Part shown: piece after piece, positions 1 through 64,000 of the stretch | Layout of the letters: every line of letters begins with the position of its first letter | Numbering within the stretch: position 1 is the first letter of the stretch | Assembly: GCA_002842285.1 (NCBI GenBank) | Contig: PHCJ01000002.1 | Location: forward strand, 124,001 to 188,000 | From: Betaproteobacteria bacterium HGW-Betaproteobacteria-22 | GTDB lineage: Bacteria; Pseudomonadota; Gammaproteobacteria; Burkholderiales; Methylophilaceae | Direction of reading: 5' to 3' | Length of the DNA stretch: 64,000 bases | Translations under genes and position numbers: made by a program | Notes under the pieces: generated by a model | Told to the model about the DNA's origin: nothing | The model's database searches: none | What the model saw: the letters and a program-made list of their open reading frames with translations, nothing else

Positions 1-598
1 GCTTGTCGTAATTTGAATCAGATCGTATTGGATTGACGACAGCGATAGCAGACTTAGGAGGACCGTTAGCGCCAATTTCATGATGATCAGTCACTATTAC
101 ATCAATGCCAGCATCTGCAATCTTTTTAATTCGTGGTTCATCACTACTCCCCTTATCCGCAGATATAACCAAGCCTGGTTTAATATCAATGATTCTTTGA
201 GCAACTGGTTCTGTAATACCATAACCTTCAGTAAGTCTATGGCTAGTAACTACATTTACTAATGAAGGGTTAACATTGAAGTAATCAATTAATGCTGACC
301 ATAAAACAGCCGCCGAGCCCGTACCATCCATATCATGGTCACAGACTAGTACTATTTTTTCTTCGTTTTTGATGGCGCCCACTATCCGCCTTACTGCAAC
401 ATCCATATCAGGTATTGATGATGGATCTTCTACATCAGATAAATCATTGGAATACAACAATTCAACATTAATTGGTTTATCTAGTCTTGATGATAAAATT
501 TTGGCAAGCCAGCTAGACATCCCATTTTCAATTAGATTTGAATATACGGATTCATCAATTTCACGAGCTTTAAATATGGGATTTGGTGGCTTTGACAT
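1..598 (-). CDS. Divergent RecJ-like DHH-family exonuclease (N-terminal part, runs off left edge)
   Basis: This reading frame is missing from the ORF track because its stop lies outside the window; I translated it from the reverse strand. It starts at an ATG with a stop codon directly upstream and is open for 199 codons. DHH phosphoesterase motifs are plain: motif I 'VCDHDMDG' near residue 85, 'SADKGSS' near 146 and the DHH box 'VTDHHEIG' near 168, in the order and spacing of RecJ single-strand-specific exonucleases. It is clearly not the native recJ, whose N-terminus lies at 916-1167; the sequence is more AT-rich and the N-terminal domain differs. I infer a RecJ homologue brought in by a mobile element inserted in recJ. 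Whether it acts in repair, element replication or defence cannot be told from this part. Ribosome binding site is weak. Confidence 0.85.
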   Translation of the reverse strand, partial: MSKPPNPIFKAREIDESVYSNLIENGMSSWLAKILSSRLDKPINVELLYSNDLSDVEDPSSIPDMDVAVRRIVGAIKNEEKIVLVCDHDMDGTGSAAVLWSALIDYFNVNPSLVNVVTSHRLTEGYGITEPVAQRIIDIKPGLVISADKGSSDEPRIKKIADAGIDVIVTDHHEIGANGPPKSAIAVVNPIRSDSNYDK

Positions 599-915
599 TT
601 ATACGTCCATTATTTTTACTCAGAGTGCTTTAAATGTGACTGATATAACTTTTGAATAAAAATTAATTATTTAAGAATTTACTCTAGCCCTGATCATATC
701 TAGGCTAGTTAGTGGCATTACAACTTATGAAATTAATTGTGAAACACTAAATTTAAGAATCAGTTAATGAATAATACTTTTGTTAAACAATTAGAAAACT
801 ACAAAGCAAATAAAGTATTTTTTTACAAACTATTATTTTATTGTTAATATATCATCGTGATAATTAATGCAGTATATTGTTTTTATTAATTTTTTTATTT
901 AAATAATAAAAAATT
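599..915. other. AT-rich gene-free stretch, likely end of an inserted element
   Basis: About 320 bases of very AT-rich DNA separate the divergent RecJ-like gene from the truncated native recJ. I see no open frame worth calling and no clear terminator. It contains long A/T runs and differs sharply in composition from the DNA to its right. Its right edge abuts recJ motif I, so it probably holds the terminal sequence of the inserted element and its promoter region. Confidence 0.5.
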
Positions 916-1167
916 TCATGACCGAAGAAAATCACCTACAATCAGTATTTTTTTGTTGGCTTGAATGGCATCCGCCAGCAAGCGCGCCATCTGTTGATTA
1001 TGTGTAAGGCTATGTGGTGACAACAACTGATTTAACGAAGTTTTAACCTGAGCAACATCCGCAACGCCTCTTGCCGCAAAAAGCTTGGCCAGTATCGGTG
1101 CAACCCCTGCCAACTCCAATATTTTCACCGCTTCTTTTGGTATATTTCTCTGTACAATTCGTGTCAT
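916..1167 (-). pseudogene. recJ: recJ, N-terminal fragment (truncated inside catalytic motif I)
   Basis: The 83-residue product matches the start of RecJ, the 5'-3' single-strand DNA exonuclease of recombination and mismatch repair (usually about 560-580 residues). It reads normally through 'KKILIVGD', where RecJ should continue into the metal-binding DYDADG motif, but instead ends with 'FLRS' and a stop. The whole DHH and DHHA1 region is therefore missing and the fragment cannot be active. It starts 7 bases after the RpfE-like gene, the usual betaproteobacterial arrangement, so this was the native recJ. The break is abrupt and the DNA beyond is of different composition, which fits insertion of foreign DNA rather than gradual decay. 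Confidence 0.85.
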
Positions 1168-1174
1168 CGTTCGC

Positions 1175-2137
1175 CTAGCAAATGATTTGCGGCACAGGTT
1201 TGGTGGCTTGCCAGAACTTCAGGGTATCCCAGTAATTTAATTCTGCCAACATTGTTCTATCGTAACATCCTAAATTTAAAGTCAGTTTTTTAATTTTATT
1301 TCGCTTGAGTCCCTGACATATCGCTGCAAAAACTGGCTGCTGCAACTGCCCCGCGCCCAACCCGATACGCACGCGTTTTGCTTCTGCTGCACCGTCCAAA
1401 GCATCAGCCCAACGCCCATTGACTGCATGAAAAGGCACACCAGACCAAGCTGCCAAACCTTGATAAAAAATATCATCTGTCAGGACTAAATCAACACCAT
1501 GCGCTGGCTTTTTCTGCAATGCAGGAAAAACACCACCACCCGACAACCAAAGGCTATTCACTAATGTCTGATTTGAAGCCTCACGCTCGGCATTGACAGG
1601 ATGCGTATGCAATAGCATCTGAATCTCATTCAAATAAGCACGCCATGTTTGCGCCTCATCACCTTGAGGCAGACACGCAAAAACATTTCTGCCAATAGCT
1701 TCGCTGGCAAAAGCGGTTTTAATCTGCGGAGAATGCGCCAAACGTACATACCATGCACCTGAGCTTCCCAGTATAAAAGTTAAGCCATCTGCGCTGAAGT
1801 GCTGATTCAAACTCTCAATCACACGCATCGCATGCGCGTGACTTAATAATAGTGGCACATCCTCACTTAAACTCAGACTGTCACGCTGCATCACAAGATG
1901 CACTGGCGTTGCATGCAGCCAATAATCATGTCCAACCGCTAGGCCATCCATATGGGCGGCCATTGCCGCGACTGGGTAATCTGGCTGGGGAGTTAAACCA
2001 AACTGGCCGCAGACTAGCCGCTCCAAAGATTGAGCTTGCCAGACCTTGCGCGCTTTACTGAGCAAGTAAGCCAAAGCTGAGTGCTCGGCCTCAGCCAATA
2101 ATGATCGAGTTATCTCAACATCTACAGTCAGTTTCAC
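1175..2137 (-). CDS. RpfE-like conserved protein (COG4255 type), upstream of recJ
   Basis: A 320-residue protein resembling the conserved proteins annotated as RpfE or, misleadingly, as 'phosphoglycerate mutase' that lie directly upstream of recJ in beta- and gammaproteobacteria. Visible features include an N-terminal region without signal peptide, 'LPQGDEAQTWRAYLNEIQML' in the middle and 'NSLWLSGGGVFP' near residue 195, a stretch typical of this family. Start is a GTG. No biochemical role is established for the family to my knowledge; location next to recJ is the main clue. It shares an operon with the truncated recJ (7-base gap). Confidence 0.7.
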   Translation of the reverse strand: MKLTVDVEITRSLLAEAEHSALAYLLSKARKVWQAQSLERLVCGQFGLTPQPDYPVAAMAAHMDGLAVGHDYWLHATPVHLVMQRDSLSLSEDVPLLLSHAHAMRVIESLNQHFSADGLTFILGSSGAWYVRLAHSPQIKTAFASEAIGRNVFACLPQGDEAQTWRAYLNEIQMLLHTHPVNAEREASNQTLVNSLWLSGGGVFPALQKKPAHGVDLVLTDDIFYQGLAAWSGVPFHAVNGRWADALDGAAEAKRVRIGLGAGQLQQPVFAAICQGLKRNKIKKLTLNLGCYDRTMLAELNYWDTLKFWQATKPVPQIIC

Positions 2138-2280
2138 TTAACACTCTAAAATGATAATCATAGTGCGCCAATTTTACTTGCAAGTGTGCGGATTTACCTC
2201 AACTTCGTAGTTTAATAGATTAAAAAACTAGCGGCATTGATCTGCACGCTAGGTTTTATCTAGTCAAACAACATCAGTAA

Positions 2281-2934
2281 CTAGTAATAGCGATGGTGCT
2301 TTCCATGTCCACGTCTATCATCATGATGATTGCGCCATTGGTTGCGCCCACCGCTTTCAGGGGCGATGTAGTTTACCTGTGAAACAACACGACTGTTGGG
2401 TGACACCGCCACATTTACGCTGATATATTGGCCTGGGTGCTCGCTAGTCACTGTGCTGTAGGTTCTGCCATGATATTCGTAGGTAACATAGTAGCCAGCA
2501 TTCACCGTTTGCCAGTTGTCCACTTGGTAGCAGGTTTCAACAGGAACAGTGCGGGTTGTCACATTACTGTTTCTGTTGTTTGCAATTCGGTCGCCCGCAA
2601 TGGCTCCGACCCCTGCACCAATGGCTGTGGCGGCAACGCGACCATTGCCACGGCCAACGGTATTCCCCAGCAATCCACCCGCAATACCGCCTATCACCGC
2701 GCCAGTGATGGAGTTCTGATGATCGTGACTGTAACTTTGCTGCTGATATTCTGTACGGCATTCCTGGCGCGGCACATTCACGCGCTCAGTTTGCGGTGAA
2801 ACAGAAAGCACGCGTGCGGTATCCGTGTATTGATGATCGGCCATTGCTGGCAATGCAAAGAGTGCGGCCATGAATGCAGGCGCCGCGATTTTCAATCGCA
2901 TGTGATTCACTATATTTGACTTTGTATTACGCAT
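2281..2934 (-). CDS. Glycine-zipper 2TM-domain envelope protein
   Basis: A 217-residue secreted protein. Residues 1-32 form a signal peptide ending near 'ALPAMA'. Residues about 75-115 hold a glycine-zipper 2TM segment ('GAVIGGIAGGLLGNTVG', 'AIGAGVGAIAGDRIA') like that in the 17-kDa surface antigen/SlyB group, and two Cys (in 'RQECRTEY' and 'VETCYQ') could form a disulfide. There is no lipobox, so it is not an obvious lipoprotein. The tail is rich in His, Arg and Tyr. A clear AGGAG lies 9 bases before the chosen ATG. Role unknown; proteins of this type sit in or near the outer membrane. Confidence 0.75.
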   Translation of the reverse strand: MRNTKSNIVNHMRLKIAAPAFMAALFALPAMADHQYTDTARVLSVSPQTERVNVPRQECRTEYQQQSYSHDHQNSITGAVIGGIAGGLLGNTVGRGNGRVAATAIGAGVGAIAGDRIANNRNSNVTTRTVPVETCYQVDNWQTVNAGYYVTYEYHGRTYSTVTSEHPGQYISVNVAVSPNSRVVSQVNYIAPESGGRNQWRNHHDDRRGHGKHHRYY

Positions 2935-3102
2935 TTTTTGATTCTCCTGTATCCAGAAATTTTAGCCATTTCTAACGACTATGGACAATCAACGCGACAA
3001 TACTCACTCGGGCATACTTGAAATTGTTAACGATTTGTAACTCATGATAATCATGAATAGTGGGGTATAAATTGCAGATTCATTATCAAAAACTACCATA
3101 CA

Positions 3103-3624
3103 TTACTTGCGGTCTTGTTTTTCTGAGCTTTTAAAATCATCCCAAGTAGCTTCACTCACATTGTAATCATGACTATGATCCTCTACCACCTTGACATCAA
3201 CAAAATAGTCATCTTCGGCTTCAGTTTCCACATCATTTGGGCCCTTACCTTTGGCAAGCGCGGCCAGTTCATGCACCTGCACAGGAAATCGCCAGTAAAT
3301 CTTTTCAACCGTATTGCCTGTTTTCTTTTGAATATGTGCAATCAGGTTGGATTCAAGAATATTTGAATAGCGAAAGCGTTTAAGTGGCTCTGACTCAATC
3401 AGCGTGACAAAATGCTTATCTGAATCCAGCTTAAAGCAGGCGACGTCAACCTGTGCACCCGTATGCTGAAAATAATCTTGGATAAACGTAGTGATGGCTG
3501 TAATTGATTGGGCTATTTTTCTTTTCTTATGAAACAGATACAGAATATATGAAAATAAAATCAGCATATCCGCCGCAACAATGTGCATCACGGTTGGATC
3601 AAAACTGAGCGTCAATGTCACCAT
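3103..3624 (-). CDS. Hypothetical protein with one N-terminal membrane helix
   Basis: A 173-residue protein I do not recognise. Residues about 12-32 form a hydrophobic helix ending in a basic patch ('HKKRKIAQ'), so most of the protein probably faces the cytoplasm. The soluble part has mixed alpha/beta character and an acidic C-terminal stretch ('VETEAEDDYFVDVKVVEDH'). An AAGGTG site 6 bases before the ATG supports the start. It stands alone, same strand as dinB-like gene upstream. Confidence 0.6.
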   Translation of the reverse strand: MVTLTLSFDPTVMHIVAADMLILFSYILYLFHKKRKIAQSITAITTFIQDYFQHTGAQVDVACFKLDSDKHFVTLIESEPLKRFRYSNILESNLIAHIQKKTGNTVEKIYWRFPVQVHELAALAKGKGPNDVETEAEDDYFVDVKVVEDHSHDYNVSEATWDDFKSSEKQDRK

Positions 3625-3707
3625 TGTTTCACCTTAATGTTTTTTTAGCATTCAGATTTTACCTAAAGATTTCATTTGTTACCGAAACTATTCACTATAC
3701 AACTTCA

Positions 3708-4946
3708 CTATTCACCATCGCTTTCAACGACAAGATCAGGAATATGATTAAACGCGATACGCATAGGCGCGTCTTTCAATGCCTCATGCGCACCGCCAAA
3801 ATAAATCGTATTTTTACCAAATTTAAGATTCAGATGGTCAATCGTCTGATTGAGTTTCTTTTCGTTTTCCAACGGCACACGCTGAAACAAATCTCGCGCA
3901 GCTTCATCCATGGTCATCAGCCCTGAAAAAGAAATCCCGACGGCATAGGGCTCCGCATTTATTTTAGGATTAGGATAATGCTGTAAAAAACTTTCTAACG
4001 CTTCAATTAAACTTAATGTGTTGTCTGTAGGGGAAATAGCATTTTCCATGACCCAGCTTGGACGGCCTCTCATTTTAACCTTAATACTGATTTTTGAGGC
4101 CAGCAAATCATAGCTGCGCATACGCATACACGCTTTTTGTAGTAAACGATGCAGCACCGCCCTCACGCCTGTTTCGTTACGTTGCTCCGGCGGTAGCACG
4201 TGTGAATGCCCCAGGCTACTACGCACACTGTTCACGTAATAAGGCTCAATCCCGCGCAGTTTGTCGTACATGCGCTCACCTTCAATACCTCCCCAAGCCG
4301 TTTGCAGCTGCTGACGATTGGCAGCGTACAATTGTTCGACTGTTGTGATTCTGTAACGATTCAAGCGCGCTTCCATCTGCTTGCCTATTCCATTTAAATC
4401 ACGAAGCTTTAAATGGAATAAACGCTGCGGCAATTCGTGCGCATGTATCACAGTGCAACCATCCGGTTTTTGCATGTTGGAAGCAACCTTAGCTAAAAAC
4501 GTATTGGGTGCAATACCAATCGAACACCTGATACACTCACCTGCTTTTTCTGCAAGTGCCGCCTTGATCCTCGCCGCTAGCTTAAGCGCATTCTCTGTCG
4601 CTTGCTGGCTACCCGTCAATTTGCAGACCATCTCATCTATCGAGAGCACCTTTTCCACATGCGTACAACTCTCTACAATTTCAATAAGTCGGTGATGATA
4701 CTGTACATAGACTGATGGGCGCGCTTCAACAAACACGATGTCGGGGCATAATCTGCGTGCCTCGATTACCATAGTACCCGTTTTAACACCAAACGCCTTG
4801 GCTTCATAACTAGCGGCAATACAGCAGGTGGTTTCCGCCATCACCGCAAGCACACCAACAGGCTTGTTGCGCAGCCCAGGCACCAATTGCTGCTCCACTG
4901 AAGCAAAATAGGAATTAAAATCAACATAAAGTGCATTAAGACTCAT
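3708..4946 (-). CDS. Y-family DNA polymerase (DinB/UmuC-like)
   Basis: This 412-residue protein is a translesion polymerase of the Y family. The palm starts with 'ALYVDFNSYFASVEQQ' (first catalytic Asp near residue 9), carries 'LSIDEM' near residue 103 (second Asp-Glu pair), then a helix-hairpin-helix-like thumb ('LRDLNGIGKQMEARL') and a little-finger domain after about residue 245. It is longer than classical DinB and has no obvious C-terminal clamp-binding QLxLF motif. No CTGT-N8-ACAG LexA box is visible in the short upstream region, so SOS control is not evident. It could be a DinB paralogue rather than true Pol IV, so I give no symbol. Confidence 0.85.
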   Translation of the reverse strand: MSLNALYVDFNSYFASVEQQLVPGLRNKPVGVLAVMAETTCCIAASYEAKAFGVKTGTMVIEARRLCPDIVFVEARPSVYVQYHHRLIEIVESCTHVEKVLSIDEMVCKLTGSQQATENALKLAARIKAALAEKAGECIRCSIGIAPNTFLAKVASNMQKPDGCTVIHAHELPQRLFHLKLRDLNGIGKQMEARLNRYRITTVEQLYAANRQQLQTAWGGIEGERMYDKLRGIEPYYVNSVRSSLGHSHVLPPEQRNETGVRAVLHRLLQKACMRMRSYDLLASKISIKVKMRGRPSWVMENAISPTDNTLSLIEALESFLQHYPNPKINAEPYAVGISFSGLMTMDEAARDLFQRVPLENEKKLNQTIDHLNLKFGKNTIYFGGAHEALKDAPMRIAFNHIPDLVVESDGE

Positions 4947-4998
4947 GCTGATATTGTAATATTTTGCACTTCAAGAAACCATTCCACAATTCCACAGA

Positions 4999-5022
4999 CT
5001 AAATTTCATCCATAAAATTTAG
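4999..5022. repeat. Short inverted repeat upstream of msrA
   Basis: CTAAATTT and AAATTTAG, 8 bases apart, lie between the divergent dinB-like gene and the msrA remnant. It could be a regulator site or chance in AT-rich DNA. Confidence 0.3.
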
Positions 5023-5031
5023 AGCACACAA

Positions 5032-5543
5032 ATGAACAATCAACAAATTGCCATTTTCGCCGGCGGCTGCTTTTGGTGCACCAGGTCACATCCGGCTACA
5101 TTGGCGGGCACACTCAACACCCTAGCTACAAAGAGATTTGCAATGGTGACACAGGGCATGCGGAAGCGATAAAAATCACTTATGACGCCGCATTGATTGA
5201 CTTTGAAACGCTGCTTGAAATATTTTTTGCCTCGCATGACCCCACCACGCCAAATCGTCAGGGGAATGATATCGGCACACAGTACCGATCAGCGGTGTTT
5301 TGCCTGGACGATACGCAAAAAATCATCACCGAAAACATGATCAAAGCACTTAATGCGCAAGGGGCGTGGCCAAACCCAATTGTGACACAGGTGAATAACG
5401 CAGCAACTTTCTACCCTGCGGAAGACTATCATCAGCATTATTTCGCCAACAACCCCACCCAGCCCTATTGTCTAGCTGTGGCCGCACCAAAAGCGGCTAA
5501 AATCCGGGCGAAATACGCGCATTTGGTTAAATCAAATGATTGA
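5032..5543 (+). pseudogene. msrA: msrA, peptide methionine sulfoxide reductase A, frameshifted by a small deletion
   Basis: The first frame encodes the MsrA start with the catalytic 'AGGCFWC' and then goes out of frame, reaching a stop after about 46 codons. The remainder of MsrA ('VTSGYIGGHTQHPSYKEICNGD' region and on to the end) is intact in the +2 frame (ORF 5073-5543). About ten residues that normally follow GCFWC are absent, so this is a deletion, not one miscalled base. The sequence GTGCACC spans the join and would have occurred on both sides of the lost piece in different frames, which explains the shift. MsrA repairs oxidised methionine; the downstream ORF lacks the catalytic Cys and would be inactive. 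Confidence 0.85.
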
Positions 5544-5550
5544 TACTGAT

Positions 5551-6657
5551 TCAGGATCGGTTGCCCAGCCACTGCCTGCGCCAGAAGATAAGCAGCATCA
5601 AAACGGCGATCCCTCCCATCATCGCCATCGCCCACCAAAAACCATCATGCTCAGCAATCCATGGCATGTAGTGAAAATTCATGCCAAAAATTCCGGCAAT
5701 CAGGGTCGCCGGCATGAATAGCATCGCGACTACGGTTAACGCCCGCAACTCAAGATTAACGCGATTGCTCACACTCGTCATATAAATATCCATCAGCCCG
5801 CTTAAACTATCGCGTATCGCCTCCAGCGATTCAATGAAATTTACCGTGTGATCATAAATATCACGTAAATAAGGAATCGTTGGCGCATTAAAAAAACCGT
5901 GCTCATTGCGAACAAGGTGATTAATCACCTCTCGCAACGGCCACACTGCGCGCCGCAACTCTATGCTGGCACGTTTCAGTTGATGGATACTGTGCAGTTC
6001 CGCGTTACCGGGTTTGGTTAACAACGCATCTTCCAATGCTTCACTGTCATCCCCCATCTGTTCCAATACATGGAAATACTTATCTACAATACTATCCAGC
6101 AAAGAATAGGCTAAATAATCAACGTCTAAGCTGCGCATAGGTGAGTGCTCTGCACGCAGGCGCTCACGCACCGGTTCAAATGCACCAGTGGAGCGCTCTT
6201 GAAAAGTGAGCAGAAAGTGACGCCCCAAGACAAAGCTGATTTGCTCAGAATCAACAGATAGCGTTGATCTGTCATAATAAAAGTGACGCGTTTCCATAAA
6301 CACATAATGATTAAACTCATCTACCTTTGGCCGCTGCTGCGTATTCAGGATGTCTTCGAGCACCAGCGGATGCAAACCAAAAACAATGCCTATCTGTTTT
6401 ATCAGACCAACATCATGGATCCCGTGCACATTAAGCCATAAGTGCTTTTCGGGATTGATATTAAAATCGGCAAGCTCTGCGATATCCATCACTTTTTCCT
6501 GCAAACCGCCTGCGTCGTAGCACATCATGCTAAGTTTTGGTACGGCTAGCTGTGCGACATCCTCATCGCCCTGCCCCACGTATACAAGGGTGCCTGGCGG
6601 TAAACCGCTTTTCTTAGCCTGGTGTTTTTTGCGCCGACTCAAGTGTGATTTTTTCAT
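5551..6657 (-). CDS. corA: CorA-family divalent metal transporter
   Basis: A 368-residue CorA-type Mg2+/Co2+ channel of the inner membrane. The long cytoplasmic N-terminal domain is followed by two C-terminal membrane helices; the signature 'FGMNF' (YGMNF/GMN box) ends the first helix, with 'MPW' in the periplasmic loop. I chose the ATG beginning 'MKKSHLSRRKK', because a GAG lies 9 bases upstream and the basic start is usual; the ORF track extends 56 codons further up through a hydrophobic stretch overlapping an intergenic repeat. Stands alone, converging on msrA remnant. Confidence 0.88.
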   Translation of the reverse strand: MKKSHLSRRKKHQAKKSGLPPGTLVYVGQGDEDVAQLAVPKLSMMCYDAGGLQEKVMDIAELADFNINPEKHLWLNVHGIHDVGLIKQIGIVFGLHPLVLEDILNTQQRPKVDEFNHYVFMETRHFYYDRSTLSVDSEQISFVLGRHFLLTFQERSTGAFEPVRERLRAEHSPMRSLDVDYLAYSLLDSIVDKYFHVLEQMGDDSEALEDALLTKPGNAELHSIHQLKRASIELRRAVWPLREVINHLVRNEHGFFNAPTIPYLRDIYDHTVNFIESLEAIRDSLSGLMDIYMTSVSNRVNLELRALTVVAMLFMPATLIAGIFGMNFHYMPWIAEHDGFWWAMAMMGGIAVLMLLIFWRRQWLGNRS

Positions 6658-6767
6658 GATTATCTCGAACAGAAAATATAGCATTTTGCGAATCAATATT
6701 AGCAATTTTTTGACTACTCCACAAAGCACCATTCCCCTCAATGAGTAAATTACACACCGAATAGGCA

Positions 6768-6862
6768 ATGATATTGACAGAAAATTGGCACAAAAAAGAC
6801 GTAGATTGGGCAAGTTGACATTCAAGTGGATGTAAAATCATCTTATGGAAAAGCTGGGTTTA
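6768..6862 (-). repeat. Dispersed repeat copy A (truncated, reverse orientation)
   Basis: Read on the minus strand this begins with a terminal motif like TTAAACCCAGATTTTCCAT and runs through 'CCACTTGAATGTCAACTTGC' and 'TTTTTTGTGC(A/C)AATTTTCTG' to 'TCAATATCAT'. The same order is present at 11911-12082 and 42259-42493. This copy lacks the far half. Confidence 0.75.
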
Positions 6863-6941
6863 TTCAGGGATGGCAACACCTGATTGAAAACACACAGGAA
6901 GGATTGCGGCTATTAACCGCAGAAATTAGCGCCTAAAATCG

Positions 6942-7559
6942 TTATAGGGTGGCAGATACAGGCTCACCCGTGACAAAAAAAGTACCGCTTGCCACGTGGT
7001 GAATGGTGCGCAAACCAGGGTAGCCTTCAAAGTGCCAACCGAATTGTCCATTTTCATTTTTTGAGAACACGCGTTCATCTGCATAGGCGGCAACCACTTC
7101 AGCCACAAACAAATCATGCGTGTCCTGACAATGCGGCTCGGGAATCACCCGGCACTCAAGCCATGCTACGCAGCCTTTAAGCAATGGAGCATCTATAGTT
7201 TTGGCCAGGAACGTCTGCAAACCATACAGTCTATACTTATCTGTATCATTCAAGTTGCGCCCGGAACTTGTACCCACTTTGCGCACGGTATCAAGCTGCG
7301 CCACACAGGGCACATTAATGGCAAAGGCACCGGAAGCTTCAATCAGCTCACGGGTATAAGTGTTTTTATCAATCACAATCGTGATTTTAGGCGGGGCAAA
7401 ATCCAGCGGCGTCACCCATGCTGCTGCCATGAGATTTTGTTTGCCATTGTGATATGATGAAACAATTACAGTCGGCCCGTGATTAAGCAATCGATAAGCC
7501 TGCGCTAACGTCACTTCGCCTATCTCAGCATTCGCTCGATTAATTCGCATATCACCCAT
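6942..7559 (-). CDS. Flavin reductase-like, FMN-binding split-barrel protein
   Basis: About 205 residues with the flavin_reduct/split-barrel fold: 'VIVSSYHNGKQNLMAAAWVTPL' near the start is the FMN-contacting strand-turn, followed by 'ITIVIDKNTYTRELI' and 'FAINVP'. Relatives bind FMN and reduce flavins or other substrates with NAD(P)H, or act as low-potential electron carriers. The start is uncertain: a GTG (7580), an ATG (7559, used) and another ATG three codons on are all possible. It has no close neighbour on the same strand; true substrate unknown. Confidence 0.75.
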   Translation of the reverse strand: MGDMRINRANAEIGEVTLAQAYRLLNHGPTVIVSSYHNGKQNLMAAAWVTPLDFAPPKITIVIDKNTYTRELIEASGAFAINVPCVAQLDTVRKVGTSSGRNLNDTDKYRLYGLQTFLAKTIDAPLLKGCVAWLECRVIPEPHCQDTHDLFVAEVVAAYADERVFSKNENGQFGWHFEGYPGLRTIHHVASGTFFVTGEPVSATL

Positions 7560-7603
7560 ATTAACCACTGAATTTACCACTGAAAGTTTTAGCTGGGCAG
7601 CAC

Positions 7604-8758
7604 TTAGCGCTGTGGCGCGCTTTCCTGATGAAGGTAAAACTCACGATCATGTCCCGGGTTTAAAAATTCAGGTGCAGTCACTTTAATCTGTGCCAAACGA
7701 CCATCTAAAATCGTGAGATTGGTGTTGTAAGCCACCATCGCCAGGACATTTTGATCCTGCTCACTCAATGCACCATCACGGACAAGATTTAAACGCACGG
7801 ATTCATACCCCTTGATTGCCTGATCAAGTTCCGGGTGTTTTTTTAACGCTTGCGTATATCGTAGCTGGCGGTCAGCGTCTGTTTCACCCAGCACCTCACC
7901 CACCGCAGCTTTATAGGCATTGGACAAATGTACACGGTCGTCGCGGTCTTGCTGCTCAAGGTAAGACTTACCCGCAACACCCGCAGCCACTGCTCCCGCT
8001 ACAGCGGTTGTGGCAACGAGGGTGTTTCTTACAAAGTGATCGTCTTCGGGCGCATTACCACGATGCGTACTTTCAACATTCACTGGTTTTTTGTTTAAAC
8101 TTGCTGCTTCAGGTTTATCAATCGGCAGCAATTCCAGAGGTGGCCTGTTGACAAGCTCACGTGTACCATCCTCTTTGTATAGCACACCGTCTATCTCCAG
8201 ATCACCGATTGGACGACGCCCGTGCATAAAAGCTGGGTCATGCGGCTGACTGGGATTAGTGTCGCCTTCCCATGGCTTGGTCGATTCGTGATGACGGCTA
8301 TTTGGATGCATTTTACCCAACTTACTCAAGTCACTCGCCATATCTAGCTTCTTTTTTGGGTCTATGCTGCCCGCAAAGGCAGCCCCTGCCATAGTTCCCA
8401 GCTTACCTACATCCCCCTGCTCGTAGGCTATGCGCATTTCATCGATACTGGCTTTTAAAGCATCTTTTAAAGCTATAACCGTATTCGGATCAGTCAAGGC
8501 GCTTAAAGTGTTGCCTGCAGTTTCAGCCAACTGCTTTTGTACGGCTTCATCACCCTGCATTAACTTAAGGATAAGCTTGGCGCCTTCTTTCACGTCTGCA
8601 ATTTGTGTTTCAAAATGATCTGCCACCGCATTGGCAAAATTATTTTCAATTAAGCGCAGTTGCTCATAATGATCCACTTTCAGATGCTGACTCAACGGTC
8701 CTGGCACCAATTCAAAATTCATTTGCTGCACCATTGTTTCAGATGGTTGCTGCGCCAT
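7604..8758 (-). CDS. Unrecognised protein with C-terminal helical domain, left of glnS
   Basis: 384 residues, no confident family. Residues 1-130 look helical; 130-240 are polar and loop-rich with Pro/His ('NPSQPHDPAFMHGRRP'); about 245-270 form an Ala/Gly/Val-rich stretch ('TLVATTAVAGAVAAGVAG') that may be one membrane helix or pore-like segment; the tail is helical with 'HPELDQAI' then 'LSEQDQNVLAMV' and 'ILDGRL'. That tail pattern recurs in the protein at 10826-11893 on the other side of glnS. AAGGGAGC before the ATG supports the start. A mobile-element cargo or secreted effector is conceivable but unproven. Confidence 0.6.
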   Translation of the reverse strand: MAQQPSETMVQQMNFELVPGPLSQHLKVDHYEQLRLIENNFANAVADHFETQIADVKEGAKLILKLMQGDEAVQKQLAETAGNTLSALTDPNTVIALKDALKASIDEMRIAYEQGDVGKLGTMAGAAFAGSIDPKKKLDMASDLSKLGKMHPNSRHHESTKPWEGDTNPSQPHDPAFMHGRRPIGDLEIDGVLYKEDGTRELVNRPPLELLPIDKPEAASLNKKPVNVESTHRGNAPEDDHFVRNTLVATTAVAGAVAAGVAGKSYLEQQDRDDRVHLSNAYKAAVGEVLGETDADRQLRYTQALKKHPELDQAIKGYESVRLNLVRDGALSEQDQNVLAMVAYNTNLTILDGRLAQIKVTAPEFLNPGHDREFYLHQESAPQR

Positions 8759-8815
8759 ATTTAAGCTCCCTTAAAAATTGTCAAAAATACAGGTCAATCT
8801 TAGTATCTCATTGCA

Positions 8816-10600
8816 TTACTTCTGCCATGCATCACGCAAAGTCACTGTACGATTAAACACAGGCTTACCTGAGACACTGTCCTTTTTATCCGCCACAAAA
8901 TAGCCATGACGTTCGAACTGAAAACGCTCTTCTAACGCCGCATTTTGCAAGCTTTGCTCTAGCTGAGCTGTAATTACCTTGACTGAATCTGGATTGATAT
9001 CCGCTAAAAAGTCGTGGTCACCGCCATCTGCCTGCCTGCCTTCACCTGGATGTGCTTCCTTAAACAATCTGTCATACAAGCGCACTTCTGCCGCATAAGC
9101 ATGTGCAACGCTCACCCAGTGAATATTGCCTTTGACTTTGACGCTATCGGAGCCCAGCGTGCCGGATTTTGTGTCTGGCAGATACTCACAATGCACCACA
9201 GTAATATTGCCATCGGCATCTTTCTCGCAACCAGTGCACTTCACAACATAACCATAACGCAGACGTACCATGCCACCCGGCGTAAGTCTAAAGAAACCTT
9301 TACTTGGCACTTCCATAAAGTCTTCACGCTCGATCCAGAGCTCTCTCGAAAGCTGCACTGTGCGCTTGCCCAATTCGGGCTTTAATGGATGGTTAGGTGC
9401 AAAGCAGTCTTCACTTGTCGCCTCAGGGTAGTTATCAATCACCAGCCTGATCGGATCCAGCACAGCAATACGGCGCTGAGCTTCTATATTGAGCACTTCA
9501 CGCATACAGTCTTCTAAAATCGTGTATTCAATCCATGAGTCAGCCTTGCTCACACCGATGCGGTCAGTAAACAACTTGAATCCGGATGCGGTGTAACCGC
9601 GACGCCTTGCCCCCGCCAACGTAGGCAAGCGCGGATCATCCCAGCCTGACACGTGCTTCTCTTCAACCAATTGAATCAATTTACGTTTTGAAAGCACCAC
9701 ATAAGTGAGGTTTAAACGCGCAAATTCATATTGTTTGGGCAATGGATGCGCAAGTAACCCAGCCTCTGCAAGACACTCCAGCAGCCAATCATAGAACGGA
9801 CGCTGATCTTCAAACTCCAGGGTGCAGATTGAGTGGGTAATACGTTCCAGCGCATCTTCAATCGGGTGGGCAAAGGTGTACATCGGATAAATGCACCATT
9901 GGTCACCGGTATTATGGTGGTGCGCTCGACGCACGCGGTAAATGGCAGGATCGCGCATATTCATATTGGGCGAGGCCATGTCGATTTTGGCACGCAGCAC
10001 CATGCTGCCATCGGCATGCTTGCCATCACGCATCTCTCGGAAACGCACCAGATTCTCTGTAATACTGCGGTTGCGGAAAGGAGATTCTTTGCCTGCTTCA
10101 GTCAGTGTGCCACGGCTGGCGCGCATTTCATCTGCGCTTTGTTCATCCACATAAGCATAGCCGTGTTCAATCAAGCTGGTCGCCGCACGGTACATAAAGT
10201 CAAAATAATTGCTGGCAAAATACAGGTTGCTTTCACCATGATTCTCCCAGCCAAAACCGAGCCACTGCACTGCATCTGTGATGCTGTCCACATACTCCTG
10301 GCTCTCTTTCTCCGGGTTGGTGTCATCAAAGCGCAAATGACAGACACCATCAAAATCACGCGCCAGACCAAAATTCAGAAAAATAGACTTGGCATGTCCG
10401 ATATGCAGATAGCCATTGGGCTCTGGCGGAAAACGCGTGCGAATTTTTGCCGCATCGACAACACCTGCTTCATGATGTGTAGCATCCCCCGGGCTACCTG
10501 CCCATTTTTTTGTGGCAAACTGATTAAGCGATAAATCTTTTTCAATAATCGCGCGTATAAAGTTTGATGCTGCAGGAATCGGTGTTTTTTCAGATGACAT
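8816..10600 (-). CDS. glnS: Glutaminyl-tRNA synthetase
   Basis: A 594-residue class I aminoacyl-tRNA synthetase that charges tRNA-Gln in the cytosol. The HIGH box is in 'PPEPNGYLHIGHAKS' (about residues 58-72) and the KMSKS-equivalent is 'VVLSKRKL'; 'LRFDDTNPEKE' is the usual GlxRS stretch. The C-terminal anticodon-binding beta barrels follow. I start at the ATG 'MSSEKTP', not at the upstream TTG used in the ORF track, because family alignment begins near residue 10 of the shorter form. Unusually, both neighbours on the strand are unrecognised genes. Confidence 0.95.
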   Translation of the reverse strand: MSSEKTPIPAASNFIRAIIEKDLSLNQFATKKWAGSPGDATHHEAGVVDAAKIRTRFPPEPNGYLHIGHAKSIFLNFGLARDFDGVCHLRFDDTNPEKESQEYVDSITDAVQWLGFGWENHGESNLYFASNYFDFMYRAATSLIEHGYAYVDEQSADEMRASRGTLTEAGKESPFRNRSITENLVRFREMRDGKHADGSMVLRAKIDMASPNMNMRDPAIYRVRRAHHHNTGDQWCIYPMYTFAHPIEDALERITHSICTLEFEDQRPFYDWLLECLAEAGLLAHPLPKQYEFARLNLTYVVLSKRKLIQLVEEKHVSGWDDPRLPTLAGARRRGYTASGFKLFTDRIGVSKADSWIEYTILEDCMREVLNIEAQRRIAVLDPIRLVIDNYPEATSEDCFAPNHPLKPELGKRTVQLSRELWIEREDFMEVPSKGFFRLTPGGMVRLRYGYVVKCTGCEKDADGNITVVHCEYLPDTKSGTLGSDSVKVKGNIHWVSVAHAYAAEVRLYDRLFKEAHPGEGRQADGGDHDFLADINPDSVKVITAQLEQSLQNAALEERFQFERHGYFVADKKDSVSGKPVFNRTVTLRDAWQK

Positions 10601-10825
10601 AACGAGAATTTCAATATAAGTTGCGCTTATTTTACACCATCGCCAGTGATTCAAAATGCGCAAGCATGGCTAGCCGTATAATTTCACTGCGATTATTTTC
10701 AATACTGCATCATTTTGATCATTAAGCTTCACACTGCCTTGGCGACAACTTTCACAAGCTCAATTAATCTGCAAAATAGAAAAATAAACCGGTGAGCGGA
10801 ATGAGCCGTTTTCTTTAATTTCCGC

Positions 10826-11893
10826 CTAGCGTTCCATCTGATGAGCATGTGACTGATCTGAGTTCACAGGCGCCAGCACTGCTTCAGTCTGATGTGCCTT
10901 GTCTAACTCACGCTCGAACTTACCAGTAACAATATCACCTGCAATACTGCGCGTTACTGCATCCATATAGTCTGCTTCACTCATAATATTGGCTCCGCTC
11001 AATTTCATCTTTTCATCTATTGTCAGATGGGTATAGCGTTCACGCATGGTTTCGAGCACGCTTTCTGCAGCCTTGGTCAGTTCAGGCCTTACTTCAAGAG
11101 CGAGTTGAAGCGCTTTTTCTCCATTTAATTTTTGTATAACTTTGTGCAGATCTTCAGCCTCAGGCTCTTTAGCATCCTGTGATAAATCCAATGCAGTCTT
11201 TACCCCAATTGCAGAAACGCCTATCGTCTGCGCAACACCACGCAAATTATTGCTGGCCATCACTGCAAGTAACTGCCCATCCGTTTGTGCAGCAGCCCCT
11301 TTTAAATGCGTCATCCAAGTGCCGCCATAACGACTTGGCCCTATCAAATATCCCACCTCAGGGTTTGCATTATCGTAATGCAAGGCACGTAAGAATCTGG
11401 AGGCAGATGATAAAGTTTCACGATAATTCTTTTCATCATCCAGCGCCAGTTTTGCATACTTATGTAAATTATCATTCCCGACAAAGTTGCCCAACTCCTT
11501 GATATTTTTAACAAATAAATCGGCACCTTTATTAGCGCCTATATCCTGTGCAGGCATCACTCCTTCTTTAATCCCTCTACCAATCACACTCTCCAGCGGC
11601 TCCATAGCATTTCTTAACTGTTGTAACTCAGCCTGCTCCATAGCTTTTTTTGCAATCTGTTTTTCTACGTAATAATCACGCACATCCCCAAACACCTCTT
11701 TGACAGCGGTATAAGCCTGCTTGGCATAAGGCTCCACTGCTTCCAGCACTTTAGGAACCACTTTACGCTCAACGGTCCCGGCGATTGCCCCCAAGGGCAG
11801 AAGGCCACCAGTCATCGCATCCATTATGTCCTGCACTTGCAACTCTTCTCGTTGCGCCTCCGTTAATTGACTCCCTTTTATGTCTTCAGCCAT
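10826..11893 (-). CDS. Unrecognised helical protein, right of glnS, tail resembles 7604-8758 product
   Basis: 355 residues, no confident family. The N-terminus has 'MTGGLLPLGAIAGTVERKVV', then long helices with many charged residues; about 165-235 is mixed with 'VGYLIGPSRYGGTWMTHLKGAA'. The C-terminal part has 'VRPELTKAAESVLETMRER' followed by 'MSEADYMDAVTRSI' and 'IVTGKF', similar in order to the tail of the other glnS neighbour and reminiscent of helical C-terminal domains seen on conjugative-element cargo proteins. No signal peptide. GGGGAG precedes the ATG. Repeat copy B begins 18 bases upstream. Confidence 0.6.
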   Translation of the reverse strand: MAEDIKGSQLTEAQREELQVQDIMDAMTGGLLPLGAIAGTVERKVVPKVLEAVEPYAKQAYTAVKEVFGDVRDYYVEKQIAKKAMEQAELQQLRNAMEPLESVIGRGIKEGVMPAQDIGANKGADLFVKNIKELGNFVGNDNLHKYAKLALDDEKNYRETLSSASRFLRALHYDNANPEVGYLIGPSRYGGTWMTHLKGAAAQTDGQLLAVMASNNLRGVAQTIGVSAIGVKTALDLSQDAKEPEAEDLHKVIQKLNGEKALQLALEVRPELTKAAESVLETMRERYTHLTIDEKMKLSGANIMSEADYMDAVTRSIAGDIVTGKFERELDKAHQTEAVLAPVNSDQSHAHQMER

Positions 11894-11910
11894 GCTTGCT
11901 CTCCCCTTTG

Positions 11911-12082
11911 GTTAAACCCAGATTTTTCATCATGCGATTTCACATCCACTTGAATCTCAACTTGCCCATTCTGCGTTTTTTTGTGCAAATTTTCTGCCAA
12001 TAGCATAACGATTGAATCATAAAATTTGCACAAAAAACCCATCAAACTTTGTGGCGTTGCCATTTTTAGCTATACTTGCAAG
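11911..12082 (+). repeat. Dispersed repeat copy B
   Basis: Starts with 'GTTAAACCCAGATTTTTCAT', contains 'CCACTTGAATCTCAACTTGC', 'TTTTTTGTGCAAATTTTCTG', 'CAATAGCATAACGATTGA' and 'GTTGCCATTTTTAGC', all shared in the same order with copy C (42259-42493). It stops soon after 'ATACTTGC', lacking the end that copy C keeps. Confidence 0.8.
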
Positions 12083-12386
12083 TAACGATAGCAAGCAGCA
12101 TGCCAACTAAAAATATTTTTATTTTTCATATAGTTAAAAACACACCAACACTTCCATCAAATCAATACATCAGAAACTGTAGCCAAGCAACGACAAATCA
12201 ACCAAGTGCAACTACAAGTGCTACAAATAGTGCCTATCGCACTTTTGTCTGGTTAAATGCATCCCTTTATAGCAATCATGGAATAATTCAATATAATGCA
12301 ACTAGTTATGCAATTTATCCCATCACTTAACAATTTTTTACAAAATCAATCCCTGTTCACTCAGCGCGTTTAACTTTACATCCCGC
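12083..12386. other. Gap without a supported gene
   Basis: AT-rich DNA between repeat copy B and birA. ORF 12076-12330 has no family likeness, starts inside the repeat and is rich in Thr/Asn/Ser from base composition. The birA promoter presumably lies here but I cannot place it. Confidence 0.5.
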
Positions 12387-13361
12387 ATGAACACTCTAAC
12401 TTTTCCTATTCTAAAACTGCTCGCCGATGGCAAGTTTCATTCCGGTGAAGCGATTGCAAAGCATTTCAAGGTGTCGCGTGCGTCGGTGTGGAATGCATTA
12501 CAGCATGCCGAGCAGCTTGGCATTGCGGTGTTTTCTGTACGCGGCCGCGGCTACAAACTGCCGCATGCGCTCACGCTACTGGAAGAACAGGCCATACTCG
12601 ACGCACTCAGGAAGTTTGGCCATACGTTCAAACTCGAGATTCATGACCACATCGAGTCCACAAACACGTACCTGATGCGAAAAGCCAACGCTGAACAGGC
12701 GCATGCCACATGCGTTGCAGCACACCTGCAAACGCAGGGGCGTGGCAGGCGTGGCCGCATCTGGCAGGCGGGGTTAGGAGCGAGTTTAACGTTTTCATTG
12801 CTGTGGCGCTTTCAATGCGGCGCAGCTGCGTTGTCCGGCTTGAGTCTGGCAATTGGAGTCGCCTTGATGCGTGCTTTACACACGCTGGGAATCCACCAGG
12901 CACAGCTCAAATGGCCAAACGACATTTTGATTCATCGTGAAAAGCTGGCAGGCATTCTGATTGAACTGCAAGGCGATATGGACGGGCCCAGCACTGCGGT
13001 CATCGGCATCGGCATCAATCTGCGCCTGCCGGATAACATCAAAAAGCAGATTGAACAGCCAGTAACCGATTTAGCCAGCGTTTCGGCCCAGCCAATCGAC
13101 CCCAACACACTGCTGAGTACATTACTCGGGCAACTGGCCGACGTGCTGAAAGAGTTTGAACAGAATGGGCTAATGAATCTGGGCAATGAATGGACAAACC
13201 ATCATGCATACCATTTGCAGCAGGTTCGCATGCTGATGCCGGATGGTCGGGAAATACACGGCATTGTGCAAGGCATTACGGAAGATGGCACTTTACTCGT
13301 GGAAACTGAAAGTGGCTTACAAAAATTTATTTCTGGCGAAATCAGCCTGCGCGGAATTTAA
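12387..13361 (+). CDS. birA: Biotin--[acetyl-CoA-carboxylase] ligase, with HTH domain (BirA)
   Basis: 324 residues. Residues 1-60 form a winged-helix DNA-binding domain ('HSGEAIAKHFKVSRASVWNAL'), so this is the bifunctional type that can repress biotin genes. The catalytic domain has 'ESTNTYL', the biotin/ATP loop 'GRGRRGRIW' and 'LKWPNDIL'; the C-terminal SH3-like domain ends with 'ISGEISLRGI'. It makes biotinyl-5'-AMP and transfers biotin to the carrier protein of acetyl-CoA carboxylase. coaX, its frequent partner, lies beyond the TonB receptor on the same strand, suggesting the receptor split a birA-coaX pair. Confidence 0.93.
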   Translation: MNTLTFPILKLLADGKFHSGEAIAKHFKVSRASVWNALQHAEQLGIAVFSVRGRGYKLPHALTLLEEQAILDALRKFGHTFKLEIHDHIESTNTYLMRKANAEQAHATCVAAHLQTQGRGRRGRIWQAGLGASLTFSLLWRFQCGAAALSGLSLAIGVALMRALHTLGIHQAQLKWPNDILIHREKLAGILIELQGDMDGPSTAVIGIGINLRLPDNIKKQIEQPVTDLASVSAQPIDPNTLLSTLLGQLADVLKEFEQNGLMNLGNEWTNHHAYHLQQVRMLMPDGREIHGIVQGITEDGTLLVETESGLQKFISGEISLRGI

Positions 13362-13382
13362 CCCGCACAGGCTCAATAAAAC

Positions 13383-15668
13383 CTAATACTTAAGGGTTAA
13401 GCCAACATTGATGGAACGTCCCATCCCCGGCATCGCAGTACCCCATAACGGTACAGATCCGGTTGGCACAGTCGCCGTTGTCATTGTTGTTCCCTGCCCA
13501 ACATAGGCACCACCTAGAGGTAGCGCGTATTCCCTGTCAAACAGATTCTCGATACCAAAATCAACCCTGGCCTGTTTCCAGGAGTAACTCGAACGAAGAT
13601 TAACGAGGCTATATCCCGGCGTTCTCATTTCATTACGCGCATCCGAAAGCTTATCTTTCTCTTTCACTACCAACAATTCAACAGCGTTGTTCCATTGATC
13701 GTAATTGTGCGTCAGTGTAAGTTTGGCATTAAGTGGCATGATATTGTAAAGATCATCGCCCGTGTCACGGTTTTTACCGTTGGTATAATTCAGCAACCCC
13801 TTCAGTCTGAACGCTCCTGCGCCGGTTTGCGCTAATGGCATTTGCCCGGAGACATCCATGCCAAAGATGCGTGCAGACTGATTAGCGTAACGAAGCACGG
13901 TAAACTGATCACGCAGCAGCGTCGTTCGTGCGGTGTTAGTCGCTGTGTTCCACTGTACAGCATCAATATAATCAGTGACATAGGTAAAGTAAGGCGTCGC
14001 CTTGAATTCCCAATCACGGTCAGCCGCATGCCAATCGAAGGTAGCGGAGAGTGTATGTGCCTTTTCCGGCTTCAGATTGATATCACCGAAATAGCCATTG
14101 CCATCACCAACCGTATTATTCATCAAGGCAGCCATCTGCCAGGTAGACCAAGTGTAGCGCTCGTACAAATTTGGTGAGCGTACTTTACGTGCCAGCCCAA
14201 ACGCCATGTCCATGCCGGCATTTTTGGTGTAGCGTGCCAGTGCAGTCATATCCCAGTTATGGTCAGTTTTATTGTGATTGCGGGCATTGAATGCGGTACT
14301 GTCACGCAACTGATTTGAACCCATCGCATTGGTACTGTCATAGCCGGCCACACTTCCGGCATCGGTTTTTACGTGCTCATAACGCACGCCTGCGAGCGTT
14401 GTCCAATGAGAATCAATTGTTTTTTCCCACTCACCAAAGAGAGCCGCACGGTCACGCTTGCCATTATTAACATTCAGGAATGTACCGGGCCGCATCATCG
14501 CACCAGACGCTTCCCACCAGTCATCCAGACGATATTGCTGCAACTCACCGCCGATGCGAAGTAGCTCTTGTTGAGAGAGTTTAACATCTCCTTTCACGGA
14601 GGCGCCACTTGTCTTGCCTTCGGTATACATGGGCATGCCGGTGGCACAGGCTGCTGTGCCCACAGGAGCACATGGCCCACCATTACCGGATCCACCAACC
14701 CCAGTATTGCCGCCAGATGCACTACCATACCAGTAGCGCTTGTCCGCACCGAAATCCATGTAATGATCAACCTTCTCATGGTAAACACGCGCCTCGAGAC
14801 CACCCCAATCAAAGTCGCCCAGATAACGTAAATTTACAAGTTTCCGCTCATTATCCAGCATGTCCATACGCTGGTTTGGATAGCCTTGCTCAGGGATATT
14901 CTGATAACCTAACTTAGCTTCAACAATATGAATGCCGCGCTTTAAAGCAAGCACCAACATTTGATTGGTCGTTTCGTAGGCGGTTGAGCCAACTTCGTCT
15001 AATGGGAGCGTATGCCCAATACGGCCGGTGACCAATGAGTTTTTAAAGTTTCCGCCAGCTTTATAGTTATCCGCCTTGGTAATTGCACCGGTATAGCCGG
15101 CATTAAATGATTCCGTCGCATAAGTTGCTGAAATATTCCCACCACGGGCGTTGTTATTGCTGCGATAAAAAGTCCCGATCTCACCCTTGAAAATACTCGC
15201 TTCTCCGGATTTCGCAAACTCCGGTTTTTTTGTTTCGGCGATAATCGTGCCGCCTATACTGTCTCCACCTACACTCACGGGTGTAACCCCCGCATAGACC
15301 TTAATATTATCGACATTGCTTGGGTCCACATACGAAAGTGGCGGATTCATATGATTCGCGCAGCTGGAAATCAGATCCATACCATCCACTTTGACCCGCA
15401 CGCGGTCATCTGCCAGGCCATGAATAGCAGGCAGGCTTGATACGCCACCAGCACGATAGAGGCTGACGCCAGGCTCATCGTTTAACAGGTTTGCTGTATC
15501 ACTGGTACGCTCTAGCAACTTACCTTCATCCGGCAACTTGTCAGCAGTAATTGTTATCGTCGGCAAATCCTGATGCTCAGCACATGCACCTTGTGAATAC
15601 ATTGCAACCAGACATGATGCTAAAATGCTCGATATCACTGAGTGTTTTTTTAACTTAAACTGCTGCAT
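13383..15668 (-). CDS. TonB-dependent outer-membrane receptor, OprC/NosA-like (probable copper)
   Basis: About 761 residues: signal peptide to about residue 32, plug domain with a TonB-box-like 'PTITITADK', then a 22-strand barrel ending in an aromatic-terminated strand ('GLTLKY'). In the plug, 'SSCANHMNP' gives CxxxM (Cys105/Met109 in ORF-track numbering) and 'DHYMDFG' gives HxM (His305/Met307). OprC of Pseudomonas binds copper by a CxxxM-HxM site, so I infer copper uptake. A loop near residue 335 has further Cys and Met. The gene is single on its strand, between birA and coaX. The ATG (15668) is preferred to the GTG two codons up. Confidence 0.85.
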   Translation of the reverse strand: MQQFKLKKHSVISSILASCLVAMYSQGACAEHQDLPTITITADKLPDEGKLLERTSDTANLLNDEPGVSLYRAGGVSSLPAIHGLADDRVRVKVDGMDLISSCANHMNPPLSYVDPSNVDNIKVYAGVTPVSVGGDSIGGTIIAETKKPEFAKSGEASIFKGEIGTFYRSNNNARGGNISATYATESFNAGYTGAITKADNYKAGGNFKNSLVTGRIGHTLPLDEVGSTAYETTNQMLVLALKRGIHIVEAKLGYQNIPEQGYPNQRMDMLDNERKLVNLRYLGDFDWGGLEARVYHEKVDHYMDFGADKRYWYGSASGGNTGVGGSGNGGPCAPVGTAACATGMPMYTEGKTSGASVKGDVKLSQQELLRIGGELQQYRLDDWWEASGAMMRPGTFLNVNNGKRDRAALFGEWEKTIDSHWTTLAGVRYEHVKTDAGSVAGYDSTNAMGSNQLRDSTAFNARNHNKTDHNWDMTALARYTKNAGMDMAFGLARKVRSPNLYERYTWSTWQMAALMNNTVGDGNGYFGDINLKPEKAHTLSATFDWHAADRDWEFKATPYFTYVTDYIDAVQWNTATNTARTTLLRDQFTVLRYANQSARIFGMDVSGQMPLAQTGAGAFRLKGLLNYTNGKNRDTGDDLYNIMPLNAKLTLTHNYDQWNNAVELLVVKEKDKLSDARNEMRTPGYSLVNLRSSYSWKQARVDFGIENLFDREYALPLGGAYVGQGTTMTTATVPTGSVPLWGTAMPGMGRSINVGLTLKY

Positions 15669-15770
15669 GAACACGCCCCGTCTTTTGTAAGTTGTTGTAA
15701 TTTGACGGGCATTATAATCATTACTACACCGACCAAAAAAGTGACAAATTGTCGCACCGCATGGAGAACT

Positions 15771-16565
15771 ATGCTGTTAACAATAGATGCAGGCAATACC
15801 CGAACCAAGTGGGCAGTATTTAATGCAGAGGGCGAAATAACGGCGCAGCAGGCTTGTCTTAACCAAGCGCTTGATGGCGCTGACTTTTCAGTTCCTTTAG
15901 CCACTTGCCGGCAAGTCATCATTTCAAATGTTGCAGGGGATACGCATACCGGCCGGCTTGAAAAAAAATTATCTGTCACTCGTGCCCCCATACACTGGTT
16001 AAAATCATCGGCACAAGCTGCGCATGTGATGAATGACTACTTAATCCCGGAGTCACTCGGTAGTGACCGCTGGGCAGCCCTGATTGCAAGTTGGCACCTG
16101 TATCGCGCCCCATGCCTTGTCGTTAACGCAGGCACTGCAGTAACCATAGATGCGCTTATTCAGCACAGCGCCACAGATAAAACCTATGGCAGATTTATTG
16201 GCGGGATGATTCTGCCAGGCCTGGATTTAATGCAAAAAAGCCTGGAGCTGGCCACGGCGCAACTCCCCAAAGCAAGCCTCACAAGAACAACAAACCAGCC
16301 GGGCAATGAAATCATTTTCAGCAAAAGCACCGCCGACGCCATTTACGATGGCGCACTTATCGCCATTATCAGCAGTATGGAAAAATTAGCGCAGGCGCTG
16401 GCAAAAACCTGCGGCACACCGCCCATCATCGTCATCGGTGGTGGCAACGCCGCATTGATTGCAGAAAATTTTTCACGTTATGCCGCAAACATGGTGGCAA
16501 AACAAACGGTCATCGTGGATAATCTGGTGTTAAAGGGCCTGTTTCTACTGGCACAACCCGGCTAA
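15771..16565 (+). CDS. coaX: Type III pantothenate kinase
   Basis: 264 residues, ASKHA-fold kinase for the first step of coenzyme A synthesis (pantothenate to 4'-phosphopantothenate). Signatures are 'LTIDAGNTRTKW' at the N-terminus, 'GSDRWAALIA' in the middle and 'VVNAGTAVTIDAL'; 'GGGNA' is near the C-terminus. The start is the ATG with GGAG 7 bases upstream; the ORF-track start 23 codons earlier lies in the promoter region. The SPOR-like gene follows 24 bases on, probably co-transcribed. Confidence 0.95.
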   Translation: MLLTIDAGNTRTKWAVFNAEGEITAQQACLNQALDGADFSVPLATCRQVIISNVAGDTHTGRLEKKLSVTRAPIHWLKSSAQAAHVMNDYLIPESLGSDRWAALIASWHLYRAPCLVVNAGTAVTIDALIQHSATDKTYGRFIGGMILPGLDLMQKSLELATAQLPKASLTRTTNQPGNEIIFSKSTADAIYDGALIAIISSMEKLAQALAKTCGTPPIIVIGGGNAALIAENFSRYAANMVAKQTVIVDNLVLKGLFLLAQPG

Positions 16566-16589
16566 GAAAGCTTAACAAAGCAAAACGCT

Positions 16590-17264
16590 ATGAAATACAT
16601 ATTTGGACTACTTTTCACAATCAATTTAGGGTTATTTGCCTATTTCAATAGCGAAAAACTCTTACCAAGCTCTCCAAAAATCAAAACTCCTGAAATCGCC
16701 CCGGAAAAAATTGTCGTATTATCAGAGCAGGCGCTGGCGAATCAGATCACAGCGACAGCAAAACCAGCGGAGATAAATCCGGTAGAACTCCAGGCATCGC
16801 TTGCAAGCACATGCTATGAATGGGGAGTTTTTGCAGATACCAACATTGCTAATGCACAAAGCGCTTTGGCAAAACTAGCCCTGCAATCCACCATTAAAGA
16901 ACAAACCTCACAACAGGCAAAAAGATTTTGGGTATATCGCTCACCTGCAAAATCAGCAGCTGAAGTGCAGGCAAAAGTGAACGAGATCAAGGCGCTGGGG
17001 GTTCATGATATGTTTGTTGTACAAGAACCCAATTGGAAAAATGCAATTTCTTTTGGCATTTTTTCAGACGAGAAACTCGCCATCAACTTACAAAAAGAAT
17101 TACAAGCAAAAGGTGTCAGAAATGTAGAAAAATCCTTGCGCAGCCAAGGCAAGCACTACTCCAGCCTGCTGATTAACAACCCAAGCGAGCCGCAACTGGC
17201 TGAGATAAAAAAACTAAAACCTGACTTCCCTGCCGCTGAACTGAAAGAAGCAAGCTGCAGTTAA
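16590..17264 (+). CDS. SPOR-like domain membrane protein
   Basis: 224 residues. Residues 5-22 form one membrane anchor ('FGLLFTINLGLFAYF') with the rest in the periplasm. After a Pro/Ala/Lys linker, about residues 80-195 look like a SPOR fold: 'CYEWGVFADTNIANAQSALAKL', 'FWVYRSPAKSAAEVQAKVNEIKALGV' and 'SFGIFSDEKLAINLQKELQAKGV'. SPOR domains bind denuded peptidoglycan glycan at septa. Placement after coaX is common in betaproteobacteria. No catalytic domain. Confidence 0.75.
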   Translation: MKYIFGLLFTINLGLFAYFNSEKLLPSSPKIKTPEIAPEKIVVLSEQALANQITATAKPAEINPVELQASLASTCYEWGVFADTNIANAQSALAKLALQSTIKEQTSQQAKRFWVYRSPAKSAAEVQAKVNEIKALGVHDMFVVQEPNWKNAISFGIFSDEKLAINLQKELQAKGVRNVEKSLRSQGKHYSSLLINNPSEPQLAEIKKLKPDFPAAELKEASCS

Positions 17265-17318
17265 GAATTGATCGATTTTAAAGGCCCTAGTAAAGCCTTT
17301 ACCTGCCTAACGTCCGCA

Positions 17319-18695
17319 TCATGCAGGAAAAAGCTTGCCAGGATTTAAAATATTGTTTGGGTCAAAGGTCAGTTTTAAGGACTTCATTAAATTGATCGTG
17401 CTTGCGTCAATTTCACGTGGCACAAAGGGGCGTTTGGCCATGCCCACACCATGCTCTCCTGACAATGTGCCCTGGAGTGACAGCACCAAACTGAACACCT
17501 CATCCAGACAGGCATAAGCGCGTTGCATTTCATCGGCATTATCAGGGTTAACCAGTAAATTCACATGAATATTGCCGTTGCCTGCGTGGCCAAAATTCAC
17601 ATTGGCAATTTGATAATGCGCGGCCAACTTCTCTAAACCTGTGAGCAATTCAGGTAAATGAGACACTGGCACAGCGATATCTTCATTGATCTTTTTAGGC
17701 GCAATATCTTTTAATAAAGGTGAAAGCGCTTTACGTGCAGCCCACAACGCTTTGGTATCATGCGCCGGTTTTGCCTCAATCAAGCCATGCACTTGGCAGG
17801 CTTGCAGAATAGCCGCCGTGGCTTCAGCAATCTCCTGTTGCGAACCGTCCACCTCAATCATCAAATAGGCGCGGGCATTTTCAGGTAATAAGTTCTCATG
17901 TCGATTACGAATCAGCGTGAGCGCACCGTTATCTAAAAACTCCAGCGCGCTTGGCGTGTAAGGTTGCGCCATAATGGCAGCAATCGCCCTAGCACAGCTT
18001 TGCGTATCAGAAAACTCAGCAGTCAAGCCACCTGTATGTTTAGGTAGCGGGGTTAATTTAAGCGTCGCCTCCACAATCACCGCCAAGGTACCTTCAGAGC
18101 CCACCAGCAAACGGGTTAAATCATAACCCACTACCCCTTTGCTGGTATAGCAGCCCGTTCTAATCACATCTCCACCGCCGGTCACCGCGGTCAAGCCCAA
18201 CACATGGTCACGCGCCACGCCATATTTCACTGCATGCGGACCTGCCGCACAAGTAGCGAGATTGCCACCCACACTGCAATAAGCCGCGCTTGAAGGATCT
18301 GGTGGCCAAAAAAAACCAACCTTTTTAATTGCATCCTGCAATTCCTGATTCAGCACCCCAGGCTCCACAGTCGCCATGCGATTATCTGGGTCTATGCTCA
18401 CAATATTATTCATGCGTTCTAATGACAACACCACACCACCCACCTCAGGCACGCTGCCACCCGCAGTGCCTGTGCCACGCCCCCGGGGCACAACCGGCAC
18501 ATGGTAATGATTGCACAACTGAATCACCGCCTGAACTTCTTCCACATTCAGCGGAAAAATCACCGCGACAGGCGCATGATAATTGCGCGAATTATCATAA
18601 GCATAGGCATAGCAATCCACCGGGTCAGTGTAAAGCCTGTCTGCCGACACCAATGGCGTAAGCTTAGCAATCAGTTCTGTTTGCGATGTTGTCAT
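17319..18695 (-). CDS. FAD-binding 2-hydroxyacid dehydrogenase, GlcD/D-lactate dehydrogenase type
   Basis: 458 residues. The N-terminal FAD-binding (PCMH/FAD_binding_4) domain has 'VVPRGRGTGTAGGSVP' for the flavin pyrophosphate and 'DPSSAAYCSVGGNLATCAAG'; the C-terminal FAD-oxidase domain has 'NVNFGHAGNGNIHVN' and ends with 'GEHGVGMAKRPFV' and 'FDPNNILNPGKLFP'. Enzymes of this kind oxidise D-lactate, glycolate or D-2-hydroxyglutarate and pass electrons to quinone or cytochrome. No glcE/glcF-like partners adjoin, which favours a single-subunit D-lactate-type dehydrogenase, but substrate is not fixed by sequence. Confidence 0.88.
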   Translation of the reverse strand: MTTSQTELIAKLTPLVSADRLYTDPVDCYAYAYDNSRNYHAPVAVIFPLNVEEVQAVIQLCNHYHVPVVPRGRGTGTAGGSVPEVGGVVLSLERMNNIVSIDPDNRMATVEPGVLNQELQDAIKKVGFFWPPDPSSAAYCSVGGNLATCAAGPHAVKYGVARDHVLGLTAVTGGGDVIRTGCYTSKGVVGYDLTRLLVGSEGTLAVIVEATLKLTPLPKHTGGLTAEFSDTQSCARAIAAIMAQPYTPSALEFLDNGALTLIRNRHENLLPENARAYLMIEVDGSQQEIAEATAAILQACQVHGLIEAKPAHDTKALWAARKALSPLLKDIAPKKINEDIAVPVSHLPELLTGLEKLAAHYQIANVNFGHAGNGNIHVNLLVNPDNADEMQRAYACLDEVFSLVLSLQGTLSGEHGVGMAKRPFVPREIDASTINLMKSLKLTFDPNNILNPGKLFPA

Positions 18696-18761
18696 ATGTT
18701 GTTGTCATCTATTTTTTGCGAGCAATTGAGCTTTGCCCACAATCATATCGTTCTGCATTCC

Positions 18762-19400
18762 TTATAGTCCTAATGCATTTTGCATGAAACTGACCTCACC
18801 TGTGGCCAAATCGTAAATACCGCCAATAATCGCAATTTGTTTGCTGGCAACCATGTCTTGCAAAATATCACTGGTATGCATAATTTCATCAATTTGCACT
18901 TGTACGCTTAACGCGCATACTTTAGCCACAAAATCATCGTTGCTGGAACTTCTGTTCTCAACAATGCTTTTTTCCATACGTACCGCAGGCTTGATTAAAT
19001 TAGTGATTTCACCAATATGGCCATCTTTAAAATTATCACACGCGGCTTTTACTGCGCCACAGCCTGTGTGCCCAAGCACCACAACCAGCTTACTACCCAG
19101 GTATTTACAGCCAAATTCCAGGCTGCCAATCGCTTTATCTGAAGCAATATTGCCTGCCAGGCGCACGCTAAACACATCGCCCAAGGCTTGATCAAACACC
19201 ATTTCCACCGGCGCACGTGAATCACTACAACTCAACATTGAAACAAACGGATGTTGCTTATCTTTGGTCATCATCACCAAATTATGCAAATCTTTATTTG
19301 CCGTTAAGTTATTAGCAAAGCGATGATTACCATCAATCAGCACATCTAGCGCCTGTTGCGGCGTCATTTTGTCACGGTCTAGCAAGGGGTGTTTATACAT
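18762..19400 (-). CDS. Beta-class carbonic anhydrase
   Basis: 212 residues. The zinc site is clear: 'LSCSDSRAPVE' gives Cys and the Asp-Arg dyad, and 'VLGHTGCGAVKAA' gives His and the second Cys. It interconverts CO2 and bicarbonate. No Sec signal is evident at 'MYKHPLLDRDK', so it is probably cytoplasmic. It lies 67 bases upstream of the GlcD-type gene on the same strand. Confidence 0.93.
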   Translation of the reverse strand: MYKHPLLDRDKMTPQQALDVLIDGNHRFANNLTANKDLHNLVMMTKDKQHPFVSMLSCSDSRAPVEMVFDQALGDVFSVRLAGNIASDKAIGSLEFGCKYLGSKLVVVLGHTGCGAVKAACDNFKDGHIGEITNLIKPAVRMEKSIVENRSSSNDDFVAKVCALSVQVQIDEIMHTSDILQDMVASKQIAIIGGIYDLATGEVSFMQNALGL

Positions 19401-19484
19401 GCGTTACCTCGGTTTAATGATTTTTTTGCATTATAACTGAGTCCATCAACAAGCTATTAAAAATCATATCAGCCTTTATATATA

Positions 19485-20879
19485 TCAGCGCTCCGAGGCG
19501 GGGCCTGAAATTAAATACAGCTGTCCATATTCCACCAGCTCCGGGTCGGGGTGTGCCAAATGTGCTTGCGCAACCCCTAAATAATAGCGTTTTTTGGCAT
19601 CAAACCAGCTGGCAGATTGCACCGCCTCAGTCACTTCAACAATGCCAGACTGCTCTTCATCCTGCGTCATAAACTTAGCATTTGCCTGATCAACAAATCG
19701 CTTGGCATCGGCGTCAAATAAGCGCGTCGCTTGATTGGGATATTTTGGGTCAAACAACCAGATACCTGCCGCAGATTTATCTTTACCTGGGTCTTCATTG
19801 AGTAAAATGCGCCCATCACTATCGGCTTCGATATTATCAAACATCTGCCCGCCGATATCGTGTGCTGTCAGCACCGCCTGATACTTGCCTCCTTTTTCAG
19901 GCTGTCGTGCATTGTCAAAATCCATACGGAACAGCTGGCTTTGCCCGTCAATCTTGTCGGTAGTGGCAAACCAGAACAAGTTTTTATCACGCTTATCCCA
20001 CGCACCATCTTCAGGCCGTAATAGCGGTGTAGCACCCAGTGCATTGGCGCGTGCTCTTAGTGCTTTGCCATCCAAACCAACCACATCACCCAAAGGCAGT
20101 AAAGCAAAGCGCTCACCTTCAAATTTCACGGTATAAAGTGCGCCACCAACCAGCCCTGCTTTTTCTGCCGGGTTACCGATACGGCGCTTTTCACCCACAT
20201 ACACATATACATGCCCACCGGGGAAGTCATCCATGCCAATCACCACGGTACGTTTGCCTGCGTTTGGCAAGGCGAGTAGATTCTCCCAAGCCACACGACC
20301 TAAATGCGGCAATTCATAACTCACGCCATTATTTTGTCCACTGGCAATATGTGCCAATGCACGGCCACCGAGGTCTTTTTCCTCTTCACCATTGAGCAGA
20401 ATTTTGCCATCAAAGCCATTGCCATCAGCATCCAAAAAGGCTGAGCCATGCGCTAAATCTGCCGAACAAAAGCGACCAAAAGTCACAGATTCACCTGTGT
20501 GATAACTGCCTGCACTCGCATCCCACAACTGTACTTTTTTGACCAAATCCTCACCTTGCAACACAGCTAAATCGTTCAACCCAACTATCCAGCGCGAAAC
20601 AAAAGCGCCCTTGGCACCATGCGCACGCACGACACCAATGTCTGCATTTAACTCATGGTTCATCAACACCGTCATTGAACCATCACCATTATTAAAAGCA
20701 CCCAAGCCATCTGGCACGCCCACCATCTTGTAGCCGTTAATAGCAGATTCACCCACCGTGATAATGGGGCGAACATCCCAACCTTTAGCGACGGGTTGAA
20801 TATACGCTTCACCTGCCAGTACAGGGGTTGCCGCAAAAAAGAGCAAAGCGACTAAATATTGTGTGATTACTTTAATCAT
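19485..20879 (-). CDS. PhoX/DUF839-family secreted phosphatase-like protein
   Basis: 464 residues. A Sec-type signal peptide ('VALLFFAATPVLAG') leads into a DUF839/PhoX beta-propeller with 'DGSMTVLMNHEL', 'GRFCSADLAHGSAF', 'GMDDFPGGHVYVYVGEK' and 'ADSDGRILLNEDPG'. PhoX enzymes are Ca/Fe alkaline phosphatases released under phosphate stress; the neighbouring porin and phn genes fit that role. Odd point: classical PhoX uses a Tat signal, and no twin Arg is visible here, so enzyme status is less sure. I start at ATG with AAAGG upstream, not at the TTG six codons earlier. No Pho box is visible just upstream. Confidence 0.8.
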   Translation of the reverse strand: MIKVITQYLVALLFFAATPVLAGEAYIQPVAKGWDVRPIITVGESAINGYKMVGVPDGLGAFNNGDGSMTVLMNHELNADIGVVRAHGAKGAFVSRWIVGLNDLAVLQGEDLVKKVQLWDASAGSYHTGESVTFGRFCSADLAHGSAFLDADGNGFDGKILLNGEEEKDLGGRALAHIASGQNNGVSYELPHLGRVAWENLLALPNAGKRTVVIGMDDFPGGHVYVYVGEKRRIGNPAEKAGLVGGALYTVKFEGERFALLPLGDVVGLDGKALRARANALGATPLLRPEDGAWDKRDKNLFWFATTDKIDGQSQLFRMDFDNARQPEKGGKYQAVLTAHDIGGQMFDNIEADSDGRILLNEDPGKDKSAAGIWLFDPKYPNQATRLFDADAKRFVDQANAKFMTQDEEQSGIVEVTEAVQSASWFDAKKRYYLGVAQAHLAHPDPELVEYGQLYLISGPASER

Positions 20880-21032
20880 CTGTGAACAACCTTTCAAACC
20901 AAAAATTGTAGCTATTTTTGTAGGGCGGGGTTAAAACCCCATGCGGGATGTGCAAATTTAACCATTGCAAAGCGTAAGCCACAAGTGACCCACGCTATTG
21001 GGCTACGCTCGCTTACTCCCCTGCTACCGCGC

Positions 21033-21125
21033 CTGATAGCTGCAATCTTTTGGAAGGATTTCGGTAAGCGGCTGTTTGAGCGCTAGCGAGTTCCGCTTGC
21101 CGTTCCAAAAGATTGCAACTATCAG
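21033..21125. repeat. 93-bp imperfect inverted repeat (hairpin element)
   Basis: The left arm 'CTGATAGCTGCAATCTTTTG' and the right arm 'CAAAAGATTGCAACTATCAG' pair with one mismatch, and further in GGTAAGCGG faces CCGCTTGCC. The loop holds 'CGCTAGCG'. No ORF. It resembles a non-autonomous mobile or REP-type element rather than a terminator, as no T-run follows. The DNA to its left (20930-21010) has GGGGTT-AAA-ACCCC and other short repeats. Confidence 0.8.
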
Positions 21126-21160
21126 GAAAAAAGCGACCTATTACAACCTTTATGAAAGTT

Positions 21161-21187
21161 AAAAAAAGCCCGCTATTGAAGCGGGCT
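21161..21187 (-). terminator. Rho-independent terminator of the porin gene
   Basis: On the minus strand GCCCGCT-TCAAT-AGCGGGC is followed by seven T. It lies about 55 bases after the porin stop codon and would separate porin and phoX transcription. Confidence 0.9.
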
Positions 21188-21243
21188 AAGGGGATGTGGT
21201 TTACACCACAAGGAGATTGTTATTTAACTTGAAGGAACATTGA

Positions 21244-22698
21244 TTAGAAATCAATTTGTGCACGCAAGTTAACAGCTTTTTCTTTATCTTCTGTACATAC
21301 AAAGCCTTTTACGCAATCCATGTCAGTAGTCACGTAGTTAGCCAGGAAACGTACATTCGGACTAGGAATCCATTTCAAACCAATGGTCCAGGCATCCGCT
21401 TCATTGAATTTACCATTTTCACCAGCACCGTTGAATACGTCGGCAGTTTCAGCGCCTAATTTAAAATCAGAAGCATCTAACTTGCTGTAACGTGCGCCAA
21501 TTTCCCAAGCGCCTGGCCCCCATTTACCCGCTTTAGGGTCAAAGTTGTTTTTTGGTTTCATACGGCCGCCAAACATGCCGCCTTTATACACGTCAGCATA
21601 GCTCTCGCCTGTAATCATCCAGTTCACTGCTGCATACCAGGCAGTGATATCTTTGCCTTGACCCGCTGGCGCGCCACCCACCAAACTGTTATTGCCATCT
21701 GGCTCAAACTCAGCTCTGATCCATTCTGATTGGAATTTCACAGGACCATAAGCCACCGCACCTTCTAAACCAGTACGTTTTAGATCGTAGCCTTTATTGG
21801 TTGCGCCCACTGCACCAGGTGCTGTCGATTGGAAAATATTAGAACCGCGGCCTTCAGTACGGATTGCGAATGTGTTCACATCATGATTATCACTGGTATC
21901 AGAATACGCAGCACCAATGTGGTAAACCGCATCTTTAATGTCCATGAGTTCTGCAATATTCACTGTCGCACGGCCTGTCACTGATTTGCCATCTGCATCA
22001 ATGCTAGTATCGTTGTTGTTTTGGCCACGATTAATACCAACTCCATTAAACACGCCCAAAGCATAAGTCACGCCTTTAAATGGAGTGCCGTGAATCTGTG
22101 CACCGCGGTCCACTGCTGGCACTAATTGTGTCATCATTGAGCGCTCAGTAAAGTTTAAAAAGCGTGAACTACCTAATTCTTCCATGCTGAATGGTTGTTT
22201 GAACTGACCAAATTTAAACTGCGCTTGATCCCACCAGCGTACGTTCAACCATGCATACAATAAATCTGAACCAGTTGAACCTGCGCCGTTGTAAGTCATT
22301 TCAAAATCGTAGGTATCATAAAATGTGCCTTTAGCGGTTAAGTAAGCACGGCGAATATCAAAAGTTTCAGCCTGATTGCCAGTTACTTCGTTGCTGAAAG
22401 TACGGTAGTCTAGCTGTGCGCGGCCATTGATAGACATTTTGTGTTGCTTGTCACCTGACTCAAACACGATACCATCTTTGAAAGAAGCCTTGATTTCGCT
22501 GTCTTTTTTCTTTTTAGCCGCTTCTTTTTCGCCAGCGCGGCCTTTTTGCAACAGTGCGCCTTCTTCTTCTGTCAGCACGCCTTTTGCAATCAGCGCATTC
22601 AAGATATCATCGGTGCTGTCTGCCATGGCAGGCATTGCGTTCAACAACACTGCACCCGCAACGGCGGCAACAACACTGCGTAATTGGTTTGTTTTCAT
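21244..22698 (-). CDS. Phosphate-selective porin, OprP/OprO family
   Basis: 484 residues. Signal peptide to about residue 27 ('AVLLNAMPAMA'), then a short coiled-coil-like Lys/Glu-rich stretch ('GEKEAAKKKKDSE') as in OprO/OprP, then a 16-strand barrel with 'FDIRRAYLTAKGTFYDTYDFEM' and ending 'VNLRAQIDF' with C-terminal Phe. These trimeric porins pass phosphate or polyphosphate through the outer membrane. An AGGGA lies 8 bases before the chosen ATG, so the ORF-track start seven codons earlier is not used. A Pho box lies about 90 bases upstream. Confidence 0.9.
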   Translation of the reverse strand: MKTNQLRSVVAAVAGAVLLNAMPAMADSTDDILNALIAKGVLTEEEGALLQKGRAGEKEAAKKKKDSEIKASFKDGIVFESGDKQHKMSINGRAQLDYRTFSNEVTGNQAETFDIRRAYLTAKGTFYDTYDFEMTYNGAGSTGSDLLYAWLNVRWWDQAQFKFGQFKQPFSMEELGSSRFLNFTERSMMTQLVPAVDRGAQIHGTPFKGVTYALGVFNGVGINRGQNNNDTSIDADGKSVTGRATVNIAELMDIKDAVYHIGAAYSDTSDNHDVNTFAIRTEGRGSNIFQSTAPGAVGATNKGYDLKRTGLEGAVAYGPVKFQSEWIRAEFEPDGNNSLVGGAPAGQGKDITAWYAAVNWMITGESYADVYKGGMFGGRMKPKNNFDPKAGKWGPGAWEIGARYSKLDASDFKLGAETADVFNGAGENGKFNEADAWTIGLKWIPSPNVRFLANYVTTDMDCVKGFVCTEDKEKAVNLRAQIDF

Positions 22699-22786
22699 TG
22701 ATTTATTCCCTAGTTTCATTAAAAAAATTACGAAAAATTGACTGCTTGATTAACCTGTAACACGGGCTGAATTTTGCCAACCGAAT

Positions 22787-22804
22787 GTGACAACTTGATG
22801 ACAA
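22787..22804 (-). promoter_or_regulatory. Pho box upstream of the OprP-type porin
   Basis: Minus-strand 'TTGTCATCAAGTTGTCAC' has two TTGTCAY repeats 11 bases apart, close to the PhoB consensus CTGTCATAAA(A/T)CTGTCAT. A possible -10 (CAAAAT) follows about 11 bases on. PhoB control of the porin is inferred. Confidence 0.8.
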
Positions 22805-22858
22805 TGGCCTATTTTTTAGCGTACTGTTGTAAAAATACAACAATAAGCTACATGGAAT

Positions 22859-23713
22859 CTAGCGATGTGACCAACCCAGTAATATCAAGCCTGCCGTAAT
22901 GACCACCATGCCTGCCAAACGCCTGCGCCAATGCGCATGTTCGCGAAAAACCAACATGGAAAGCAGCCCCGCCAGCACAATGCCTGCATTGGTAAACGTC
23001 ACTACGGTTGCCGCGGGTAAAGTGCGCATGGCATGCACCACCAGCACGTAGGCCAGACCAATGCATAGCCCTGAACTCAGCATGACAGTAATTTTAGGTT
23101 TACGCGCAGGCAGCCAGCGTCCGTGCGCTCGGTATAACAGCAGGCTGATGGCTAGGAAAGACAAGGCATAGCCCACCGAGATAAAACCAAGCACACTGCT
23201 CATGGTAGGCAGATAGAGCGTTGCCGCCTTATCGGTGAGCGAATATACGCTGGTAGCAAGCGCGGCTGCCAGCGCCCACGGCAATGCATAGCCGTCAGCA
23301 TTGCGCCAGCCGGTAGAAGCCAATATCAACAAGCCACACACGCTCACCGCCATGGCCAGCCAGGTGTTTATTCCTAAAGTTTCACTAAAAAACAGCACGC
23401 CCCATAAGCCAATCAGCAATGGTGATGAGCGCACAATCGGATAAACCAGCGCGACGGGCGCATGGTGATAAGCACGATCCAGCGCCACAAAATAAAAGGC
23501 GTTGGCTAGTGATGATGCCAGCAGAAAGCCTAACAAAGCAGGGGTCCAGTGGGCTTGCGTTACCAGAGCGTAGATTCCCCATGGGCCCAATAACACACAA
23601 TGCACTGCCAATGCCCACCATAACAGGCGCACTTCTTTGCCTTGGCTACGCACCATGAGATTCCAGGCCACATGCATGAGTACAGAAGCCGCGATTGCAA
23701 TAAAGGCGTTCAT
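22859..23713 (-). CDS. EamA/DMT-superfamily transporter, last gene of the phn cluster
   Basis: 284 residues with ten predicted membrane helices in two EamA repeats, such as 'LLWWALAVHCVLLGPWGIYALV' and 'LLSMLVFREHAHWRRRLAGMVVITAGLILLG'. Members export or exchange small metabolites across the inner membrane. The start is 3 bases after the phnP stop, so it is almost surely translated in the phn operon. Its substrate is unknown; a by-product or substrate of phosphonate breakdown is a reasonable guess. Confidence 0.85.
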   Translation of the reverse strand: MNAFIAIAASVLMHVAWNLMVRSQGKEVRLLWWALAVHCVLLGPWGIYALVTQAHWTPALLGFLLASSLANAFYFVALDRAYHHAPVALVYPIVRSSPLLIGLWGVLFFSETLGINTWLAMAVSVCGLLILASTGWRNADGYALPWALAAALATSVYSLTDKAATLYLPTMSSVLGFISVGYALSFLAISLLLYRAHGRWLPARKPKITVMLSSGLCIGLAYVLVVHAMRTLPAATVVTFTNAGIVLAGLLSMLVFREHAHWRRRLAGMVVITAGLILLGWSHR

Positions 23714-23716
23714 GCG

Positions 23717-24460
23717 TTAAATGGCCATACTATCCCGTGCGATGACGACACCGCGCGGTAGCGCATCCGGGTGGGCTAACAGCCAGGCATCCAACTCATG
23801 CCCAATATGCGTAAGATAAGCCTGATCCGGCGCCACATCAGCAATGGTTTTTAGTGCCAATGTGAAGTCATTGTGGTTTTTGGGCAATTCACGCGGTGGG
23901 TAAGAGCAATCCAGCACCAAGTCCGTTGGCCGCCAGCGCGTTAAAAAGTCCAGCGTGGCGGGTGGCAGGCCAATGGTATCGGTTAAATAGGCAATGCGTG
24001 TTGCGCCATCATCCACGCAGTAGCCCAGCGTGGGTTTTGAGTGTATCAATGGCACAGGCGTCACACGTACATCACCAATGGTGAAAGTTTCAAATTTATG
24101 TACCTGTTCAAATTTGAGTATACCGGGATTTTTGAATAAATCTGCGCAGCCTTCGTTATCTGGTGGGCAATAAACTTTAACCGCATCGCCCACCCCCCAG
24201 CGCATAGGAAACAAGCCCTGTACATGGTCGGGGTGAAAGTGCGTGAGCAGGATCGCCGCAAAACTCCCCGATGGAAATTTATCGCCCAGTTCATGCAAGC
24301 CTGCATCAATAATAAAACGCGTTTCACCTGCCTCAATCAGGGCTGAGGCAGGCTTGCGCCGCATGGAAATCACTGCACGCGCGGCTTTGCACACGGCACA
24401 TTCGCAGCCAAACAGCGGGGGCGCACTAGTAGAACCCGTACCTAAAAAAGTCAGGCGCAT
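23717..24460 (-). CDS. phnP: Phosphoribosyl 1,2-cyclic phosphate phosphodiesterase
   Basis: 247 residues, metallo-beta-lactamase fold. 'TGSTSAPPLFGCECAVCKAA' holds the Cys cluster that binds the structural zinc of PhnP, 'LLTHFHPDHVQGL' is the HxHxDH metal site, and 'YLTHIGHELD' is the late His motif. PhnP opens 5-phosphoribosyl 1,2-cyclic phosphate, the product of C-P lyase, to ribose 1,5-bisphosphate. It overlaps phnN by 10 bases. Confidence 0.93.
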   Translation of the reverse strand: MRLTFLGTGSTSAPPLFGCECAVCKAARAVISMRRKPASALIEAGETRFIIDAGLHELGDKFPSGSFAAILLTHFHPDHVQGLFPMRWGVGDAVKVYCPPDNEGCADLFKNPGILKFEQVHKFETFTIGDVRVTPVPLIHSKPTLGYCVDDGATRIAYLTDTIGLPPATLDFLTRWRPTDLVLDCSYPPRELPKNHNDFTLALKTIADVAPDQAYLTHIGHELDAWLLAHPDALPRGVVIARDSMAI

Positions 24461-25014
24461 GCGGCAAGCGCTTTCGGTGCAATCAATTTAACCAACTGTT
24501 CACCTGCCAATTCCAGCGCACCATCATTAGTGATGACTATTTCTCCAGCAGGCGCGCGATATGCCGCTGCGCGCATTAATCGCTGCTGAATTTCATTTTC
24601 TGATTCACGGTTGCGCGCGCGTAACCGTTCTGCCAACACCGCTTGTGAGACTTCAATCCACACAGGTTGAAGCTCTGGATAATCTTGACGCGCATAGGGC
24701 AGATGCTCGCGCGAGCCATTCATCACCACATTGCACCCTTTTGCCAGCCACATATTGATTTCTTTGCCGATGCCATAATGACAGCCATGGCTATGCCAGT
24801 GCATGGCAAACAGCCCCGCTTGCTGACGCGATTTAAATTCCTGCTCGGTGAGTGCCACATGATTTTCACCACCGGCATTGGCCGCACGGGTAATGTAGCG
24901 GTGCGCAAACACCACCTTGGGGTTGCCTGCCAGCCTTGCTCTAGCGTAGGTCATGAGGCTATCTTTACCGCTACCGGAGGGGCCTATTACATAAAAGAGT
25001 GTGCCATTAGCCAT
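24451..25014 (-). CDS. phnN: Ribose 1,5-bisphosphokinase
   Basis: 187 residues with a P-loop 'IGPSGSGKDSL' at the very start and the guanylate-kinase-like fold ('HRYITRAANAGGENHVAL'). It phosphorylates ribose 1,5-bisphosphate to PRPP, returning the phosphonate ribose carrier to metabolism. The start is the ATG overlapping the phnM stop by 8 bases; the 32 extra codons in the ORF track lie within phnM. Confidence 0.92.
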   Translation of the reverse strand: MANGTLFYVIGPSGSGKDSLMTYARARLAGNPKVVFAHRYITRAANAGGENHVALTEQEFKSRQQAGLFAMHWHSHGCHYGIGKEINMWLAKGCNVVMNGSREHLPYARQDYPELQPVWIEVSQAVLAERLRARNRESENEIQQRLMRAAAYRAPAGEIVITNDGALELAGEQLVKLIAPKALAACA

Positions 25015-26161
25015 GATCAAACCTCGCCTGATAGGCCAATTGTCCGGCTGTCCAAACCGATGATGCCTGTGCCAGGCCATTGATATGCGCCACCGCCACC
25101 AAGTCAGCACGCTTGCCTACGGCAATACTGCCTCTATCATCCAGCCCTGCCGCACGCGCGGGGTTGATGCTCACCAGACGAATCGCATCTGCCAGTGAAA
25201 TGCCAGCCAGTTCCGGCAGGCGGAATACAGCAACAATCAAGGCGGCTGGCGCATAATCAGCACACAGGCAATCTGCCACGTTTTCTTTCACGGCATCTAG
25301 TGCTTTCATGGAGCCAGACTGGCTTTTGCCACGCAAAATGTTAGGCGCGCCAAACACAGTAAACATGCCATTGGCTTTGGCTGCCTGCGCAGCGGCCAAG
25401 TTAATCGGAAACTCTGAAATCCCCACACCTAGCGCATGTACGGTTTGCACTTTTTCTGGCGTATCATCATCATGACTCGCCACGCGAATACCAAACCCGC
25501 GTGCCGCCTCAATTAAGGTCTCGATACGCTGCATTGCGCCTTCAGATTGCATGGCTTTTTCAGCCAGTAAGGCGTCCAGCTCGGCATCGCTTTTTTTATA
25601 GGTGCGCGCTAAATAATCACGAAATGCGGCAATATCTTTAAATTGCCCCTGCCCCGGTGAGTGATCCATCACCGAGAACAAATGCATGTCACCTTTTTGC
25701 ATTAAATCCAGCAGCACTTCTGGTGCGGTCGGATCTGTCACTTCGTAACGGCAATGCACACGGTTATCTACCAGCGCATGCGGCTGCCAGGCATGTACCG
25801 CACGGGCAATCTCTGCGGCAAACGCGTTATTGCGCACGCCCAACTCATGGTTGGCGAATGACAGCGCATGAAATACTGTGGTCACCCCTGCCGCAGCATT
25901 GCGTTTATCGGCCTGCGCACAGGCAAAGTCGAGTGGAAAATGCACGTTAGGGCGCGGTTCAACTTCTTTTTCTAGCGCATCGCAATGCAGATCAATCATG
26001 CCCGGCATCAAGGTTTGCCCACGCAGGTTGATTTCTTCAGCACCGCTTACTTGCACTGGGTTGATGGCAGCAATGATACCGTTTTCAATCAGCACGGCAG
26101 CATCATGCAGGGTTTCGTTTTCCAACACTACGTTGGCATGGGTTAAGTAAGTTTTGCTCAT
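25007..26161 (-). CDS. phnM: Alpha-D-ribose 1-methylphosphonate 5-triphosphate diphosphatase
   Basis: 384 residues of the amidohydrolase superfamily. 'MPGMIDLHCDALEKEVEPRPNV' is the HxD-like metal motif, and 'RVASHDDDTPEKV' and 'SINPARAAGLDDRGSIAVGKRADLV' are family hallmarks. PhnM removes pyrophosphate from the ribosyl triphosphate phosphonate made by PhnGHIL, giving the PhnJ substrate. Start overlaps the phnL stop by 4 bases. Confidence 0.95.
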   Translation of the reverse strand: MSKTYLTHANVVLENETLHDAAVLIENGIIAAINPVQVSGAEEINLRGQTLMPGMIDLHCDALEKEVEPRPNVHFPLDFACAQADKRNAAAGVTTVFHALSFANHELGVRNNAFAAEIARAVHAWQPHALVDNRVHCRYEVTDPTAPEVLLDLMQKGDMHLFSVMDHSPGQGQFKDIAAFRDYLARTYKKSDAELDALLAEKAMQSEGAMQRIETLIEAARGFGIRVASHDDDTPEKVQTVHALGVGISEFPINLAAAQAAKANGMFTVFGAPNILRGKSQSGSMKALDAVKENVADCLCADYAPAALIVAVFRLPELAGISLADAIRLVSINPARAAGLDDRGSIAVGKRADLVAVAHINGLAQASSVWTAGQLAYQARFDHG

Positions 26162-26898
26162 GCGACCGCCTTTTCTTGCTTGTTGATTGCTTGTGTTTGT
26201 ATCAATGTAGAAGGTGGTGTGAGTTCTACCACGCGATCACCTAATCTATGGGTCAATTCCGGATGGTGAAAAATCGCCAGCATGGCCACGCCTTCTTGCT
26301 TAATACCTTCAATAATGCCGATCACCCGCTCGGCGGTGACAGGGTCAAGGCTTGCCGTCGGCTCATCGAGCAACAGCAAACGCGGCTTGGCCACCAATCC
26401 ACGCGCCAGATTCACGCGTTGCTTTTCACCGCCTGAAAACGTGGCGGGTGAGATACTCCACAGACGCTCAGGCAAATTGAGCGCTGCCAGCATTTCAGCC
26501 GCCTTACTGCGCGCAGATTCGCGGCTTTCACCACGCACCACCAATGGGTGTGCGACAACATCCAGCGTAGATTGACGCGGCAGGCAGAATAAAAACTGCG
26601 TCACAAAACCGATTTCCTCATGACGCAATTGCAACATGCGGTATTCATCCGCTTGCGCTAAATCCACCAGTTCGCCATGACGATCGCGATAGAGAATTTC
26701 GCCCGCGCTGGGCAGATAAGTGCGATAAATACCTTTGAGTACAGACGATTTACCTGCGCCTGTAGGACCTATCAATGCGGTAAGCTCACCCGCATACACC
26801 TCTAAATTAACATTATGTGAAGAAGGAATCTTCTTACCCTGCTCATGCAGAGTGAAGTGTTTGGCAAAGCCGTTAATTTTAAGTATGGGTGTTTGCAT
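26158..26898 (-). CDS. phnL: C-P lyase ABC-type ATPase-like subunit PhnL
   Basis: 246 residues. Walker A 'IGPTGAGKSSVL', signature 'FSGGEKQRVNLARG' and Walker B 'LLLLDEPTASLDP' are intact, with 'LRHEEIGFVTQF' as the Q-loop. PhnL is required with PhnGHI for ribosyl transfer to the phosphonate and associates with the C-P lyase core; it is not a transport ATPase. Start is 9 bases after phnK. Confidence 0.94.
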   Translation of the reverse strand: MQTPILKINGFAKHFTLHEQGKKIPSSHNVNLEVYAGELTALIGPTGAGKSSVLKGIYRTYLPSAGEILYRDRHGELVDLAQADEYRMLQLRHEEIGFVTQFLFCLPRQSTLDVVAHPLVVRGESRESARSKAAEMLAALNLPERLWSISPATFSGGEKQRVNLARGLVAKPRLLLLDEPTASLDPVTAERVIGIIEGIKQEGVAMLAIFHHPELTHRLGDRVVELTPPSTLIQTQAINKQEKAVA

Positions 26899-26907
26899 AA
26901 AATTTCC

Positions 26908-27738
26908 TTATAAAGCGGACGCGACCAAACGCTGCGTGTAAGCGTGTTGCGGATCTTCCAGAATCTGGTCTGTTAAGCCCGATTCAATCACGCGACCATA
27001 CTTCATGACCAGTGCACGGCCTGTGAGCAGGCGAATCACACCTAAGTCATGCGTCACCACAATCATCGCAGTGTTGCGCTCTTGCTGGATTTCAAGAATC
27101 AAATCCAGAATGCGTGCCTGCACAGAAAGGTCTAAGCCCGTAGTCACTTCATCTAAATACAGCAGTGGCGGATTGGTGGCCAGCGCCTTGGCAATTTGCA
27201 CGCGCTGCTGCATACCGCCTGAAAAAGCTGCGGGCGATTCGTCCATGCGTGAAAGCAGCACTTCAGTACGTGACAGCAGCTCTTTTGCCCGTTCGCGGAT
27301 TTCGCCGTAATGCGACACATCGCTCATCAATAGTCGCTCGGCAATGTTACCGCCTGATGAAATGCCGAAGTTCAGCCCCAAGTGCGGGTTCTGATACACC
27401 ATGCCAAAGCGCTGGTTACGCAAGCGGCGTTGCTGTGCGGCATTCAGGTTAAACATTTCATGCGTGGCATCTTCTTCAAAAAAGCGTGCTGAGCCGCTGC
27501 TCGGCGTTTGGTCAAAATACAGGTTTTTCACCACGGTGGATTTACCGCTGCCTGACTCACCCATGAGGCCTAAAATCTCACCTTCGTGCAGATCAAAGCT
27601 CACATCATGAATCGCCACCACGCTGCCGCAGTGTGGGCACATATTGGTGTCGGCTTCAGGTCCGGTGGATTCAATGCAACGCGGGCAACCTTTACCGTAA
27701 ATTTTTGACAGATTACGGACTTCAAGAATCTTACGCAT
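26908..27738 (-). CDS. phnK: C-P lyase ABC-type ATPase subunit PhnK with Cys-rich insertion
   Basis: 276 residues. Walker A 'MGESGSGKSTVV', signature 'FSGGMQQRVQIAKAL' and Walker B 'LLYLDEVTTGLDLS' are present. Residues about 15-38 hold an extra piece with two CxxC pairs ('GCPRCIES' and 'MCPHCGS') that could bind zinc; it is absent from the E. coli protein as I recall it, but seems usual in many other PhnK proteins. PhnK docks on PhnJ in the core complex. Overlaps phnJ by 8 bases. Confidence 0.93.
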   Translation of the reverse strand: MRKILEVRNLSKIYGKGCPRCIESTGPEADTNMCPHCGSVVAIHDVSFDLHEGEILGLMGESGSGKSTVVKNLYFDQTPSSGSARFFEEDATHEMFNLNAAQQRRLRNQRFGMVYQNPHLGLNFGISSGGNIAERLLMSDVSHYGEIRERAKELLSRTEVLLSRMDESPAAFSGGMQQRVQIAKALATNPPLLYLDEVTTGLDLSVQARILDLILEIQQERNTAMIVVTHDLGVIRLLTGRALVMKYGRVIESGLTDQILEDPQHAYTQRLVASAL

Positions 27739-28600
27739 GTGCGGCCTCCTTGGTTTCAGCTAACACCGTGTCGCAGTAATCGCTATCTGAACACTGGTAA
27801 CGCTTGCTGCCATCTTCGTTAATATATTCATCCAGAAAGGAGTCTGTCGCACCGCAGCGTTCACATGGACGGCGATTGCCATGGGTATCGTTAAAACTTT
27901 CCACGCGGAACGGCACATCATCAAACGCCAATGGTTCGGCAATGGTGTGTGGTGGCACCGCATAAATTTTCTTTTCACGCCCGGCACCAAATAAAATCAA
28001 TGCCGGTGAATTGTTGAGCTTTGGCACATCCCAGCGCGGAATCGGCGATGGGTCAATGACATAATGCCCATTGATACGGGTTGGGTAACGGTGTGAAATG
28101 GTAATTTCATCAAACTTGACGATGTCTTCATACAATTTAACCAAGAGGCGCGCGTAATCTGCCTCGCCATGCATCACTTTGCGTTTGTCTTCTGAAGGCT
28201 CTACCACCACTAGCGGATCAGGATACGGCACTTGTAACACTAGCGTTTGATTAGGGGTAAGCGGCACTTCCGGAATGCGGTGGCGCGACTGAATCAGCGT
28301 CGCTTCATTCAAATGCGTGGTGGTATTCACCCCTGGGCAGGTCAGTTCAACAAACTGGCGCAAGTTCACCGCATTGACAGAATCATCAGAACCCTGATCA
28401 ATCACTTTCAAGGTTTCATCTGCGCCAATCAGTGAAAGCGTAATTTGTAGCCCGCCTGTACCAAATCCACGCCCCATCGGCATTTCACGCGATGAATACG
28501 GCACCTGATAGCCAGGGATAGAAATGGCTTTTAAGATAGATCGACGCACTTCTTTTTTCGCGTGCTCATCCATAAAGCCAAAGTTATAAGTCACACTCAT
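27731..28600 (-). CDS. phnJ: Alpha-D-ribose 1-methylphosphonate 5-phosphate C-P lyase
   Basis: 289 residues; the unusual radical-SAM enzyme that breaks the carbon-phosphorus bond. The iron-sulfur cysteines appear as CERC, then 20 residues on 'QCSDSDYC' (CX2C-X20-CX5C). The Gly-rich segment 'GYQVPYSSREMPMGRGFGTGG' near residue 33 contains the glycyl-radical region. It overlaps the phnI stop by 4 bases. Converts the ribosyl phosphonate to methane (or other alkane) and the 1,2-cyclic phosphate. Confidence 0.96.
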   Translation of the reverse strand: MSVTYNFGFMDEHAKKEVRRSILKAISIPGYQVPYSSREMPMGRGFGTGGLQITLSLIGADETLKVIDQGSDDSVNAVNLRQFVELTCPGVNTTTHLNEATLIQSRHRIPEVPLTPNQTLVLQVPYPDPLVVVEPSEDKRKVMHGEADYARLLVKLYEDIVKFDEITISHRYPTRINGHYVIDPSPIPRWDVPKLNNSPALILFGAGREKKIYAVPPHTIAEPLAFDDVPFRVESFNDTHGNRRPCERCGATDSFLDEYINEDGSKRYQCSDSDYCDTVLAETKEAAHA

Positions 28601-29721
28601 TGTGCATCTCCCATCTTGGTGTTGTTACTGTCTTCATGTTTTTGCTGGGTAGTACGCAATCTATCCATATCAGACTGAAAGGTAACGTAGTGCGGCATCT
28701 TGTAGTGCGAGGCAAATCCCATCGAATCCACGCCATCGACATGCAGCAACACAAATTCCGGGTCTTCAGAGGGGTTGCTTGCGCCGTCTTTCATGCCTTT
28801 TTGCAATGCGCGGTCTAAAATCGCCATGGCAATCGCTTTGACTTCGTTATGACCAAAACAGGCGCCATAACCCAGCGTAAATGTTGGTTTACCTTGATTG
28901 CTGTCATCTTCGTACATGGCCACCACTTCACATTCGGTCATTAATACTTCCCCAGCCTCAGTCAGTTCGCCCGTAATCGGGTGCGGTAGCATCACTGGCA
29001 AATACCCCACGCGCAGTTCGGCAATGGTCGGGTGCACATCACCGTAACCGCGCATGTTGGAATACGCTAAAGCCAGTAGCGAGCCTGTTTCAGCACGCGC
29101 CATGGTGGCTAATGCCGCTGAGCGTGGCACGGGGAAAATTAACGGTTCACGCGTGATGTCAAATGGCACATCCACACTTTCCTGCGCGGGTGGCAGTAAA
29201 CCTTCCTCACGTAACGCTTCTACCACTTTAGGAAAAGTATCCGGCAAATTAGACTCCGGTGTTTCTTCTAAAAACTGCCGCGCGATGTCACGAAATTTCT
29301 CAGGGGATTCATCGGTTAAATCCAAGCGCATCAGGCGCAGGGCATAATCATACGTAGGGCCTAACATCTGACCACCAGGAATATCCTTAAACGCCGATGA
29401 AATACGCCGAATCAAGCGCATTTTGCTGGTATCCTGTGCTTGTGTTTCCATCAAGCGCGGCATGGTGGAGCGATAAGCCCGCAAAGCAAACGCCGCCTCT
29501 AGTGTATCGCCCTGCGATTGCTTGATCGCGAGCGCGGCAAGTTTAGGATGATACAAGCCGCCTTCTGACACAATGCGTGAAGTCAGCAAACGCAACTGGT
29601 TTTCAATAGCGTCAATTGTCAGCGGCGTTCCTGAAGTGCCTTCACCGGCGCGTAAAGTTTCTAGTACATCCTCTGCCCCGCGTATGGCTTGCCCGCCCCC
29701 TTTAATCGCAACATAACCCAT
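28597..29721 (-). CDS. phnI: C-P lyase core subunit PhnI
   Basis: 374 residues. The N-terminus 'MGYVAIKGGGQAIRGAE' and the later 'RVGYLPVMLPHPITGE' and 'LGYGACFGHNEVKAIAMAILDRAL' are typical PhnI. It is the nucleosidase-like subunit that joins the phosphonate to the ribose of ATP with PhnG, PhnH and PhnL. AAGGAG precedes the ATG, inside the end of phnH. Confidence 0.96.
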   Translation of the reverse strand: MGYVAIKGGGQAIRGAEDVLETLRAGEGTSGTPLTIDAIENQLRLLTSRIVSEGGLYHPKLAALAIKQSQGDTLEAAFALRAYRSTMPRLMETQAQDTSKMRLIRRISSAFKDIPGGQMLGPTYDYALRLMRLDLTDESPEKFRDIARQFLEETPESNLPDTFPKVVEALREEGLLPPAQESVDVPFDITREPLIFPVPRSAALATMARAETGSLLALAYSNMRGYGDVHPTIAELRVGYLPVMLPHPITGELTEAGEVLMTECEVVAMYEDDSNQGKPTFTLGYGACFGHNEVKAIAMAILDRALQKGMKDGASNPSEDPEFVLLHVDGVDSMGFASHYKMPHYVTFQSDMDRLRTTQQKHEDSNNTKMGDAQ

Positions 29722-29724
29722 AAT

Positions 29725-30273
29725 TTATGCTCCTTTTATGCTTGTTGTACGCGGTAAGGCCAGCACTTTTCTGCCAGCCAGCAATAGGATGTCCACGCCC
29801 ATCGGAAATGCTGCATTCCAGCTTTCACGCGCATCCAGCCATGCAGGGTTCAAGCCCTGCAATGCAATGTTGCGGACGCCATCAATACCCGGACCTGACA
29901 ACGTGTAAGCATTGCCTTCACTGACAGACGTAATCGCAAGTAGCAGCGTAGCGCCCCCTTCAGGTGATTCCAGCGTGCCAAGACTAGGCGCAAAAGCAGG
30001 CACTTGTGCACCATCTGCAAGCACGAAATGTGCGGTTTCAGGCGTGGCAGTGACTGTTTCCAAACGCGTATAATCCAATGCAGGAATCAGGCCATGCACG
30101 TCTGCTAATGAAGTCGCGCCATCAAGTAGCGTAGCCAATGTGAGCAGCAAAGCATCATCAGAGAGTGTTTCAATTTGCCCTGGGTTGGCAAACGCCTGCA
30201 TCAACTGACGGTATGCCTGCTGCTGCGTATGTGGCTGCCATACTGAGGGGATGGTGGTGGCAAGGTTACTCAT
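29725..30273 (-). CDS. phnH: C-P lyase core subunit PhnH
   Basis: 182 residues. 'QQAYRQLMQAFANPGQIETL' near residue 20 and 'LSGPGIDGVRNIALQGL' late in the chain are PhnH hallmarks (a fold related to PLP-dependent transferases but without the cofactor). It binds PhnG, I and J in the core. Start is the ATG that overlaps the phnG stop by 8 bases; the ORF-track extension lies in phnG. Confidence 0.94.
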   Translation of the reverse strand: MSNLATTIPSVWQPHTQQQAYRQLMQAFANPGQIETLSDDALLLTLATLLDGATSLADVHGLIPALDYTRLETVTATPETAHFVLADGAQVPAFAPSLGTLESPEGGATLLLAITSVSEGNAYTLSGPGIDGVRNIALQGLNPAWLDARESWNAAFPMGVDILLLAGRKVLALPRTTSIKGA

Positions 30274-30751
30274 CTGCGTCCTCCTCTTCAGCACTGCTGA
30301 GTAGTGAGAAATCAACACGGGTGCGTGCCAGCATTTTTTTGCGACTGGATTGTTGCGCTGTGAGCACCGTTAGGCCACGCGCCAACAGCTGCGTCACCAG
30401 CTCATGCCCGGTTAATTTTGCACTCACTACCGCATCCATAATCGCAATGGCGCGGGCAAGACCTGCTTCACTGTGCATGATTTGTGCCGCACCCTCGGTG
30501 CGGTTCTGCTGCGCATCGGTGAGTACCACGTGCGCCGTTGCCAGCGGAATTTCCCCTAAAAAATAGCCATCTTGCAACGCACTATCTTTTAGCTGCATCA
30601 ATCCCAAGCCAGCCTGTGGTAGCTTGATGTCTTCTATGCGGTAATGTTCAGCAAAACTTGCTGCGGTGGTCATCACCTCGTCTTCCGGCAACGCCATCAG
30701 CAGTCTCGGCAACTGTGTGCGCTGATGCTTTATATCTAATGTCTGATTCAT
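30266..30751 (-). CDS. phnG: C-P lyase core subunit PhnG
   Basis: 161 residues. The pattern 'RLLMALPEDEV', 'LPQAGLGLMQLKDSALQDGYFLGEIPLATAHV' and 'GYALARA'-like 'AGLARAIAIMDAV' mark PhnG. It is the first of the tightly overlapping phnGHIJKLMNP run and is 109 bases from phnE, so this gap may hold its own control site. GAGAG lies 6 bases before the ATG. Confidence 0.94.
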   Translation of the reverse strand: MNQTLDIKHQRTQLPRLLMALPEDEVMTTAASFAEHYRIEDIKLPQAGLGLMQLKDSALQDGYFLGEIPLATAHVVLTDAQQNRTEGAAQIMHSEAGLARAIAIMDAVVSAKLTGHELVTQLLARGLTVLTAQQSSRKKMLARTRVDFSLLSSAEEEDADE

Positions 30752-30760
30752 CTTTTTCTC

Positions 30761-30782
30761 TCGGTATGGATGTCTAGATAAG
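30761..30782. promoter_or_regulatory. Possible PhnF operator before phnG
   Basis: Minus-strand 'CTTATCTAGACATCCATAC' nearly repeats the sequence over the phnF start (34493-34511). The shared core is ATCTAGACAT around palindromic TCTAGA. It lies about 10 bases before phnG. Assignment to PhnF is inference from position. Confidence 0.45.
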
Positions 30783-30797
30783 TGACGCGATGTTGAA

Positions 30798-30817
30798 TCC
30801 CGCGCTCATTTGCGGGA
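30798..30817. other. Small hairpin in the phnE-phnG gap
   Basis: TCCCGC and GCGGGA pair across an 8-base loop. No T-run follows on either strand, so it may stabilise an mRNA end or attenuate rather than terminate. Confidence 0.4.
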
Positions 30818-30860
30818 CGCACGCATATAGAACTTCCTAATCTTGTTTAAATAAGCCTAT

Positions 30861-31886
30861 TTAAATAAGCTTGGCTCTCAGCCTTGCTGAAAACTGATCC
30901 AGCAGAAACACCACAATAAAAATAGCAATCAAAATAGTCGCTACATGGTCGTACTGAAACATGTCAAAACGCCCTTTCAGTTCCTGCCCAATCCCGCCTG
31001 CACCGACCAAACCAATCACCGTTGCCATGCGCACGTTACGGTCCAGAATGTACAGCGTGTAGGCAATGTATTGCGGCACCACTTGCGGCATCACGCCGTA
31101 CCACAACGTTTTAAGCTTGCCTGCACCAATCGCTTCAAGCGCTTCTTGTGGTTTTTTGTCTGCGTTTTCAATGTCTTCTGCGTAAAACTTGCCCAAAAAA
31201 CCAGCGGCATGCAGCCCCAGCGCCAGCACACCGGCAATCGGGCCAAAACCGTAGGCCAGCACCAAAAACAAAGCCACAATCAGTTCTGGCATGGAACGCA
31301 ACAAACTAATCGTGCCGCGTGCCAGCGTGTAGGTGAACTTGTTGTAGGTATAGTTACGCGCTGCATACCAGGCCAGTGGAATTGAAAGCACTACAGAAAA
31401 CAGCGTACCCCAAATGGCAATTTCAATAGTTTCGAGCATTTTGATAAATACCATCCACAAATAGCCCAGTGGCTTGACCAGCACTTCTACCTGCTCGCGC
31501 TGCTCTTCCAACTGCAACGTGTCGGTATTAAGTTTCTGTTCAACACGCTCATGGGTTTTTATACTGGCTAAAAATGGCAGATTGTTGCGGTCTAAATCCG
31601 TTAATCTGGCCACTTCTTCTTCAGTGCCTAACGCAGGTGGCCACATGGATTCACCCACGCGTGACAGCCCACGTACCACTTGTGAGTCATCAGCAAGCCC
31701 CACCACATTGCCTACCGCCTGACCCGTCATCACCACCATCTTGTCCATCTCGGTGCGATGCCCGGTAAACAGCAGCACCGCAAGCAAGATAATGAGCAAT
31801 AACAAGTGTTTCGCACGATAAGGCTGATCCAGATGCCAGTCTAACGTTGTACCCTGAGCAGGCACGGGAATCGGTTTAATATCCAT
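30861..31886 (-). CDS. phnE: Phosphonate ABC transporter permease
   Basis: About 341 residues with an N-terminal membrane helix ('HLLLLIILLAVLLFTG'), a periplasmic stretch to about 130, and then the BPD_transp_1 domain with the EAA loop 'EALEAIGAGKLKTLWYGVMPQ'. It forms the membrane channel with PhnC and PhnD. Three ATGs in a row follow the phnC stop; AAAGGG fits the third best. Longer N-terminus than E. coli PhnE, as in many proteobacteria. Confidence 0.93.
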   Translation of the reverse strand: MDIKPIPVPAQGTTLDWHLDQPYRAKHLLLLIILLAVLLFTGHRTEMDKMVVMTGQAVGNVVGLADDSQVVRGLSRVGESMWPPALGTEEEVARLTDLDRNNLPFLASIKTHERVEQKLNTDTLQLEEQREQVEVLVKPLGYLWMVFIKMLETIEIAIWGTLFSVVLSIPLAWYAARNYTYNKFTYTLARGTISLLRSMPELIVALFLVLAYGFGPIAGVLALGLHAAGFLGKFYAEDIENADKKPQEALEAIGAGKLKTLWYGVMPQVVPQYIAYTLYILDRNVRMATVIGLVGAGGIGQELKGRFDMFQYDHVATILIAIFIVVFLLDQFSARLRAKLI

Positions 31887-31896
31887 CATCATCCCT

Positions 31897-32700
31897 TTAT
31901 GCTGCAACCAACTGCGGTTGCAATGCATCTAGTTCTGCTTCCACCTCGGTCGCGGGATGGTCTTCCCACTGCGCACCATGGTATAAAGCCTCCACACGCT
32001 CATCGGTAAATTCTTCCGGCGTGCCATCAAACACAATCCTGCCATCTCGCATGCCTACAATGCGGTCACCAAATTCACGCGCCAAATCCACCTGATGCAA
32101 ACTGCACAGCACGGTAGCGTTGCGCTCACGCGCAGCATCACGAATCAAACTTAAAATTTCACGTGAGATTTTTGGATCCAGACTTGCCACAGGCTCATCT
32201 GCCAGCACCACTTCAGGGTCCAGCATAAAGGCGCGTGCAACGCCAACTCGTTGCTGCTGACCGCCGGATAACTCACCCGCACGTCGCTGCACGTGCTTTG
32301 GCGTCAAGCCCACTCGCTCAAGCAATGCGCAAGCCTTGGCACGGTGTTCAGGTGTAAACCAGCCTAATATTGCGCGTCCGGTTGAAACTACAGGCAGCAA
32401 ACCTGCCAGTACATTGGCCGCCACACTCATACGCAGTGTTAAATTAAAGTGCTGATGTATCATCGCAACGCGCTGGCGTAATGTACGCGCCGTTGCGGAT
32501 GTGAGTGTGACGCCATCAATCACCACCTCGCCATTGGTCGGCTGCATCAAACCATTCACGGCACGCAGTAATGTAGATTTACCAGCACCGGATGGCCCTA
32601 AAATGACACAGAACTGTCCTTTGGGAATCGTGACATTGACGTCAGATAGTGCAGCGGTACCGTCAGGCCATTTCTTTGATATTGCTTTAAATTCAATCAT
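31897..32700 (-). CDS. phnC: Phosphonate ABC transporter ATPase
   Basis: 267 residues. Walker A 'LGPSGAGKSTLLRA', signature 'LSGGQQQRVGVARA' and Walker B 'VVLADEPVASLDP' are intact. The C-terminal extension is Ala/Glu-rich. It powers import of phosphonate bound to PhnD. Only 4-10 bases separate it from phnE. Confidence 0.94.
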   Translation of the reverse strand: MIEFKAISKKWPDGTAALSDVNVTIPKGQFCVILGPSGAGKSTLLRAVNGLMQPTNGEVVIDGVTLTSATARTLRQRVAMIHQHFNLTLRMSVAANVLAGLLPVVSTGRAILGWFTPEHRAKACALLERVGLTPKHVQRRAGELSGGQQQRVGVARAFMLDPEVVLADEPVASLDPKISREILSLIRDAARERNATVLCSLHQVDLAREFGDRIVGMRDGRIVFDGTPEEFTDERVEALYHGAQWEDHPATEVEAELDALQPQLVAA

Positions 32701-32763
32701 GTTGCTCTCCTACAAAATAGAGATGACAAAAAGTTTGCCATCCCTTGAATTGACAACCTACTA

Positions 32764-33696
32764 CTAGCGTTTACCTGCTTTTTGCATGATGTCAGCCTTA
32801 ACTTGGTCAGTCACGGTTTCAAACATCTTGCCTGTTTCAGCCATTTGTTTTTCACTCACCACAGCGGTATAGCCATCCACCTTACCGCCGCCGTAACCAC
32901 GGATTTGGTCTTTCGTGATGCCTGGGAAGTTTGCGATATTACTGAAGGCAAATTTCAATTTGGATTTCAGGTTTTTATCTAAATCTGGATGCACTGCCAA
33001 TGGCGGCTGCGGGATAGGGTTACTTTTTACGACCACTTTAATTTTGCTCGGATCAATTGCTTTTTGGTTGACAGCCTTTTCATAGGAATCAAAAGAAGCC
33101 CCCCCTGCATCAACCAGTCCCTCAGCTAAGGCCTTAAGCACATTGGCATGACTGCCTGCTAAATTAATGACTGCGGCATCTTGTGCTGGATTTACGCCGG
33201 CAGCCAGCATCATGGCAACAGGCACATTAAAACTAGAGGTAGAGTTCACATCACCCAAAGCAATTCTTTTGCCTTTAAGATCAGCGATGCTATTAATGTT
33301 GGCATCTTTGCGTGCAAAAATACCTGAGTAGTAGACAGATTCACCATGCTTCACTGCAACTGCCAGCAACTCTGCACATCCACGATTGTGCGCCTGCAAA
33401 TAAGACGCAGGACCATACCAGGCAATATCAGCCGCACCGTTGCACATGGCCTCCACTACAGCGCCATAGCTTTGGCCAACCTTAATATCAAACTTAATGT
33501 TGTAGAACTTGGAAATTGCATCAAAAATAGGCTGAAAATCCTTTTTAGTCCCATCTTCAGTGCCACCATCGGCAGGAATCAGAATCACACGCAATGGTTT
33601 TTCTGCACTGCCGTCGTTTTGCGCTGCCATGGCTGGTGTAGCAATATTTACTAGCAAAGCTGCTGTCATGGCTGATAATAATTTTCTGAGTTTCAT
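32764..33696 (-). CDS. phnD: Phosphonate-binding periplasmic protein
   Basis: 310 residues; signal peptide 'MKLRKLLSAMTAALLV...MAA' then the phosphonate-binding fold: 'LRVILIPADGGTEDG', 'GQSYGAVVEAMCNGAADIAWYGPASYL' and 'FGDVNS'-like 'IALGDVNSTSSFNVP'. It delivers phosphonates to PhnCE. AGGAG lies 8 bases before the ATG; the ORF-track start ten codons earlier is a TTG in the leader. Confidence 0.94.
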   Translation of the reverse strand: MKLRKLLSAMTAALLVNIATPAMAAQNDGSAEKPLRVILIPADGGTEDGTKKDFQPIFDAISKFYNIKFDIKVGQSYGAVVEAMCNGAADIAWYGPASYLQAHNRGCAELLAVAVKHGESVYYSGIFARKDANINSIADLKGKRIALGDVNSTSSFNVPVAMMLAAGVNPAQDAAVINLAGSHANVLKALAEGLVDAGGASFDSYEKAVNQKAIDPSKIKVVVKSNPIPQPPLAVHPDLDKNLKSKLKFAFSNIANFPGITKDQIRGYGGGKVDGYTAVVSEKQMAETGKMFETVTDQVKADIMQKAGKR

Positions 33697-33765
33697 TACA
33701 TTGACTCCTAAGGTTTTAATAAACAAACATTAATAAATAAAGTACTAATACAAATAAAAAACAAC

Positions 33766-34497
33766 TTACGGGCGAATACGTAACTGAATACGATCCGCTC
33801 GAAAACGGGTTAAAGCATATTCCATGGGAATCTCTGGCTTTTCTGCGTTCACATTCACGCTCTTTACACGCAGCACCGCCTGGTGCTGCGGCATATTGAG
33901 CAATCTCGCATCGTCACCCAGCGGCATGCTGGCGGTCACAAGGCTTTCTGAACGGCGCAGATTAACTTGATAACGTGTGCTGATATACGCGTGCAAAGAG
34001 CCGCCTGCATAGGCCTCCAACGCATCAGAAAAATAAACTTCAGGTAAAAAATGCGATATCAGACAATATGGACGCTCGTCCACCAGACGCAGTGTTTCCA
34101 TCCACACCACAGATGCGCCCTCTTTGAGCTTAAGGCGCGCTGCAACGCCGCCATGAGCGGGAATAACAAGCTTACGCAAGATGCGAGTCGTGGCCGACAT
34201 ACCTTCAGCTTCCAGCTGCTCGGTAAAGCGCGTACGCTCACCAAGGGCATAATCCATGGCCGCATCCAATACGCGTGTACCCTTGCCATGCTGACGCTCC
34301 ACCACACCAGCATGGACAATCTCATCAATAGCACGGCGAACGGTATGGCGATTCACGCCAAAACGCGCTGCCAATTCTGCTTCTGAGGGTAGATATTCAC
34401 CCAGACGATAAAGCTGGCCAATTTCCGCCAGCAAAGAGCGGGCTATCTGGCTATAAACCGCTTCACCGTTATGTCGATTAATCGCAAATAAACTCAT
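33766..34497 (-). CDS. phnF: GntR-family phosphonate regulator with UTRA domain
   Basis: 243 residues. Residues about 10-75 form a winged helix ('LPSEAELAARFGVNRHTVRRAIDEIV') and about 95-238 a UTRA ligand-binding domain ('RKLVIPAHGGVAARLKLKEGASVVW'). PhnF proteins repress phn genes and respond to phosphonate-related ligands or phosphate status. It is the first gene of the cluster, 69 bases before phnD, so it likely controls its own operon. Confidence 0.92.
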   Translation of the reverse strand: MSLFAINRHNGEAVYSQIARSLLAEIGQLYRLGEYLPSEAELAARFGVNRHTVRRAIDEIVHAGVVERQHGKGTRVLDAAMDYALGERTRFTEQLEAEGMSATTRILRKLVIPAHGGVAARLKLKEGASVVWMETLRLVDERPYCLISHFLPEVYFSDALEAYAGGSLHAYISTRYQVNLRRSESLVTASMPLGDDARLLNMPQHQAVLRVKSVNVNAEKPEIPMEYALTRFRADRIQLRIRP

Positions 34498-34511
34498 CTA
34501 GACATGCCTAC
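34493..34511. promoter_or_regulatory. Possible PhnF operator over the phnF start
   Basis: Plus-strand 'CTCATCTAGACATGCCTAC' matches the site before phnG at 15 of 18-19 positions, with identical core ATCTAGACAT. It overlaps the phnF start codon, fitting autoregulation by a repressor. Inference only. Confidence 0.45.
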
Positions 34512-34566
34512 AACATTGAATAGGTGTCACTTTAGAGAGCTAATGCGTCAATGAGATGAATGAAAT

Positions 34567-34584
34567 ATGAAGTTTTTTTGACAA
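34567..34584 (-). promoter_or_regulatory. Weak Pho-box-like site upstream of phnF
   Basis: Minus-strand 'TTGTCAAAAAAACTTCAT' matches the Pho box at about 13 of 18 positions; the first half is good and the second degenerate. It is 70 bases before phnF, a fitting place. Confidence 0.4.
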
Positions 34585-34650
34585 GCACTCGAAACTTAAA
34601 AGTTTTCAGGAAATAAAAAGAGATTCCACAAATTAAGATTCATACGATTG

Positions 34651-34693
34651 TCACATTGAGTTGCTAGCTTTAGCACTCAATCAGCAATGTGAG
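34651..34693 (+). promoter_or_regulatory. Stem-loop over the ribosome binding site of the EAL-GGDEF gene
   Basis: TCACA-TTGAG-TGCTA on the left can pair with TAGCA-CTCAA-TGTGA on the right around a 4-base loop, with small bulges. The right arm runs into GTGAG, the likely Shine-Dalgarno, 7-8 bases before the ATG, so folding could limit translation. Confidence 0.5.
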
Positions 34694-34700
34694 TTAAATC

Positions 34701-36497
34701 ATGAAACATAACGTCGCGCAATTTAACCAGGCAAGCGTACTAAAAAACACCATGGACCCGATTGCAGGTCAATTGCGTGAGATTATTGACAATCAGCGAC
34801 TAAGCGCCGTGTTTCAGCCGATTATTGTCATCAAAACCGGTGAGATACTGGGGCATGAAGGGTTGATACGCGGGCCCGCCGATAGCGCATTGCACTCACC
34901 ACTCAAGTTGTTTAATACCGCAAGAACCCATAACATGGTGGCGGAGGTGGAGTATTTGGCGAGGCGTGAAGTGTTACAGTCATTCTATAAACTCTCAGGC
35001 CTTGGTAAGGTTTTTCTCAACATCAGTCCGGACGTACTCACCAACCCTAATTCCAAGGTGGGGGAAACACTTAAATATGTCGAAGAAATCGGCCTAAGCC
35101 CGCAGCAGGTGGTGATAGAGCTTACAGAAAACGCGGCCACAACCGACTATCAAATATTAAGGGATGCTTCACACTATTACCGTGCCATGGGGTTTGAGAT
35201 TGCAATTGACGATCTGGGTGAAGGCTTCTCCGGACTTCGCATGTGGTCAGAACTGCGACCCAATTATGTCAAAATTGACCAGCACTTTATCCAGGGCATC
35301 AATCACGATCCACTGAAGCTGCAATTCGTACGTTCAATTCAGGAGATTGCCAACAAATCCGGCGCTCGCATCATTGCGGAAGGCATAGAAACAGAACAGG
35401 AACTCATCGCAATCAGAGAAATAGGCATTGCCTTTGGACAGGGCTATTACATCACACGCCCACAAACACAACCCATCAGAGAAATTCCACCGCATGTAAA
35501 ACAATCACTTGGCACTAAAAATATGAATCAAACTTACTGCATTGGCAAAAAAGTAACCGTAGAAAATTTAATGAAACAGGTGCCATGCATATCACCTGAA
35601 ATTTCAAATGATTTGGTACTCAAGCAATTTGAGCTCATGCCGGAAGTCAACGCCATACCGGTAGTTAAAGATGGCTGGCCCATCGGCATTATTGGCCGTC
35701 ATTACATCACGAGCCTGTTTTCCAAACGCTACTACCGGGAGCTCTATGGCAAAAGCCCGTGCGAAATCATCATGGACAGCAGGCCTGTCATTATTGATAA
35801 ATCGGCAAGTCTGCAAGATATCAGCGAACTTATTCTACAAAGTGACCCGCATTACCTTTCCGTTGGCTTTATTGTGACAGACAACGGCTACTACAGAGGC
35901 ATGGGTAGCGGACATGATTTACTGCGCCTATTTACGCAAATGCAGTTAAGTGAAGCACGTTACGCCAACCCATTAACGCTTCTGCCTGGCAATGTGCCGA
36001 TTAATGAACACATAACAGAACTGCTGAGCGCTCATGTGCCGTTTGTTACCTGTTATTTCGATTTAGACTTTTTTAAGCCATTTAATGATGTACACGGCTA
36101 CAAAAAAGGGGATGACGTGATTCAACTGCTAGGTACCCTGCTTAAAGAAAACTGCGCCAAAGACATCGACTTTATTGGCCATATTGGCGGTGATGATTTT
36201 ATCGTACTATTTCAAAGTCAGGATTGGGAACAGCGCTGTAACGCCATCATGGCAAGATTTTCAGAAGTGGTAAAATGGTTTTATACCGAAGAACAACGCC
36301 AGAATAACGGCATGGAAGTAGAAGACCGCACCGGCAACAGTACATTCCAGCCACTTGTCAGCATCTCCATCGGTGCTGTGATTACTCAGCACGGGCAGTT
36401 TAACTCCCCGCATGATGTATCCAGCGCTGCGTCCCTAGCCAAAAAACAAGCCAAAAAAATTGCAGGAAACGCAATATTTATTGAACGCCGTCAGTAA
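34701..36497 (+). CDS. EAL-CBS-GGDEF cyclic di-GMP signalling protein
   Basis: 598 residues, no membrane segment. The EAL phosphodiesterase domain (about 20-265) keeps the catalytic pattern: 'EGLIRG', 'NISPDVL', 'ELTENAA', 'DDLGEGFSGL', 'VKIDQHFI', 'EGIETEQE' and 'GQGYY'. A CBS pair occupies about 285-400. The C-terminal GGDEF domain has 'YFDLDFFKPFNDVHGYKKGDDVI' and an altered active loop 'GGDDF' (Asp for Glu), with no RxxD inhibitory site in front. It probably degrades c-di-GMP, with the GGDEF part regulatory or weakly active. Stands alone, divergent from phnF. Confidence 0.92.
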   Translation: MKHNVAQFNQASVLKNTMDPIAGQLREIIDNQRLSAVFQPIIVIKTGEILGHEGLIRGPADSALHSPLKLFNTARTHNMVAEVEYLARREVLQSFYKLSGLGKVFLNISPDVLTNPNSKVGETLKYVEEIGLSPQQVVIELTENAATTDYQILRDASHYYRAMGFEIAIDDLGEGFSGLRMWSELRPNYVKIDQHFIQGINHDPLKLQFVRSIQEIANKSGARIIAEGIETEQELIAIREIGIAFGQGYYITRPQTQPIREIPPHVKQSLGTKNMNQTYCIGKKVTVENLMKQVPCISPEISNDLVLKQFELMPEVNAIPVVKDGWPIGIIGRHYITSLFSKRYYRELYGKSPCEIIMDSRPVIIDKSASLQDISELILQSDPHYLSVGFIVTDNGYYRGMGSGHDLLRLFTQMQLSEARYANPLTLLPGNVPINEHITELLSAHVPFVTCYFDLDFFKPFNDVHGYKKGDDVIQLLGTLLKENCAKDIDFIGHIGGDDFIVLFQSQDWEQRCNAIMARFSEVVKWFYTEEQRQNNGMEVEDRTGNSTFQPLVSISIGAVITQHGQFNSPHDVSSAASLAKKQAKKIAGNAIFIERRQ

Positions 36498-36651
36498 AGT
36501 GCGGCATTGCGTGTCAACCATGACTTCAGATTAGCGTTATCTTCAAACAAGTAACAACATATTCTATAAATCAGTATTTAGCATTTTTTGCTTTATAATA
36601 TGGCGTTGTTTAAATAACCATCTCAACCTTGAGAAATCTGGAGAAAAATGA

Positions 36652-37188
36652 ATGAAAAAATTTCTAGCCCTAATCGCACTTAGCTTGACCACAAGCTTGG
36701 TTTCTTTCACCGCTGCGGCACACGGCCCATCACCGCTTAAAGTGGACAAATCTGTGACCATTAAAGCTGATCCGGCTAAAGTTTGGGCAATCGTGAAAGA
36801 TTTTGGCGGCCTGCATAAATGGCACCCTGCCATTGCCAGCACTAAATTAGAGAAAAAAGGCGATGACACCTTCAGAACACTCACGCTCAAAGACGGCGGC
36901 ACTATCTACGAAAAACTGCGCAGTGTAGATGATGGCGACATGAAAATCCGCTACGAAATCGTAGAGAGCCGCTTGCCACTCACTGACTACAATGCATTCA
37001 TGGTAGTTAGCAAAGGTGCAAACCCAGGCGAAACCAACGTACAATGGGTTGGCCGCTTTTACCGTTTATACAAATTAAACCCACCTATTCCTGCCGGCCA
37101 AGATGATGAAACCGCATTAAACACCATCAACGGTATTTTTGACGCAGGTTTAGCCGGATTGAAAAAGGTCGCAGAATCGTCAAAGTAA
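36652..37188 (+). CDS. MxaD-like SRPBCC periplasmic protein
   Basis: 178 residues. A signal peptide ('LALIALSLTTSLVSFTAAAHG') leads into a START/SRPBCC fold: 'VDKSVTIKADPAKVWAIVKDFGG', 'KWHPAIAST', 'TLTLKDGGTIYEKL' and 'ALNTINGIFDAGLAGLKK'. This is the pattern of MxaD, a small periplasmic factor reported to aid methanol dehydrogenase interaction with cytochrome cL. No mxa genes adjoin, so it is a stand-alone homologue. GGAG lies about 9 bases before the ATG. Confidence 0.8.
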   Translation: MKKFLALIALSLTTSLVSFTAAAHGPSPLKVDKSVTIKADPAKVWAIVKDFGGLHKWHPAIASTKLEKKGDDTFRTLTLKDGGTIYEKLRSVDDGDMKIRYEIVESRLPLTDYNAFMVVSKGANPGETNVQWVGRFYRLYKLNPPIPAGQDDETALNTINGIFDAGLAGLKKVAESSK

Positions 37189-37289
37189 CAGGCCAGGATA
37201 CTGGCCCAAATGAAGATGACAGCAAACCGAAACCATGGTGGAAATTCTGGTAACGCATAAAAACCACCCAGCCGGGTGACCACCTTCGG

Positions 37290-37320
37290 CAATTGACTGA
37301 CAAATTTTGTCAGTCAATTG
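37290..37320. repeat. 31-bp perfect palindrome
   Basis: Arm CAATTGACTGACAAA is followed by a single base and its exact reverse complement. It lies about 100 bases after the MxaD-like gene and 13 bases before a terminator. No T-run directly follows, so it may be a regulator site or mRNA 3' stem. Confidence 0.8.
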
Positions 37321-37332
37321 TCTAAAAAATAC

Positions 37333-37363
37333 AAAAAAAGCGAGGTTTTACCTCGCTTTTTTA
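37333..37363 (+). terminator. Rho-independent terminator after the MxaD-like gene
   Basis: AGCGAGG-TTTTA-CCTCGCT flanked by A-run before and T-run after. Symmetric A/T runs would let it work in both directions. Confidence 0.9.
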
Positions 37364-37381
37364 TTGTCCTTTTTTATTTCT

Positions 37382-37421
37382 ATAGTGCTTTTATTGCCAT
37401 AGTGTTTTTATTGCCATAGTC
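37382..37421 (+). repeat. 17-bp tandem repeat, two and a third copies
   Basis: ATAGTG(C/T)TTTTATTGCC occurs twice in tandem with one change and is followed by ATAGTC. Non-coding, upstream of pilA. Confidence 0.75.
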
Positions 37422-37694
37422 TGCTGGCCTATTTAAATAAACACTATTTACAATTCCACCTTAATGCTCTGTTTATGCCACAACTTTAACGCAACACGCC
37501 ATTCCATCCTGTTAAACACGCGCAAGCTGACCTAAAATGGTTAAAAACACACATAAAATGGAGTTGCTACAACTTTCACCACATCCTGCCACTACAAATT
37601 AGGCAAAATAATGTATGCTAACGAAACAAATGATACACGCGTGGCATATGCGAATATTGTTGCAAGTATAAATGCTTGAGTGGTGCAGTTATAA

Positions 37695-37711
37695 TTGGCA
37701 CAACTTATGCA
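37695..37711 (+). promoter_or_regulatory. Sigma-54 type promoter for the pilin gene
   Basis: 'TTGGCACAACTTATGCA' keeps GG and GC exactly 10 bases apart and matches TGGCAC-N5-TTGCA with one change. It lies about 83 bases before the pilin ATG. Type IV pilins are often under RpoN and PilSR control. Confidence 0.7.
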
Positions 37712-37793
37712 TGTAACAATTTGAACACAGCAATAATAGACTTAAAGCGTTGCGGTGTATTTTTTAGTAATTTTTTAGACAAAGGAAATTAAA

Positions 37794-38129
37794 ATGAAAC
37801 AAGTACAAAAAGGTTTTACCCTGATTGAGTTGATGATTGTTGTGGCAATTATCGGTATTTTGGCTGCAATTGCGATTCCTGCTTATCAAAGCTACACCAA
37901 AAAATCAGCTGAACGCGCCTGTATGATGGAAACAAAATCATATGCAAACAGAGCATTGGTTGAGTTTGCAGATGGCGCATCAGCTGTATCCGCAGCAACG
38001 ACGGGTGCATGTACGACCATTGACACCCCAGCAAACGCAACTGCTACAATTACTGGCACACCAAAACAACCTGGCACAATCACAACAACTTGTGATTTGG
38101 GTAACGGTGCTACTTGCGTAAACCCATAA
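37794..38129 (+). CDS. pilA: Type IV major pilin-like protein
   Basis: 111 residues, short for a major pilin. The leader 'MKQVQKG' is cut before Phe by the prepilin peptidase; mature '[27 protein letters not shown]' is the standard helix with Glu5. The small globular part is Ala/Thr-rich with Cys pairs that can close the D-region loop ('GACTTID' and '[13 protein letters not shown]'). AAAGGAA precedes the ATG. The glycosyltransferase follows, and pilB/pilC are 16 kb away in the same window. Could be a minor pilin of small size. Confidence 0.88.
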
Positions 38130-38179
38130 TTGCACTTTAAACCAAACCGCACGCTATCATAAATTGCGTGCTGATCTTT

Positions 38180-38208
38180 AAAAAGAGACCCTTGCGGTCT
38201 CTTTTTTT
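38180..38208 (+). terminator. Rho-independent terminator after pilA
   Basis: AGAGACC-CTTGC-GGTCTCT followed by a run of T. Probably ends most pilA transcripts, with partial read-through into the next gene. Confidence 0.9.
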
Positions 38209-38285
38209 ACTATGTTAGCTTACTGCAATCAATAAGTTCGACTCTTATACTTTTATCATAGTCATAATTAAATAAAGTCAATATC

Positions 38286-40079
38286 ATGCTTAAACGCAAC
38301 TCAGAAATCAATGGCACATTCATCAGTTTAGGTTTTATTCATCTAATGCTGTTATTGCCTTTTGTGAATATGTACCACCGCTTACCTATACTGACTTTTT
38401 ATGCTGAATGGCTCGCAGCAGCTCTGGGCATGCTGGCAATGTTACCGCTACTGATCAAAAAAAACACCATTCAGATTCCAAAAATTTCACTTATTTTTTG
38501 GGGGCTGTCACTACTTCTACTCATCCAACTTGTCACGGGAGTCATGCATTCAACCCAATATGCACTACTAATACTTTCTTACCTATTATGGGGTGGGCTG
38601 CTGACGATACTAGGCCAACATCTGTATAAAGAACTGGGATTGGAGAAATTAGCAATCACTCTAGCTTGGGCATTGTTTATTGCAGGCATGATTAACATCG
38701 GAATATTCACACTACAAATTGTGTCACACACTGGCGGATATATCTCTTTTTTGCCAAACCTAGTCGGATACGGCCCATTTTCCCAAGTGAACCACTTTGC
38801 TGACTTTGTGACACTTGCAACTGCCTCTCTCATTTACTTATATGCTAAAGGACGCTTCTCTTTAAGTTTCTTTATACTCATTTTTGTATGTTTTTTAATT
38901 ATGCTGACATTCTCAGGCTCACGCAGTGCATGGTTTTATTTAATTGCGCTTAGCATATTAGGGGGCATCACACATAAAAAAATGTTGGAATCACAACCTG
39001 ACCCTAAAAGTAGCGACAAACTGCTATATGTGAGCTGCATGTTACTGCCTGCTTTCACGCTGATTCAAATAATTATTTACTACACTGTTCCCAGTGAATT
39101 AGTAAATTTATCTACCGGCCGCATGGTTGAGGCAATAACAGCGAACACAAATTCAGCTCGCATACAAATCTGGCACGATAGTTTACGGCTATTATTCCAA
39201 TCACCCTGGCTTGGCATTGGGGCCGGTAACATGCGCTATGAATCATTCATGTTACTTAGCAACCCTAAAAGTCTAAGTTTCAACCGCATGTTTGAACACA
39301 GCCACAACCTCTTCATACACCTGCTAACTGAAATGGGTATTGTTGCGTGTTTAATTGTGCTGATAGGACTTGTTGCTTGGGGACGCGCCTTTAAGTGGCA
39401 CACGCTTAATCTTGAAAAATGGTGGTTAATCAGTTTACTGGCAACGATTGGAATTCATAGCATGCTGGAATATCCACTTTGGTACGCCTATTTTCTTGGC
39501 ATAGTAGCCATATTACTAGGTGCAGGCGACGGAAAGGCTTTTTCGCTGGAGCTTGGCAAGTTACCCATCATCGCTGGCCAGAAATCAAAACAGGCATTAT
39601 TGCACGTCGGCTTAATAAGCGCTTTATTACTAAGCGCGATAAATCTCTACACTTTACTAGTGGCCAACCTAAAACTGGAAAGTTGGATACAAAATTATGT
39701 GCAAGAGAACATCAATCAACAGTCTGACTTGAACTGGGTGAAACAACACTCATTATTAGCCCCCTACGCCCAATTCATGCATGCCATGTCAGCCACGATA
39801 AATATAGAGGAAATTGACGAGAAAGTTAATTTAAGTGAATCTGTGATGCGTTTTAGACCGCTAAGAAAAATTGCCTATCAACATGTCATGTTACTGGAGC
39901 TACAGGGTGATCATGCTAATGCAATTAAATATTTAAAACTAACACTCATCGGACACTCAGGAAATTTAAAAGGTGCAATGGCATATATTCCCAAGGCACA
40001 TCAACAAAGATTCCTTGAATTAATAACGGAGGTAAGGCCTGATTTATTAAAGACAATTAATGCATACCAACATGAATAA
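38286..40079 (+). CDS. O-antigen ligase/PglL-type O-oligosaccharyltransferase
   Basis: 597 residues with about 12 membrane helices and a soluble C-terminal region with TPR-like helices. The Wzy_C domain is seen at 'SGSRSAWFYLIAL' and the long periplasmic loop with 'SPWLGIGAGNMRYE' and 'EHSHNLFIHLLTEMG', the usual catalytic His region. Lying directly after a pilin gene, it most likely moves a lipid-linked glycan to pilin Ser/Thr (PglL/PilO role). An O-antigen ligase role cannot be excluded, but no LPS genes adjoin. Confidence 0.85.
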   Translation: MLKRNSEINGTFISLGFIHLMLLLPFVNMYHRLPILTFYAEWLAAALGMLAMLPLLIKKNTIQIPKISLIFWGLSLLLLIQLVTGVMHSTQYALLILSYLLWGGLLTILGQHLYKELGLEKLAITLAWALFIAGMINIGIFTLQIVSHTGGYISFLPNLVGYGPFSQVNHFADFVTLATASLIYLYAKGRFSLSFFILIFVCFLIMLTFSGSRSAWFYLIALSILGGITHKKMLESQPDPKSSDKLLYVSCMLLPAFTLIQIIIYYTVPSELVNLSTGRMVEAITANTNSARIQIWHDSLRLLFQSPWLGIGAGNMRYESFMLLSNPKSLSFNRMFEHSHNLFIHLLTEMGIVACLIVLIGLVAWGRAFKWHTLNLEKWWLISLLATIGIHSMLEYPLWYAYFLGIVAILLGAGDGKAFSLELGKLPIIAGQKSKQALLHVGLISALLLSAINLYTLLVANLKLESWIQNYVQENINQQSDLNWVKQHSLLAPYAQFMHAMSATINIEEIDEKVNLSESVMRFRPLRKIAYQHVMLLELQGDHANAIKYLKLTLIGHSGNLKGAMAYIPKAHQQRFLELITEVRPDLLKTINAYQHE

Positions 40080-40145
40080 CTGAATGGGGGCGCTCAAATT
40101 TGAAGTGCAACGTTTTTTGAAGGAAAATCTTGCATGGAAAAATAC

Positions 40146-40284
40146 TGACAATTAAGCGAGCGTAGATGACTCGATGATAATCGAGGGTGACAACACATAA
40201 AAACCCCTGTAATAAACCTAGATTATCATCGAGGCATTTAAGAAACCTACAGAACCATGTGACATTTACCCGCTCGATTGTCAC
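40146..40284. repeat. Nested inverted repeats in the gap after the glycosyltransferase
   Basis: Outer arms TGACAAT..GCGAGCG (40146-40162) and CGCTCGATTGTCA (40271-40283) enclose inner arms CTCGATGATAATC (40170-40182) and GATTATCATCGAG (40221-40233). The result is a possible forked RNA or DNA structure about 140 bases long with no ORF. Might be a small RNA, a regulatory site cluster or a mobile-element relic. Confidence 0.6.
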
Positions 40285-40302
40285 TAAGGCTACGAAATCT
40301 GA

Positions 40303-41376
40303 CTAACCCGCACTGGCCCGCGTACCGCCGGCAAGCACCAGCACATCAAACCCTCGCTGCGCTAATATAAAGGCAGCAGCTGAGCTGCGGCGGCCTGTTT
40401 GGCAATACACCACATAAGTTTTGGCTTTATCCAGAGTGTCTGCATGCTGGCGAATATCACCGACGGGCAGGTTGATTGCGCCGCGTATGTGATCAAACGT
40501 ATATTCAGAGGGCAATCGCACATCCACCCAAATAGCCCCTTCTGCCATCTTGCGCTGGGCATCCGGCCAGCTGACCTGCTTAATTAACGGGGCTTTAAGC
40601 AGCTCGACAAAATCTTTTTTATTTAATCTTAACAACTCACCGTCTGTTTTCATGGTGACAGTTGCGCTACGTTTATTATCGGAGGCAAGGGCTTCTTCAC
40701 CAAAGGCGTTACCCGCTTCCAGTTCGGCAACTACCTCAGGCGGACGTGTGAAGTCATGTATTTTGCTGACAATGACTGTGCCGCGCTCAATTAAATAATA
40801 ATAGTCACCTTCCATGCCTTGCTGAATAATGGTTTGTCCGGCGGTGGCGGTCATGCGCGTCATGCGTTTAAACATTTCTTCAATATTGGCTGCCGGCAGA
40901 CGGCTAAATACGCCTTTTTGCAGTTTTTCTACACTGAACACACTGGTGTCGTGCATCCAGTCGGCAGTGGTTCTGGTTTGATTTTCATTTGACTCCGCCC
41001 GTGGCTGGCGCATCTCACCCTGAGATAGCTGATCCCATGTCATCATGATATCGAGCAGGTCCATGTCGATACGCAGTATTTCAATATCAGTCAATGCGAT
41101 GGTGTCTTTGATCTTGGGATCTTGATTCAGCGGGTGTTTTGCCGCAGGTGAGCCGCCGCGCAGAATCACTTTGCTCTGATTCACAAAGCGTATGCCTAAA
41201 TCACCTTTCACCAGGTAAATCGCCTGTGCGGATTTACTCACATTCATCCGCAGCGGGTCGATGTTTTGAGTGACTTTTTCCAGAAAGCACAACTCTGCAA
41301 GCTCTTGTCTGCGCCCTGCGGAAAGTCTTGCCGTTGGCTCTAATGTATCAAGTAGTAATTTATCGGATAAAGCCAT
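40303..41376 (-). CDS. Cyclic-nucleotide-binding domain / rhodanese fusion protein
   Basis: 357 residues. Residues about 20-110 look like a degenerate cNMP-binding fold, about 160-255 are a clear one ('AGQTIIQQGMEGDYYYLIERGTVIV' and 'GNAFGEEALASDNKRSATV'), and about 265-357 are a rhodanese domain ('WVDVRLPSEYTFDHIRGAINLP', active Cys in 'VYCQTGRRSS'). Probably a cytoplasmic sulfur-transfer or signalling protein gated by a nucleotide. AAAGG supports the ATG at 41376. It is 69 bases after the phosphodiesterase gene on the same strand. Confidence 0.88.
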   Translation of the reverse strand: MALSDKLLLDTLEPTARLSAGRRQELAELCFLEKVTQNIDPLRMNVSKSAQAIYLVKGDLGIRFVNQSKVILRGGSPAAKHPLNQDPKIKDTIALTDIEILRIDMDLLDIMMTWDQLSQGEMRQPRAESNENQTRTTADWMHDTSVFSVEKLQKGVFSRLPAANIEEMFKRMTRMTATAGQTIIQQGMEGDYYYLIERGTVIVSKIHDFTRPPEVVAELEAGNAFGEEALASDNKRSATVTMKTDGELLRLNKKDFVELLKAPLIKQVSWPDAQRKMAEGAIWVDVRLPSEYTFDHIRGAINLPVGDIRQHADTLDKAKTYVVYCQTGRRSSAAAFILAQRGFDVLVLAGGTRASAG

Positions 41377-41445
41377 TACTTCGCCTTTGTGTATTTTTCT
41401 TAGGTGAAATGTATCGTGCATAACACATTATCACTTGATTAGATC

Positions 41446-42243
41446 CTAAAGCTTGAATACTTGCCCACGCTGCAATGCCGATACCGAAAATGGCAGGTCG
41501 CTTTCACCAATTTCACGCATGATAATTTCACCCTCGCCCGGTTTTAAATGGGTTATAAAAACTTCAGGCTCTGCAGCGCTATCACTGGCACTCCGCACGC
41601 TTATCGTTAATTTGCCAAGTTCACTTACCAGCGTTTCCGGGCAAAGATGTTTTGAAACTTTTGCCAAGGCACGCTCGTCATTACTGAAAGCAGTTTCAAT
41701 AATGATATATTTCAAATGATGAATTTCATTCACAGCCTGCCACAGGGCGTCGCACACTGTTGTGTCGCCAGTATAAACCAAACTGTGTGTTTCGCCGTCA
41801 ATTTGGTAGCCAACAGCCGGCACTACGTGCTCCACAGGCAATGCGGTGATTTTTCGGCTATTTAGCGTAATGGTTTCACCTAATCGAATCGGGTTGTAGC
41901 GCAGAAATGGCGCATCGCGACTGGGAATTGCATTAAAATCTGGCCAGATGACCCAATTAAATAGGTGCGCCTGCAGAATATCCAAAGTTTCTTGTGTGGC
42001 GTGTAGCGTAATCGGCTCTGTACGTATACCCATCACGGTATCAACCAGAAACGGAATAAACGCCACATGATCAAGATGCGAATGTGTCACAAAAATATGG
42101 TCTATGGCTAGCAACGCATCCATAGATAAATCGCCAACGCCAGAGCCCGCATCGATCAAAATATCATGGTCGAGCAAAATTGAAGTGGTGCGCAAATCAC
42201 CACCAATGCCACCACTACATCCAAGAATTTTAATCTCTGCCAT
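41446..42243 (-). CDS. Class II 3',5'-cyclic-nucleotide phosphodiesterase (metallo-beta-lactamase fold)
   Basis: 265 residues. 'FVTHSHLDHVAFIPF' is the HxHLDH metal motif of class II cAMP phosphodiesterases, with 'LPVEHVVPAVGYQI', 'LVYTGDTTVCD' and 'FITHLKPGE' as later ligands. It would hydrolyse cAMP or a related cyclic nucleotide in the cytosol. Next gene encodes a cyclic-nucleotide-binding protein, so the two likely share a signal. Confidence 0.85.
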   Translation of the reverse strand: MAEIKILGCSGGIGGDLRTTSILLDHDILIDAGSGVGDLSMDALLAIDHIFVTHSHLDHVAFIPFLVDTVMGIRTEPITLHATQETLDILQAHLFNWVIWPDFNAIPSRDAPFLRYNPIRLGETITLNSRKITALPVEHVVPAVGYQIDGETHSLVYTGDTTVCDALWQAVNEIHHLKYIIIETAFSNDERALAKVSKHLCPETLVSELGKLTISVRSASDSAAEPEVFITHLKPGEGEIIMREIGESDLPFSVSALQRGQVFKL

Positions 42244-42258
42244 TTTCAGTGTACTCTA

Positions 42259-42493
42259 GGTTAAACACAGAATTTCCATTAGTCGATTTTACATCTGCTT
42301 GAATGTCAGCTTGCCCATTCTGCGTATTTTTTGTGCAAATTTTCTGTCAATAGCATGACGATTGATCATGAATTTTGCAGAAAAAATCCATCAAACTGTG
42401 CGGCGTTGCCATTTTTAGCAATACTTGCCAACCTGTTGGCTTTAGTGTTGATTATCAGCCGTTGGCAAGTCCTGATTGAAAATCTGGGTTAAA
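42259..42493 (+). repeat. Dispersed repeat copy C (complete-looking, about 235 bp)
   Basis: Begins 'GGTTAAACACAGAATTTCC' and ends 'GATTGAAAATCTGGGTTAAA', giving imperfect terminal inverted repeats of about 20 bases. The body holds the blocks found in copies A and B, then 'GGCTTTAGTGTTGATTATC', which recurs inverted at 57300-57332. No ORF. This is the best candidate for a whole unit of the family. Confidence 0.8.
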
Positions 42494-42586
42494 TTAAAAC
42501 CACCCAATATTTTTTACGCTACGGTAAGCTTCTTCTATTAGGTACAATCATGCTTTTAAAGCGATTAAGCAACATTAAACACTACC

Positions 42587-43291
42587 ATGATGAACTACAA
42601 GCACCCATTAGAGTTAATCAGCGTATCTGCTGATGTTAATCACAGCAAAATTGATGCCAGCATCATCTGGCTACACGGCCTAGGTGCAGATGGCTACGAT
42701 TTTGAGCCCATTGCACAAAGACTATTACAGCTGAACGCCTTTGCGCGTGTGCGTTTTATTCTGCCGCATGCCCCTGAAATGCCGGTTACACGCAACAATG
42801 GTTACATCATGCCTGCCTGGTATGATGTGTATGGCAGCATTCCCATTACAAAAGAAGATGAAGCCGGAATAACCGCGAGCCAGACCTATATCAACACATT
42901 GATTAAAAATGAAATTAATCAAGGGATACCCAGCAATCGCGTCGTACTGGCAGGCTTTTCTCAAGGGGGTGCTATTGCGCTATATACCGCATTGCACTAC
43001 CCAGATAAACTTGCCGCCGTCATTGCGTTATCGACCTATTTACCGCTGCAAGCTCAATTCAAGTCTGATGCAAACCGGGCCAGTTTAGCCATGCCGATCT
43101 TTATGGCGCACGGTTTATTTGACGATATTATTCCGCTTGATTTAGCCAAAAGCGCTTTTGATACCCTACAAAACCGTCGACATCTCGTCACATGGCACGA
43201 TTACCCAATGGCGCATCAACTGTGTGAACAAGAGATTATTGATATTACGCAGTTTTTACAGCAGGTTTTACAGCTAGATTTGGTAGAATAA
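42587..43291 (+). CDS. Carboxylesterase/phospholipase, alpha/beta hydrolase
   Basis: 234 residues. 'IIWLHGLGADGYDFEPI' is the oxyanion-hole region, 'VLAGFSQGGAIAL' the nucleophile elbow (Ser), 'DDIIPL' the acid and 'YPMAHQLCEQE' the His of the triad. Members hydrolyse short esters, lysophospholipids or acyl-thioesters. Sits just before xseB on the same strand, probably by chance. Confidence 0.9.
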   Translation: MMNYKHPLELISVSADVNHSKIDASIIWLHGLGADGYDFEPIAQRLLQLNAFARVRFILPHAPEMPVTRNNGYIMPAWYDVYGSIPITKEDEAGITASQTYINTLIKNEINQGIPSNRVVLAGFSQGGAIALYTALHYPDKLAAVIALSTYLPLQAQFKSDANRASLAMPIFMAHGLFDDIIPLDLAKSAFDTLQNRRHLVTWHDYPMAHQLCEQEIIDITQFLQQVLQLDLVE

Positions 43292-43327
43292 GCACTTGAA
43301 TATAATAATGCATCGCTAACCAAACTT

Positions 43328-43606
43328 ATGTCCGCTTCAACACCCACAAAAAATAGCGCGCCCCCAACGCCCAGCGACTCTATGCCCGTTGCTGACATGA
43401 GTTTTGAACAGGCATTTGGTGAGCTGGAAAAGATTGTGGCACAAATGGAATCCAGCCAGATGCCGCTTGAGGCATCGCTCGCTGCTTATCAGCGCGGTAG
43501 CACGCTGCTCGCATTTTGCCAAAAATCACTTGCTGATGTTGAGCAGCAAGTCAGCCTGCTGAACGATCGCCAACAGCTTGTGCCATATAATGCAGAAATT
43601 GAATAA
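43328..43606 (+). CDS. xseB: Exodeoxyribonuclease VII small subunit
   Basis: 92 residues. 'SFEQAFGELEKIVAQMESSQMPLEASLAAYQRGSTLLAFCQ' is the classic XseB helix pair. It partners XseA (not in window) to degrade single-stranded DNA. The N-terminus is Pro/Ser-rich. ispA follows within 6 bases. Confidence 0.95.
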   Translation: MSASTPTKNSAPPTPSDSMPVADMSFEQAFGELEKIVAQMESSQMPLEASLAAYQRGSTLLAFCQKSLADVEQQVSLLNDRQQLVPYNAEIE

Positions 43607-43612
43607 GTGCAT

Positions 43613-44509
43613 ATGATTGATAGTAACGTAGCAGATTTTTTGATTTGGGCAAAACAAAAGCAAACGCGCATCGCCGACATTTTAAACGAGGCGCTGCCTG
43701 CCACTAGCATCGCCCCCCAAACCCTGCATGAAGCGATGCGCTACAGCACCTTAAATGGCGGTAAGCGCGTACGCGCACTGTTAAGCTTTGCTGCGGCAGA
43801 ATTTTGCCATACGCCGGATACGGTAGCCGAGGCGGCAGCATGTGCGGTTGAACTGATTCATGCATATTCACTGGTGCACGACGATATGCCCTGCATGGAT
43901 GATGATGATTTGCGACGCGGCAAACCAAGCTGCCACAAACAATACGATGATGCAACAGCTTTACTAGTGGGCGATGCCCTGCAAAGCCTTGCATTTGAGG
44001 TGCTATCAACGCCGCAGCTTTGCAGCAATGCCAATCAGCAAGTGCGCATGTTGAACATACTGGCAAAGGCCGTCGGCTCATCAGGCATGGCAGGCGGACA
44101 AGCCATCGACCTTAGCTCCGTGGGTGCCAAACTCTCGCAAACCGAGCTCGAAACCATGCATCAGCTTAAAACGGGCGCGCTGATTCAGGCTGCGGCACTG
44201 TTAGGCGCAGCCAGTGGCTCACAACAGCAGATTTACGCCGTGCATATTTATGCACAAAATATTGGCCTAGCGTTTCAGGTGATTGATGACATTCTTGATG
44301 TAGAGGCAGACACCGGCACCCTGGGAAAAACCGCCGGTAAAGATGCTGACAATGAAAAACCTACTTATGTGTCGGTGCTGGGACTGGAGCTTGCAAAAAA
44401 ACTGGCAGACGAGTTATATGAAGCGGCCATTCACGCACTGGCACCCTATGGTGAAGAAGCAAGACGCCTGCGTGAACTTGCAGGATTTATTCTACAACGC
44501 AGTTTTTAA
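43613..44509 (+). CDS. ispA: Farnesyl diphosphate synthase (geranyltranstransferase)
   Basis: 298 residues. 'GKRVRALL' is followed by the first Asp-rich motif 'VHDDMPCMDDDDLRRGKP' and the second 'FQVIDDILDVEADT'. Joins isopentenyl diphosphate to dimethylallyl and geranyl diphosphate to make farnesyl diphosphate for quinones and undecaprenol. ATG at 43613 preferred to the GTG two codons up. Confidence 0.95.
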   Translation: MIDSNVADFLIWAKQKQTRIADILNEALPATSIAPQTLHEAMRYSTLNGGKRVRALLSFAAAEFCHTPDTVAEAAACAVELIHAYSLVHDDMPCMDDDDLRRGKPSCHKQYDDATALLVGDALQSLAFEVLSTPQLCSNANQQVRMLNILAKAVGSSGMAGGQAIDLSSVGAKLSQTELETMHQLKTGALIQAAALLGAASGSQQQIYAVHIYAQNIGLAFQVIDDILDVEADTGTLGKTAGKDADNEKPTYVSVLGLELAKKLADELYEAAIHALAPYGEEARRLRELAGFILQRSF

Positions 44510-44538
44510 TACCGCCCTTTAAGATACTAAAATAACCA

Positions 44539-46395
44539 GTGACTTCTTTACTTAATACCATCGATTATCCGCAGCAACTCAGGCTACTTGAGCGTAAACA
44601 ACTGGGCCAACTTGCACAAGAGTTACGCCTGTTCTTAATTGAAAGCGTTGCTCAAACTGGCGGTCATCTTGCTTCCAATCTCGGCGTGGTTGAACTCACT
44701 ATCGCACTCCACTATGTATTCAACACACCGGAAGATAAGCTGGTTTGGGATGTGGGGCATCAGACTTACCCCCATAAAATACTGACAGGCAGGCGTGCAC
44801 TCATGCAAACGCTACGTAAACCTCAAGGCTTGGCAGGGTTTCCAAGGCGCAGCGAGAGTGAGTACGACACTTTTGGCACAGGCCACTCCAGCACTTCGAT
44901 TTCAGCCGCCCTGGGCATGGCGGTTGCCGCACAAAGAAATAACAGTACGCAACGTGCCGTGGCCATTATCGGTGATGGTGCGATGACCGCAGGCATGGCA
45001 TTTGAGGCGTTAAACAACGCAGGCAATATGGATGCCAATTTACTGGTTGTGCTGAATGACAACGACATGAGCATTTCCAACAACGTAGGCGCACTTAACA
45101 ACTACCTAGCCAAGTTACTTTCCAGCCGCTTCTATGGCACAGTTAGAAAATCAGGCAAAAAGGTACTCTCAGCCGTGCCCCCCATGATGGAATTTGCCAA
45201 GCGCGCAGAAGAGCATGTTAAAGGCATGGTCACACCAGGAACCTTGTTTGAGGAATTTGGTTTTAATTACATTGGCCCGATTGACGGGCATGACCTAGAC
45301 ACCCTGGTTGAAACGTTAAATAACATCAAGCAACTCCCGGGCCCGCAGTTCTTACATATTGTCACGCAAAAAGGCAAGGGCTTTGAGCCCGCCGAAGACA
45401 ATCCAAACAAATTTCACGGTGTGGGCAAATTCGACCCATTCAACGGCAACGCACTGCATACACACTCTAAAAAAACCTATACCGAGGTTTTTGGCGACTG
45501 GCTGGTGGATATGGCAGATGCCGACCCACACCTGACTGCCATCACGCCCGCCATGTGTGATGGCTCCGGTCTCAACGCCTTTGCAGAAAAATATCCGCAG
45601 CGTTATTTTGATGTAGGCATCGCCGAGCAGCATGCACTTACTTTTGCCGCGGGCATGGCCTGCGAGGGTTTAAAACCTGTTGTTGCCATTTACAGCACAT
45701 TTTTACAGCGTGCTTACGACCAACTCATTCATGATATTGCCCTGCAGAATCTACCTGTTTTATTAGCGATTGACCGTGCCGGACTGGTCGGCGCAGATGG
45801 CCCAACGCATGCGGGCAGCTTTGATTTAACCTTTTTACGCTGCATCCCCAACATGGTCATCATGACCCCAAGTGATGAGAATGAATGCAGGGCTATGCTC
45901 ACAACCGGCTTTAAATTAAATGGCGTGGCAGCCGTACGCTACCCACGCGGCAGCGGCACCGGCGCTGCCATCAGCAAGGCATTGAACACCATAGCGCTAG
46001 GTAAAGGGCAGATTGCTCGTCACGGCGAGAAAATTGCAATTCTCGCTTTCGGCTCTATGCTTTCACCCGCACTTAAAGCAGCGGATGCACATAATGCCAC
46101 TGTGGCAAATATGCGTTTTGTCAAACCGCTTGATATCGCCCTGCTTGAAGAAATCGCACAATCGCATGACACGATCATCACCGTTGAAGAAAACTGTATA
46201 ACGGGCGGTGCAGGCTCTGCCGTCATGGAAGCGCTGCAAGCAATAACTCCTGGCCTTTCTCACGCCATCAACACGTTAAGCCTTGGATTACCTGACACAT
46301 TTATAGAACATGGTGTACATGAAACTATGCTAGCTGAGTGTGGTCTGGATGCTGAAGGTATTGCCGCTTCAATTGCGAAACTAATAACCAAGTGA
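44539..46395 (+). CDS. dxs: 1-Deoxy-D-xylulose-5-phosphate synthase
   Basis: 618 residues, thiamin-diphosphate enzyme at the head of the MEP isoprenoid pathway. '[16 protein letters not shown]' and '[19 protein letters not shown]' (ThDP-Mg site) are present, with '[14 protein letters not shown]' in the pyrimidine domain. Start is a GTG, 29 bases after ispA, with which it is likely co-transcribed. Confidence 0.97.
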
Positions 46396-46468
46396 TATAC
46401 TCAAGTATTATGAGAAATTATTTAAGCGCAAAGTATAATTTAATAGCAAGGTAAAAAGTAGAAAATTC

Positions 46469-47278
46469 ATGAGCGAAAACAAAGCCCCGACCATTGAAGA
46501 CGTACAAAACACGGTTGACACACGTCACTTAGCCATTGATAAAGTGGGTATTAAAGCAATTCGTCACCCCGTGGTAGTCAAGGACAAATCCGGCGGAGAG
46601 CAACACACAGTCGCAGTATTTAACATGTATGTACATCTGCCTCAGCAATTCAAGGGCACCCACATGTCACGGTTTGTGGAAATTCTCAACATGAACGAGC
46701 ATGCCATCTCCGTTGAGTCATTTGAAACCATCTTGCGAGAAATGGTGTCACGTCTTGAGGCTGAATCAGGCCATGTTGAAATGACATTCCCCTACTTCAT
46801 CAACAAAGCCGCACCTATTTCCGGGGTAAAAAGCCTGCTAGACTACGAAGTCACTTTCATTGGTGAAATTCACCGTGGTGAGTTCGAAATCACGGTTAAA
46901 GTTCTGGTGCCAGTGACCAGCCTTTGTCCGTGCAGTAAAAAAATATCAGACTATGGCGCGCACAACCAGCGCTCGCATGTCACCGTGACCGCACTGGTCA
47001 ATGACTTCATCTGGATTGAAGACATCATTGATCTGGTTGAAAAACAAGCCTCATGTGAGCTATACGGCCTGTTAAAACGCCCGGACGAAAAATTTGTCAC
47101 TGAACGCGCCTATGACAACCCGAAATTTGTGGAAGATATGGTGCGCGATGTCGCCGCTCAATTGAATGCTGAAAAGCGCATCGTCGCTTACACCATAGAA
47201 TCTGAAAATTTTGAGAGCATTCACAATCATAGCGCTTATGCCTTAATTGAAAAAGATAAACGTTTACAACATCACTGA
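46469..47278 (+). CDS. folE2: GTP cyclohydrolase FolE2 (type IB)
   Basis: 269 residues. '[23 protein letters not shown]' carries the metal-binding Cys and family signature; '[11 protein letters not shown]' is upstream. It converts GTP to dihydroneopterin triphosphate for folate and can use metals other than zinc. The last 57 bases are repeated 120 bases further on (see duplication). Confidence 0.95.
47205..47261 (+). repeat. folE2 3'-end direct repeat, copy 1 (inside gene)
   Basis: 57 bases from 'AAAATTTTGAGAGCATTC' to 'GAAAAAGATAAAC', recurring at 47325-47381 with a single base change. Confidence 0.9.
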
Positions 47279-47324
47279 CTGACAAAATTTCGGTGAAAAC
47301 TAACCTTTAGGTTATGTTGGAACC

Positions 47325-47381
47325 AAAATTTTGAGAGCATTCACAATCATAGCGCTTATGCTTTAATTGAAAAAGATAAAC
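47325..47381 (+). repeat. folE2 3'-end direct repeat, copy 2 (after the gene)
   Basis: Matches 47205-47261 at 56 of 57 positions, exactly 120 bases away. The 63 bases between the two copies are not duplicated, so this is not a simple tandem duplication of a 120-bp unit. Confidence 0.9.
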
Positions 47382-47417
47382 CCAACTGATTCAATGGTTA
47401 TTTTGAAGAGGTAAGGC

Positions 47418-48083
47418 TTAATACTTTTTAGTCAGCGTCATGGCAATATCCTGACGCTGCATATTTAAACGATTCAACGCGCTCATACCCATTAAAACAA
47501 TAGAAGGTGAACCCCCTTCCAGCACGCTGGCTTCAACCTGATTGAGTGTAATGCCACCAATTTTTAAAGTCGCAATAGTGACACGATAAGCAGTCACCAC
47601 GCCATTGGCTGTGCCTACCAACACAGGCTCACCACGTTTGTAATCAATTTTTGCAAACTTGGCATCTCCACTATTTAACGCCACAGTCGTGGCACCTGTA
47701 TCCACCAAAAACTTAAGTGGCGCACCGTTGATGTAGCACTCAGAAATAAAATGCCCCTGCATGTTGGCGTACAAAGTCACACTTGGGCGACCGCTCGCAT
47801 CATCCCCCACCACAGAGGCTGCCTGCCCCATGCCTAACACCTTGACTTTGCCTTCGATCAGAAACTTGGCTGAAGCACTATCAGCCTCGAGTAACTTAAC
47901 CCCTTCACGACTCTCCCCCACGCTTAAAGTTTTGGGTTTACCGCCATTGATGATTACAACAGCCTTGTGATTAAACAAACCCACTACATTCACACGGGTC
48001 TCTGCCATGACACGTATTGGCAATGCGGTGAGTAGTAGCACCAAGACACATAAGCTGAATTTACACATGATGGCATTAGGCAT
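47418..48083 (-). CDS. Retropepsin-like periplasmic aspartic protease (TIGR02281 type)
   Basis: 221 residues. Signal peptide to about residue 27 ('CVLVLLLTALPIRVMA'), then an unknown N-terminal region and a single retropepsin domain with catalytic 'FLVDTGATTVALN' near residue 132 and 'VLMGMSALNRL' as the flap-partner strand. Single-domain proteases of this type act as dimers; substrates are unknown. It abuts the MFS gene upstream (start and stop share a base region). Confidence 0.85.
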   Translation of the reverse strand: MPNAIMCKFSLCVLVLLLTALPIRVMAETRVNVVGLFNHKAVVIINGGKPKTLSVGESREGVKLLEADSASAKFLIEGKVKVLGMGQAASVVGDDASGRPSVTLYANMQGHFISECYINGAPLKFLVDTGATTVALNSGDAKFAKIDYKRGEPVLVGTANGVVTAYRVTIATLKIGGITLNQVEASVLEGGSPSIVLMGMSALNRLNMQRQDIAMTLTKKY

Positions 48084-49255
48084 TATCTAAACATTCCTTG
48101 TGAATTTTGCTGATTATTCGTAAGCTTTAACCCAAAACCGATTACCGCAAGCCCGACAAGTGGAAACGCAGCCGCCATGGCAAAGGTGACCTGCCCGCCT
48201 AGATACTGCAGCGCATAACCACCCGCAACGCCGCCTATCGTACCGCCCACCCCGTAAGCGACACTGTTATATATCGCCTGCCCTTTTGCCTGATGTCGAC
48301 CATTAAAAAACTGCGTGACCACCTCAACTGAAGCAGCATGGAAGCTGCCAAAAGTTGCAGCATGTAAGGTCTGCGCAAACAAAAGTAGCCATAAACTATC
48401 AACCGCAACACCTATCAGCAGAAACCTGACCACAGCAAGCAACAAACTCGCAAGCAGAATCAATTTAAGCGTAAATCGCCGCATAATCACAGGCATGAGC
48501 ATAAAAACACCAATCTCGCAGATCACGCCGATTGACCACAACAGGCCTATCACCCCTTTGCTGTAACCATGCTCGCTTAAATAGATAGAGTAAAAATTAT
48601 AAAGCACCCCGTGCGCGGTCACCATCAGCGAGCACCCGACCAGTAAAGTAATGACGTTTGGCTGCTTAATCACCTGCCAGATTGAAAAATGATCATGCGC
48701 ATGTGAAGCGATTTTTGGTTCAGGCAAGCTATAAGAGAGCAAGAACAACACCAATTGCACTGCCAGCAAAAACCAAAGCAAACTGGCAATGCCTGCTATA
48801 TCAATCATAAAGCCCAACACGACGGCCGCCACGATAAACCCTAAGGATCCCCACATGCGTATGCGGCCATAATGGCCATTCGTTGTAGCCAAATGCGCTA
48901 AAGTGAGCGATTCTGCCAAAGGCAGAGTTGAGCTGGTAAACAAGCTCAGTGCTGCCATAACAAAAAACATCCAGAAAAAACCCTGCGCCCAAAATACACC
49001 CATAAAACCGCACAAGCCAAGAAATGCGGTTAATTTGATCCAGGGTGCGCGCTTCCCCGTATGATCAGCCAGCCAACCCCAAAAGTTAGGCGCAAAAATG
49101 CGGCTAATCTGAAATAACGACATTAATATTCCTATATCGGCTGCAGTGAATTGTTCCGACTGTAAATACAAACCCCAGTAAGGGACAAAAGCCCCGACAA
49201 AGAAATAATAAATAAAGTAGAACCGAGAAAGCCGGTAATGAAGGTTGTTGTGCAT
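48083..49255 (-). CDS. MFS transporter, HcaT/PPP-like
   Basis: 390 residues with 12 membrane helices. 'FLVGAFVPYWGLYLQSEQF' in helix 1 and 'FLADHTGKR'-like 'GWLADHTGKRAPWI' in the first cytoplasmic loop fit MFS_1-like carriers related to HcaT (phenylpropionate permease) and LacY. Substrate unknown. This gene regularly follows aroC in betaproteobacteria, though a terminator separates them here. Confidence 0.85.
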   Translation of the reverse strand: MHNNLHYRLSRFYFIYYFFVGAFVPYWGLYLQSEQFTAADIGILMSLFQISRIFAPNFWGWLADHTGKRAPWIKLTAFLGLCGFMGVFWAQGFFWMFFVMAALSLFTSSTLPLAESLTLAHLATTNGHYGRIRMWGSLGFIVAAVVLGFMIDIAGIASLLWFLLAVQLVLFLLSYSLPEPKIASHAHDHFSIWQVIKQPNVITLLVGCSLMVTAHGVLYNFYSIYLSEHGYSKGVIGLLWSIGVICEIGVFMLMPVIMRRFTLKLILLASLLLAVVRFLLIGVAVDSLWLLLFAQTLHAATFGSFHAASVEVVTQFFNGRHQAKGQAIYNSVAYGVGGTIGGVAGGYALQYLGGQVTFAMAAAFPLVGLAVIGFGLKLTNNQQNSQGMFR

Positions 49256-49272
49256 ATCAGGATGATAACAAT

Positions 49273-49294
49273 AAAAAAGTCGGCCTATGCCGAC
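49273..49294 (-). terminator. Rho-independent terminator after aroC
   Basis: Minus-strand GTCGGC-ATAG-GCCGAC followed by six T. Lies about 130 bases beyond the aroC stop and 18 bases before the MFS start. Confidence 0.85.
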
Positions 49295-49302
49295 ATTTTG
49301 AT

Positions 49303-49324
49303 AAACACGGATTTTCCATTAGCG
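49303..49324 (+). repeat. Solo terminal motif of the dispersed repeat family
   Basis: 'AAACACGGATTTTCCATTAG' matches the start of copy C ('AAACACAGAATTTCCATTAG') at 18 of 20 positions, but the body of the repeat is not present after it. Confidence 0.5.
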
Positions 49325-49422
49325 TCTGACAGGCAAAGGAAGGAACACTCAACAGGCAGTTGCATGCACGTTGAAGCAAAACCACCCCATGAAGCATGCA
49401 GGCTTAACCCAAACAGAAGCGA

Positions 49423-50511
49423 TTAAACTATTTTTGGTGTCGCGCAATGCACATCGGCATTTTGCGCTCTGTTACGCAAGGCGTGATCCATTAGCACCAT
49501 GGCAAGCATTGCTTCTACAATCGGCGTTGCACGCACGCCCACACATGGGTCATGGCGCCCTGTCGTCTGCATGGTGACTGCGTTGCCCTGCTGATCAACA
49601 GAACGGCGCGCTTGCGGAATGCTCGAAGTTGGCTTTAATGCCACATTCACACGAATTTCCTGGCCCGTTGAAATCCCCCCCAAAATGCCGCCCGCATGAT
49701 TGGTCACAAAACCTTGCGGTGTCATTTCATCCGAATGCACACTGCCACGCTGAGCTACGGCATCGAACCCCGCCCCAATCTCAACGCCCTTCACGGCATT
49801 GATACTCATCATGGCGTAGGCAATTTCAGCGTCCAGCCGGTCAAAAATGGGCTCACCCAGTCCAACAGGTACGTTCTCGGCAACCACTGTTATCTGCGCG
49901 CCAACAGAGTCGCGCTCGTTGCGGATTTTATCCAGATAATCTTCAAGCTGCGGCAACACTGAACTGTTTGGCGAAAAAAACGGATTGTGGTTCACCAGAT
50001 CCCAACTTTCAAATGGAATTGCAATCTCGCCCAACTGACTCATGTAACCCCTTATAGTTACACCCAATCGCTCTTTTAACCATTTTTTTGCAATAGCGCC
50101 TGCCGCTACGCGCACTGCTGTTTCGCGCGCACTGGAACGTCCACCTCCACGATAATCACGCACGCCATATTTTTGTGTGTAAGTATAATCCGCATGCCCT
50201 GGACGGAATGTATTCATGATTTTGCTGTAATCATGACTGCGCTGATCAGTATTGCGGATCAGCAAACCAATCGGCGCACCGGTTGTTTTGCCCTCAAACA
50301 CACCTGATAGAATTTCAACCGCATCAGCCTCTTGGCGTTGCGTTACATGGCGTGAAGTGCCTGGTTTACGGCGATCCAAATCAATTTGTAAATCTTCTGC
50401 GCTCAATGTCAAACCAGGAGGGCAGCCATCTACTACGCCGCCAATTGCTGCGCCATGCGACTCACCAAAAGATGTAAAAGTAAAAAGTTTACCCAACGTG
50501 TTACCAGACAT
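49423..50511 (-). CDS. aroC: Chorismate synthase
   Basis: 362 residues. Signatures '[27 protein letters not shown]' and '[13 protein letters not shown]' and '[17 protein letters not shown]' are all present. It makes chorismate from EPSP with reduced FMN, the last shared step of aromatic synthesis. Followed by its own terminator. Confidence 0.97.
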
Positions 50512-50574
50512 GATGCTACCTCAAATTAAGTTGCACCATTTTAACATATCAAATTGCGGTATTAAGATTTGGTA

Positions 50575-51282
50575 TTAACTGCGCAAACCTTTAATCCATT
50601 GCGCGTAGACCTGCTGAGCCACTTTACTCAGAAAAAAGCAATGTAACGGCAGCGTTTGCCTAATAACCTCTGATTGCTGTACGGCAGGGCTGCCTGAAGC
50701 GCTCATGATTTCATCAGCGCCAATATCACACCAACTGCGTACCATTTCCGCAGTCATCTCTATATGGCACTGAAGCGCCAAATGCTTGCCAAGCGCATAA
50801 GCCTGATTTTCGCAATACTGACTGGCGAGCATATGCACTGCACCTGCGGGTAGACTAAATGTTTCACCATGCCAGTGAAATCCATTAAAACGCCCAATAT
50901 CACCAAACCAAAGTCGAGCTGTATCATTATTACTGACGATGACTTCACTCCAGCCGATTTCTTTGACTGCATTTTTGATGACAACACCGCCTAATGCCTT
51001 GCTCAACAACTGTGCGCCCAAACAGTGAGCAAGTAAAGGAATGTCCTCACCTACTGCCTGCTGAATCAAATGAAGCATGGGTAACATCCATGGCAAATCG
51101 TCGTTAACACTCATCGGGCCACCCATCAGCACCACGCCACTGTAAGCTGATATTGACACGGGCAGCGAGTCCGACGAGTCAACTTGAATCAAACACCATG
51201 GAATGTGATGTTGATCAAGAAACGTTGCTAAAAGACCGGGGCCTTCGGCTTCTGCAAACCTAAAAATCACCACCGGCTTCAT
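50575..51282 (-). CDS. Class I glutamine amidotransferase-like protein
   Basis: 235 residues, GATase-1 fold. The nucleophile is in 'LLAHCLGAQLL' and the His-Glu pair in 'FHWHGETFSLP'; 'VVLMGGPMSVND' is the oxyanion strand. Members are called GMP-synthase-like; some hydrolyse gamma-glutamyl compounds. Follows rluE on the same strand with an 11-base gap. Confidence 0.88.
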   Translation of the reverse strand: MKPVVIFRFAEAEGPGLLATFLDQHHIPWCLIQVDSSDSLPVSISAYSGVVLMGGPMSVNDDLPWMLPMLHLIQQAVGEDIPLLAHCLGAQLLSKALGGVVIKNAVKEIGWSEVIVSNNDTARLWFGDIGRFNGFHWHGETFSLPAGAVHMLASQYCENQAYALGKHLALQCHIEMTAEMVRSWCDIGADEIMSASGSPAVQQSEVIRQTLPLHCFFLSKVAQQVYAQWIKGLRS

Positions 51283-51293
51283 CTAGTTCTTGC

Positions 51294-51830
51294 TCACTTT
51301 TCAATCACTTGATAGTGCCCAATCTTGATATCATCAACCGTGTAATGTCCGATTGCATAACGGATCAATCGCAACGTGGGGAAGCCTGCCTTCGCCGTCA
51401 TGCGTCTTACTTGGCGATTCTTGCCTTCTGCTATTTTAATCTCAAGCCATGTCGTTGGAATCGCTTTACGCTCGCGTATGGGTGGATTGCGCGCCCAAAG
51501 GCGCTCTGGTTCAGCCATTATTTTCACCATGGCCGGCTGCGTCACAAAATCCCCCAAATCCAGGCCTTCACGCAGTGTCTGCAAATCCGCATCCTGAGGC
51601 GCACCTTCAACTTGTACCCAGTAAGTTTTAAATTCTTTGTGTTTTGGATGACTTAAACGATGTTGCAATGCCCCATCATCGGTTAAAATAAGCAATCCTT
51701 CACTATCCGTATCTAGGCGACCTGCTGCGTAAACATCAGGTAGCGGTATAAAGTCTTTTAACGTGGGATGCTTTTCATGTGCGCTGAACTGGCATACGAC
51801 GTTAAAAGGTTTGTTAAATAAAATTATCAT
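51294..51830 (-). CDS. rluE: 23S rRNA pseudouridine synthase, RluE type
   Basis: 178 residues, no S4 domain. '[16 protein letters not shown]' is the typical start and '[20 protein letters not shown]' has the catalytic Asp. RluE modifies U2457 of 23S rRNA in E. coli. Its start lies only 15 bases from that of icd on the other strand. Confidence 0.9.
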
Positions 51831-51845
51831 GTTAGGATTTTTGCA

Positions 51846-53129
51846 ATGAGCACCAAAGCCGTTTCCAAAATTTCAGATTCAAAAATTACCATCCCCGCTA
51901 TCGGCGAAAAAATCACTGTCAACGCAGACAATTCGCTTCATGTGCCGAATCACCCCATTATCCCATTTATTGAAGGTGATGGTATAGGCGTAGATATTAC
52001 ACCACCCATGATCAAAGTAATTGACGCTGCGGTCAACAAGGCCTACGCCGGCGCCAGAAAAATCTCCTGGATGGAAGTTTTTGCTGGTGAAAAAGCGGTG
52101 AACATATACGGCAAGGACAAAGATGGCAAAGACATCTGGCTACCTGGCGAAACCATGCAAGCTGTAAATGATTATGTCGTTTCAATCAAAGGACCGCTTA
52201 CCACGCCGGTCGGCGGGGGCATTCGTTCCTTGAACGTAACACTACGCCAGGAGCTTGACTTATATGTGTGCCTACGCCCCGTACAGTATTTCAACGGTGT
52301 GCCCAGCCCAGTGAAACACCCGGAAAAAACCGACATGGTCATTTTCCGTGAAAATACTGAAGATATCTATGCAGGTATCGAATGGGCCGCCGGTACAGAT
52401 GAAGTTGAGAAAGTCATCAACTTCTTAAGTGATATGGGAATGCGTAAAAAAATCCGCTTCCCTGAATCCTCAGCGATTGGTATTAAGCCTGTGTCTATCG
52501 AAGGGAGTCAACGCCTAGTACGTAAAGCAATTCAATACGCGATCGATAACAACCGGAAATCGGTCACCATCGCGCATAAAGGCAACATCATGAAATTCAC
52601 GGAGGGCGGCTTTAGAGATTGGGGCTATCAAGTCGCTAAAGAAGAGTTCGGCGCTGTGGAAATTGACGGGGGGCCATGGTGCAGACTACCCAATGGCATC
52701 GTGATTAAAGACTGTATCGCAGACGCGTTTTTACAGGAAATCCTATTGCACCCGCAAGATTATGACGTCGTTGCCACGTTAAACCTGAACGGTGACTACA
52801 TGAGTGACGCGCTAGCCGCACAAGTTGGTGGCATTGGCATTGCCCCTGGTGCCAACCTAAGCGACACAGTTGCCATGTTTGAGGCCACCCACGGCACAGC
52901 ACCTAAAATCGCGGGTAAAAACATCGCCAACCCCAGTTCACTGATACTTTCAGCTGAAATGATGTTGCGCCACCTGGGGTGGACAGAAGCGGCAGATTTG
53001 GTGTTAAAAGGCGTAGCAAGTGCCATTACCGCAAAACGCGTCACTGTGGATTTTTCTAGCCAGATGGAAGGTGCCACTCAAGTTGGAAGTGCCGAATTTG
53101 GTGACGAAATCATCGCAAACATGAATTAA
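51846..53129 (+). CDS. icd: NADP-dependent isocitrate dehydrogenase
   Basis: 427 residues, homodimeric type. '[16 protein letters not shown]', '[19 protein letters not shown]', '[17 protein letters not shown]', '[15 protein letters not shown]' and '[18 protein letters not shown]' are all in place. Makes 2-oxoglutarate; in Methylophilaceae lacking 2-oxoglutarate dehydrogenase this mainly supplies glutamate. AGGA lies upstream of the ATG. Confidence 0.96.
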
Positions 53130-53277
53130 CATCAGTGAATACCAAATCAAGCAAGCCAGCGTGATGTGCTGAACTGACGTAAGAACCGGCACCACCAGAG
53201 AAGTCGCCCAAAAATTCACTCGCGCTGTGACGCATGGTATGTTTCCTCAGTGTTAATCACACGTTTGCAGCAGATAC

Positions 53278-53303
53278 AAAAAAGGCTCGTTCAGTGACGA
53301 GCC
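53278..53303 (-). terminator. Rho-independent terminator of the cold-shock gene
   Basis: Minus-strand GGCTCGT-CACTGA-ACGAGCC followed by six T, about 50 bases after the stop codon. Confidence 0.9.
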
Positions 53304-53356
53304 CTTTGCATTTTGGCTATGTACGTTAACGCAATTTAGCCTAGCAATACCAAGAA

Positions 53357-53560
53357 TTAAGCTTTTTGAATGTTAGAAGCTTGTTTGCCTTTTGGGCCTT
53401 CAGTTAAATCAAAACTTACACGCTGACCTTCTTTCAAGCTTTTGTAACCTGATTCTACAATTGCTGAGAAGTGTGCGAATAAGTCGTCACCACCATCATC
53501 CGGCGTAATAAAACCAAAACCTTTAGAATCGTTAAACCATTTTACGGTACCTGTTGCCAT
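53357..53560 (-). CDS. Cold-shock domain protein (CspA family)
   Basis: 67 residues. '[31 protein letters not shown]' contains RNP1 (KGFGFI) and RNP2 (DLFAHF). Binds single-stranded RNA/DNA as a chaperone. AAGGA lies 8 bases before the ATG; the ORF track adds 13 upstream codons that include this site. Confidence 0.96.
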
Positions 53561-53920
53561 TTCATACATCCTTACATAATACATAGGGGGGCGCCCCAAA
53601 AAGTTTGTCTCAAGAACAGAAGTCGCAGTAAAGTATTTATTTAAAGCAGGCTACAAAAAACTCGAACTCAAACACCTGATTATATTTATAAGTGCGTTTT
53701 ATGGCGCTGTCAAGAAAAATTTTCAAAAAATTCCAATCGCCAACACCAAGACCGCTCATCTAGTCACAATATCCGTGATTTGATGCCTCTAACAATATTA
53801 AAAACTGTTAATTTCTAATTTTACCTCCGCAAAGTCTTTACAAAAAAAAGTCTAAAGTGCATTATTAGCTCGTTCGAACAACCTTTTGCCTACGGGGCCT
53901 AATCACAAGCAATTCACAAT
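53561..53920. other. Divergent control region between the cold-shock gene and pilB
   Basis: About 360 bases with no gene. Csp mRNAs usually have a long leader and this gap would allow one, but I could not place a cold box. GGGGCGCCCC near 53586 is a short palindrome. AT-rich toward pilB. Confidence 0.4.
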
Positions 53921-55651
53921 ATGGCAACTACAACCGCACAAAACAAATTAAGTGGTCTGGCCAGAACCCTGATTCAAGAAAAACTGCTATCCGAAGATGA
54001 AGCCAAAACGGTTGAGGCACAAGCCTATACCGGTAAAGTGACTTTTATCTCGCAGTTGATACAGAGCAAAAAGTTAAGCGCACTAAGTATCGCAGAGGCT
54101 TCGGCACGTGCTTTTGGCTTTCCTTATCTCAATCTTGATGCATTTAACGCGGATTACCTGCCCAGCAAACAGATAGACAGTAAATTAATGCAAGCTAATC
54201 ACGTGCTTGGCTTGCAGGCACGCAATAATGTGCTGTTTGTTGCAATTTCCGACCCAACCAACATTCAGGCGCTGGATAGCGTCCAGTTTCAAATGGGCAT
54301 GAGCGTTTCACCCGTCGTAGTTGAGGAAGATAAACTTGGGCGCTGGATAGATAAAGTCATACAGGGCAGCAGCGCCGGCCTGAATATGTTACATGCAGAC
54401 GAACATGATGACTTTGGCTTTGTAGATGAGAACAACGAGCCTAGTGAAGAGGCGACAACCGCAGATCAAGAAGTTGACGACGCACCCGTCGTGCGCTTTT
54501 TGAATAAGATGCTGCTGGACGCCATTAACATGGGAGCATCTGACCTGCATTTTGAACCTTATGAGAAGTTTTATCGCGTACGCTATCGTGTGGATGGCGT
54601 TTTGCGCGAAATCACGCAGCCACCGCTTGCCATAAAAGAAAAACTGGCCTCCCGGATTAAAGTTATTTCCAGCATGGACATTTCTGAAAAACGCATACCG
54701 CAGGATGGCCGTATGAAACTTGTGCTATCCAAGACACGTACGATTGATTTTCGCGTGAGCACTTTGCCGCTTATTCACGGTGAAAAAATCGTAATGCGTA
54801 TTCTAGACCCTGCAAGTGCAACACTGGGAATTGAGGCGCTGGGTTATGAACCGATACAAAAAGAGCGTTTACTGCATGCAGTGAGTCGTCCCTACGGCCT
54901 CGTGCTGGTCACAGGTCCAACCGGATCAGGTAAAACCGTTTCTTTATACACATGCCTGAATATCCTCAATGAACCCGGGGTCAACATTTCAACAGCCGAA
55001 GACCCCTGTGAAATTCCGCTGGCTGGCATTAATCAGGTCAATGTCAATGACAAACAAGGTTTAACATTTGCCGCCGCATTAAAATCATTCCTGCGGCAAG
55101 ATCCTGACATTATTATGATTGGGGAGATTCGCGATCTGGAAACTGCCGATATGGCCATCAAGGCAGCATCCACAGGGCACATGGTACTCTCGACACTGCA
55201 CACCAACGACGCGCCATCGACCCTCACGCGCCTGCTTAATATGGGGGTTGCGCCCTTTAACATCGCCTCCGCCGTATCCCTCATCACCGCACAGCGTTTG
55301 GCTAGAAGATTATGTAAACATTGTAAAATTCCTGTTAATGACATCCCCAAAGAGGCGCTCCTGAATGTGGGCTTTATTGAAGAAGATTTCAATGAGTCAT
55401 GGCAGCTATATGTGCACAACCCAGAGGGATGTGAGTTATGCAATGGCGGTTACAAAGGCCGCGTGGGCATTTATCAGGTAATGCCCATCACAGATGCGAT
55501 TAGCCGCATCATAATGAAAAACGGCACTTCACATGATATTGCTGACCAGGCAAGAGCCGAAGGTGTAAACGACTTACGCCGCTCCGGCATCCTTAAAGTC
55601 ATGCAAGGACTCACCTCAATTGAAGAAGTGGAAGCTTGCACCAATGAATAA
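53921..55651 (+). CDS. pilB: Type IV pilus assembly ATPase
   Basis: 576 residues. N-terminal MshEN-type domain, then the hexameric ATPase: Walker A 'GPTGSGKTVSLYT', Asp box 'ADDPCEIP'-like 'AEDPCEIPLAGINQ', Walker B 'IIMIGEIRD' and His box 'HMVLSTLHTNDAP'. The zinc tetracysteine is 'RRLCKHCK' with 'CELCNGGYKG'. Powers pilus extension; pilC follows after 78 bases. Confidence 0.96.
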   Translation: MATTTAQNKLSGLARTLIQEKLLSEDEAKTVEAQAYTGKVTFISQLIQSKKLSALSIAEASARAFGFPYLNLDAFNADYLPSKQIDSKLMQANHVLGLQARNNVLFVAISDPTNIQALDSVQFQMGMSVSPVVVEEDKLGRWIDKVIQGSSAGLNMLHADEHDDFGFVDENNEPSEEATTADQEVDDAPVVRFLNKMLLDAINMGASDLHFEPYEKFYRVRYRVDGVLREITQPPLAIKEKLASRIKVISSMDISEKRIPQDGRMKLVLSKTRTIDFRVSTLPLIHGEKIVMRILDPASATLGIEALGYEPIQKERLLHAVSRPYGLVLVTGPTGSGKTVSLYTCLNILNEPGVNISTAEDPCEIPLAGINQVNVNDKQGLTFAAALKSFLRQDPDIIMIGEIRDLETADMAIKAASTGHMVLSTLHTNDAPSTLTRLLNMGVAPFNIASAVSLITAQRLARRLCKHCKIPVNDIPKEALLNVGFIEEDFNESWQLYVHNPEGCELCNGGYKGRVGIYQVMPITDAISRIIMKNGTSHDIADQARAEGVNDLRRSGILKVMQGLTSIEEVEACTNE

Positions 55652-55729
55652 TCTCCAACATTTGCTTCAGTGCATTTTAAGGAAGCACGAAACAAGTGAA
55701 TAATAAAATCAACCATTCAGGAAGTCGTC

Positions 55730-56950
55730 ATGGCCGCTAATCCTAAAGCTACAAAAGATGTCACCTATTCTTGGGAAGGAAGAGACAAGAAGGGCAAGAT
55801 TGTTAAAGGCGATATGCGCGCATCGGGCGAGTCCTTTGTGAGTGCCACACTCAGACGTCAGGGCATTACTGTCACCAAAGTCAAAAAGCAAAGCAGCTTT
55901 GCCAACAAAGGTACCGTATCTGATAAAGATGTGACATTATTCACGCGCCAGCTTGCCACCATGATGAAATCCGGCGTGCCGCTTTTGCAGTCTTTTGATA
56001 TCGTAGGCAAGGGGCATAGCAACCCCGCTGTTGCTAAATTACTTTCGGACATTAAAGCGGATGTTGAAACGGGCAGCAGCCTAAGTGCCGCATTCCGAAA
56101 ATATCCGCTTTATTTTGACGCGCTTTTCTGCAACTTGATTAGCGCTGGTGAGCAAGCGGGTATACTAGACACATTGCTTGAGCGTTTGGCTACCTATAAA
56201 GAGAAAATACAGGCGATCAAGTCTAAAATCAAATCAGCGCTGGTGTACCCGGTGTCTATCATTGTTGTTGCATTTATTATCACCGCTGTCATCATGATTT
56301 TTGTGATTCCGGCTTTTAAAGAGCTTTTTAGCGGATTCGGTGCAGACCTACCTGCCCCTACATTGGTCGTGATGGCAATCTCTGATATTTTTGTGGAATG
56401 GTGGTGGGCTATTTTTGGCTCTATCGGTTTTGCGTTATGGTTTTTCTTTTATACCTGGAAGCGCTCGGAATCGCTACAGGCCACCATGGATAGATTGCTA
56501 TTGAAACTGCCTATTTTTGGTGAGCTGATTCGTAAAGCGACCATTGCCAGATTTGCCCGCACCATGGCCACCATGTTCGCAGCCGGCGTGCCTCTGGTTG
56601 AAGCTTTGGATTCAGTGGCCGGTGCGTCTGGCAACCGCGTTTATTATGATGCAACCAAACGCATTCAGAGTGAGATCAGCACCGGCACCAGCCTCACCGT
56701 AGCCATGCAGAATGCGGAGGTATTCCCCAATATGGTATTGCAGATGACGGCCATTGGTGAAGAGTCTGGGGCGTTGGACTCGATGCTAGGTAAAGTCGCG
56801 GATTTTTATGAGGCGGAAGTGGATGATGCCGTTGACTCTCTTTCCAGCCTGATGGAACCTGTTATCATGGTGGTACTAGGCACACTTATTGGTGGCCTCG
56901 TAATTGCCATGTATCTACCTATCTTTAAAATGGGCCAAATCGTTGGCTAA
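55730..56950 (+). CDS. pilC: Type IV pilus inner-membrane platform protein
   Basis: 406 residues. Two GspF domains, the first with 'LFTRQLATMMKSGVPLLQSFDIV' and the second with 'ARTMATMFAAGVPLVEALDSVA', and three membrane helices, the last 'LMEPVIMVVLGTLIGGLVIAMYLPIF'. Links PilB to the growing pilin. The prepilin peptidase gene pilD, often next, is not here. Confidence 0.96.
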   Translation: MAANPKATKDVTYSWEGRDKKGKIVKGDMRASGESFVSATLRRQGITVTKVKKQSSFANKGTVSDKDVTLFTRQLATMMKSGVPLLQSFDIVGKGHSNPAVAKLLSDIKADVETGSSLSAAFRKYPLYFDALFCNLISAGEQAGILDTLLERLATYKEKIQAIKSKIKSALVYPVSIIVVAFIITAVIMIFVIPAFKELFSGFGADLPAPTLVVMAISDIFVEWWWAIFGSIGFALWFFFYTWKRSESLQATMDRLLLKLPIFGELIRKATIARFARTMATMFAAGVPLVEALDSVAGASGNRVYYDATKRIQSEISTGTSLTVAMQNAEVFPNMVLQMTAIGEESGALDSMLGKVADFYEAEVDDAVDSLSSLMEPVIMVVLGTLIGGLVIAMYLPIFKMGQIVG

Positions 56951-57080
56951 ACATTCAAAACCAATGTTGCAAAATACTAAAGAAATCATTCTCAATCATT
57001 GTACTAAACGCTGTACCGATATGATGCAAGACGTTTAGCTTCGCTACATTCTAGGAGTTAATGCCATGTATCCATTAAAC

Positions 57081-57287
57081 CTAGGGAAACACGGAATAAG
57101 ACCTATGCGAGCGAATTGCTGCGTTGCGCGGTGCTCGCAACCTCTCTGTACAATGTGTACTATCTCGGTTACTGCGTTCCGTGCGCCTTTGGCGTGTGAA
57201 TAATGCGCTTTAGCGCATATATTCCACGGACACGCCCTTTACGGGTGCACTGCATCTCGCCTAGCCACTTATTCCGCGTTTTTCTAG
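57081..57287. mobile_element. MITE-like element, about 207 bp, after pilC
   Basis: Ends 'CTAGGGAAACACGGAATAAG' and 'CTTATTCCGCGTTTTTCTAG' are inverted repeats with few mismatches. The interior has hairpins ATGCGC-TTT(A)-GCGCAT and GGCGTGT..ACACGCC-like arms plus 'GTACAATGTGTAC'. No ORF codes for a transposase, so it would depend on one elsewhere. The rest of the gap 56951-57473 holds no supported gene. Confidence 0.7.
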
Positions 57288-57353
57288 ATTTTGCATTAGG
57301 ACTTGCCAGCGGCTGATAATCAACACTAAAGCATAAAATCTAGCATATTTAGT
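57284..57353 (-). repeat. Fragment of the dispersed repeat family, next to the MITE-like element
   Basis: 'GACTTGCCAGCGGCTGATAA' then 'TCAACACTAAAGC' is the reverse complement of the end of copy C (42437-42472) with one change. Short arms CTAGATTTTGC and AAAATCTAG flank it. Confidence 0.75.
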
Positions 57354-57473
57354 TCCAATCCATTCAAACCGCAAGGGTCCTCTCCGTGGAACATAAGTGC
57401 TTAAGCACTTTGTTCGCACGTGAAAGTGGGAATTTCTACCGCGAGCCCCTTATGTCAAACGATGTATTCGCAC

Positions 57474-58193
57474 CTATTTCTTGCCGACTTCAGCCAATCT
57501 GCGCTCAATTTCCTGCTTGGGTTGCGCACCTAACATACGTCTGCCATCAGCAAAGAATAGTGTAGGGGTACTGGTAACCCCTAATTTTCTGGCTAGATCC
57601 CCGACTTGTTCCAAAGGCACATCACAAGTACCGCTTGCTTTTGCCAACTGATCTTTCAATATCCAGTTTTCCCAAGCTTTGACGCGATCTTTGGCACACC
57701 AGATCAGTTTTGATTTATTGGCAGCATCAGGATGCAACTGTTCTATTGGATACAAGAACGTGTAAATAGTTACGTCATTGATACCGCTTAATTCATTACG
57801 TTCCAGGCGTTTGCAAAATGGACAGTCCACATCAGAAAACACAACCAGCTTGCGGCTGCCATTACCCTTAACCACTTTAATCGCCTGTTGCAAGGGCAGG
57901 CTGTCAAAATCTACCCGTGTGAGTTCCTCCAGACGTTCACCTGTAATGTCTTTTTTAGTTTTTGGGTCGACCAACCGGCCTTCCGCAATTAAAAAAGTTA
58001 AATTTTCATCAGCATAAATAATCTGTCCCGCCATAAAAATCTCATACAGCCCTGCAAATGGCGTTTTGGTGACTTTTTCCACCTTAAATTTTGGATAAGC
58101 GGCTTCAACCGCTTTTTTAAGACTCGCTTCATCAGCCATCACAGATGATACAAAAGCGGTTGCCAATAGCGCTGCTATAATCTTCTTCAACAT
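57474..58193 (-). CDS. dsbC: Periplasmic disulfide isomerase DsbC
   Basis: 239 residues. Signal peptide 'MLKKIIAALLATAFVSSVMA', N-terminal dimerisation domain to about 80, then a thioredoxin fold with 'FSDVDCPFCKRLE' (CPFC active site) and cis-Pro at 'TSTPTLFF'. Corrects wrong disulfides. Start is the ATG with AAAGGAAACGA upstream. Confidence 0.93.
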   Translation of the reverse strand: MLKKIIAALLATAFVSSVMADEASLKKAVEAAYPKFKVEKVTKTPFAGLYEIFMAGQIIYADENLTFLIAEGRLVDPKTKKDITGERLEELTRVDFDSLPLQQAIKVVKGNGSRKLVVFSDVDCPFCKRLERNELSGINDVTIYTFLYPIEQLHPDAANKSKLIWCAKDRVKAWENWILKDQLAKASGTCDVPLEQVGDLARKLGVTSTPTLFFADGRRMLGAQPKQEIERRLAEVGKK

Positions 58194-58267
58194 TTCGTTT
58201 CCTTTTTTAATTTGAGTGATACATATTCTGCATACCACACATCATATACATTTAACCCTTAACACGA

Positions 58268-59464
58268 CTACATTTTTACAGCATGACTCACCAGTATTTT
58301 CTTAACGAGCGACTGATTGACCGCTGTTAAGCCTTGATTCCTGATTTTTTTTATGTGTTCACTATGGCTCTCAAACAAATGATATAAACCATGGGTAAGC
58401 GTGGTCATATCAAACAGATCTGACTTTCTTGATTTTGCATAATGCCTCAACAGGCCCTCATCATTTAATGATTGATAATATTGCTTACCTTTCAACACTG
58501 ATACCAGATCAATGACATCTCGAAACCCCAGATTCACGCCCTGCCCTGCCATGGGATGAATGCGATGAGCGGCATCACCAATCAACGCCGTCGAGCCTTT
58601 GGTAATCTGACGCGCAGTTGTTAACGCAAGCGGAAAGCTTGCAGGTGGTGTAATTAAATCAAAATTGCCTAATGCCGCATTTCCCACTGCCATCACTTGC
58701 TGACTAAATGTCTTTGTATCCAGTTCTAACAAAGATGCCGCCTGTTGCGTTGACACCGACCAAACTATGGAAATTTTATTTCCAGGCATCGGCAGCCATG
58801 CCATTATGCCGCAATGGCCATCGACCTCCTGCGTAAACCATTGCCTAGCAATGTGCTGGTGGGGGGATTCTGCGTCAAAATTCGCGACGATAGCCGTCTG
58901 GTTGTAAGGCTTTTTATCCACGGCAATACCAAGCTGGCTACGCACCCATGAGTTGGCGCCATCAGCCGCCAATAACAAATCGCCAATGATAGTCACCCCT
59001 GAACTTAAGATTAATTGGGATTGTATTGATGCTGTATGTACAGATACGCATGGCTCATAAAAAATATCCACGCCGTTTGCCTGGACTTGCGCCAGTAATG
59101 CTTGTTTTAAGGCGCGCTCCTCAAGCACAAAGCCCAATGCCGTTGCATTCACAGCATCTGCTTGCAAGGCTAAGGGCGCAACAGTGGCATCACCCCATAT
59201 GTGCATAGCCTCTATCGTTGCAATACGCACTGCGGGCAGTGTCTGCCACACGCCCAAGTCTTTTAACCACGCCATATTATTGGGGCTGATGGCATAAATG
59301 CGCTGATCCCAGTCATCAGATTGAGGCCCTAGCATCTGAGGTGGTTGTCCATCCACCAGCGTCACCGCATACCCCATACGTGCAAAAGCCAAGGCAGCTG
59401 CCAGACCAACCAGACCAGCACCGACAATCGCGACATCTGCTTTGTGCAAACGTTTCTCTGTCAT
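58268..59464 (-). CDS. UbiH/UbiF/VisC-family FAD monooxygenase (ubiquinone synthesis)
   Basis: 398 residues. N-terminal Rossmann 'VAIVGAGLVGLAAALAFARMGY', mid 'LLLAADGANSWVRSQLG' (DG motif) and 'IGDAAHRIHPMAGQGVNLGFRD' (GD motif). Hydroxylates the ring of a ubiquinone precursor at a position set by the paralogue. It overlaps the next ubi gene by 4 bases. UbiF, UbiI or UbiM roles are all possible. Confidence 0.88.
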   Translation of the reverse strand: MTEKRLHKADVAIVGAGLVGLAAALAFARMGYAVTLVDGQPPQMLGPQSDDWDQRIYAISPNNMAWLKDLGVWQTLPAVRIATIEAMHIWGDATVAPLALQADAVNATALGFVLEERALKQALLAQVQANGVDIFYEPCVSVHTASIQSQLILSSGVTIIGDLLLAADGANSWVRSQLGIAVDKKPYNQTAIVANFDAESPHQHIARQWFTQEVDGHCGIMAWLPMPGNKISIVWSVSTQQAASLLELDTKTFSQQVMAVGNAALGNFDLITPPASFPLALTTARQITKGSTALIGDAAHRIHPMAGQGVNLGFRDVIDLVSVLKGKQYYQSLNDEGLLRHYAKSRKSDLFDMTTLTHGLYHLFESHSEHIKKIRNQGLTAVNQSLVKKILVSHAVKM

Positions 59465-60624
59465 TTGCCAAAACTCATCTTGTTTACCAAATAGCGCTTC
59501 ATCGGCTTAACCAGATCAAAAATGCTCAGGCCTGCACTTCTGAGTGATGAGATGCCAACGATATCATTAGAAAAAACACTGACAAGAAAATCAGTGAACA
59601 TCAAACCATGTTCTGTATCGGTCTTACGGCTAGCCTGATACGCAGAAAGCATCTGCGGGCTGCCTAATTCACAAGCACTGCGGGCAACCTCTCTGGCTAA
59701 CATCTCAGCATCACGCAAGCCAACATTAAAACCCTGCCCTGCAACTGGGTGCATGGTTTGTGCCGCATTGCCGATAACAGCGAAGTGCGGGGTATCGGCA
59801 TCTTGCAATTTTGACAACCTAAGCGGGAATGTCATGCGTTTTTCAACCCGCAGAAAACGCCCCACTCTATCGCCAAACTGCGCGTGGAGTTGCGCCAGAA
59901 ACTCCGCATCACTTAAATCAAGTAGCGCTGCCACATATTCTGTCTTACCCGTCCAAACCAGTGAAAAATCACTTGCCCCATTCGGCAGCAGGGCCATCGG
60001 GCCGTTGCTGGTAAATCGCTCATAAGCGATGTTGCGATGCGGCAATTCCGCTTTTACTTTGGTGATGAGTGCGTCATGACCATATTCTTTAACATTACGT
60101 TTTAACCCTGCCGCCTGCTCAAGGCTGCGCCCTCCGTCAGCCAGCACTAACAACCCGGCATTGCGCTGAAAAGACACGCCCCCTTGCACGTACGTCACCG
60201 TCGCAAACTCGGTGTTATAGGCAATTGACTCAGCCTGTGCTTCATCAATCAGCGTAATATGCGCCTGTGCATCAACCTGAGCGTTTAATGCGCTACAAAG
60301 CGCGCCATAAGAAAGGACATACCCCAGTGACTCCTGGCCATAGTCGGCTGCTTCCAGCACACTACGCCCAAAACTGCCTTTTTGCGAAACATGAATCGTA
60401 TTAATCGCTGTCGCATAAGGGGCAAGCAATGACCAAGTTCCCAGTTTATCCAAAATCACACGAGTGCCATAAGACAGCGCCAGCGCTCTGGCGTCCTGGT
60501 TTGCTGCACCTTTTTTTCTGGCCTCCAGCAACGTGCTGGGGATGCCTTCTTTTGCCAGCAGTAAAGATAACACCAACCCGACTGGCCCCGCCCCAACTAT
60601 AACGATATTGTCAATTTTCTGCAT
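59461..60624 (-). CDS. ubiH: UbiH-like 2-polyprenyl-6-methoxyphenol hydroxylase
   Basis: 387 residues of the same family: 'IVIVGAGPVGLVLSLLLAKEGI', 'VLADGGRSLEQAAG' and 'VIGNAAQTMHPVAGQGFNVGLRDAE'. The IGNAAQT-HP-AGQGFN form is typical of UbiH. Start overlaps the pepP stop by one base (TAATG). Two paralogues in tandem, as in other betaproteobacteria. Confidence 0.88.
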   Translation of the reverse strand: MQKIDNIVIVGAGPVGLVLSLLLAKEGIPSTLLEARKKGAANQDARALALSYGTRVILDKLGTWSLLAPYATAINTIHVSQKGSFGRSVLEAADYGQESLGYVLSYGALCSALNAQVDAQAHITLIDEAQAESIAYNTEFATVTYVQGGVSFQRNAGLLVLADGGRSLEQAAGLKRNVKEYGHDALITKVKAELPHRNIAYERFTSNGPMALLPNGASDFSLVWTGKTEYVAALLDLSDAEFLAQLHAQFGDRVGRFLRVEKRMTFPLRLSKLQDADTPHFAVIGNAAQTMHPVAGQGFNVGLRDAEMLAREVARSACELGSPQMLSAYQASRKTDTEHGLMFTDFLVSVFSNDIVGISSLRSAGLSIFDLVKPMKRYLVNKMSFGK

Positions 60625-61928
60625 TATTGCGCCATCACGCTTTCAATATCAGCAACCGTCTTCGGCGCATCACTGGTGAGAATATCACACCCTGCAGCCG
60701 TCACTAGCGCATCGTCTTCTATGCGTATGCCAATATTCCAGAAATTCTCAGGCACATTTTCTGCAGGGCGAATATAGCATCCTGGCTCTACCGTCAGCAC
60801 CATTCCCTCTTCCAGCATGCGCCAATTTCCGGCTTTGTCTTTATATTCACCCGCGTCATGCACATCCAGCCCCAGCCAATGACCTGTGCGATGCATATAA
60901 AACTGGCGGTAATCTCCACTTTCAAGCACACCATCAAGACTACCCTTTAACCAGCCAAAATCAATAAAGCCCTGCGCCAAAACGGCCAAAGCTGCTTCGT
61001 GCGGGGCGTTCCAGTGGTTTTGTGTATTCACCTTGGCAAGGGCTGCCGCCTGCGCCGCCAGCACCAGCTCATACACCTCCTTTTGTGCAGCGCTGAACTT
61101 TCCGCTAATCGGGAAGGTGCGTGTGATGTCGGAGGCATAGCCATCGAGCTCGCAGCCGGCATCTATCAGCAGCAAATCACCGTTTTTGAGTACGCTATTG
61201 TTGGCGTTGTAATGCAAAGTGCAGGCATTGGCACCACCAGCCACAATGCTGGTGTAGGCGGGCGCCTGTGCACCAAACCGATAAAATTCGTGTAGAAATT
61301 CAGCTTCGATTTCATATTCCATTTTATCCGGCCGTACCTTTTGCATGGCACGCCGGTGCGCACTGGCTGCAATGTTTGCCGAACGACGCATGATGTCAAT
61401 CTCTGCCGCGGATTTATAAAGCCGCATTTCATCTAACAACTTGCGTACGTCTACAATCTCATCCGGGGCCGTGATGCCTGTTCTAGCCTCTCTTTTGACT
61501 GTATTCAGCCATGTCATCACGCGCGCATCCCATGCCGCATCTGCGCCTAAGCTATAAAACAATTTAGATTGATTTGCCAGCAACTTTGGCAACAAGACAT
61601 CCAGCTGATGCATGCTGTAAGCTTCATCCAGTCCAAATTTAGATTTAGCGGCATCCGCACCATAGCGGAAACCATCCCAGATCTCACGCTCAACATCTTT
61701 ATCCCGGCAAAACAGAATGCTTTTATTCTCTTCCCCTGCAATCACCACTAACAGAGCTTCAGGCTCTTTAAACCCGGTCAGATAATAAAAATAGCTATCA
61801 AAACGATAAGGGTAATGGCTGTCTCGATTGCGGATTAGCTCCGGTGCCGTAGGGATAATTGCAATACCGGCGCCCATGTTTTTAATGAGTTGCCGCCGGC
61901 GCTGTTGAAATTCAGAAAGATTTAGCAT
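60624..61928 (-). CDS. pepP: Xaa-Pro aminopeptidase
   Basis: 434 residues, M24B metallopeptidase. Metal ligands: 'LLIDAGCELDGYASDITRTFP' (two Asp), 'MHRTGHWLGLDVHD' (His), 'VLTVEPGCYI' (Glu) and 'GIRIEDDALV' (Glu). The N-terminal 'FQQRRRQL' start is typical. Removes N-terminal residues before proline. In the amgK-murU-pepP-ubiH run. Confidence 0.95.
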   Translation of the reverse strand: MLNLSEFQQRRRQLIKNMGAGIAIIPTAPELIRNRDSHYPYRFDSYFYYLTGFKEPEALLVVIAGEENKSILFCRDKDVEREIWDGFRYGADAAKSKFGLDEAYSMHQLDVLLPKLLANQSKLFYSLGADAAWDARVMTWLNTVKREARTGITAPDEIVDVRKLLDEMRLYKSAAEIDIMRRSANIAASAHRRAMQKVRPDKMEYEIEAEFLHEFYRFGAQAPAYTSIVAGGANACTLHYNANNSVLKNGDLLLIDAGCELDGYASDITRTFPISGKFSAAQKEVYELVLAAQAAALAKVNTQNHWNAPHEAALAVLAQGFIDFGWLKGSLDGVLESGDYRQFYMHRTGHWLGLDVHDAGEYKDKAGNWRMLEEGMVLTVEPGCYIRPAENVPENFWNIGIRIEDDALVTAAGCDILTSDAPKTVADIESVMAQ

Positions 61929-61934
61929 AAATAA

Positions 61935-63634
<1,700 letters not shown>

Positions 63635-64000
63635 TTGAGTACTATTTACCACGATATTTCCAATCACAAACAGAGGCTTTTATAATAATTCTCCAGACCT
63701 TTTCGCTCACGGGTGATGGGCAAGCGTAACACTAAAGGTGAGAAAAACTGACGAAAAACCAGCGCTTTCCTATATCATCTAGCGCGCCTTGGCGCCTATA
63801 GGCGAATACAACCACTGGCAACAATGGTCTTTTTTCAGTTTTAGTTTTGGATTACAGGCAACCCTAAACCATCTACCAAACACCCAACATCGATGAATTT
63901 AAACGGCTGACTGATTTATTGATTGCCAAAAACTGCTATTTGTGAGATTTTATCACTGATGAAATAAATGCGTTTAGCTATAATTGCTTACTTCAAATTC
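63635..64000. other. Upstream region of amgK to the window edge
   Basis: About 350 bases without a complete gene. GGCGC-CTATA-GGCG near 63792 is a small hairpin. An ATG at 63968 opens a frame ('MRLAIIAYFKF') that reaches the window edge; by synteny lptD often lies here divergently, and this hydrophobic start could be its signal peptide, but eleven codons cannot prove it. Confidence 0.3.

Follow-up and report, generated by a model that had tools for sequence, protein, structure and literature searches.

A probable GInt-type island in the motif I codons of recJ that carries a putative substitute RecJ

The native recJ gene of the Methylophilaceae genome studied here (G000) is split within the codons of its catalytic motif I, and the intervening DNA carries a second, distinct RecJ homologue, which we call RecJ-2. 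We consider it likely that a GInt-type island integrated site-specifically into these codons and supplies RecJ-2 as a substitute for the enzyme that it breaks. The window (the whole stretch analysed, 64,000 bp) comprises bases 124001–188000 of C28, a 300-kb contig of a draft genome (2.53 Mb, 40 contigs, 99.98% complete), and contains one end of the island. Searches of an open-access library turned up no account of recJ serving as an integration site.

The 5′ fragment of native recJ, delimited by reading and by congener alignment, occupies window positions 934–1167 on the minus strand (78 codons, to the VG of VGDYDADG) and is 45–61% identical to the start of intact congener recJ (61% with G024). 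By sequence reading, the gene is split at GTAGGT|GATTTT (window 928–933), so that the DYDADG codons are the break site, with GTA GGT GAT TTT on the 5′ side and GAC TAC GAT GCA GAT GGT on the 3′ side. At this point the intact recJ of congeners continues GATTACGATGCAGATGG (DYDADG). In the window a chimeric open reading frame (916–1167, minus strand) encodes RecJ residues 1–78 as far as VG and then D-F-L-R-S-stop, entering the island and ending at 916 with a stop codon four codons after GAT. Left of 928 the sequence is rich in AT, with 27.6% GC across window 501–1000. The first-pass annotation had described a recJ broken in motif I and followed by AT-rich DNA with a stop four codons on, a description confirmed by the reading frame, the congener alignment and the GC content.

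A DHH-family search of the genome located the remaining 490 recJ codons on the same contig and strand, 44.7 kb leftward (C28:78761–80266). This 3′ part begins ...AAA GAC TAC GAT GCA GAT GGT and adjoins nnrD-like and tpiA-like genes, a gene order shared with the relative G013. The candidate recombination cores are GATTTT in recJ sense at the right junction (window 928–933, minus strand) and GACTAC at the left junction (C28:80261–80266). When the flanks are joined with either core, the frame is restored to a continuous 579-aa RecJ (VGD(F/Y)DADG) with no recJ sequence missing, which is the expected outcome of site-specific recombination. An integrase using recJ as its attachment site had been proposed at first pass, with the advice to look leftward for the rest of the gene, a repeat of the junction and an integrase, and to compare related genomes. 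The rest of the gene is present, recombinase genes lie directly beside it and most congeners have an intact recJ; together with the restored frame, the neighbouring recombinase genes favour that proposal. As to the repeat, what both junctions clearly share is only the short imperfect core GA[C/T]T[A/T][C/T] rather than a long direct repeat.

The native RecJ of this genome is presumably inactive, because the insertion splits the DxDxDG of motif I and translation of the 3′ part could begin only past this motif. We considered a reactivated 3′ fragment and rejected it: following the upstream stop, the earliest start in frame is a GTG past motif I, and its product would lack the motif.

The island as a whole, assigned to the GInt type, spans ~44.7 kb (C28:80267–124927); its right end occupies window positions 1–927 and the remainder lies left of the window. 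Beside the left junction is a gin-like operon (C28:80411–86017, plus strand) of four overlapping genes encoding 440, 508, 821 and 122 aa. The second protein, GinB (508 aa), has a Phage_integrase domain; GinA and GinC gave no Pfam integrase match on their own. GinA is 30–36% identical to proteins on IncHI2 plasmids of Enterobacter and Salmonella, which carry the annotation 'site-specific integrase', and to a protein on a Paraburkholderia replicon. In these three plasmid elements the GinA relative is followed by a second, a large third and a small fourth gene, in the order of the window island, with BLASTP identities of 28–37% for GinA, GinB and GinC, and of 29% for GinD against the Salmonella element. 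Judged from sequence and gene order, the operon is the ginABCD of GInts. Between it and the AT-rich end lie ~39 kb of cargo, in which reading of the open reading frames by eye recognised copper/heavy-metal efflux genes, P-type ATPases and an istAB-like insertion sequence. An ordinary prophage or ICE was rejected, since inspection by eye of the listed island open reading frames revealed neither phage structural genes nor genes for conjugation.

The gin-distal terminus is AT-rich by GC content (window 599–927) and ends in a putative terminal arm, ATGACCGAAG (918–927), that forms an imperfect inverted match (8/10) with ATGACCAAAA at the opposite end. Shuffled ends match equally well in 9% of cases, and the inverted arms of this island are suggestive only; such arms are significant for G013 only. 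Left of the window, beside RecJ-2 (C28:119993–122641, L005:13994–16642), lie a truncated MmeI-like gene (245 aa), a T5orf172 gene and a CAP12/Pycsar-type TIR gene that matches PADLOC PDC-S35, a cluster that may represent a defence locus or its remnant.

RecJ-2, which was absent from the first-pass annotation, starts 0.3 kb from the right junction, at the island end opposite the gin operon. The whole gene (C28:122823–124598, minus strand) encodes 591 aa, and its N-terminal 199 codons fall in the window (1–598, frame 2–598). The protein has DHH, DHHA1 and RecJ_OB domains, matches RecJ crystal structures (PDB 8y30, 2zxo, 5f54) and is 33% identical to the native RecJ of its host. Its match to TIGR00644 is strong (E 4.5e-107), with a score of 358.6 bits that is below the curated equivalog cut-off of 396.9 bits, and the safe name is therefore 'RecJ-like' rather than RecJ equivalog. 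The catalytic residues are kept, namely DxDxDG, the D of motif II, DHH and the D of motif IV. RecJ-2 has its own signature (DHDMDG, ADKG and PAVAAAGR), and beside the catalytic residues DNG of the native enzyme is replaced by DKG and PRLNAAGR by PAVAAAGR. Given these altered residues and the score below cut-off, RecJ-2 may not fully replace native RecJ. Its residues and codons around motifs I and V are unlike the recJ target DNA, and it is therefore probably not an insertion target there itself. In a phylogenetic tree RecJ-2 forms a single clade (support 100/99) far from the native RecJ of Methylophilaceae; nearest to it, on a long branch (89/85), is a RecJ whose gene neighbours a threonine-synthase-like one in a genome from a different family within the class. 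We infer that RecJ-2 provides the RecJ activity of the cell for as long as the island is integrated. A homologue carried on the element supports a swapping of RecJ, which the first-pass annotation had raised beside its loss. In G000, where RecJ-2 lies on the same strand downstream of the recJ 5′ fragment, it is possibly expressed from the native recJ promoter; this was rejected as a general rule, since the RecJ-2 of G013 is divergent from the recJ 3′ fragment.

A recJ profile run over 52 genomes of the genus revealed two further interrupted genes, in G013 and G010; partial recJ genes in G015 and similar cases were discarded as interruptions because they are located at contig ends. In G013, a single contig with both junctions, an island in the opposite orientation breaks recJ at the motif III DHH codons. 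Its ginABCD is a different one (429, 515, 724 and 179 aa), with GinB and GinC 22–23% identical to those of the window island; the joined flanks give a 564-aa RecJ. In G010 the cut falls in motif V (PRLNAAGR) and joining gives a 563-aa RecJ, with the two ends on different contigs. Beside the G010 recJ 5′ fragment are proteins of 612 and 786 aa that appear recombinase-like by eye. Their module (612, 786, 206 and 132 aa) is barely similar to gin by BLAST (a single match of 28 residues, E 0.002), has one VPA1267-family match below cut-off and may be a Gamma-Mobile-Trio or of a related type. G933, from another genus, shows a motif V cut as in G010 with similar terminal sequence and a single element end in the assembly, where no recombinase genes are visible. 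In all four genomes RecJ-2 adjoins a recJ fragment, starts ~250–390 bp inside the element end and faces into the element.

Two further features of these elements were observed. In G010 (L059:3944–4792) and G933 (L063:8904–9746), the element end places an ATG in frame with the recJ 3′ fragment (MQYKRLNAAGR...), from which a C-terminal RecJ fragment could be expressed. A RecD2-like helicase gene follows two unrelated recombinase modules, in G010 (L060:1117–10296, by profile) and in Paraburkholderia (L023:12004–20940, by eye).

We searched 187 Methylophilaceae genomes with a RecJ-2 profile. Scores of 1287–1329 bits were obtained in exactly four genomes, the recJ-interrupted G000, G013, G010 and G933; G913 scored 923 bits and native RecJ no more than 234 bits. 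The chance of RecJ-2 occurring in just the four interrupted genomes is ~3 in 100 million, by a hand count over the 174 genomes with a match that ignores relatedness and serves as a guide only. The four RecJ-2 genes are 83–94% identical, versus 57–75% for the native RecJ C-termini of the same genomes. For G000 and G933 the values are 93.6% and 58%; identity of RecJ-2 so far above that of the native genes indicates that RecJ-2 moves between hosts. The low dN/dS among the four genes (~0.06–0.13) indicates that RecJ-2 is kept under constraint by purifying selection. Scanning collections of genome contigs and viral contigs with the RecJ-2 alignment added only G933, the known G010 and two remote viral-contig proteins.

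The intermediate match in G913 (L073:12611–14401; 63–66% identical to RecJ-2) lies between a DEAD-box helicase gene and corA/glnS-like genes. In this 87% complete draft no gin genes were found near it, nor were native recJ and its neighbour nnrD, and the gene is perhaps a domesticated replacement or a leftover. Beyond the family, no island in recJ was found in a sample of 399 genomes from across the order. Nine genomes outside Methylophilaceae with more than one recJ match were checked; by appearance they have broken frames, profile matches split in frame, gene fragments or remote paralogues, and no island. A more distant relative, a DHH phosphoesterase at 38% identity, was seen on the Xanthomonas citri plasmid pXAC219 (L092:7881–9809) near HU, rdgC and thermonuclease genes; these plasmids are ~220 kb, and RecJ-like genes may be common plasmid cargo.

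Such relatives bear on the alternative that mobile elements carry RecJ-2 as an all-purpose accessory, serving their own DNA processing or counter-defence rather than compensating for a broken recJ. The Xanthomonas plasmid genes belong to the same broad group (38% identity), sit beside HU and near rdgC, and have no visible recJ break. However, near-identical RecJ-2 occurs only in the four recJ-interrupted genomes of the 187, where it invariably lies at the end of the element next to part of recJ and accompanies different recombinases. A control points the same way: eight other Methylophilaceae genomes encode a GinA 31–34% identical to that of G013, and RecJ-2 is present in none of the eight. 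The seven GinA loci without RecJ-2 that we examined sit at the 3′ end of ssb, a site already known as a GInt hotspot, and leave the SSB tail DDIPF intact, showing that RecJ-2 follows insertion into recJ and not gin as such. We therefore regard a purely accessory role as unlikely. At these loci (L117–L123, in G024, G859, G021, G919, G918, G858 and G921) the GinA relatives lie directly after ssb and the tail FDDFEDDIPF is kept; the ssb of G858 has diverged (MNNLNFTGNIGRDCETRY...) and is possibly another substituted target.

The element might instead profit from removing host RecJ, for example by shielding single-stranded intermediates, with RecJ-2 an altered enzyme tuned to the element and not an equal replacement; we think this quite unlikely. 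In its favour, the insertions fall in catalytic or conserved motifs and not at a harmless gene end, and RecJ-2 differs around motifs II and V. GInts have also been compared with strand-biased elements, for which a single-strand circle stage is proposed (PMC10214605). Conserved motifs, however, are simply the best-conserved target DNA too, and strong purifying selection is compatible with either reading. RecJ works on linear ends, not circles, which counts against this explanation. Misassembly or random rearrangement without site-specific integration, conceivable in a 40-contig draft, is exceedingly improbable and assembly error was ruled out, since both junctions lie within one 300-kb contig with the expected neighbours on either side, the joined flanks restore the reading frame exactly and an event of this kind is seen, both junctions included, in the single-contig relative G013.

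In the preferred reading, integration with substitution, three tyrosine-recombinase-type proteins and a small fourth protein (ginABCD-like) would move the island, and conserved codons of recJ would serve as the attachment site; as these codons are catalytic and conserved, the target would be present in almost every host. RecJ-2 would take over RecJ activity while the island is in place and precise excision would restore native recJ, leaving one RecJ in the cell in either state. The substitute would lower the cost of insertion. It might also act as an anchor, as a cell that lost the island imprecisely would be left without any RecJ, which may be costly. We lean modestly towards a broader model of target-gene substitution, in which unrelated recombinase islands attach in recJ at different catalytic or conserved motifs, each brings one and the same RecJ, which spreads horizontally and is free of the target DNA, and the host alternates between its own RecJ (island out) and the island RecJ (island in). 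The link between RecJ-2 and recJ insertion comprises four cases from one family, with the G010 ends on two contigs and one end only for G933.

Gene ends and tRNA genes are the usual insertion sites of integrative elements, which thereby avoid harm. Here, several different islands enter active-site or conserved-motif codons of a core repair enzyme, and the apparent payment is a substitute from a different RecJ lineage. This suggests that there are mobile elements which replace the core gene that they break. The case offers a directly testable model of gene substitution by mobile elements, of the way in which a conserved protein motif can act as a broadly available attachment site, and of how a repair gene is replaced by a xenologue in nature. 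There is also a risk for annotation, as such genomes may be listed as recJ-negative or as having two recJ genes.

Among known systems, the closest are the GInts of Bardaji et al. 2017 (PMC5385486), which have a ginABCD operon (two integrases, one large integrase-like protein and one small protein) and a tripartite layout of gin operon, 2.5–70 kb of cargo and AT-rich 3′ end. They insert site-specifically at a 6-nt core with flanking direct imperfect repeats of 10–17 nt, and their excision as circles requires all four gin genes (PMC5385486). The window island likewise has a four-gene operon in the same order at one end, variable cargo, an AT-rich other end and a 6-nt core. Known GInts occur mainly at gene ends (ssb, ABC transporter), where their authors consider the target probably not fully inactivated (PMC5385486); unlike them, the window island splits recJ in a catalytic motif and carries a substitute gene. 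SpyCI of Streptococcus (PMC4129442) likewise enters a DNA-repair gene site-specifically and affects its host: it occupies the 5′ end of mutL and produces a mutator phenotype. The window island differs in that it brings a different, complete gene of the broken gene's family. Strand-biased circularizing integrative elements (PMC10214605) and Gamma-Mobile-Trio systems (cited in PMC12715929) share a multi-gene recombinase-type module and variable cargo, and the G010 module may belong near these; unlike them, the module of the window island is gin-like by sequence. Finally, RecJ-2 resembles the RecJ single-stranded-DNA exonuclease (PDB 8y30, 2zxo, 5f54) in its DHH, DHHA1 and OB domains and catalytic D/H residues, and is distinguished from the RecJ of those structures by its subfamily motifs (DHDMDG, ADKG, PAVAAAGR) and its occurrence on islands.
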